Positions 1 to 28,314 of a stretch of 28,314 bases of DNA are shown in pieces. The DNA is taken from positions 1-28,314 of IMG/VR virus record IMGVR_UViG_3300020162_000716. The stretch is one strand, 5' to 3'. Source of the DNA: a virus. How positions within the stretch are numbered: position 1 is the first letter of the stretch; the number at the start of each line of letters is the position of its first letter. The notes beneath the pieces are model-generated. The model was not told the DNA's origin, did not search any database, and worked only from the letters and a program-made list of their open reading frames with translations. A program made the translations under genes and the position numbers.

Positions 1-696
1 AATGCTGAAGACAGTATCACAACAGCTGATCCATACATGGGTGTCTACTATCCATGGGGTGTTACAAACAATCCGTTTACCACTGGTAACACACAGATTG
101 TTGTGCCACCAAGTCACATGGCATTGCGTTTAATTATCCGCAATGATGATGTTGCTTATCCATGGTTTGCACCAGCTGGTTTACGTCGTGGTTTAATTGA
201 CAACGCAACCAGAGTTGGTTATATTGATGCAGCCAGTGGTGAACTACAAACAGTTAGTTTGATTGAGTCCATGCGCGATACTTTGTATGAGAACAAGATT
301 AACCCAGCATGTCTATTCCCAGGAACTGGATTAGTAATGTGGGGTCAGAAGACTATGAACCCATACAGCAGTGCATTGGATCGCGTTAACGTGGCACGTT
401 TAATTGTTTATATCCGTGAAAGATTGGGACAAATTGTTAAACCATTCTTGTTTGAACCAAACGACAAGATCACACGTGATGAAGCCAAACAAGTTGTTGA
501 AAGTTTAATGAACGACCTGGTGGCAAAACGTGGTTTGTATGACTATTTGGTAATTTGCGATGAATCAAACAATACAACAGATCGTATTGATCGCAATGAA
601 CTATATATTGACGTAGCAATTGAGCCAATGAAAGCGGTGGAATTTATTTACATTCCACTACGTATTAAAAACACTGGCGAGATCAAAGGCGGTTAA
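1..696 (+). CDS. 18: Tail sheath protein, gp18-like (5' partial)
   Basis: This is the C-terminal part of a T4-like contractile tail sheath protein; the reading frame is open from base 1, so the gene begins outside the window. Sheath subunits polymerise around the tail tube and contract to drive it through the host envelope. The visible part carries the hallmark sheath C-terminal region: a segment rich in G, P and N (PWFAPAGLRRG), the NPACLFPGTGLVMWGQKT stretch, an arginine-rich R-x-N-V-A-R-L helix, and a final beta-rich section ending in YIPLRIKNTGEI. A strong terminator follows about 20 bases downstream, and the tail tube gene follows after an inserted endonuclease gene, which matches the 18-19 order of T4-like phages. 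The family assignment is secure; the N-terminal part is not visible. Confidence 0.93.
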   Translation, partial: NAEDSITTADPYMGVYYPWGVTNNPFTTGNTQIVVPPSHMALRLIIRNDDVAYPWFAPAGLRRGLIDNATRVGYIDAASGELQTVSLIESMRDTLYENKINPACLFPGTGLVMWGQKTMNPYSSALDRVNVARLIVYIRERLGQIVKPFLFEPNDKITRDEAKQVVESLMNDLVAKRGLYDYLVICDESNNTTDRIDRNELYIDVAIEPMKAVEFIYIPLRIKNTGEIKGG

Positions 697-714
697 TAGC
701 ATAAAGATGTAAGT

Positions 715-745
715 AAAATAGGGTTAGAAATAACCCTATTTTTTT
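715..745 (+). terminator. Rho-independent terminator after the tail sheath gene
   Basis: Arms at 717-726 (AATAGGGTTA) and 731-740 are perfect reverse complements, closed by a GAAA tetraloop at 727-730 and followed by a T run to 745. The pairing extends by two more A-T pairs through the flanking A and T tracts. It should end late transcripts of the sheath gene before the homing endonuclease gene. Confidence 0.9.
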
Positions 746-764
746 GATGATAATTTCTACTCAG

Positions 765-794
765 CGACATATTAACTATATAGTTAATGTGCCG
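765..794. repeat. Long inverted repeat upstream of the homing endonuclease gene
   Basis: The core at 771-788 (ATTAACTATATAGTTAAT) is a perfect 18-base palindrome. Pairing continues outward to 765 and 794 with one G-T wobble and one mismatch. It lies between the sheath terminator and the endonuclease start. It could be a protein-binding palindrome or an RNA hairpin in the endonuclease leader; nothing in the sequence decides between these. Confidence 0.8.
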
Positions 795-831
795 AAAATT
801 TGCGTAAATATATTTAACTGGAACTATCACT

Positions 832-2373
832 ATGTCAATTATATGTCAAATTTGCAATACTGAGTTTAAAAAAATTATTCCATGGCAGCATCTTACAAAA
901 CACGATATCTCTTCTTCTGATTACAAAGAAAAATACGGACCTTTATATAGTCAAGAAACTCTCATTAAACTTGCTGCCAGGATACCGCATAACAAAGGTC
1001 AACGGGTTATTGATCCGGTTCAACTGGCAAAACACAAAGAACACATCAAGAAACGTGAAGAACGATATCAACGAGGAGAATTTTCTCGAGGTCATACAAA
1101 AACTCCAGAGCAAAAACAAGTGTTAAGTAACTTAACTTCTGAATATGCTCGTAATAATCCAGATGAAATGCGTATACGGTCAGCCCGAGCAGTAGAAACC
1201 AAAATTAAAAAAGGATATGATTTTGGCAGTAATATGCGTGGAAAAACTCACTCAACCGTTACTAAAACCAAACTAAAAGAACTGGCGGCTAATCGTATAC
1301 AGCAAAAAACCATTCAGTCTCATAATAATATTCTTGCAAAAATTGCAGAACTTAACTTGAAGTTGTCCAATAATATATCTAATAACTATCTACAACTGAT
1401 CTGCAATATATGTGATACTGAGTTTTCATTTACTAAACAATATTTTACCCCGTCAAAATTTAAAACGTCGATGTGCCCTACTTGTTTTCCGCGAGATATA
1501 ATAAAAAGCAAAGGAGAGACAGAAATATTTGACTTTGTGCGATCTATTTGTCCCACAGCAATATCTGGTTATCGAGAAAAATACCATGCCAAAGAAATTG
1601 ATATTTTTATACCAGAACTGAATCTTGGTGTGGAGTTTAATGGATTATATTGGCATTCTGAATCAACGCTGACAGCAAATGGACGCAGAAAGACTGCTGA
1701 TTTTGAAAAACAACAATTGTTCAAACAGAAAGGTATTCGTATAATCCAAATATTTGAGGACGAATGGAACCTTAACCCTGATATTGTAAAGAGTAGACTG
1801 ACAAATATATTGGGCGGTAGTACTTTAAAGATTTACGCAAGAAAATGTCAAATAAAAGAAGTTAACAGTAAGGATGCTTCAGAATTTTGCAATCAAAATC
1901 ATTTAATGGGGAAAGGAAGAAGCAATATACGTATTGGGTTATACCACGACAATGTTCTGGTGTCATTGATGACTTTCGCCAACAATAACCTGTCAAGGAA
2001 ATTGACAGGAGTTTGGGAGATAAATCGATTTGCTTCCTTATTAAACACCAACGTAGTTGGGGGAGCAAGTAAACTCTTTAAACATTTTCTAAATCATTAT
2101 ACCCCCACTAACGTAATATCTTACTCGGACAATAGATGGTCAACAGGTGGGTTATATGCTCAATTGGGTTTTGCGAAAATAAGTGACGGAGTTCCAAATT
2201 ATTGGTATGTAGAACCAAATATAGTTAAACGAATACATCGATTTACTTTACGAAAAACAAAAACAGACAATCAAGAGTTAACAGAATATCAAAATCGAAC
2301 TGCACAGGGGTTCACTCGTGTATGGGATTGCGGCAGCTCAAAATGGGAATGGCCAAACCAATTAACTGCGTAG
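832..2373 (+). CDS. Free-standing homing endonuclease, Vsr/PD-(D/E)XK-like nuclease with zinc fingers
   Basis: A 513-residue composite protein. The N-terminus has a Cys2-His zinc-finger-like segment (CQICNTEF, then HLTKH) of the MucR/Ros type. Two NUMOD3-like DNA-binding repeats follow (around GHTKTPEQK and MRGKTHSTVT), then a four-cysteine zinc module (CNIC to CPTC, residues about 190-217). The nuclease core is Vsr-like: KGETEIFDFV, the acidic EIDIFIPELNLGVEFNG with its central D and E, and GIRIIQIFEDEW. The C-terminal third resembles a GNAT-like fold (MTFANN, WEINRFASLLNTNVVGGASKLFKHF) that often accompanies phage nucleases of this kind. The gene is AT-rich with more A-ending codons than its neighbours and sits between two conserved tail genes, as expected of a mobile free-standing endonuclease. 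The ribosome site is weak. Exact cleavage specificity cannot be read. Confidence 0.8.
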   Translation: MSIICQICNTEFKKIIPWQHLTKHDISSSDYKEKYGPLYSQETLIKLAARIPHNKGQRVIDPVQLAKHKEHIKKREERYQRGEFSRGHTKTPEQKQVLSNLTSEYARNNPDEMRIRSARAVETKIKKGYDFGSNMRGKTHSTVTKTKLKELAANRIQQKTIQSHNNILAKIAELNLKLSNNISNNYLQLICNICDTEFSFTKQYFTPSKFKTSMCPTCFPRDIIKSKGETEIFDFVRSICPTAISGYREKYHAKEIDIFIPELNLGVEFNGLYWHSESTLTANGRRKTADFEKQQLFKQKGIRIIQIFEDEWNLNPDIVKSRLTNILGGSTLKIYARKCQIKEVNSKDASEFCNQNHLMGKGRSNIRIGLYHDNVLVSLMTFANNNLSRKLTGVWEINRFASLLNTNVVGGASKLFKHFLNHYTPTNVISYSDNRWSTGGLYAQLGFAKISDGVPNYWYVEPNIVKRIHRFTLRKTKTDNQELTEYQNRTAQGFTRVWDCGSSKWEWPNQLTA

Positions 2374-2383
2374 ATAATAAACC

Positions 2384-2422
2384 ACTAAATAGAACCCAAA
2401 AAATGATGATATCCCATAAATA
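2384..2422 (+). promoter_or_regulatory. Tandem T4-type late promoter motifs before the tail tube gene
   Basis: ACTAAATA at 2384-2391 and CATAAATA at 2415-2422 resemble the T4 late promoter consensus TATAAATA, which acts as a lone -10 element read by a gp55-type sigma factor. The second is 30 bases before the start codon of gene 19, which also has a good AAGGAG ribosome site at 2439-2444. They would let gene 19 be transcribed independently of the upstream terminator and endonuclease. Confidence 0.6.
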
Positions 2423-2451
2423 TTATTATATAGACACCAAGGAGTAATATT

Positions 2452-3072
2452 ATGTCAATTGCTAGTTTAAACAAATTTACAGTACCATTAGCCAGCAACC
2501 AGAGCGCCAGCAGTCAAGGCATGTTAATGCCAAAATTGCAATATCGCTTTCGTGTTAGCTTAGAGAATTTTGGCGTAAGTACTCCTAGAACAGAACTTAC
2601 CAAACAAGTCACAGAAGCCAAACGTCCCACAGTGACATTCGGTGATATTGTTATTGATACATATAACAGTAAAATTAAACTGTTGGGTAAACCAGATTGG
2701 GGTGATTTTTCAGTTACATTCCGTGATGACGTTGGTGGTAATGTCAGTAAGTTGGTTGGTGAACAACTACAGAAACAATACGATTTCATGGAGCAAGCTT
2801 CGGCCGCTTCAGGTATTGATTACAAATTTGTATCACGTTTAGAAATGCTGGATGGTGGTAACGGTGCAAGTACACCAAACATCCTGGAAACATGGGAAAT
2901 GTATGGTTGTATTTTAACATCAGTAGACTACGGCGGTGTAAATTATGCCAGCGGCACTGATATGGTCACAATTGCTTGTACTATTAAGTTTGATAATGCG
3001 GTACAAACTCCAAATGGTAGCGGTGTTGGTGCATTAGTTACTCGTGCATTGGGTACTGTGGCAACCGGTTAA
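2452..3072 (+). CDS. 19: Tail tube protein, gp19-like
   Basis: A 206-residue T4-like tail tube (gp19) protein. It forms the hexameric rings of the inner tube inside the contractile sheath. The sequence has the family pattern: a beta-rich N-terminal domain with LQYRFRVSLENFG, a mid-region with VTFGDIVIDTYNSKIKLLGKPDWGD-type strands, and a C-terminal W-E-x-Y-G-C-I-L-T-S-V-D-Y-G-G motif. Length matches the usual 160-210 residues. The start is well supported by AAGGAG seven bases upstream. It is separated from the sheath gene by an endonuclease gene, has its own candidate late promoters, and is closed by a strong hairpin terminator, so it can be made at the high copy number that a tube subunit requires. 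Confidence 0.93.
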   Translation: MSIASLNKFTVPLASNQSASSQGMLMPKLQYRFRVSLENFGVSTPRTELTKQVTEAKRPTVTFGDIVIDTYNSKIKLLGKPDWGDFSVTFRDDVGGNVSKLVGEQLQKQYDFMEQASAASGIDYKFVSRLEMLDGGNGASTPNILETWEMYGCILTSVDYGGVNYASGTDMVTIACTIKFDNAVQTPNGSGVGALVTRALGTVATG

Positions 3073-3085
3073 TAGTAATAACCAC

Positions 3086-3114
3086 AAAAAGCCCAGTTCT
3101 GAACTGGGCTTTTT
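3086..3114. terminator. Terminator after the tail tube gene
   Basis: GCCCAGT and ACTGGGC pair around a five-base loop, flanked by AAAAA on the left (3086-3090) and TTTT on the right (3111-3114). The A and T tracts make it potentially active in both directions. It isolates the highly expressed tail tube gene from the next gene. Confidence 0.9.
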
Positions 3115-3120
3115 CTTTGA

Positions 3121-3128
3121 CATAAATA
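3121..3128 (+). promoter_or_regulatory. Late promoter motif CATAAATA
   Basis: CATAAATA, seven of eight bases as in the T4 late consensus TATAAATA. It lies directly after the tail tube terminator and 20 bases before the next start codon, the position expected of a promoter for the following baseplate and packaging genes. Confidence 0.6.
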
Positions 3129-3148
3129 ATTGATAACGGGAATAAATT

Positions 3149-4240
3149 ATGTCTTTAGTAGACCAATTACTTGGTGTGTCAGGATCAGGACTTCTTAGAA
3201 GTTTGGGGTCTAGTGAAACTGTTAGAGATTTCAGACACGCATCAAAATTATTTGTAGCAAATAACTATGAATTAGCACCCAAGTACGGTTGGCTATATCA
3301 TGTGTTCTTTAAAATAAACCCCAACGTAATGTTGAGAGGTATGCCATTAAAGAACATTGAAGCTGGTATGCTAGTCAAGAGTGTGGATTTACCCAAGTTT
3401 AAAACCAACAGTAAAACACTTAATGCATATAATAAAAAGCAAATCATATTGGGCAAGATAGAATACGAACCTGTGCAACTTATATTACATGATGATAGTG
3501 CCAACGTAGTTAGAGATATGTGGAAGGACTACTTAAGATATTATTGGAGAGATGGCGATAACGATATCACTAAATTTCCATTAAAAAATACATACGATAC
3601 ACGTAGAACAGACAAGTGGGGATTTACTCCACAGCAATCTGGCTCAGCAGAGAACTTTTTTACTAGCATAGACATTTACAGTATGACTAATAAAAAGTTT
3701 TCTAAATATGAATTAGTTAATCCCAAAATTGATAGCTTTGCTCATGGTAAACATGATGCCAGTCAAGGTACCGCCACACTGGAACATTCAATGTCTATAA
3801 GTTACGAGTCAGTGATATACAGCAATGGTTCCACCAATGGTGGGAAAATTGATGGATTTGGTAGAGAACATTATGATACACAGCCCAGCCCATTGAGCCC
3901 ATTGGGTGGCGGCACCAAGAGTATTACTGGGCCAGGTGGATTAATTAATGCGGCGGGTGATCTTGCAGACAATATATCCAGTGGTAACTTTGGTGCGGCG
4001 GCACTTGGAGCATTGCGCTTGGGTAAAAATTTACAAGGGTTTGATTTTAAAGCGGTTGCCAAGGGAGAGATACAAAGTGCTGTGGGTGGATCATTGCGTA
4101 ATACTGCCAGTGGTCCGTTTAATTTCCCAACACCAACTACATTTAATGTGGGTAATACCATAACTAAAGCATTGCCAAGTTTCAATTTTAAAACTGCACC
4201 GGTCTCTGGAAATTTTACTCCACCACCCACTGAAGATTAA
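3149..4240 (+). CDS. Tail-tube-fold baseplate protein, gp54/gp48-like
   Basis: A 363-residue protein with a long N-terminal domain of tail-tube fold and a glycine- and proline-rich C-terminal tail. The segments YGWLYHVFFKINPNV, VKSVDLPKF, KTLNAYNKKQ, LHDDSANVVRDMWKDYLRYY and the strand MSISYESVIYSNG are typical of the T4-like proteins that join baseplate to tube (gp54 initiator and gp48 cap). The region after about residue 245 (PSPLSPLGGGTKSI onwards) is low in complexity and probably flexible. It starts a tight run of genes: the next start lies three bases after its stop. The position next to gene 19 supports a tail role. I cannot tell gp54 from gp48 with confidence. Confidence 0.65.
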   Translation: MSLVDQLLGVSGSGLLRSLGSSETVRDFRHASKLFVANNYELAPKYGWLYHVFFKINPNVMLRGMPLKNIEAGMLVKSVDLPKFKTNSKTLNAYNKKQIILGKIEYEPVQLILHDDSANVVRDMWKDYLRYYWRDGDNDITKFPLKNTYDTRRTDKWGFTPQQSGSAENFFTSIDIYSMTNKKFSKYELVNPKIDSFAHGKHDASQGTATLEHSMSISYESVIYSNGSTNGGKIDGFGREHYDTQPSPLSPLGGGTKSITGPGGLINAAGDLADNISSGNFGAAALGALRLGKNLQGFDFKAVAKGEIQSAVGGSLRNTASGPFNFPTPTTFNVGNTITKALPSFNFKTAPVSGNFTPPPTED

Positions 4241-4243
4241 CCC

Positions 4244-4606
4244 ATGCCAACTTATTCAAATATACCAGCTAAAAGTAAAACTGAAACAGAAAATTATTTT
4301 GATGATTATTTTGTAAAACAAACCACAGTCAGTGGTAACTTTTATGATTCTGCTATTGCATTTTTTGAAAGACAAACTAATAACAAAGAGTCGGCGGCCG
4401 GCATGGTTGCTGCCTTATTGGAAACTATTAGAAGTCAAAATTTAGATCCAAATGTCATTATGGATAAATTTAAAAAAATGTCAGCCGCTGAGATCAATCA
4501 ATACATGGTGGCAGTACTCAACTACAACAGAAAAAATACTAGTTTTCTAGGATATAAGGCACCAAAACGTCCCAATATATTAGTGGACCGAACGCTGTTG
4601 CCATAA
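4244..4606 (+). CDS. Conserved T4-like phage protein of unknown function (virion gene cluster)
   Basis: A 120-residue, mostly helical protein without a motif I can name. It has a central helix pair around DSAIAFFERQTNNKESAAGMV and a C-terminal segment YNRKNTSFLGYKAPKRP. It is packed between the tube-fold baseplate gene (3 bases upstream) and the head-completion gene (1 base downstream), so it is expressed with them late in infection and is probably a virion or assembly protein. No signal peptide, membrane segment or catalytic motif is visible. Confidence 0.75.
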   Translation: MPTYSNIPAKSKTETENYFDDYFVKQTTVSGNFYDSAIAFFERQTNNKESAAGMVAALLETIRSQNLDPNVIMDKFKKMSAAEINQYMVAVLNYNRKNTSFLGYKAPKRPNILVDRTLLP

Positions 4607-4607
4607 T

Positions 4608-5078
4608 ATGGGAAAATATATACAGGGTAAGTATGTTCTAAAAAACCCAGGCAAATATTCCGGCGACAAGGTACCCACATATCGTAGTTCATGGGAATGG
4701 GCCTTCTTTCAATTTTGTGACAACAACCCAGCAGTAATTAATTGGGCATCAGAATCTATTTTCATTCCTTACTTAAATCCAATAACCGGTCGTAAGACAA
4801 TCTATATACCAGATGCATTAGTGGTATATGTAGATAAGAAAGGTCAAAAACACGCTGAGTTGGTGGAGATCAAACCCAGCAAAGAAACTACTATGGAAGC
4901 AGCCGGAAAGAGTGCCCGAGATCGCGCCATGGTGGTGGTTAATCATGCCAAATGGCAAGCCGCTAGTAAATTTTGTAAACAACATGGATTGACCTTTCGC
5001 ATCATAACTGAAAAACAATTGTTCCATCAAGGCACGATGCCATCAAAGAAAGCTAGACCCCCTGCCAAACGAAAATAA
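4608..5078 (+). CDS. 4: Head completion protein, gp4-like
   Basis: A 156-residue homologue of T4 gp4 (head completion protein), which acts after DNA packaging to make heads competent for tail joining. The N-terminus GKYVLKNPGKYSGD, then YRSSWEWAFFQFCDNN, PYLNPITGRKTIYIPDALVVY and the ELVEIKP strand form a TnsA/PD-(D/E)XK-like nuclease fold: D in IPDALV and E-x-K in VEIKP could be the metal-binding residues. The C-terminus is very basic (KKARPPAKRK). Length is close to the T4 protein (150). The stop codon lies inside an AATAAATA late-promoter-like motif. Whether it cuts DNA cannot be judged here. Confidence 0.85.
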   Translation: MGKYIQGKYVLKNPGKYSGDKVPTYRSSWEWAFFQFCDNNPAVINWASESIFIPYLNPITGRKTIYIPDALVVYVDKKGQKHAELVEIKPSKETTMEAAGKSARDRAMVVVNHAKWQAASKFCKQHGLTFRIITEKQLFHQGTMPSKKARPPAKRK

Positions 5079-5081
5079 ATA
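5074..5081 (+). promoter_or_regulatory. Late-promoter-like AATAAATA overlapping the gene 4 stop codon
   Basis: AATAAATA contains the TAA stop of the gp4-like gene. The next start codon is only five bases away, so a transcript begun here would probably start inside that gene. It may be fortuitous or may serve downstream genes. Confidence 0.3.
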
Positions 5082-5085
5082 GAGT

Positions 5086-5604
5086 ATGACTAAAAAATTA
5101 GCGGAATTATTTAATGTAGATGAAGTTTCTGTAAATTCAACTACAGAAACCGAAGAAGTTGTAAATCTTACTACCAGTTCAGTAGGATTGGCTATATCCA
5201 CTATGCAAGCAGTAGATTTAACTATGGATAAGATTGACGAAGCATTGCCAGCTATAACAGATTTGGATGCCACTGATGCCGAATTAGATGAGTTAGCTGA
5301 TTTGGCCAAAGCTAAATTTAATGATTTAATGGATTTAGGTATGAATGTGGAACCCAGAGTCAGCGGCACAATATTCCAAACTGCTGGGGTATTAATGGGT
5401 CATGCCATATCAGCTAAACAAGCCAAGATTGATAAAAAATTGCGTATAATTGCTTTACAGATACAAAAGGCTAAATTAGATCAAAGCCTAAACAAGAAAG
5501 CTTCAACTGAAGAACCCGACGAAATTGAAGGAAAAGCCACTGTGGTTGATAGAAATAGCCTGCTCAAAACAATATTGGCAGATATGAAAAAACCCAAAGT
5601 TTAA
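5086..5604 (+). CDS. 16: Terminase small subunit, gp16-like
   Basis: A 172-residue acidic, helical protein resembling the small terminase (gp16) of marine T4-like phages. The best-conserved segment is in the middle: FNDLMDLGMNVEPRVSG, then FQTAGVLMGHAISAKQAK, followed by a helix KLRIIALQIQKAKLD. The small terminase forms a ring that recognises DNA ends or concatemers and stimulates the large terminase motor. The position directly after the gp4-like gene supports a packaging role. The N-terminus (about 30 residues, rich in T, E and V) is not conserved in any way I recognise. The start has only a weak GAG ribosome site seven bases upstream. Confidence 0.72.
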   Translation: MTKKLAELFNVDEVSVNSTTETEEVVNLTTSSVGLAISTMQAVDLTMDKIDEALPAITDLDATDAELDELADLAKAKFNDLMDLGMNVEPRVSGTIFQTAGVLMGHAISAKQAKIDKKLRIIALQIQKAKLDQSLNKKASTEEPDEIEGKATVVDRNSLLKTILADMKKPKV

Positions 5605-5610
5605 TAAATA
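5603..5610 (+). promoter_or_regulatory. Late promoter motif AATAAATA
   Basis: AATAAATA overlaps the stop codon of the small terminase gene and lies 23 bases before the next start, a good distance for a T4-type late promoter followed by a short leader with an AGGA ribosome site. Confidence 0.55.
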
Positions 5611-5633
5611 CATAATGACAGGATCACACAACT

Positions 5634-6230
5634 ATGACTAAATCACTACAACATTATCTAACCGAAAGCACCAAAACTTTTAAGTTCAAAGTAAAGATTG
5701 CTACGGATAGTTTATCTGAACAACAAATTGCAACTATAGAAACCCAGCTGGCCGCATACAAGATGATGAATATGAGTAAACCCAAACGTTTACCAATTCA
5801 GGATAATCCATCTAGTTTTGAAAATTTAGGGGCGGTTACGGTATTCTGTATGGATGTGGAATTGGCATATCCAGCCACTGATGTACAAGTCAAAGAGGCA
5901 GTCAGACTGGGATCTGGATGTGCTGGTAATCACATCTACGTGGGTAGTGAAGGGCAAGAACAGGACACGGTCCGAGTTGACTATGATAAGAAAGACGGCA
6001 AAGCCGTTCTAACTCAAGACTATGCGAAATCTGATGGTAGTGTTAAAGAACTGTACGGTGATGAAAACATCAAGATTGTTCTTAAGGATTTGGCCGGTAA
6101 GAAACGCAAATATGAATTTGAAGTATTAAATAAAGATCAGGTTAAAACTACCAATGATCTACCGCAAGGCACTAAAAGCCCTATTGGTAGTACACAGAAC
6201 AAATTACCTGACCCAATGAAAAGGAAATAA
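5634..6230 (+). CDS. Conserved T4-like phage protein, possibly a virion or processed head protein
   Basis: A 198-residue protein without an assigned function. The N-terminus reads SLQHYLTESTKTFKFKVKIA: the LTES element matches the (L/I)-x-E consensus cut by the T4 gp21 prohead protease, so the first dozen residues may be a removable propeptide. A conserved-looking middle part contains LPIQDNPSSFENLGAVTVF and ELAYPATDVQVKEAV; the last 25 residues are rich in P, T, K and N. The gene has its own late-type promoter motif and is followed after four bases by the large acidic protein gene. It is most likely structural or head-internal. The protease cleavage is inference from a three-residue motif only. 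Confidence 0.75.
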   Translation: MTKSLQHYLTESTKTFKFKVKIATDSLSEQQIATIETQLAAYKMMNMSKPKRLPIQDNPSSFENLGAVTVFCMDVELAYPATDVQVKEAVRLGSGCAGNHIYVGSEGQEQDTVRVDYDKKDGKAVLTQDYAKSDGSVKELYGDENIKIVLKDLAGKKRKYEFEVLNKDQVKTTNDLPQGTKSPIGSTQNKLPDPMKRK

Positions 6231-6234
6231 CACC

Positions 6235-8064
6235 ATGCAGATGAAAAACGTATTAGATCGCTTGACAGAATTAGCCAAAGACAATCCCAGCCCAGATGTT
6301 AAACAGGCTATGGAAAATACTCGTCGCATGAGTGTGGTAGAGGATGCTGATGTTGTTGAAGTACACGAAGGTGTGGCGGAAGGCGGCTCTCCAAGTCCCT
6401 ATATGTCAGACCAACAAGCAAAGAAGGTAATGAATTTATGCCGTAAAGGATACACACCTGATCAGATAGCTGGCAGATATCCAAATCTCAACAAGGACGA
6501 AATTGATAATATTTGGGGTAGTATGGATGACAGTGAGTTAGAGCAAGGTATGGCGGAAGGCTATTTTTCAGATCAAGATGTTCAAAAGAAAGATAAACAG
6601 TATGCTGGTACCAAAGCATATCACGCTAAGAAGAAAGCTGAAAAAGAAAAGACTGCCACAGATGCTAAAACAGCGTTTGATGCCAAGTTCGGCGGTGGCA
6701 ACCCAGCCAGTGCTCTTAAGATTAGAGAACAAAGCGTGACAGAGGGTGTTAACTTTGCTGAAATGCATCGCGCCAAACATACCACATTGGATGAGATGTT
6801 GAATGAATTACATGATGATATTAAGTCATTTAAAGAATGTGGTCACATGAGTGAACAACTACGTGACTTCATGGAAGTACATCACTATGGTAAAAAACAA
6901 TTAATGGATGCCGCGTATGGTCCAGTTGATGAATTGGCCGACATGACTAAACTAGCCGGCGTGCCCGGTCCGATTGGTCAACCTGATGAAGAATTAGCAG
7001 AAAGTTCAGGGGAAATGATTAATGGCAAAGAAGTTGATATGTATTCGTTAGAGGTGGGTGGCGTTGATTACCAAGATTCTCCAGAATTTGAAGAAGCATA
7101 TTTCGAAGCTGGAAATTTCGTAGATGGTACTCCACTAAGTAGTAATGAGCTAGAGCAACTTACATATGAGCGTGGAGATTTAGTGTCTGAGTTGGCCAGT
7201 GAACATATGACTGGTGCTGGTGATGATGCCCGCGATAGACAGCGTGATATGGATATGGAACTGGACGAAGTGAGTGATGGTGACAATGGTTTAGCATCGG
7301 CACATGCCAAGGCACGTCAGATCAGCGGTGAGCATGGGGTAGCACAACACGTTAACCGTGATCCAGAATCTGGTTATCACCGTGCCAGTGATTGGTATGT
7401 TGATGGTGAAACTGTTGGATCTTACAACATGGGCAAACGATATGATGACTCAGGTTATATAGACGAAGAAGAAATGATACCAGGTGAAGAATCAGATGTT
7501 GCACAAAAAGCACAAGGCATTGAAGCAGTATCAGGAAAGAAAATTAACCAAATGAATCCTGGCGAAATTAAAATGGCCGGACAAAAGGTTGATGCAATGG
7601 GTGTAACTGAAAGCAAGCAGATGGTAGATGAATGTGGTATGATGGGCGGCTCGATGCAACCCAATACTCCAGCTAACATCAACATTTCAGCCAGTGCTGC
7701 CAGTGGTGGTGAAGTTGCTGCCATGATCAATGACTTGTTAAAGTTAGCTGGTCGTCCAGAAAATGCTGATGCACATATGGATGAGCCAGGTGTTGTGGCC
7801 ATTGATGGTACTATGGATGCTGGTGGTGCAGAAGAATTGGCCGCAATGTTGGGTGGAGAAGAAGTAGTTGATGAAACTGGCGATGCTGGTGGATTTGCAG
7901 ATGCTACTACACAACCAGATGCGCTAGTGTATGATGAGAATCCAGTGTTAACACAAACTGGTGTACAAAAACACACCCTGGGTGGTTACCGTAATGGTGA
8001 CAGTCCGTTAGCCGCAACTACAGAGCTTGAAGAAAGTCTCTGGAGAAAGTTCCAAAATCAATAA
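6235..8064 (+). CDS. Large acidic protein with repeated prohead-protease-like sites, function unknown
   Basis: A 609-residue, strongly acidic protein. It carries five copies of a short (V/M/L)-(A/T)-E-(G/S) element (about residues 47, 106, 168, 254 and 457) and ends with LEES before a short WRKFQNQ tail. These resemble the (L/I)-x-E sites cut by the T4 gp21 protease. An N-terminal helix-turn-helix-like segment (MSDQQAKKVMNLCRKGYTP, residues 57-75) and a DGTPLSSNELEQL module near residue 298 are recognisable building blocks of marine phage proteins. The C-terminal half is rich in G, A, M and D (AASGGEVAAMINDLL). Its place after head and packaging genes suggests a head-internal or scaffold-like role, but no homologous function is known to me. 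The start ATGCAGATG has two possible initiators. Confidence 0.7.
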   Translation: MQMKNVLDRLTELAKDNPSPDVKQAMENTRRMSVVEDADVVEVHEGVAEGGSPSPYMSDQQAKKVMNLCRKGYTPDQIAGRYPNLNKDEIDNIWGSMDDSELEQGMAEGYFSDQDVQKKDKQYAGTKAYHAKKKAEKEKTATDAKTAFDAKFGGGNPASALKIREQSVTEGVNFAEMHRAKHTTLDEMLNELHDDIKSFKECGHMSEQLRDFMEVHHYGKKQLMDAAYGPVDELADMTKLAGVPGPIGQPDEELAESSGEMINGKEVDMYSLEVGGVDYQDSPEFEEAYFEAGNFVDGTPLSSNELEQLTYERGDLVSELASEHMTGAGDDARDRQRDMDMELDEVSDGDNGLASAHAKARQISGEHGVAQHVNRDPESGYHRASDWYVDGETVGSYNMGKRYDDSGYIDEEEMIPGEESDVAQKAQGIEAVSGKKINQMNPGEIKMAGQKVDAMGVTESKQMVDECGMMGGSMQPNTPANINISASAASGGEVAAMINDLLKLAGRPENADAHMDEPGVVAIDGTMDAGGAEELAAMLGGEEVVDETGDAGGFADATTQPDALVYDENPVLTQTGVQKHTLGGYRNGDSPLAATTELEESLWRKFQNQ

Positions 8065-8068
8065 GTAC

Positions 8069-8096
8069 ACGGGGCGAAAGCCCCGTAGTATTCTAC
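8069..8096 (+). terminator. GNRA-loop hairpin, probable terminator or RNA-processing signal
   Basis: ACGGGGC (8069-8075) and GCCCCGT (8080-8086) pair around a GAAA loop. A second small hairpin GTAG-TATT-CTAC (8085-8096) overlaps its base. No T run follows, so it is a weak intrinsic terminator at best. It marks the boundary between the virion genes and the accessory cassette. Confidence 0.55.
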
Positions 8097-8097
8097 A

Positions 8098-8523
8098 GTG
8101 TCGATAATTTCAACTTCAATTGCCCAATCCCTGTTACTCGAAATAGCAGACTTAAAGAAAATCCGTAAAGGATACGTCAAAGGGTCGGTGCCTTGGTTAT
8201 ATAATTGTACCTTGAAAAACCTGTCAGCATTTACAGGTTTTCCTGCTCTTATAAATTCAGCAGAACTACGCAAGGTGTCAGTTAAACAATACAAAAAAGA
8301 TCCAATGGAGCAATCGTGGGTATCCAGTTCAGGTAGTCTTACCCTGGTGATTCCATTGACACTAAACGGTACCTATCACTTACAGCTATCACAATATAAC
8401 AGTATGCGATTAGTGTATGGAAATGCATATGTGTTCTCAGGCAACAAAGATTACAAATTAAATATAAGCAAAGCAGGAATTAAAGATTTTTACTTTTTAG
8501 TATTGGATTGTGATGAATCATGA
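8098..8523 (+). CDS. Hypothetical protein, first gene of the carbohydrate-active cassette
   Basis: A 141-residue protein that I do not recognise. The second half alternates short strands (LTLVIPLTLNGTYHLQL, VYGNAYVFSGNKDYKLNI, FYFLVLDCDES), which looks like a small beta barrel or cupin-like fold, but no metal-binding set is clear. The frame is closed by a stop at 8086-8088, so the start must be GTG 8098 (or a non-standard codon after it); there is no ribosome site, and two hairpins lie immediately upstream. Its stop overlaps the start of the next gene (ATGA), which supports real, coupled expression with the deacetylase. Confidence 0.65.
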   Translation: MSIISTSIAQSLLLEIADLKKIRKGYVKGSVPWLYNCTLKNLSAFTGFPALINSAELRKVSVKQYKKDPMEQSWVSSSGSLTLVIPLTLNGTYHLQLSQYNSMRLVYGNAYVFSGNKDYKLNISKAGIKDFYFLVLDCDES

Positions 8524-9059
8524 ACGCTATATGTGTAGTGGCACATCCTGATGATTGTATAATATTTGGATATGGGTTAATAAATCAGTTTCAGAATCTA
8601 AATTGGACTATATGTTACCTAACGTATACTGATGACTCACCACGTGGCGAAGAAATATCTCGCTTTTGGCAAAAAAGAAACATCTCTACTAAATTTCTTG
8701 GATTTAAAGACGATTGGAATGATATAGAGAACGATGCTATAAGTTTTGATGTACTAATAGCGCAACAGGCAATTGAAGATTGTGTTGAGGGACAAGACAT
8801 AATACTTTCGCATAACAGTGATGGTGAATATGGACATTTACATCACAAATTTGTTAACCAATGTCTACACGACAAAAATAACCTAGTTACCTTTGCTTCA
8901 TTATATGTTGCCGATGTTAAAATTACGTTGCCACCAAGGTTATATGATCTGGATGAGTTGCCGTTACATCGTGAAGTAATATCCAGTTTTCACAAACACA
9001 CACATACCAATGGATATACAATTCCAAACTATTTAAGACACTTGTTTATCTTGAAATAA
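8520..9059 (+). CDS. PIG-L (LmbE-like) family deacetylase
   Basis: A 179-residue member of the PIG-L superfamily, zinc hydrolases that remove N-acetyl groups from GlcNAc-containing substrates. The N-terminal motif AHPDD (residues 8-12) supplies zinc ligands H and D and the catalytic aspartate. The second motif, SHNSDGEYGHLHH (about residues 98-110), matches the family H-x-D-x(n)-G-H-x-x-H-H signature. It is shorter than typical members (200-250 residues), so some loops are reduced. It is coupled by a 4-base overlap to the preceding gene and followed by an SGNH hydrolase, which suggests a joint job in modifying a glycan: phage glycoprotein, modified base or host surface sugar. The substrate cannot be told. 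Confidence 0.85.
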   Translation: MNAICVVAHPDDCIIFGYGLINQFQNLNWTICYLTYTDDSPRGEEISRFWQKRNISTKFLGFKDDWNDIENDAISFDVLIAQQAIEDCVEGQDIILSHNSDGEYGHLHHKFVNQCLHDKNNLVTFASLYVADVKITLPPRLYDLDELPLHREVISSFHKHTHTNGYTIPNYLRHLFILK

Positions 9060-9062
9060 ATA
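9055..9062 (+). promoter_or_regulatory. Late-promoter-like AATAAATA overlapping the deacetylase stop codon
   Basis: AATAAATA contains the TAA stop of the deacetylase gene and ends five bases before the next ATG. It matches the late motif, but the spacing would give a leaderless or internally started transcript for the following gene. Confidence 0.3.
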
Positions 9063-9067
9063 TTATT

Positions 9068-9871
9068 ATGAAAAAATTAATGGTCGCTGGATGTAGTTTT
9101 TCAGCAGTAAGTATTACCTCACCTGGTACTAGTTGGAGTGAACTCCTTGCTGAAAAATTAGGATGGGAATTAGTCAACCTGGCACGACAGGGGTGTAGTA
9201 ATGGCGGTGTTAGAATTCAAATTGAAGAGATCCGTAGACAAAAACCAGACTTTGCTATTGTAACTCCAACGTTTTGGGATCGTATGGAAATTCCGGCCAC
9301 AGCCGCGCCGTACGATTGGACTCAAAAGTCAGGCGGATGGAATCCTCCACTACAACAACACTTACAAGATTGCAAAATAAAAAATGGATACGATCGCGAT
9401 GATGGCATCAACAATGTGAATTATGGCAATAATAACTATAATATGATTTGCGAAACTATTTTTAGTCTGGCAGAAAATTATGATCACCCATATCGTTCAG
9501 GAAAAATATCCAAACAATCACAGACTGGTATACGGTATTGGATTGATAGCATATACGATAGTAATTGGAAAAAACAAATGGATGAATGGATTATTAGCGA
9601 GGGGGTGATGCAGATGTTTCATGACAATCTTGACTTCTTGGTAGTACCTAGTTTGCTATGGCACAACAAGCTAACACTGTGGAGAGATATATTTCCTAGA
9701 GTAATCCCAGATCGCTTTATTATGCAAAATCACATGCAATCGCAGACTAGCGTATCTGGTAGGTTCCCACATATTGGGGATGATCCAGGCTATCACACCA
9801 GTGCTGAAGGGCAACGATGTATTGCAGATAACTGGTATCAGCGCATCACCAAAGATTTTGCTCTAGCATAA
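9068..9871 (+). CDS. SGNH/GDSL-like hydrolase
   Basis: A 267-residue protein with SGNH-hydrolase blocks: GCSFS (residues 8-12, nucleophile Ser10), GCSNGGVR (about 42-49, block with N), and DDPGYHTSAEGQ (about 238-249), which holds the Asp-x-x-His pair. Such enzymes are esterases or acyl transferases, often acting on acetylated sugars. Phages related to this one commonly carry members with the DPGYHTS-type ending; their substrates are mostly untested. No signal peptide is visible, so it should act in the cytoplasm or in the virion. It is the last gene of the cassette with the PIG-L deacetylase and ends at a CATAAATA motif. Family assignment is good, function open. Confidence 0.75.
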   Translation: MKKLMVAGCSFSAVSITSPGTSWSELLAEKLGWELVNLARQGCSNGGVRIQIEEIRRQKPDFAIVTPTFWDRMEIPATAAPYDWTQKSGGWNPPLQQHLQDCKIKNGYDRDDGINNVNYGNNNYNMICETIFSLAENYDHPYRSGKISKQSQTGIRYWIDSIYDSNWKKQMDEWIISEGVMQMFHDNLDFLVVPSLLWHNKLTLWRDIFPRVIPDRFIMQNHMQSQTSVSGRFPHIGDDPGYHTSAEGQRCIADNWYQRITKDFALA

Positions 9872-9874
9872 ATA
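9867..9874 (+). promoter_or_regulatory. Late promoter motif CATAAATA
   Basis: CATAAATA contains the TAA stop of the SGNH gene and lies 26 bases before the next start codon, at the distance expected for a T4-type late promoter. Confidence 0.55.
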
Positions 9875-9900
9875 TCATTATATAACTTGGATAGGCCATT

Positions 9901-10371
9901 ATGAACACACGTGAAATAGAAGAATCATTTGCAAGCCCGCCACCATTTGCTGACATGATCAGAGCAGGGTTTCCCAACGTCAAACCCGGAGATCAAATTG
10001 AAACTCGCAAGGGTAATATGAGTGGTATGGTAGAGAAAGTTAAAGAAGTTGATGGTGTTGACTATGTATTTTTCCGCTGTTCAGTATCCAATAAATTATA
10101 TCGTACTAGGTTGGGCAATGTAATGAAGTTGCGTGAGGATGTAATTGGCAGTAAAGGTAGTCAGTTTAACCCTACTGATATCCTTAAAATGGATGTTCCA
10201 TTGTTTATCAGACTGATAGAATTTGCCAGAGAAGATGCCAAAACTGACATGGAATTACATGATGTTACTGAGAAACTTACCAGTATGTGCAAGCGTGGCA
10301 ATACATTAACCATGCACGACTATGACAAGATAGTTGGTCAAGAAGAAACCCCAGCTCTTAACGGTAAGTAA
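9901..10371 (+). CDS. Conserved phage protein with an SH3/KOW-like segment
   Basis: A 156-residue protein. Residues about 14-80 contain PPPFADMIRAGFPNVKPGDQI, a short G-rich turn and VDYVFFRCSVSNKLYRTRLGNVMKL, which looks like a small SH3/KOW-type beta barrel with a PGD turn. The rest is helical (LFIRLIEFAREDAKTDMEL). I know similar PPPFAD/PGDQI segments from aquatic T4-like phages, where they have no assigned function. A CATAAATA motif precedes it. No catalytic residues or membrane segments are visible. Confidence 0.7.
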   Translation: MNTREIEESFASPPPFADMIRAGFPNVKPGDQIETRKGNMSGMVEKVKEVDGVDYVFFRCSVSNKLYRTRLGNVMKLREDVIGSKGSQFNPTDILKMDVPLFIRLIEFAREDAKTDMELHDVTEKLTSMCKRGNTLTMHDYDKIVGQEETPALNGK

Positions 10372-10373
10372 TT

Positions 10374-10532
10374 ATGTCTCCAGTAGAGCAACGTAAAGTA
10401 TACGTAGACTACTTAATAATGAAAGTACAGCAGGCCGATTGGCATGGAGTTAGTGATGCCGCTAATGATATACGTGAGCTTGAAGCGGCTCATCCAGAAT
10501 TAAAAAATCAAGTTATAAAGCCAGTAGAATGA
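10374..10532 (+). CDS. Small conserved phage protein (52 aa)
   Basis: A 52-residue acidic, helical protein starting MSPVEQRKVYVDYLIMKVQ and containing DWHGVSDAANDIRELEA. It starts two bases after the previous stop codon, and its own stop overlaps the next start (ATGA), so it is translated as part of the chain. I have no function for it; the D-W-H-G-V-x-D-A-A segment recurs in small proteins of marine phages. Confidence 0.7.
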   Translation: MSPVEQRKVYVDYLIMKVQQADWHGVSDAANDIRELEAAHPELKNQVIKPVE

Positions 10533-11035
10533 CCAATCATCAAATCTACTTACAAACTTGCAGAGAGTTAGTAATTGAAGTAGAGGCAACTGTGGAGGTA
10601 GAGTTGCATGATTCAGTTAATGGTTATCTAATATCTCTGTTAGCTAGAAATTTTGATTGTGTTAATGCTATCGCTTACAATTATGATTTTTTAGCAACCG
10701 CAAGACAACAAGAGCAAGGGTTACTGGCCAAAACACAATTTATTGATGCCGCTGAACGTTGTTTGATGATTAGCGGCATTTCTCCATTTGTAGCTGAACG
10801 ACGTGGAATCCCACCAAAGCACTTTACTTATTGTGGACAACTGTTATATAATCAAGCGGCACATTGTACACGACCCACAGATGAGTTTATGAACGCATTG
10901 GCTATTAATTTTGGCAAAATGCGTGATGTAATTAGTGCTACGTTTGATAAGACTGCGAAAACATATCGGCAACGTAGACAATTGATTGATGCTGGTAGCA
11001 CTACAACTACTCTGATGGAAATTAAATTGATATAA
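10529..11035 (+). CDS. Hypothetical protein (168 aa)
   Basis: A 168-residue, mainly helical protein, not recognised. It contains CRELVIEVEATVEVELHDSV near the start, AERCLMISGISPFVAERRG in the middle and a positively charged helix KTAKTYRQRRQLID near the end. It is translationally coupled to the small gene upstream through a 4-base overlap. No motif points to an enzyme. A sigma70-like promoter follows its stop codon, so it closes this transcription unit. Confidence 0.65.
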   Translation: MTNHQIYLQTCRELVIEVEATVEVELHDSVNGYLISLLARNFDCVNAIAYNYDFLATARQQEQGLLAKTQFIDAAERCLMISGISPFVAERRGIPPKHFTYCGQLLYNQAAHCTRPTDEFMNALAINFGKMRDVISATFDKTAKTYRQRRQLIDAGSTTTTLMEIKLI

Positions 11036-11050
11036 TGTGTGAAATAACTA

Positions 11051-11079
11051 TTGTGTTACGACACAAACACTGTTATACT
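11051..11079 (+). promoter_or_regulatory. Sigma70-like promoter with operator-like inverted repeat
   Basis: TTGTGT (11051-11056), a 17-base spacer and TATACT (11074-11079) with an extended -10 TGT directly before it. The -35 hexamer is also the left arm of an inverted repeat TTGTGT-TACG-ACACAA (11051-11066), which could be a repressor or activator site. It would drive the DsbA-like gene and the replication genes. Confidence 0.65.
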
Positions 11080-11101
11080 AGCCAACTACAAGGAGATTTT
11101 T

Positions 11102-11362
11102 ATGTCAAACAGAGTTATTACCGCAGAGCAAAAAGCCAAACTGAATCAAATTTTTACTGAAGGTATCCAAATCCTTTCAGAAGTTGAAGATTTGACCGCT
11201 GGCTTAAACGACACAATTAAAGCCATTGCAGAAGAAATGGAAATCAAACCAGGTATCTTGAAGAAGGCAATTAAGATTGCCAAGAAGAGTCAGTTTGGCC
11301 AAGAGTCAGCTGATCACGAAGAACTTGAAACAATCCTTACCACCGTTGGCAGGACGATCTAA
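11102..11362 (+). CDS. dsbA: DsbA-like double-stranded DNA-binding protein
   Basis: An 86-residue helical protein that resembles the DsbA-type dsDNA-binding proteins of T4-like phages, which bind near late promoters and help late transcription. The body is a helix ITAEQKAKLNQIFTEGIQIL, then LNDTIKAIAEEMEIKPGILKKAIKIAKK, a pattern conserved among aquatic relatives. The start at 11102 is chosen because AAGGAG at 11090-11095 is six bases upstream; a start at 11051 would fall inside the promoter. The polymerase gene follows after three bases. Similarity to T4 DsbA itself is weak, so the name is tentative. Confidence 0.6.
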   Translation: MSNRVITAEQKAKLNQIFTEGIQILSEVEDLTAGLNDTIKAIAEEMEIKPGILKKAIKIAKKSQFGQESADHEELETILTTVGRTI

Positions 11363-11365
11363 CGG

Positions 11366-14023
11366 ATGTATGTTGACGCATTATTAGACCGCGAACACGA
11401 CCGTATCCATGTAGTAGAACGTGTGGATGGTAAACGTGTATTCCAGGAGTACCGCACAAACTATGTGTTTTACTTTGACGACCAACGTGGTAAGTATCGC
11501 ACTATATATGGAACTCCAGTTAGTAGATTTAGTACTCACAACGGAAAAGAGTTTCATAAAGAGATGCGAGTTAATAGTGGGACAACTCTTTGGGAAAGCG
11601 ACATCAACCCTGTGTTTAGATGTTTGAGTGAGAATTATCTAAACAAAGGATCGCCTAAATTACACACAGCATTTTTCGACATTGAGGTAGACTTTCATAA
11701 GGAACGTGGATACAGCACACCTGATGATCCGTTTAATCCCATAACTAGTATCAGTGTTTATTTGGATTGGTTGGACCAACTTATTACCTTGGTAATACCG
11801 CCAGAGAAAACCAGTCTGGAAACCGCAGAACAAATAGCTAGTGAATTTGAAAACTGCTTGGTGTTTAGTCATGAAGCAGATATGATTAAAACATTTCTGG
11901 ACATCATAGAAGATGCTGATGTGTTAAGCGGGTGGAATAGTGAAGGGTATGATATACCTTATACTATTAACCGAACTATTAAAGTTTTAAGTAAAGATGA
12001 TATTAGAAGATTTTGTTTGTGGGATGAGATGCCCAAGAAACGAACCTTTGAGCGATATGGTAACGAGCAAAATACATATGACTTGATTGGTCGGGTTCAT
12101 ATGGACTATATGCAATTGTATCGCAAATACACATATGAAGAACGTCATAGTTATAGTCTAGATGCAATTAGTGAATATGAATTGGGCGAGCATAAGACCC
12201 AATATGAAGGCACACTGGATCAACTATACAATAAAGACTTTAAAAAGTTTATTGACTATAACCGTCAAGATACCATGTTGCTGGCCAAGCTGGATAAGAA
12301 ATTGCGTTTCCTAGATTTAGCTAACGAACTGGCTCATGACAACACAGTATTGTTGCAGACTACCATGGGTGCGGTTGCTGTAACTGAGCAAGCAATTATC
12401 AATGAAGCTCATGAACAGAATCTAATTGTCCCAAATAAAAAACAGCGTCTGACAGATGATGACACGCAAGCGGCTGGCGCATATGTTGCATATCCAAAGA
12501 AAGGATTGCATGAATGGATCGGCGCAATCGATATTAACAGTCTATATCCCAGTGCTATTCGTGCGTTAAACATGGCACCAGAAACTATCGCAGGTCAATT
12601 ACGTCCAGTAATGACTGAGCAATATATAAAGCAAAAGATGGATGGTGGTTCCTCGTTTGCTGGCGCATGGGAAAATATATTTGGTAGTTTGGAATATACT
12701 GCGGTTATGAATCAAGAACGCGGTACCGAGATTACCATTGATTGGGAATCAGGAGTATCATCAATTCATAGTGCCGCTGAGATCTGGAAGATGGTCTTTG
12801 ATAGTAACAATCAATGGACGCTTAGTGCAAATGGTACCTTGTTTACATATGATAAGAAAGGTATTATACCAGGATTGCTAGAACGTTGGTATGCTGAGCG
12901 TAAAGAGCTTCAAGCCAAAAAGAAAAACGCCACTACTAAAGAAGATATTGCATTCTGGGACAAACGCCAATTGGTTAAGAAGATTAACCTAAACAGTTTG
13001 TATGGTGCTATTCTTAATCCGCACTGTCGTTTTTATGATGGGCGAATTGGACAAAGTACAACATTGACTGGTCGGCAGGTGGTTAAACATATGAATGCCA
13101 AGATAAATGAATTGGCTGCTGGTGAATACGATCACACTGGTATTGCTAATATCTATGCTGACACTGATAGTGCATATTTCAGTATGTGGCCTATTATTAA
13201 GTCAGATGTGGAAAGTGGAAATATGACCTGGAACAAAGACACTTGTATACAGGTATACGATGCTATTGCAGAGCAAGTCAATGAGAGTTTCCCAGAGTTT
13301 ATGAAACAAAACTTTCATTGTCCAACACGGTTGGGTGAATTAATTCGCGGTGGACGAGAATTAATAGCTGCCAAGGGACTGTATATTACCAAGAAACGAT
13401 ATGCAGTATTGATATTTGATCTAGAAGGTAAGCGATTGGATGTTGAAGGTAGCCATGGTAAAGTAAAAGCAATGGGCTTGGATCTTAAGCGCAGTGATAC
13501 ACCCAAGATTGTTCAAGAATTTCTTAGTGCTATATTGATGGAAGTACTGCAAGGTGCTACTAGGGAAGATGTGTTGGAAACGGTCAAAGAGTTTAAACTT
13601 AAGTTTAATGATTTGCCGCCTTGGGAAAAAGGCACACCCAAACGTGTCAACAACTTAACAAACTATACTAAAAAAGAAAAGCAATTGGGCAAAGCCAATT
13701 TACCAGGACATGTTAGAGCGGCAATGAATTGGAATACACTACTACGTATGAATGGTGACAACCACAGTATTAAAATTACCGATGGTATGAAAACTATTGT
13801 ATGTAAGGTTAAAAACAATCCCATGGGGTTTACTTCAATAGCATATCCAATTGATCAACTATCGTTACCTGATTGGTACAAAGAGTTATCCTTTGATGTT
13901 GCTGATATGGAAGAAGCGATTGTGGATCAAAAAATCGACAACCTATTGGGAATATTGAACTGGGACCTAAACGCCGCGTCAAACAGCAAGTCTACAATTA
14001 ATTCATTTTTTAGTTTTAGTTAA
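11366..14023 (+). CDS. 43: DNA polymerase, family B, gp43-like
   Basis: An 885-residue replicative polymerase with 3'-5' proofreading. Exonuclease motifs: FFDIEVDF with D105 and E107, LSGWNSEGYDIPY (about 188-199) and Y298-x3-D302. Polymerase motifs: A, DINSLYPS (389-396); B, KKINLNSLYG (about 537-547); C, YADTDS (597-602). All catalytic acids are present, so both activities should be intact. There is no intein or split, and the length is close to T4 gp43 (898). The last residues (about 870-885) form an S- and F-rich tail ending INSFFSFS, comparable to the clamp-binding C-terminal peptide of gp43. It sits between the DsbA-like gene and a methyltransferase-like gene, with the likely clamp gene next. 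Confidence 0.97.
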   Translation: MYVDALLDREHDRIHVVERVDGKRVFQEYRTNYVFYFDDQRGKYRTIYGTPVSRFSTHNGKEFHKEMRVNSGTTLWESDINPVFRCLSENYLNKGSPKLHTAFFDIEVDFHKERGYSTPDDPFNPITSISVYLDWLDQLITLVIPPEKTSLETAEQIASEFENCLVFSHEADMIKTFLDIIEDADVLSGWNSEGYDIPYTINRTIKVLSKDDIRRFCLWDEMPKKRTFERYGNEQNTYDLIGRVHMDYMQLYRKYTYEERHSYSLDAISEYELGEHKTQYEGTLDQLYNKDFKKFIDYNRQDTMLLAKLDKKLRFLDLANELAHDNTVLLQTTMGAVAVTEQAIINEAHEQNLIVPNKKQRLTDDDTQAAGAYVAYPKKGLHEWIGAIDINSLYPSAIRALNMAPETIAGQLRPVMTEQYIKQKMDGGSSFAGAWENIFGSLEYTAVMNQERGTEITIDWESGVSSIHSAAEIWKMVFDSNNQWTLSANGTLFTYDKKGIIPGLLERWYAERKELQAKKKNATTKEDIAFWDKRQLVKKINLNSLYGAILNPHCRFYDGRIGQSTTLTGRQVVKHMNAKINELAAGEYDHTGIANIYADTDSAYFSMWPIIKSDVESGNMTWNKDTCIQVYDAIAEQVNESFPEFMKQNFHCPTRLGELIRGGRELIAAKGLYITKKRYAVLIFDLEGKRLDVEGSHGKVKAMGLDLKRSDTPKIVQEFLSAILMEVLQGATREDVLETVKEFKLKFNDLPPWEKGTPKRVNNLTNYTKKEKQLGKANLPGHVRAAMNWNTLLRMNGDNHSIKITDGMKTIVCKVKNNPMGFTSIAYPIDQLSLPDWYKELSFDVADMEEAIVDQKIDNLLGILNWDLNAASNSKSTINSFFSFS

Positions 14024-14024
14024 C

Positions 14025-15068
14025 ATGAATTCAATACGACGTCCGTTAACTGAGCTAATACGTTATGAAAAAGACGTATTAGAAATACTATCGCAATATC
14101 CCAATAAGCGTGATTCCGCCAGAGTTGAGTATCTGGATTTGATTCAACGATTGTGGAATTTGCGTAATAGTGATGCTAATATACACGAGCTTTCTGCTAT
14201 ACATGTATTGATTAATCAACTGTTGGAGATTGATTCAGCAATTGTCGATAACCTAACTAAGTTATCCCAGGGTATTGAGGTAGGAATCAAAAATCATATA
14301 CGGGACTTAACATCAGTTTTTGCACAAAACCAAGCACTAAACTTTAAAGCAGTTACTACTTACCCACCAGATTTGGCAACCGCATTAACTAGCGATACTG
14401 ACTTAATAAATTACATTAGTAGTATAATATCAAGCAATGTAGACTTTAAATATCCAGGGTTGCTGATTGGTGGAGAATTGTCGGATATTATTGGGTTAAT
14501 GGTTGGGTGTGATCCTTTGTATACTTGTGTAAACAATACTCATGTTGCCGGATTGCGTAAATGTATTAACAATGACTTCTATTTTGACAACAGATTAAGA
14601 CAATATAATTATGACGAGTTTACTGTTGATTCACTAAATGCATTGCCAACAGCACAGTTTGGTTTTATAATGTCGTTATGTCATATTGATATGATGCCAA
14701 GTCATGGGATACTCACATATTTAAATAAAGTTAAAACTCTGCTTCGGCCTGGTGGAACATTTGTGTTTAGTTTTTATGATATTGGTATACGGGATTCTTT
14801 GTTAGATTTTGAGCAGCACTACACCAATGAAAGAAATAGAATTAAAGTAACACATGAGATTGACATGCAGTGGTGGCGACATCTTGCGCCATATCCTGGT
14901 TGCCAAGAGTTACTAACCTATTCAAAGTTATTGGAAACAGTGGGATTACGTCTAGTAAATTACAGTCGATTTAATAGGCATTCAGTTGTGGTAGTAAAAC
15001 AAAGTGGTGACCTAACCACTGTCAAAGCATTGCAAGCATCTGGTGAAATAAAATATCAGCAAGGCTAG
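14025..15068 (+). CDS. SAM-dependent methyltransferase-like protein
   Basis: A 347-residue protein. The first 110 residues are helical without a known motif. The second part looks like a class I methyltransferase: a glycine-containing strand-turn YPGLLIGGELSDIIGLMVG as motif I region, an acidic middle strand FGFIMSLCHIDMM, and the typical post-motif LLRPGGTFVFSFYDIG. The end has the usual LLETVGLRLVNYSRF strand pair. The canonical GxGxG of motif I is degenerate, so SAM binding is likely but not certain. The gene is inserted between polymerase and clamp genes, one base after the polymerase stop. Substrate unknown: DNA, a modified base or a small molecule are all possible. Confidence 0.65.
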   Translation: MNSIRRPLTELIRYEKDVLEILSQYPNKRDSARVEYLDLIQRLWNLRNSDANIHELSAIHVLINQLLEIDSAIVDNLTKLSQGIEVGIKNHIRDLTSVFAQNQALNFKAVTTYPPDLATALTSDTDLINYISSIISSNVDFKYPGLLIGGELSDIIGLMVGCDPLYTCVNNTHVAGLRKCINNDFYFDNRLRQYNYDEFTVDSLNALPTAQFGFIMSLCHIDMMPSHGILTYLNKVKTLLRPGGTFVFSFYDIGIRDSLLDFEQHYTNERNRIKVTHEIDMQWWRHLAPYPGCQELLTYSKLLETVGLRLVNYSRFNRHSVVVVKQSGDLTTVKALQASGEIKYQQG

Positions 15069-15073
15069 CATTT

Positions 15074-15094
15074 TCTAAATACATGTTGTATAAT
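15074..15094 (+). promoter_or_regulatory. Candidate promoter before the clamp gene
   Basis: TCTAAATA at 15074-15081 resembles the late motif; a perfect TATAAT at 15089-15094 follows, but no -35 hexamer lies 16-18 bases upstream of it. Either element could give the clamp gene its own transcript. The GGAG ribosome site is at 15107-15110. Confidence 0.45.
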
Positions 15095-15116
15095 AACCTT
15101 ATTAATGGAGATATCA

Positions 15117-15851
15117 ATGAAAGATTGTTTAAGCGAGCTAGTAGCACATACTCAAGTATTGGGTAACATCAGTTTTGTTAAAATTACCGGTACCGAAGAG
15201 TCAACTGTTATAGAATCACTTAGTGATGACAAGGCAGTTATTATCCAAGGAAAATACAAAAATCCCATTGCAGATTTTATTGGTGTGTTTGGTTTCCCTA
15301 ACTTAGGCAAATTGAACATTGTTCTTAACATTCCTGAATATGCTGAAAATGCAAAAATTTCAGTAACTACTAAAACACGCAATGGTGAAACTGTACCATC
15401 AGGATTACATTTTGAAAACAAAGCTGGTAACTTTAAAAACGATTATCGTTTTATGACAACAGAAATTGTTAATGAAAAACTTGGTGAATTGAAATTTAAA
15501 GGAGTAAAAAAATGGAACGTTACATTTACTCCATCAGTAACTGGCATTCAAAAGTTTAAGTTCCAAGCTCAAGCAAATTCAGAAGAGCCATATTTCATTG
15601 CCAAAACGGAAGACAAGCATCTAAAGTTTTACTTTGGTGATCCTGGTAGTCATGCTGGTAATTGTATTTTTGAACCCAACGTGACAGGTACATTGGCTAA
15701 AGAATGGAATTGGCCAGTTAAGCCAGTTATTGATATCCTTAATATTGTTGGTGATAAGACCATGATGATTAGCGATGAAGGTGTTCTGCAAATTACTGTA
15801 GATAGTGGTGTTGCAGAATACAATTACTTCTTGCCAGCGCAAATTAAATAA
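15117..15851 (+). CDS. 45: Sliding clamp, gp45-like DNA polymerase processivity factor
   Basis: A 244-residue protein with the size and strand pattern of a T4-type sliding clamp (gp45, 228 residues), the trimeric ring that tethers polymerase to DNA and also activates late transcription. Recognisable parts are ADFIGVFGFPNLGKLNIVL in the first domain and the C-terminal strands VLQITVDSGVAEYNYFLPA. The start at 15117 is preferred over 15105 because GGAG lies six bases upstream. It follows the polymerase and methyltransferase genes and has its own candidate promoter; the next start codon overlaps its stop by one base. The assignment rests on these segments and on gene order. Confidence 0.72.
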   Translation: MKDCLSELVAHTQVLGNISFVKITGTEESTVIESLSDDKAVIIQGKYKNPIADFIGVFGFPNLGKLNIVLNIPEYAENAKISVTTKTRNGETVPSGLHFENKAGNFKNDYRFMTTEIVNEKLGELKFKGVKKWNVTFTPSVTGIQKFKFQAQANSEEPYFIAKTEDKHLKFYFGDPGSHAGNCIFEPNVTGTLAKEWNWPVKPVIDILNIVGDKTMMISDEGVLQITVDSGVAEYNYFLPAQIK

Positions 15852-17458
15852 TGAGTCAAACTGAACACAACCCTGCTGTACCTGAGCCAACCATTGACGA
15901 TTTAACAGCAAAACAGAAGGATTATGCAATCTTTCTGCCAGCAATTAGTGGTTTTTATAGCGGATATGTAGGCAAACAGCGCCATTCTAAACACATTGAG
16001 GATGAACGTATACCTACAGGGTTTGAGAATGGTATCGAGGGGTTAAATTTTCTAAATCCCAAAGAAGCCTACTTTCCTTATAAGTGGGGATTGTATAGTG
16101 CAGGGCATGCCAACTTGGATACTGCTAAGTTTGATCCCAAAGAAGATATGATTCGTAACCGTGACCCTGGTAGTTTTATATTGGGTGATAGCGGAGGGTT
16201 CCAGATTGGTAAGGGTGTGTGGGAAGGTGATTGGCGTGCCGGAAGTGGCTGTGCCAAAGCGCATAAAAAAAGAACTCAAGTATTAGACTGGATGGAAAGT
16301 TACATGGACTATGGCATGACATTGGACGTGCCAGGTTGGGTATCTAGAACTCCGTCTGGTGTTACCGCCACCAAGATTTCCAGTTATGAAGAAGCGGTTG
16401 AAGCCACCAAATATAACTTTGAATATTGGCTTAAAAATCGTCGTGGCAATTGCAAATTCCTAACAGTATTGCAGGGTGATAGTCACACTCAAGCTGATCA
16501 GTGGTATGCTGAGATGAAACAGTTCTGTGATCCAAAAGTTTTCCCCAATGATCACTTCAATGGTTGGGCCATGGGATCACAAAACAAATGTGATGCTCAC
16601 TTGGTACTAAAAAGATTGGTTACGCTAATATATGACGGCTTGTTGGAAACTGGCAAACAGGACTGGGTACACTATCTGGGCACAAGTAAACTGGAATGGG
16701 CAATGATGTTCACTGACATCCAACGTGCGATACGTAAAAATTATAATCCCAACTTTACTATTAGTTTTGACTGTGCATCACCATTCCTAGCTACCGCTAA
16801 TGGACAAGTGTATGACGAGAACCGGTTGGAGAATCGCGGTAATTGGGGATATCATATGACCAAAGCCGTAGATGACAAGAAGTATGCACATGATAACCGA
16901 TTGTTTAGAGATGTCATATTGACTGAAAAGATAAACGGCAAGATTGCCAAGACGTTTATTGACAGCCCTATTATGCAACGTACTAAAATTAGTGATGTTT
17001 GCTGGTATGCTCCGGGCGATCTAAATAAGATCAAGAAAGAAGGCAGAACATCTTGGGATAGTTTCAGTTACGCTATATTAATGGGACATAATGTTCATGC
17101 TCATATTAAATCAGTCCAAGATGGCAATGAAAAATATGCCAGTGGGACTATTCCAAAGTCGTTGGTGAAGGAAGAACATGATCGCGTATATTTCCGCGAA
17201 TTGGTTGACGCAATTTTCAGCGCACCAAGTTATGCTACGGCTTGGGAATTGGCCACAGATCCATTCTTGGACAGATGGTGTACTAAAGTAATAGGCAGCA
17301 GTGCCAATGGATTTATAGGCAAGAAGGCAATTAATGCTTCTACTAAGTTTGACGAACATTTTGAATTTACCACGGTTACTGCACCAGAAACAAACGAAGA
17401 TGGTCTAAATTTGGCTAAATTAGAAAAACTAGAACAGATTGAAGAAACAAACAGTTGA
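15851..17458 (+). CDS. dpdA: TGT-like DNA 7-deazaguanine transglycosylase, DpdA type
   Basis: A 535-residue homologue of tRNA-guanine transglycosylase in the branch (DpdA) that exchanges guanine for a 7-deazaguanine in DNA. It carries the active-site D113-SGGFQ (113-118), the QGD turn (208-210), FNGWAMGS (236-242, matching the TGT G-G-L-A-V-G region), HYLGTSKLEW (274-283), and ISFDCASP with D307 at the place of the catalytic nucleophile. The C-x-C-x2-C-H zinc site of bacterial TGT is not visible. Phage genes for FolE, QueD and QueE, which make the base precursor, lie within 8 kb downstream; that context favours DNA over tRNA as the substrate. The start overlaps the clamp stop by one base. A tRNA-directed role cannot be fully excluded. 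Confidence 0.83.
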   Translation: MSQTEHNPAVPEPTIDDLTAKQKDYAIFLPAISGFYSGYVGKQRHSKHIEDERIPTGFENGIEGLNFLNPKEAYFPYKWGLYSAGHANLDTAKFDPKEDMIRNRDPGSFILGDSGGFQIGKGVWEGDWRAGSGCAKAHKKRTQVLDWMESYMDYGMTLDVPGWVSRTPSGVTATKISSYEEAVEATKYNFEYWLKNRRGNCKFLTVLQGDSHTQADQWYAEMKQFCDPKVFPNDHFNGWAMGSQNKCDAHLVLKRLVTLIYDGLLETGKQDWVHYLGTSKLEWAMMFTDIQRAIRKNYNPNFTISFDCASPFLATANGQVYDENRLENRGNWGYHMTKAVDDKKYAHDNRLFRDVILTEKINGKIAKTFIDSPIMQRTKISDVCWYAPGDLNKIKKEGRTSWDSFSYAILMGHNVHAHIKSVQDGNEKYASGTIPKSLVKEEHDRVYFRELVDAIFSAPSYATAWELATDPFLDRWCTKVIGSSANGFIGKKAINASTKFDEHFEFTTVTAPETNEDGLNLAKLEKLEQIEETNS

Positions 17459-17483
17459 TAGTTTTGCTTATTCACTATATACT
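17455..17483 (+). promoter_or_regulatory. Sigma70-like promoter for the modification operon
   Basis: TTGATA (17455-17460), 17-base spacer, TATACT (17478-17483). The -35 hexamer contains the stop codon of the transglycosylase gene. The transcript would begin near 17490, about 20 bases before the next start codon, and could cover the closely packed genes up to 22387. Confidence 0.65.
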
Positions 17484-17509
17484 TACACATCACTTGCAGA
17501 TAAAACAAA

Positions 17510-17998
17510 ATGAACGATAACATTATATCAATTATGGATCAACGTAAAGCCGCATTACTTGAAAAATCTTCTCAGATTAGAGGATCAGCAAAGAAGATGA
17601 TTTGGGTGACTTTTGCTCTTGAGGGGATGCATAAGTACCCACAAGCATTGGAGGATCCTGCTCTTGCAGAAGTTAAATTTTTGGGTTACCCTCATCGTCA
17701 TATGTTCCATTTCCGGGTGTGGATTCAGGTCTTTCATGAAGACCGAGATATTGAATTCATCTTGTTCAAACGCTGGTGCCAGTCCTTGTATACCAGCAAC
17801 AATTCCGGTCTACCGGAAGGAATTTTAGAGCTGAATAATCAAAGCTGTGAAATGCTAGCTGATCAGCTCTATTCAAAGATCACTGACCGATATCCAAATA
17901 GAGATGTTTGGGTTGAAGTAAGTGAAGATGGTGAAAACGGATGTTATGTGGAATACAATATCCCAGACACTAATGCACCAAAATTTAAATCCTATTAA
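17510..17998 (+). CDS. T-fold-like protein (possible QueD/PTPS relative), function unknown
   Basis: A 162-residue protein that I cannot name with certainty. Its layout follows the T-fold of QueD and 6-pyruvoyl-tetrahydropterin synthase: a strand WVTFALEGMHKYP (32-44), a histidine-rich H62-R-H-M-F-H67 followed by a long strand FRVWIQV, the turn DRDIEFILFKRW (78-89) corresponding to the family DF-x-x-LK, a helix after SCEMLAD (112-118) corresponding to P-T-S/A-E-N-L-A, and a final VWVEVSED (133-140) corresponding to V-x-V-x-E-T. The catalytic cysteine and the D-H pair of QueD are not evident. It is the first gene after the promoter next to the transglycosylase. A role in making or altering the deazaguanine is inference. 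Confidence 0.6.
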   Translation: MNDNIISIMDQRKAALLEKSSQIRGSAKKMIWVTFALEGMHKYPQALEDPALAEVKFLGYPHRHMFHFRVWIQVFHEDRDIEFILFKRWCQSLYTSNNSGLPEGILELNNQSCEMLADQLYSKITDRYPNRDVWVEVSEDGENGCYVEYNIPDTNAPKFKSY

Positions 17999-18018
17999 TT
18001 TTTCACAAAGGAAGTAAA

Positions 18019-18207
18019 ATGTCGCAACCAGCTTGGATTAAAAAATACCTTGTAATGAAACCTGAGGTTACAAAACTATTCGAAGCGATTGAAGCATATC
18101 ATAATTATTGTAGGTGGGAGTTGTTGCCGTATAACCCAGCTGATGTAAACAATATGCGTAGTCAAAACTGGAAAAACTACCTAAAGTCTCAACAGAAAAC
18201 CAGATAA
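18019..18207 (+). CDS. Small conserved phage protein (62 aa)
   Basis: A 62-residue protein with an aromatic, basic composition (W-I-K-K-Y-L near the start, YHNYCRWELLPYNPAD in the middle, NWKNYLKSQQ at the end). A good AAAGGAAG ribosome site lies upstream, and its stop codon overlaps the start of the glycosyltransferase gene by one base. No function is known to me. Confidence 0.7.
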   Translation: MSQPAWIKKYLVMKPEVTKLFEAIEAYHNYCRWELLPYNPADVNNMRSQNWKNYLKSQQKTR

Positions 18208-19277
18208 TGCCTACACTATTCATTGTTCCCATAGAACCTATTGATCAACGCTACACTAAACAGTGGTTTGACAATATACCGGTTCTAATTAAACGGCGGG
18301 CAGTGGAAAAGAACATTAACTTATCTATTGTTAATGTTGCTGGCAGGGAAAGCACCGGTGGAACAACCGCCGGCGCTTTTCTAGACTTTTCTACAACCAA
18401 CGCATATAAAGCCAGTCAAGTTGAATTTATCAGCCAGATGTTTCAACGTGGTGAAGTAAAACCAGGTGACAAATTCCTAGTAACAGATGCTTGGAATTTT
18501 GCTATCACAGCAATTAAATATCAAAGTGATTTGTTGGATATACCAGTAGAGATACATGGTATATGGCATGCTGGTGCATACGACCCCAGTGACATATTAG
18601 GTATGAAGATGCAAAAGCCTTGGCCGTTTCATGCAGAACGTAGTTGGTATTACAGTTGCGATAAGAACTATTATGCTACCAATTTCCACCGTTCCATGTT
18701 CTTGCGTAACCTAGATATTTCGTATGAAGATGCTGGCCGTGCAGTAGTAAGTGGGCAACCACATATCAGCGTGATTGATCATTGCGGGCAGTATTTTGAT
18801 AATCCTAAAAAACAGATGTTAATTTGGCCACACAGATATAATGCCGACAAGCAACCAGAGATTATTGAAGATCTTAAAAATGAGTTAACTTGTGATGTAG
18901 TGATTACACAAAAAGCTAATCTCAATAAAGAACAATACTATCAAACATTAGGTAGTGCCGCGGCAGTATTTAGTTGTAGCCTACATGAGAATTTGGGTAT
19001 TAGTATGATGGAAGGTTGTTTGGCTGGTGCTATCCCTATTGTACCAGACAGATGCAGTTATAAAGAAATGTATTTGCCAGAGTTTAAGTATCCCACGGAA
19101 TGGACTAGTAGCATTGAGTCTTACAACAAGCATAAAAATAGTTTGTTGGGATTTATTGCAGAGCGGGTTAATAGACCCAGTGCCTATGCCAAAGCAATGC
19201 AAGAGCAAATACAAATTTTAAAAACTGATTACCTAAATGCTAATGTAATGTTTGACAGTATATTAAATTTAAGTTAG
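18207..19277 (+). CDS. Glycosyltransferase, GT-B fold (group 1 type)
   Basis: A 356-residue glycosyltransferase of the GT-B type, which transfers a sugar from a nucleotide-sugar donor. The C-terminal domain has the donor-site signature: WPHRYNADKQP (207-217), then VFSCSLHENLGISMMEGCLA, in which E261 and E269 form the EX7E motif of retaining enzymes, followed by GAIPIVPD. The N-terminal acceptor domain begins at the first strand LFIVPIEP and includes VTDAWNFAI. Start and stop of neighbouring genes overlap or abut, so it is co-expressed with the T-fold-like protein and FolE. In T4, glucosylation of a modified base protects DNA; here the acceptor could be a deazaguanine, a virion protein or a host glycan. 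The enzyme class is clear, its acceptor is not. Confidence 0.75.
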   Translation: MPTLFIVPIEPIDQRYTKQWFDNIPVLIKRRAVEKNINLSIVNVAGRESTGGTTAGAFLDFSTTNAYKASQVEFISQMFQRGEVKPGDKFLVTDAWNFAITAIKYQSDLLDIPVEIHGIWHAGAYDPSDILGMKMQKPWPFHAERSWYYSCDKNYYATNFHRSMFLRNLDISYEDAGRAVVSGQPHISVIDHCGQYFDNPKKQMLIWPHRYNADKQPEIIEDLKNELTCDVVITQKANLNKEQYYQTLGSAAAVFSCSLHENLGISMMEGCLAGAIPIVPDRCSYKEMYLPEFKYPTEWTSSIESYNKHKNSLLGFIAERVNRPSAYAKAMQEQIQILKTDYLNANVMFDSILNLS

Positions 19278-19298
19278 AATAACACAAGGGGATGCATA

Positions 19299-19514
19299 GT
19301 GAAAAAATTAATACATGAAGTATTAGATACAAATAAATCAGTATACCAACTTTATGGCGAAGTAACTGACGGGGGGTTGCCAGGAGTTAAGCAGGTGGTA
19401 TTTACAACTAAATCATCACATAGCACTGTACCTAATGAAGAACAACGTTTGTGTTCGTTCTTCCTTCGGTCAGATGGAATTAAAAACTTACGTGACCTAT
19501 TGGAGAGTGCTTAA
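19299..19514 (+). CDS. Hypothetical protein (71 aa), GTG start
   Basis: A 71-residue protein that I do not recognise. It begins with GTG at 19299 behind AAGGGGA, and its stop overlaps the FolE start by one base. The middle holds YQLYGEVTDGGLPGVKQVVF and the end LRSDGIKNLRDLLES. The overlap and the ribosome site make it a credible gene; nothing shows its function. Confidence 0.65.
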   Translation: MKKLIHEVLDTNKSVYQLYGEVTDGGLPGVKQVVFTTKSSHSTVPNEEQRLCSFFLRSDGIKNLRDLLESA

Positions 19515-20251
19515 TGGCTAATGAAGTAACACTTGCTAACATAGACGACAATGGCTACGAAGTGGGATATTTGGGAGACGCTATTCGCTTTAAAATGAAA
19601 CGTGACAAGAAACGTTTTTGGGCGGGAGATAACATTAGCGATTATTTGCACGAAGGCGATAAAGAAAAACTAATTGCAGAAGCGTCAGTAGCATTTGAAC
19701 GAGTGTTAGATACATTACTTATTGATCGCGAAAACGACCCTAATAGTCGAGGTACTGCCAGACGATTAGCAAAGATGTATTTTAACGAAGTCATGGCTGG
19801 TAGATATGACCCAATTCCAGGTGCTACTGCTTTTCCAAATGATAGTGAGGATCGTTATGAGGGTATGCTTGTTGTCCGTAGTGAGTTACGAAGCATGTGT
19901 AGTCATCATCATCAGCCTGTATCTGGTATTGCTTATATTGGTATCATTGCCGCTAATAAATTAATTGGTCTCAGCAAGTATACCAGAATAGCACAGTGGT
20001 GTGCCCGACGCGGCACTTTACAGGAAGAACTTACCAATGACATTGCACGAGAAATAATGAAGGCTACAGCAAGCGAAAATGTTGGTGTTTATATCCAAGC
20101 CACGCATGGTTGCTGTGAGAATCGTGGTATTATGGCACACAGTAGTCTTACACAAACAACAGTATTAAAAGGTGCATTTCATAACGATATGGGAACCAAG
20201 AAAGAATTTATGGACAATATCAAACTACAGCAAGACTTTGCTCAGAGGTAA
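19514..20251 (+). CDS. folE: GTP cyclohydrolase I
   Basis: A 245-residue GTP cyclohydrolase I (FolE), which converts GTP to 7,8-dihydroneopterin triphosphate, the first step of folate, queuosine and phage 7-deazaguanine synthesis. The catalytic region is intact: C129-S-HHHQP with zinc ligands, IGLSKYTRIAQWCARR (151-166), LTNDIA, and THGCCENRGI (197-206), which supplies the second zinc cysteine. Residues 1-45 are a phage-specific extension before the helical N-terminal domain. The gene is embedded in a run of overlapping genes with a phosphoribosyltransferase immediately downstream. With QueD and QueE in the same region, its product most likely feeds base modification. Confidence 0.92.
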   Translation: MANEVTLANIDDNGYEVGYLGDAIRFKMKRDKKRFWAGDNISDYLHEGDKEKLIAEASVAFERVLDTLLIDRENDPNSRGTARRLAKMYFNEVMAGRYDPIPGATAFPNDSEDRYEGMLVVRSELRSMCSHHHQPVSGIAYIGIIAANKLIGLSKYTRIAQWCARRGTLQEELTNDIAREIMKATASENVGVYIQATHGCCENRGIMAHSSLTQTTVLKGAFHNDMGTKKEFMDNIKLQQDFAQR

Positions 20252-20814
20252 TGATGACAAAGATCATTGAGATTGATTACAAAAAGACGTTGGGATTAAT
20301 AAGCGATTTATGTAGACAGATTACTATAAGTGATTGGAAACCCGACTACATTGTGGGTATATCACGCGGTGGGTTAATGCCAGCGGTATACATGAGTCAT
20401 TATTTTAATTTACCAATGCATACGTTAAAGGTTACATTGCGTCATGAATCAGAAGATACTGAAAGCAATCTTTGGATGGCGGAAGAAGCTTTTGGATACG
20501 TAGAGCAACGAGATCGTGATGAGGATGTGTCCTGGACTGATTTTAATAAACGTAAAAACATTCTAATTGTGGATGATATCAATGATACTGGTGCCACATT
20601 CAATTGGATTAAAAATGACTGGGAAAGCGGGTGTATGGGAACCGTTGCCACTGATATTTGGCAGGAGATCTGGGCAACCAATGTAAAGTTTGCGGTATTG
20701 GTAAACAACGAGGCCAGCAATTTTAAAGAAGTTACGTATGCCGCCAAAGAGATTAATAAACATCAAGACCCATCCTGGGTTGTATTTCCTTGGGAAGAGT
20801 GGTGGATGCGATGA
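20251..20814 (+). CDS. Phosphoribosyltransferase
   Basis: A 187-residue type I phosphoribosyltransferase. The PRPP-binding loop is clear in ILIVDDINDTGATF (about residues 109-122), and the strand-turn IVGISRGGLMPAVYMSHYF near residue 34 forms the pyrophosphate loop. These enzymes join a purine base to ribose phosphate using PRPP, or break the bond. The substrate loop (residues about 60-100) differs from named purine salvage enzymes. Between FolE and a MazG-like gene, it may act on guanine released by the transglycosylase or on a deazaguanine base; ordinary xanthine/guanine salvage is equally possible. It starts with ATGATG one base inside the FolE stop. Confidence 0.8.
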   Translation: MMTKIIEIDYKKTLGLISDLCRQITISDWKPDYIVGISRGGLMPAVYMSHYFNLPMHTLKVTLRHESEDTESNLWMAEEAFGYVEQRDRDEDVSWTDFNKRKNILIVDDINDTGATFNWIKNDWESGCMGTVATDIWQEIWATNVKFAVLVNNEASNFKEVTYAAKEINKHQDPSWVVFPWEEWWMR

Positions 20815-21083
20815 ACGACCAGATCAAAGAAGCATTGGGAATATTGCAAGAGGAATGTGCTGAGGTCATTGTTGAAGTCAGTAAATGCAACCGCTTTGGT
20901 ATGGATAGCAATCATTACAAAACTGGTATTCAGCACAGTAAAATGTTGGAGATGGAAATTGGTGATGTATTGGCCATGGTGGATATCCTTGTTGATCAGG
21001 GTGTATTGGATCGCGATGAGTTAGATATCGCCATACAAAACAAAAAAGAAAAACTTAAGCTGTGGTCTAACATCTATAAGTAA
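20811..21083 (+). CDS. MazG-like nucleotide pyrophosphohydrolase
   Basis: A 90-residue member of the MazG-like all-alpha NTP pyrophosphohydrolases. The metal-binding pattern is E14-E-x-x-E18 in LQEECAEVIVEVSK and E49-x-x-D52 in LEMEIGDVLAMVDIL. Such enzymes hydrolyse (d)NTPs to monophosphates or remove noncanonical nucleotides. The start ATG at 20811 overlaps the phosphoribosyltransferase stop (ATGA). Its likely role is adjustment of the nucleotide pool for phage replication or removal of a nucleotide that should not reach the polymerase. Confidence 0.8.
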   Translation: MNDQIKEALGILQEECAEVIVEVSKCNRFGMDSNHYKTGIQHSKMLEMEIGDVLAMVDILVDQGVLDRDELDIAIQNKKEKLKLWSNIYK

Positions 21084-21087
21084 TTGT

Positions 21088-21528
21088 ATGTGGGAACTAC
21101 TATATTTTTTAATGTGGACTTGCTGGTTATACTGGGCACATCGTCTTGGACACATTATACCGGGAATTAGGCAGATACATAACCATCATCACCGATATAT
21201 TTCTACACATACTCCACCTCAATGGAGTTGGAATAACTTATTATTGTTTAATGACAATTGGATGAGTACGTTGGATTGGTGGTTTACGGAGGTAATTCCC
21301 ACTGTAATCTTTTGTTTAATAACTGGGCAATGGTGGATAGCAGTATTTCATTATGTCTACTCAGCAACGGTACAAGAACAAACAGAACACAATCCCACGT
21401 TCTCTTTGTATCCATGGCTATCTGCTGGCAAATGGCATCTACATCACCATTTAAATGATGCAACAAAAAACTTTGGGCCATTTATCGTCATTTGGGATAA
21501 AGTTTTTGGGACTGCGGCTCGTGGTTAA
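21088..21528 (+). CDS. Fatty acid hydroxylase/sterol desaturase-like membrane protein
   Basis: A 146-residue integral membrane protein with the histidine clusters of the fatty acid hydroxylase superfamily: H18-x3-H22 (HRLGH), H31-x-HHH (31-35) and H117-x-HHH (117-121). These clusters bind a di-iron centre that hydroxylates or desaturates lipids. Hydrophobic stretches at about 1-16 and 66-92 give two or three membrane passes. It is shorter than cellular enzymes (about 200-300 residues), but the three His clusters and the terminal NFGPFIVIWDKVFGT are intact. It lies in the same packed operon as FolE and the PP-loop gene, with start and stop overlaps, so it is expressed early with them. A role in the host membrane lipid is likely; the substrate is unknown. 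Confidence 0.78.
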   Translation: MWELLYFLMWTCWLYWAHRLGHIIPGIRQIHNHHHRYISTHTPPQWSWNNLLLFNDNWMSTLDWWFTEVIPTVIFCLITGQWWIAVFHYVYSATVQEQTEHNPTFSLYPWLSAGKWHLHHHLNDATKNFGPFIVIWDKVFGTAARG

Positions 21529-22387
21529 TGTAGGATATCAAAATTGGTTGCAAACCAATTTAACCGTTGGCTCTATGGACAATGTAACAACCCCATTTAA
21601 CGCAACGTTTAATATTGAGAGCCCAGTATCCACCATGAGTTTTAATGATGCAGCCGACTACACTGCAAATTTAATAGCCCACAAATATACCAACTTACAC
21701 TTGTGTTTTAGCGGTGGTTTAGATAGTGAATATGTCGCCGCAGTGTTATGTCGCAACGAGATACCGTTTACACCAGTTATATTGCTAACCCCCAACAATG
21801 CTGAGATTTGGTATGCTTTCAAATTTTGCAAATTTAACAATCTAACCCCGGTAGTATTTGATTTCTCTAGTAAAACTGGATTAACAAATAACTTCTCTCA
21901 GATATTGCTCAACGCATATCAGATTGCTAGCACACTAAAATTGCCAATTGAGGAAGCATTGATATCAAATATTGTGTCTAAGTTATTGCCAGATTCATCT
22001 GCTACCGTGATAACTGGCTGTGGAGAACCATTACGTATGTCAGATCATTTTAATGATCCAATGGGTGATGTATTTGAAATTTGGGATCGTGATTGTTATT
22101 TAAATCTGGAATATGGTGATCGGCATCCTGGTGCATTTTTTACGTTCACTCCTGAGATCTTCAAGGCCATGATCACTGACATCGATTGTACCTTGAACAG
22201 CCAATTAGCCAAATCCAAGTTGTATAATTTATCAGAACGAGCCAAGAGCTATTCTGTTTTTGGTTATCACAAAAGTACCCTGGCACATGAACAAAGTTAC
22301 TTAGGTAGTCTCAACAAAAAGTTTTCTCGAGAAGAACATTTAAAATATATCAGTTTTAGTAGACAACAACTATTAGATATGTTATAG
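21521..22387 (+). CDS. PP-loop ATPase-like protein, noncanonical (QueC-like role possible)
   Basis: A 288-residue protein with an N-type PP-loop: LCFSGGLDSEYVAAVL (SGGLDS at about residues 64-69), which binds ATP and adenylates substrates in QueC, asparagine synthetase and NAD synthetase. Residues 85-120 (FTPVILLTPNNAEIWYAFKFC) fit the following Rossmann-like strands. The QueC zinc motif (C-x-x-C pairs near the end) is absent, so it is not a standard preQ0 synthase; an asparagine-synthetase-like amidation is another reading. The ATG at 21455 would lie deep in the preceding gene; GTG 21521 overlaps that gene's stop by eight bases and is preferred, with ATG 21575 as alternative. Its place between FolE and QueD makes a step on the carboxyl group of CDG an attractive but untested idea. 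Confidence 0.68.
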   Translation: MVNVGYQNWLQTNLTVGSMDNVTTPFNATFNIESPVSTMSFNDAADYTANLIAHKYTNLHLCFSGGLDSEYVAAVLCRNEIPFTPVILLTPNNAEIWYAFKFCKFNNLTPVVFDFSSKTGLTNNFSQILLNAYQIASTLKLPIEEALISNIVSKLLPDSSATVITGCGEPLRMSDHFNDPMGDVFEIWDRDCYLNLEYGDRHPGAFFTFTPEIFKAMITDIDCTLNSQLAKSKLYNLSERAKSYSVFGYHKSTLAHEQSYLGSLNKKFSREEHLKYISFSRQQLLDML

Positions 22388-22392
22388 TGTAT

Positions 22393-22400
22393 TATAAATA
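22393..22400 (+). promoter_or_regulatory. Late promoter motif TATAAATA
   Basis: An exact match to the T4 late promoter consensus, six bases after the PP-loop gene and 83 bases before the QueD start. It suggests that the QueD-QueE block can be transcribed separately, possibly late. Confidence 0.55.
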
Positions 22401-22482
22401 GTAGTCCAGCGGCCTTTGTGGTTTTCATCCCGCTTTACAAATTCTGCAAGCCTATGGCTATAATTAACATAGGAGAAAAATA
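22401..22482 (+). promoter_or_regulatory. Structured leader of queD with a hairpin over the ribosome site
   Basis: CCTATG (22451-22456) and CATAGG (22468-22473) can pair around an 11-base loop; the right arm covers part of the AGGAG ribosome site (22471-22475). A competing small stem AGCC-TAT-GGCT (22449-22459) would free it. TATAAT at 22459-22464 with TTTACA at 22434-22439 (19-base spacer) is a weak promoter candidate. No known riboswitch class could be recognised. Confidence 0.45.
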
Positions 22483-22959
22483 ATGGCAAAATATATCAGT
22501 ACTAAAACCTATACGCATCTTGGTCCGGTTGCATACAGACAATGGAGAGCAGACAGTCATTGTAATCAGATTCATGGGTATGCACTATCATTTCACTTTG
22601 AGTTTGAATGTGATACGCTAGATGCACGTAATTGGTGTATGGACTTTGGTGGGCTTAGTCCACTTAAAGAAAAATTAGAAGATTGGTTTGATCATACATT
22701 ACTAGTAGCACAAGACGACCCCCAACGTGATGCATTGTTGAATTTGGGTAAACTTGGACTGGCCAAGATCACAGAGGTAGAAAAAACTGGATGTGAAGGA
22801 TTATCAGACTTTCTTTACGAATACATCAACACTATATTCCTACCTGATTATGGCAGAGCCGAAGCAGATCGTGTTTGGTGTTGTAAGGTAGAAGTACGTG
22901 AAACTAATAGCAATATGTCCATGCGAATTGGTCACAGAGAAGATCGAGAGTTTGAATAA
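22483..22959 (+). CDS. queD: 6-carboxytetrahydropterin synthase-like (QueD)
   Basis: A 158-residue QueD-type T-fold enzyme, expected to turn dihydroneopterin triphosphate into 6-carboxytetrahydropterin. Catalytic features are present: C27 in HCNQIHGY, the D70-H71 pair in WFDHTLLV, and E140 in VEVRETNSN. The metal site is unusual: the HGH of standard QueD is H31-G-Y33, and the early AAH histidine is missing, replaced by a region with RQWRADSH; H26 or H38 might take over. Other phage and bacterial proteins share this RQWRA-SHC-HGYAL pattern, so it is a real subgroup, not decay. The gene starts a second packed run that includes QueE. A different reaction on a pterin-like substrate remains possible. 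Confidence 0.83.
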   Translation: MAKYISTKTYTHLGPVAYRQWRADSHCNQIHGYALSFHFEFECDTLDARNWCMDFGGLSPLKEKLEDWFDHTLLVAQDDPQRDALLNLGKLGLAKITEVEKTGCEGLSDFLYEYINTIFLPDYGRAEADRVWCCKVEVRETNSNMSMRIGHREDREFE

Positions 22960-23164
22960 AGATTTCATACTCAAATGGGCCGCCCACGCAGTAATTGTGG
23001 CGGCCACTATCACCACAGCACTTGACATCATACCACTGAATAAGTTATTATTCCTTACAGGATGTATATTGTGGGCCTGGGTTGGTGTTATATGGCGTCA
23101 ACCCAGTTTGTGGACATTGAACATATTTTGCGGGTTAATTTACGTTATAGGATTATTAAAATGA
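22952..23164 (+). CDS. Small membrane protein (70 aa)
   Basis: A small protein with three hydrophobic stretches (AAHAVIVAATITTAL, LLFLTGCILWAWVGVIW, LNIFCGLIYVIGLL). The frame opens at GTG 22898 inside queD, but TTG 22952, which gives LNKDFILKW at the N-terminus and overlaps the queD stop, fits the overlap style of the region better. Its stop overlaps the next start by four bases. Similar small membrane proteins occur in aquatic T4-like phages without known function. Confidence 0.65.
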   Translation: MNKDFILKWAAHAVIVAATITTALDIIPLNKLLFLTGCILWAWVGVIWRQPSLWTLNIFCGLIYVIGLLK

Positions 23165-23487
23165 TCAGATATTTGTGGAGCATGGTAATGAAATGGGGTT
23201 GGGATTTTGGCAAGGAAGACGGCAGCCGAAAGGCAAAAGGTGATAATGTGCTGGCTGAGTACCCCCAAACTATGAAGTTAAGGGCAGAGCCTGAGCGTTT
23301 TTCAACTCATGGTATGACATTCACAATATATGCAGCCAACGGTGGGCATGTGGTAGAATTTCGTAGTTACGATCCCAGCACTGATCGCTCAGTCAGCAGT
23401 ATGCATGTTATACCAGAAGACCAAGAGTTTTCAGATACGATATCCAAGATAGTAACATTGGAGTGTTTAAGGGGAATTAGACGATGA
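23161..23487 (+). CDS. Conserved phage protein (108 aa)
   Basis: A 108-residue protein of unknown function. The conserved core is FTIYAANGGHVVEFRSYDPSTDRS followed by a MHVIPEDQEFSDTISKIVTLE helix, a domain that recurs in aquatic phages, usually near the QueD/QueE genes or small membrane proteins. ATG 23161 overlaps the previous stop (ATGA) and its own stop overlaps the QueE start (ATGA). The start at 23062 would lie inside the membrane protein gene and is rejected. Confidence 0.7.
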   Translation: MIRYLWSMVMKWGWDFGKEDGSRKAKGDNVLAEYPQTMKLRAEPERFSTHGMTFTIYAANGGHVVEFRSYDPSTDRSVSSMHVIPEDQEFSDTISKIVTLECLRGIRR

Positions 23488-24344
23488 GTAAAATTAAAAT
23501 CGCAGAGTTGTTTTATAGTATCCAGGGAGAAGGCCGATATATGGGAGTGCCCAGTGTATTCTTACGTACATTTGGTTGCAATTTTACGTGTGCTGGATTT
23601 GGTATGCCACGCGGCGAGAAAAGCCCAGAAGCAGAACGTATTGTAGAACTTAACGGATTTAATCCATACAAAACATATAATGAATTACCGTTAGTCAGCA
23701 CAGGTTGTGACAGTTATGCTAGTTGGCATCCAGAGTTTAAACACCTTAGCCCAATGCTAACTACAGATGCTATCGCACAACGTATTATGGAAATCCTTCC
23801 TCACAAAACTTGGCAAGATGAGCATCTTGTTATTACTGGTGGTGAACCTTTGCTGGGTTGGCAACGTGCTTACCCAGACCTATTGGAACATCCCAGTATG
23901 GATGAACTAAAAGAGATTACATTTGAAACCAATGGTACTCAAAAGCTAACACCAACGTTTAAAGAATATTTGGATCAATGGTGTAGTGCTAACCATCATC
24001 TTGATAGAGAAATTACATTTAGTGTGAGTCCCAAACTCAGTGTTAGTGGTGAGAATTTAGAAGAATCTATTTGTCCTGAGATTGTATGTGATTACGAATC
24101 TGTTGGATATACTTATTTAAAATTTGTTGTAGAAACAGAGGCAGATGCTGAAGAAGCCGCATATGCTACAGAATCATATCGTGCAGCAGGATTTAAAGGT
24201 CCAGTTTACTTGATGCCTGTGGGTGGAGTTGAAAGTGTATATAGTCTGAACAATCGTAGAGTAGCAGAGTTGGCAATGAAGATGGGTGTACGTTATAGCG
24301 ATAGACTCCAGGTTCCACTTTTTAAAAACGCATGGGGAACTTAA
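23484..24344 (+). CDS. queE: 7-carboxy-7-deazaguanine synthase (QueE)
   Basis: A 286-residue radical SAM enzyme of the QueE family, which contracts 6-carboxytetrahydropterin to 7-carboxy-7-deazaguanine. Signature elements are FYSIQGEGRYMGVPSVFLR (10-28), the cluster cysteines C32, C36 and C75, ITGGEPLLGWQ (SAM-binding GGEP), ETNGTQ, SVSPKLSVSGE and the C-terminal PVYLMPVGG. The cluster motif is unusual: CX3C is followed by 38 residues before the third cysteine, while standard QueE has CX3CX2C. Related phage and bacterial enzymes share this insertion. It is translationally coupled to the gene upstream. Together with FolE and QueD it gives the complete route from GTP to CDG. Confidence 0.92.
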   Translation: MSKIKIAELFYSIQGEGRYMGVPSVFLRTFGCNFTCAGFGMPRGEKSPEAERIVELNGFNPYKTYNELPLVSTGCDSYASWHPEFKHLSPMLTTDAIAQRIMEILPHKTWQDEHLVITGGEPLLGWQRAYPDLLEHPSMDELKEITFETNGTQKLTPTFKEYLDQWCSANHHLDREITFSVSPKLSVSGENLEESICPEIVCDYESVGYTYLKFVVETEADAEEAAYATESYRAAGFKGPVYLMPVGGVESVYSLNNRRVAELAMKMGVRYSDRLQVPLFKNAWGT

Positions 24345-24509
24345 ATGCCAGAATTAATTATTGCCATGGGGTTAGTAGTAGCATTTATATGTTTAATAGT
24401 ACTGTGTTTCCTAATGATGTTTAAATCTTCCAAGTATCCTGGCTGTAGTGGTGATTGCGAACAAGGTCGACGACCATGCAATTGTAAAAAGCAAGATGGA
24501 AACACGTAA
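24345..24509 (+). CDS. Small cysteine-rich membrane protein (54 aa)
   Basis: A 54-residue protein of one membrane segment (LIIAMGLVVAFICLIVLCFLMMF, positions 4-26) and a cytoplasmic or periplasmic tail with four cysteines in a C-x3-C and C-x-C arrangement (CSGDC, then CNC), which could bind a metal. It starts directly after the QueE stop codon, and its end overlaps the next gene by 14 bases. I know no named family. Confidence 0.6.
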   Translation: MPELIIAMGLVVAFICLIVLCFLMMFKSSKYPGCSGDCEQGRRPCNCKKQDGNT

Positions 24510-24666
24510 ACGAACATTTGTAAGAACATTCAGCTATCGACTTGTTGCACTGTTAATAACTGCAATATGGACAGGACTAAGTGATGCAATTTTGATTCAT
24601 GTAATTTTAACGATAGTACATTATCTATTTGAACGAATGTGGTTACATATAAGGTGGGGCAAATGA
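24496..24666 (+). CDS. DUF2061-like membrane protein (56 aa)
   Basis: A 56-residue membrane protein resembling the DUF2061 family: basic N-terminus METRKRTFVRTFSYR, a hydrophobic helix VALLITAIWTG, a second helix ILIHVILTIVHYLF, and the ending E-R-M-W-L-H-I-R-W-G. ATG 24496 is chosen over 24448 because the family starts with this K/R-rich segment. Its stop overlaps the next start (ATGA). Function unknown; such proteins are common in phages and bacteria. Confidence 0.72.
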   Translation: METRKRTFVRTFSYRLVALLITAIWTGLSDAILIHVILTIVHYLFERMWLHIRWGK

Positions 24667-24926
24667 TGGGTACAGGATATTACGGCAAAGTTCTATTAGC
24701 AAATGACCGATGGGACGACAAGGCATTTTATAGTCGTGCGTATTGGCGATTACGTTTTATGTGGCTCCCAAAACGTAGTGCTATAACTGGTCGCTGGCTA
24801 TGGTTGCGTTTTGTATACGAAGGTACTGCAATGTGGACAGGTCCCGGCGATGCTGTTTTTGAGTTTAGATACCACGAACCAACGGAACATATTATTTGGC
24901 AATTAAAAGGAAACTATGATGTTTGA
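24663..24926 (+). CDS. Hypothetical Trp-rich protein (87 aa)
   Basis: An 87-residue protein rich in W, R and Y (YWRLRFMWLPKR, GRWLWLRFVYEG, MWTGPGDAVFEFRYHEP). ATG 24663 overlaps the preceding stop and lies behind a GTGGGG ribosome site; ATG 24666 is an alternative. No recognised domain. Its end overlaps the next gene by 11 bases. Confidence 0.65.
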   Translation: MMGTGYYGKVLLANDRWDDKAFYSRAYWRLRFMWLPKRSAITGRWLWLRFVYEGTAMWTGPGDAVFEFRYHEPTEHIIWQLKGNYDV

Positions 24927-25263
24927 TGCAATTAAAAAATTGTTTAAAAAGAAACCAGCAGTAAAATTGTCAGCCAAAGAACAAGCCACAGTGGATGGCT
25001 TGCCGTATGTAACTGTAATCAAGGTTGACATTGATGTAAACACACCAAGGCTGGGCAGTTTTGAAATTGATTGGAATTCTTACTTTGTGGACATGTTGCG
25101 AAAACATGGATACGTAGGAAAAACCGATGAACAAATTGTAGACCAATGGTTCACTGATCTATGCCGCAATGTTGTTTTGGAAACATATGAACAAGAACAA
25201 GCCGATCCAGCGGCCAGAGTGACCAAAAAAGATTTGGGTAATGGTAGAACCGAAATAGGTTGA
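24916..25263 (+). CDS. Conserved phage protein (115 aa)
   Basis: A 115-residue protein. A basic start (FDAIKKLFKKKPAVKLSAKEQA) is followed by the conserved part FEIDWNSYFVDMLRKHGYVG and VDQWFTDLCRNVVLETYEQEQ. The same W-N-x-Y-F-V and D-Q-W-F-x-D-L-C-R pattern is widespread in marine T4-like phages; no function has been assigned to my knowledge. AAGGAA precedes ATG 24916. Its stop codon lies inside the -35 box of the next promoter. Confidence 0.72.
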   Translation: MMFDAIKKLFKKKPAVKLSAKEQATVDGLPYVTVIKVDIDVNTPRLGSFEIDWNSYFVDMLRKHGYVGKTDEQIVDQWFTDLCRNVVLETYEQEQADPAARVTKKDLGNGRTEIG

Positions 25264-25288
25264 CATATAAGTTATATGCTGTTATTAT
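25260..25288 (+). promoter_or_regulatory. Strong sigma70-like promoter with extended -10
   Basis: TTGACA (25260-25265), exactly 17 bases, then TATTAT (25283-25288) preceded by TGT, an extended -10. The -35 is a perfect consensus and overlaps the stop codon of the upstream gene. Transcription would begin near 25295, at the next ATG, so the first gene would be leaderless or start further in. Confidence 0.75.
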
Positions 25289-25294
25289 ACATCC

Positions 25295-25492
25295 ATGGAA
25301 CCCACACTGATAATTCTTAATATAGATGCAATGATAGCAATTCTGTTAGAAAAAGGTGCAACCGCCCAGCAGATTGCTGGTGCTCTACAAGGCAGAGTAG
25401 TAACATTAATGGACCGTAACGATGCAATTGGATTGTTAAATCATGTATTAGACGGACTTCAATCAACCCCTACTATTGAACAGATACATTAA
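25295..25492 (+). CDS. Small hypothetical protein (65 aa)
   Basis: A 65-residue helical protein (EKGATAQQIAGALQGRVVTLMDRNDAIGLLNHVL), not recognised. It has no ribosome site, and the predicted transcription start coincides with its ATG, so it would be translated from a leaderless transcript or from an internal start such as ATG 25328. The exonuclease gene follows after one base. Confidence 0.5.
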   Translation: MEPTLIILNIDAMIAILLEKGATAQQIAGALQGRVVTLMDRNDAIGLLNHVLDGLQSTPTIEQIH

Positions 25493-25493
25493 G

Positions 25494-26486
25494 ATGACAA
25501 AATATTTGATCGTTGATTTGGCTAACATGTTCTATCGTGCCAGACATTCTGCACATCGGGCTTCCTCAATGGAAGAAAAGATGGCATTCAGTGTTCACGT
25601 AACATTATCCAGTATTGCTAAAAGCTGGCGTGATCAGAAAGCTGATCATGTTGTGGTATGTTTGGAAGGACGTAGTTGGCGGAAAGATCATTATAAGCCA
25701 TACAAGGCCAACCGTGCAGAAACTCGTGCGGCACATAGTGATGAACAAGCCGCAGAAGAAAAGATGTTCTGGGCTACCTTTGATGATTTTCAACAGTTTT
25801 TGGTGAACAGAACCAATTGCACTGTATTACAACACAATGAGCTAGAAGCAGATGATTTGGTTGCTGGATGGATTGCTAATCATCCTGATGATCATCACAC
25901 TATTGTAAGTAGTGACACTGACTTTGTACAATTATTGGCTGAAAATGTTGTTCAATACAATGGTATGACTGATGAGTTGATCACCATTCAAGGTATATTT
26001 AATAACAAGGGTAAACGAGTAATTGACAAGAAGACCAAAGAGCCCAAGGCGGTACCGGAACCGCAATGGTTGCTGTTTGAAAAGTGTATGCGTGGCGATA
26101 GTAGCGACAATGTGTTCAGTGCCTATCCAGGCGTTCGCACCAAAGGTAGTAAAAACAAGGTTGGACTAATTGAGGCCTATGCAGATAAGAATGACAAAGG
26201 ATTTGCATGGAACAATATGATGTTACAACGTTGGGTAGATCACAATGGACAAGAACACCGAGTATTAGATGACTATGAACGTAATCGTGTATTGGTTGAT
26301 TTAACTCATCAACCAGATAGCATTAAGCAAAAGATTAATGCTACAATAGCATCTGTTGAAGCTAAAAGTAAATCTATGGTAGGGGCTCAGTTGTTAAAGT
26401 TTTGTGGTAAGTATGATTTGGCACGTATAAGTGAGAGTGCAGAACGATATGCAGAGTTTTTACAATCACCATATAAGGAGAGTTAA
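25494..26486 (+). CDS. rnh: 5'-3' exonuclease / RNase H (FEN-like)
   Basis: A 330-residue nuclease of the FEN/PIN-like family to which T4 RNase H belongs; it removes RNA primers and flaps during lagging-strand synthesis. Metal-binding acids stand in the expected places: D8 in LIVDLANMFYRAR, E118/D120/D121 in NELEADDLVAGW, D141 and D143 in SSDTDFVQL, and D202 and D205 in RGDSSDNV; the YKPYKANR segment (67-74) is the family's basic patch, and a helix-hairpin-helix-like part follows the GDSSDN motif. Start ATG 25494 is used rather than 25476, which would extend into the preceding gene. It has the same length as T4 RNase H (305) within about 25 residues. Confidence 0.88.
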   Translation: MTKYLIVDLANMFYRARHSAHRASSMEEKMAFSVHVTLSSIAKSWRDQKADHVVVCLEGRSWRKDHYKPYKANRAETRAAHSDEQAAEEKMFWATFDDFQQFLVNRTNCTVLQHNELEADDLVAGWIANHPDDHHTIVSSDTDFVQLLAENVVQYNGMTDELITIQGIFNNKGKRVIDKKTKEPKAVPEPQWLLFEKCMRGDSSDNVFSAYPGVRTKGSKNKVGLIEAYADKNDKGFAWNNMMLQRWVDHNGQEHRVLDDYERNRVLVDLTHQPDSIKQKINATIASVEAKSKSMVGAQLLKFCGKYDLARISESAERYAEFLQSPYKES

Positions 26487-26487
26487 A

Positions 26488-26694
26488 ATGCAGATTGATG
26501 TCAACGCGGAATTTGTAGATCAGATTATGAAAACTGAATTACGTGAATCTATTACTGGGGTAAAGCAAGATATTAAAAACTTAAAAAAGATGCGTAAACG
26601 TGAACAGTATCAGGATCAGGACCTAGCAGATAATCAAGAACTACTACCACATTTAGAAGCAGTTTACGATTACTTTGGGGGTAATTTGAAATGA
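26488..26694 (+). CDS. Conserved small phage protein (68 aa)
   Basis: A 68-residue charged helical protein (MQIDVNAEFVDQIMKTELRES, then a lysine-rich NLKKMRKREQYQDQDL). The start 26488 is chosen because AAGGAG at 26475-26480 precedes it. Its end overlaps the next start by four bases. Coiled-coil character is likely. Function unknown; similar small proteins follow the exonuclease gene in aquatic relatives. Confidence 0.68.
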   Translation: MQIDVNAEFVDQIMKTELRESITGVKQDIKNLKKMRKREQYQDQDLADNQELLPHLEAVYDYFGGNLK

Positions 26695-27164
26695 AATCAT
26701 ATACAGTAACATTAGAAGAAGATCCAGAAACTGGAGATCTTGTATTGCCTTTTCCTGAAGATATGTTAAAAGAAGTAGGTTGGAAAGAAGGTGATACATT
26801 AGAATGGGAAGACAACAAAGATGGAACCTTTAGTATGACTAAAAAAGAGGTTACGGAAAAACAATGGGTATTAGTTGAATGTGTGAGCCAATTCCGTCAA
26901 CGTTACATGGTTGAAGTGCCGGTTGGTACAGACCAATATGGTAAAGATAAAAGTGAATGGGCCTTGGATACTGTAACCATGAACGAAGCTAAAGAATTCA
27001 GCCAGGAGCATTTGGGTGAAACCATTGTATCACATCGTGTTATATCCCAAGCAGATGCATTGGCATTGTGCGATGAAGATAATGCGTATGTTGCAGAATG
27101 GACCAACGAACAGAAACTAGATACTTTTTTTACACATGATGGAGAGAAAGTTGATAATGACTGA
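26691..27164 (+). CDS. AbrB/SpoVT-like N-terminal domain protein
   Basis: A 157-residue protein. Residues about 12-52 (LVLPFPEDMLKEVGWKEGDTL to FSMTKK) have the swapped-hairpin layout of AbrB/SpoVT DNA-binding domains: a strand ending in LPFPEDMLKEVGW, a G-D-T-L-E-W turn and a short strand. The C-terminal part (QWVLVECVSQFRQRYMVEVP and further) is a domain of unknown function seen in aquatic phages. It may be a transcription regulator of phage or host genes, or the fold may serve another purpose. The next gene starts eight bases before its stop. Confidence 0.68.
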   Translation: MKSYTVTLEEDPETGDLVLPFPEDMLKEVGWKEGDTLEWEDNKDGTFSMTKKEVTEKQWVLVECVSQFRQRYMVEVPVGTDQYGKDKSEWALDTVTMNEAKEFSQEHLGETIVSHRVISQADALALCDEDNAYVAEWTNEQKLDTFFTHDGEKVDND

Positions 27165-27516
27165 TGAGCTATCCAACATTATGAAAGAAGCGGTCAACAA
27201 CTCAATCTGGAGACCGCTATCTGTTTCGCAAGAACCAGAAACTCGTTTGACAAACTGGGCAGTATTCAGTGTTGAATTAGAGGGCGGAGAACCTACTATT
27301 CATTTTGCTGGATATGCTGGCTACGAAGGTAGAGTATGTTCTCCGGTACAACAATATGATCCTACTACACGACGTGGTGTTACAAGTAGTGGTAGAGTAT
27401 ATGAGTTAACTGAAGATCGTGCAGGATTACGTGGTGATGCTGCCTATGTATGGGCAAACTGGTTGCGTATAAATGGTGATCCCAAATTTACTGATGTTAC
27501 TGCGGAATATGTATGA
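27157..27516 (+). CDS. Conserved phage protein (119 aa)
   Basis: A 119-residue protein, not recognised by function. Notable segments are WAVFSVELEGGEPTIHFAGYAGYEGR and a helical YVWANWLRINGDP near the end. Start ATG 27157 follows a GGAGAG site and overlaps the upstream gene by eight bases; the start at 27136 is deeper in that gene and less likely. Its stop overlaps the next start by four bases. Confidence 0.65.
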   Translation: MTDELSNIMKEAVNNSIWRPLSVSQEPETRLTNWAVFSVELEGGEPTIHFAGYAGYEGRVCSPVQQYDPTTRRGVTSSGRVYELTEDRAGLRGDAAYVWANWLRINGDPKFTDVTAEYV

Positions 27517-27686
27517 TAGCGTGGATTTTAATTGTACACTTGACAGGTTATCCCAATGTTACAACCTTTGTGGTTGATAATATCGTATCAGAGGCCGAAT
27601 GTTATGCTCTGTCAGATAACATACACAAATACCGACTGGCATCCAAAGTCGAAACATTATGTTTTGCTGTTAACAAGGTAAAGTAA
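27513..27686 (+). CDS. Small exported-like protein with two cysteines (57 aa)
   Basis: A 57-residue protein. The start MIAWILIVHLTGYPNV is hydrophobic and may be a weak signal or membrane anchor, and the rest contains SEAECYALS and ETLCFAV with two cysteines that could pair. The layout resembles the small phage family of DUF1482 type (hydrophobic start, one Cys in a helix, one near the C-terminus), but the identity is weak. It overlaps the previous gene by four bases. Confidence 0.55.
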   Translation: MIAWILIVHLTGYPNVTTFVVDNIVSEAECYALSDNIHKYRLASKVETLCFAVNKVK

Positions 27687-27687
27687 A

Positions 27688-28281
27688 ATGAAACAAGAAC
27701 TAGACAAATTGTTGTGTGAAAAATATCCCAAAATGATGGTGAACCGCAACAAGAACATGCAAGAAACTTGTATGTGTTGGGGTTTTGATTGTGGAGATGG
27801 TTGGTTCAATATTCTAGATCAACTTATGGGCAATATTCAGCATCACATTGATTGGCAAGAGAAACAGCATAACTGGGAAGTTAAGTATAACGAAATGGCC
27901 CAAGCTGGTAAAAATGGTAACGCAGAATTATTTGCTGATTTGGTTGCCAAGGAATACGCAGACAAGCCTAAGTTTGGTGCAGAGTATATCAAAGAGCGTT
28001 GCGAGGAAATGATTAAAAATCCTCTACGTGATATTCCAGATTTAATTCCGCAAGTGACATTGGATCAAGTTAAAGAAAAGTTTGGTACACTCAGATTTTA
28101 TTACTCTGGTGGTGATGAATATATCAGCGGACTTGTTAGCATGGCAGAAAGCATGACTGGTGTTACTTGTGAAGAATGTGGCAATCCTGGTAAAACTGTT
28201 GGTGGAGGTTGGCTTACCACATTGTGTAAGGAACATGCAGAAGCTCGCGACATTTATACCGAGGATGCCGAAGATGATTAA
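27688..28281 (+). CDS. Conserved phage protein with C-terminal zinc ribbon
   Basis: A 197-residue protein. The first half is helical with a cysteine-rich stretch (ETCMCWGFDCGDGWF). The second half includes VKEKFGTLRFYYSGGD, a segment common in phage proteins of this kind, and a zinc-ribbon-like pair CEECGNPGK and LCKEHAE (about residues 169-187). It belongs to a family common in phages of many hosts, whose role is unknown to me. The next gene starts inside its stop region. Confidence 0.8.
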   Translation: MKQELDKLLCEKYPKMMVNRNKNMQETCMCWGFDCGDGWFNILDQLMGNIQHHIDWQEKQHNWEVKYNEMAQAGKNGNAELFADLVAKEYADKPKFGAEYIKERCEEMIKNPLRDIPDLIPQVTLDQVKEKFGTLRFYYSGGDEYISGLVSMAESMTGVTCEECGNPGKTVGGGWLTTLCKEHAEARDIYTEDAEDD

Positions 28282-28314
28282 AGGACTATTGGGCAATTGC
28301 GGTATTAAGGTTAG
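28274..28314 (+). CDS. Start of a hypothetical protein (3' partial)
   Basis: The frame beginning with ATG 28274 (MIKGLLGNCGIKV) stays open to the end of the window and overlaps the previous stop codon in the same style as other gene joints here. Short starts of the type MIKGL-x-G recur in small proteins of aquatic phages. Only 13 residues are visible, so no function can be given. Confidence 0.4.
   Translation, partial: MIKGLLGNCGIKV

Follow-up and report, generated by a model that had tools for sequence, protein, structure and literature searches.

A QueD-like T-fold protein of phage 7-deazaguanine gene clusters is a candidate 7-carboxy-7-deazaguanine decarboxylase

We propose that a widespread phage protein family, encoded beside genes for 7-deazaguanine synthesis and DNA transglycosylation, is an enzyme that acts on 7-carboxy-7-deazaguanine (CDG), most likely decarboxylating it to 7-deazaguanine for phage DNA; we put the probability of this reading at about 0.6. 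The family has the T-fold of QueD and a conserved residue set of its own, it accompanies transglycosylases of three divergent subfamilies, and full-length queC was absent from the family-bearing genomes that we tested. A family annotated as of 'unknown function' thereby gains a fold, a probable active site and a place in a pathway.

A T-fold family related to QueD

The gene of interest is an intact open reading frame of 162 aa in the 28,314-nt stretch of viral DNA analysed here (the window; Table 1). Its protein contains, in this order, HRHMFH (62-67), DRDIEFILFKRW (78-89), SCEMLAD (112-118) and VWVEVSED (133-140), which a first-pass annotation had singled out as landmarks ordered as in QueD. 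All four were found, and they are the best-conserved parts of the family. On their conservation among 80 homologues and in a diverse alignment of 17 members we reject a chance order.

The AlphaFold (AF2) model of the protein (pLDDT 85.9; input alignment of 64 sequences) has the beta-beta-alpha-alpha-beta-beta order of the T-fold/PTPS-QueD superfamily, with strands at 30-41 and 62-73, helices at 79-92 and 113-127, and strands at 133-139 and 143-149. It also has an N-terminal helix and short helices linking strands 1 and 2. The suspected T-fold is thus borne out by the prediction, for which the best Foldseek match in the PDB was Escherichia coli QueD (6-carboxy-5,6,7,8-tetrahydropterin synthase, 4ntk; E = 4.9e-5, prob 1.00, target TM 0.72, 20% identity). 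Lower-ranked PDB matches were other PTPS proteins, DHNA and, weakly, QueF-like proteins (5jyx/5k0p), all of them T-folds. The fold was seen by structure search only; when a sequence profile of the family was compared with PDB chains, no T-fold was found. Profile-profile comparison with phage QueD gave a match of 79% (E = 1.6e-5, 103 columns), in which SCE pairs with GCE and VSED with VRET.

Searches of Pfam and NCBIfam with the protein returned zero matches. PHROGs places it in phrog_17812 (E = 1.7e-32), the same family, to which it assigns no function; the fold, the conserved site and the genomic context are added here. The family is widespread in phages: we found relatives with significant similarity in 26 annotated phage records, members in 207 IMG/VR stretches in a first scan and at no fewer than about 600 IMG/VR loci in a scan with the diverse alignment, and further members on 11 MAG contigs. 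Two contigs bearing the family (L149 and L154) are binned with ammonia-oxidising archaea (Nitrosarchaeum and Nitrosotalea); they either belong to viruses of archaea or are phage contigs binned in error. In two phages the T-fold domain is C-terminal in a longer protein, following a part of unknown type in Vibrio phage Bakedbeans (L089:9221-10372) and an endonuclease VII-like part in MA9V-3 (L093:9473-10354).

A conserved site distinct from that of QueD

Fourteen residues (H41, P44, L58, H62, H64, F66, V74, H76, R79, E82, F83, C113, R131 and E139) are 100% conserved in 80 distinct homologues. His41, His62, His64, His76, Arg79, Glu82, Cys113 and Glu139 are also invariant in the separate, divergent 17-member set, as are Ser112 and Glu114, which reach 99% in the 80. 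The QueD site is built from zinc-ligand histidines and a substrate-binding Glu. In our model the histidines are placed where strand 1 ends and strand 2 starts, and Glu139 where strand 3 ends; these are the places of the QueD zinc ligands and substrate Glu as judged by secondary-structure position and sequence, not by coordinate superposition. A zinc-type triad (His41/His62/His64) and an anchor Glu (Glu139) are thus present throughout the 80 and the 17 members, as expected of the T-fold/PTPS-QueD superfamily. The family further resembles phage QueDs in the Cys-Glu that opens helix 2, and shares a gene cluster with QueD.

The differences from QueD are equally marked. The window protein lacks a Cys in the stretch from H41 to H62, and the family has no consistently conserved Cys column there (position 42 is Cys in 38%), leaving no equivalent of the QueD catalytic Cys27. 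The Asp-His pair D70-H71, invariant in phage QueD, has no counterpart in the family alignments either, confirming the earlier remark that these catalytic residues were not evident. His76, Arg79 and Glu82 are new invariant residues, identity to QueD is about 20%, and the protein occurs beside a true QueD. The conserved His/Arg/Glu/Cys set together with the loss of the QueD catalytic residues leads us to regard the protein as a distinct QueD paralogue with an apparent active site.

QueF and QueF-like proteins (nitrile reductase and archaeosine synthase) are also T-folds acting on 7-deazaguanines, but their structural match is far weaker than that of QueD, and QueF uses preQ0, a QueC-dependent substrate. 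The QueF motif is E(S/L)K(S/A)hK(L/Y)(Y/F/W); it is absent on inspection of the window protein.

The gene cluster and its transglycosylases

The window gene order is transglycosylase, T-fold protein, a 62-aa ORF, a GT4-like gene, folE, a phosphoribosyltransferase, a MazG-like gene, then queD and queE. Family members likewise accompany a transglycosylase within or close to folE/queD/queE clusters in phages of Pseudomonas, Acidovorax, Rhizobium, Sinorhizobium, Xanthomonas, Aeromonas, Vibrio, Synechococcus, Cellulophaga and Chryseobacterium.

Table 1. The 7-deazaguanine gene cluster of the window
Feature	Position	Strand	Remarks
TGT-type (DpdA-like) transglycosylase	15851..17458	+	DSGGFQ (D113), D159 and D307 invariant; close to the T-fold gene at most loci
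T-fold, QueD-like protein (phrog_17812 family)	17510..17998	+	His41/His62/His64, Glu139, His76/Arg79/Glu82, Cys113-Glu114; lacks QueD catalytic Cys and Asp-His pair
62-aa conserved ORF	18019..18207	+	Usually directly 3' of the T-fold gene; 67/80 loci
Putative GT4/GT-B-like glycosyltransferase	18207..19277	+	Pfam PF00534 only E = 0.014; PA5oct homologue E = 0.0011
folE, GTP cyclohydrolase I (pathway step 1)	19514..20251	+	PF01227 E = 1.2e-38
Purine-type phosphoribosyltransferase	20251..20814	+	PF00156 E = 9.8e-12; recurrent in cluster
True queD, apart from the T-fold protein	22483..22959	+	PF01242 E = 1e-14; phrog_2389; C27, D70-H71 and E140 kept
queE, 7-carboxy-7-deazaguanine maker	23484..24344	+	phrog_2076 E = 1.1e-50; TIGR03365

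The T-fold gene directly follows the transglycosylase gene in the window, as had been noted. The DpdA-like character of this neighbour is upheld by Foldseek, which matched its model (pLDDT 70, moderate) to TGT 5lpo with E = 6.4e-5 and prob 1.00, although with a target TM of only 0.42, and by a 94% profile match to DpdA2; the TGT fold and the active-site aspartates place it among the TGT/DpdA proteins. Pfam and NCBIfam, the Pfam TGT model included, miss nearly all of these transglycosylases. The 'good promoter' once seen in front of the T-fold gene (TTGATA-17-TATACT, 17455-17483) matches the sigma-70 consensus at 10 of 12 positions, but such matches are no commoner here than in shuffled sequence (3 found, 3.4 expected), and we attach no significance to it.

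Six phages with the T-fold family seemed to have no transglycosylase when searched with one DpdA profile and two other known families. When the proteins were compared all against all, each of the six proved to have a member of a short, divergent TGT-like family. We therefore distinguish three transglycosylase subfamilies: A (window, PA5oct, Phosso), DpdA2 (ACP17, X1, BUCT-ZZ01) and X (RHph_I1_18, Ahp1, Bakedbeans, D479, phiST, MA9V-3), the last being TGT-like by motif order and a weak DpdA2 profile match (74%). We equate phrog_10773 with DpdA2 on the strength of its best match, which lies beside folE and queC in KVP40, a relative of phage nt-1. DpdA2 itself was defined for nt-1 (PMC6884629). 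The X-type proteins are annotated as hypothetical (L092:12792-13580, L087:10423-11295, L086:12047-13336) and occur in all nine T-fold-family loci that have no other DpdA type; in the Rhizobium phage the protein carries a fused DUF3310 domain.

The anticipated link to DpdA-like genes in other phages holds across lineages. Of 60 contig segments no shorter than 18 kb, 59 carry a transglycosylase of one of the three subfamilies, as do all 15 genomes examined (those of 11 phages, and 4 long contigs, all with the family). These counts are to be read with the provisos that contigs are fragments, that a few recur across scans and that the genomes are related. With the same provisos, among the 68 loci of the first scan that extend 4 kb or more upstream, 66 have the window-type transglycosylase family. 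Conversely, the T-fold gene accompanies 23 of 25 transglycosylase genes that had at least 3 kb downstream or for which it had already been found.

A possible objection to an enzymatic role is that the T-fold protein is a dedicated transglycosylase subunit, or a non-catalytic protein that binds CDG or 7-deazaguanine and hands it to that enzyme. The two genes are near each other in most loci, T-fold proteins oligomerise, and the catalytic triad of QueD is gone. We nevertheless consider this quite improbable. The T-fold protein is found with three divergent transglycosylase subfamilies, and the exchange of the transglycosylase while the T-fold protein is kept makes a dedicated DpdA subunit unlikely; in Phosso the two genes are about 173 kb apart; and the invariant His/Arg/Glu/Cys set includes residues of metal- and substrate-binding type. 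Of the two roles originally suggested, action on the deazaguanine thus fits better than that of a structural partner.

QueC and QueD in the same genomes

None of the 15 genomes with the T-fold family, long contigs included, has a full-length queC; this absence applies to the genomes tested, the window being a fragment from which the queC content of its own genome cannot be judged. Weak partial matches to the QueC profile were seen in three of them (D479, X1 and G003). In contrast, four of five comparison phages without the family (KVP40, phi38:2, Lephleur and Aura) have full-length queC, and the fifth, Mendera, shows a partial match only. The difference (0/15 versus 4/5; Fisher p = 0.001) is a guide only, given the few comparison phages, chosen by queE, and the relatedness of the genomes. 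At the locus level the T-fold family was found in 0 of 16 queC loci, and queC in 0 of 171 T-fold-family loci.

Phages that encode QueE and lack QueC would be expected to take their own pathway no further than CDG, unless they draw on host QueC. The mutual exclusion of queC and the T-fold family might also mean that the T-fold protein replaces QueC, converting CDG to preQ0 or a 7-amido base by another route. QueC chemistry requires ATP, however, and the small T-fold shows no ATP-binding motif, so that we regard such a replacement as very improbable.

A true QueD is encoded alongside the T-fold family in 13 of the 15 genomes, and in the window; PTPS/QueD was not detected in the other two (G004, a contig, and D479). 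From the shared fold and these two genomes it could be argued that the T-fold protein is a QueD replacement, making 6-carboxy-tetrahydropterin by different catalytic residues. Since QueD coexists in the 13, its step is already filled, and C27 and D70-H71 are intact in the QueD that the window itself encodes; we give this reading a very slim chance and reject it. The window QueD has HGY for HGH, a Tyr replacing the third zinc His. Among 40 aligned phage QueDs this Tyr occurs in 82%, and C27 and D70-H71 are invariant.

A proposed step from CDG to 7-deazaguanine

A protein with a guanine-anchoring Glu and a His triad of metal-binding type, which occurs with any of three transglycosylases and not with QueC, is best read as an enzyme acting on CDG, with decarboxylation as the simplest and most likely reaction. 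FolE, QueD and QueE would convert GTP to CDG. The T-fold protein would bind CDG by two contacts, Glu139 gripping the guanine-like edge, and Arg79 and a metal held by His41/His62/His64 gripping the C7 carboxylate. Loss of CO2 and protonation of C7 by His76, Glu82 or Cys113 would give 7-deazaguanine, which the adjoining transglycosylase would exchange for guanine in DNA. We infer the metal binding, the substrate, the decarboxylation and the individual residue roles from computed data, namely the fold, the conserved residues, the neighbourhood, the transglycosylase co-occurrence and the lack of full-length queC in the genomes tested. Against CDG decarboxylation, these phages could borrow host QueC, and most loci have a GT4-like neighbour, yet 7-deazaguanine offers no hydroxyl to glycosylate.

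A phage CDG decarboxylase, DpdL, was reportedly predicted by Cui et al. in 2023, and the role proposed here is presumably the same. DpdL would be expected in CDG-making phages that lack QueC and insert the base by DpdA, and the T-fold family is indeed found with CDG-making genes and DpdA and without QueC. The likeness is one of pathway position, and we do not claim membership; our literature search found nothing mentioning DpdL together with 7-deazaguanine and phage.

The present reading predicts which phages have decarboxylated, QueC-independent 7-deazaguanine in their DNA, among them the isolates ACP17, phiST and PA5oct, and makes the question of a CDG decarboxylase directly testable.

A glycosyltransferase-like neighbour and other genes of the window

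The analysis also draws attention to a glycosyltransferase-like partner. Of 56 segments no shorter than 18 kb that have an A- or DpdA2-type transglycosylase, 55 carry the GT4-like gene, and this gene lies within 1.5 kb of the T-fold gene in 134 of the 141 loci having both. It was found in none of 15 cases with an X-type transglycosylase and in none of the 16 queC loci examined. The glycosyltransferase assignment is weak.

Plain 7-deazaguanine has no group (hydroxyl) to glycosylate, so either the glycosyltransferase acts elsewhere or the product differs in those phages. Accordingly, the T-fold protein might turn CDG, or a CDG base already in DNA, into another product, such as a 7-substituted base glycosylated by the GT4-like enzyme. 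The near-constant presence and proximity of that gene, and its absence from queC loci, favour such a product, but X-type phages share the T-fold protein without the glycosyltransferase, which argues that the T-fold step needs no glycosylation, and the assignment is itself weak; we think this reading unlikely. In its more specific form, in which the two genes are a module converting CDG to a new glycosylated 7-deazaguanine in the DNA of phages with two of the three transglycosylase subfamilies, we consider it more doubtful still.

The phosphoribosyltransferase recurs among folE, queE and queD genes, in queC loci too, and could serve in salvage of the guanine freed by the transglycosylase. A PP-loop ATPase-like protein (SGGLDSE) encoded at 21455-22387 has no Pfam or PHROG match; as a QueC stand-in it was rejected, being present in only 2 of 80 related loci. 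Farther away, the ORF at 832-2373 is homing endonuclease-like and sits between a tail-sheath fragment and a tail-tube gene.
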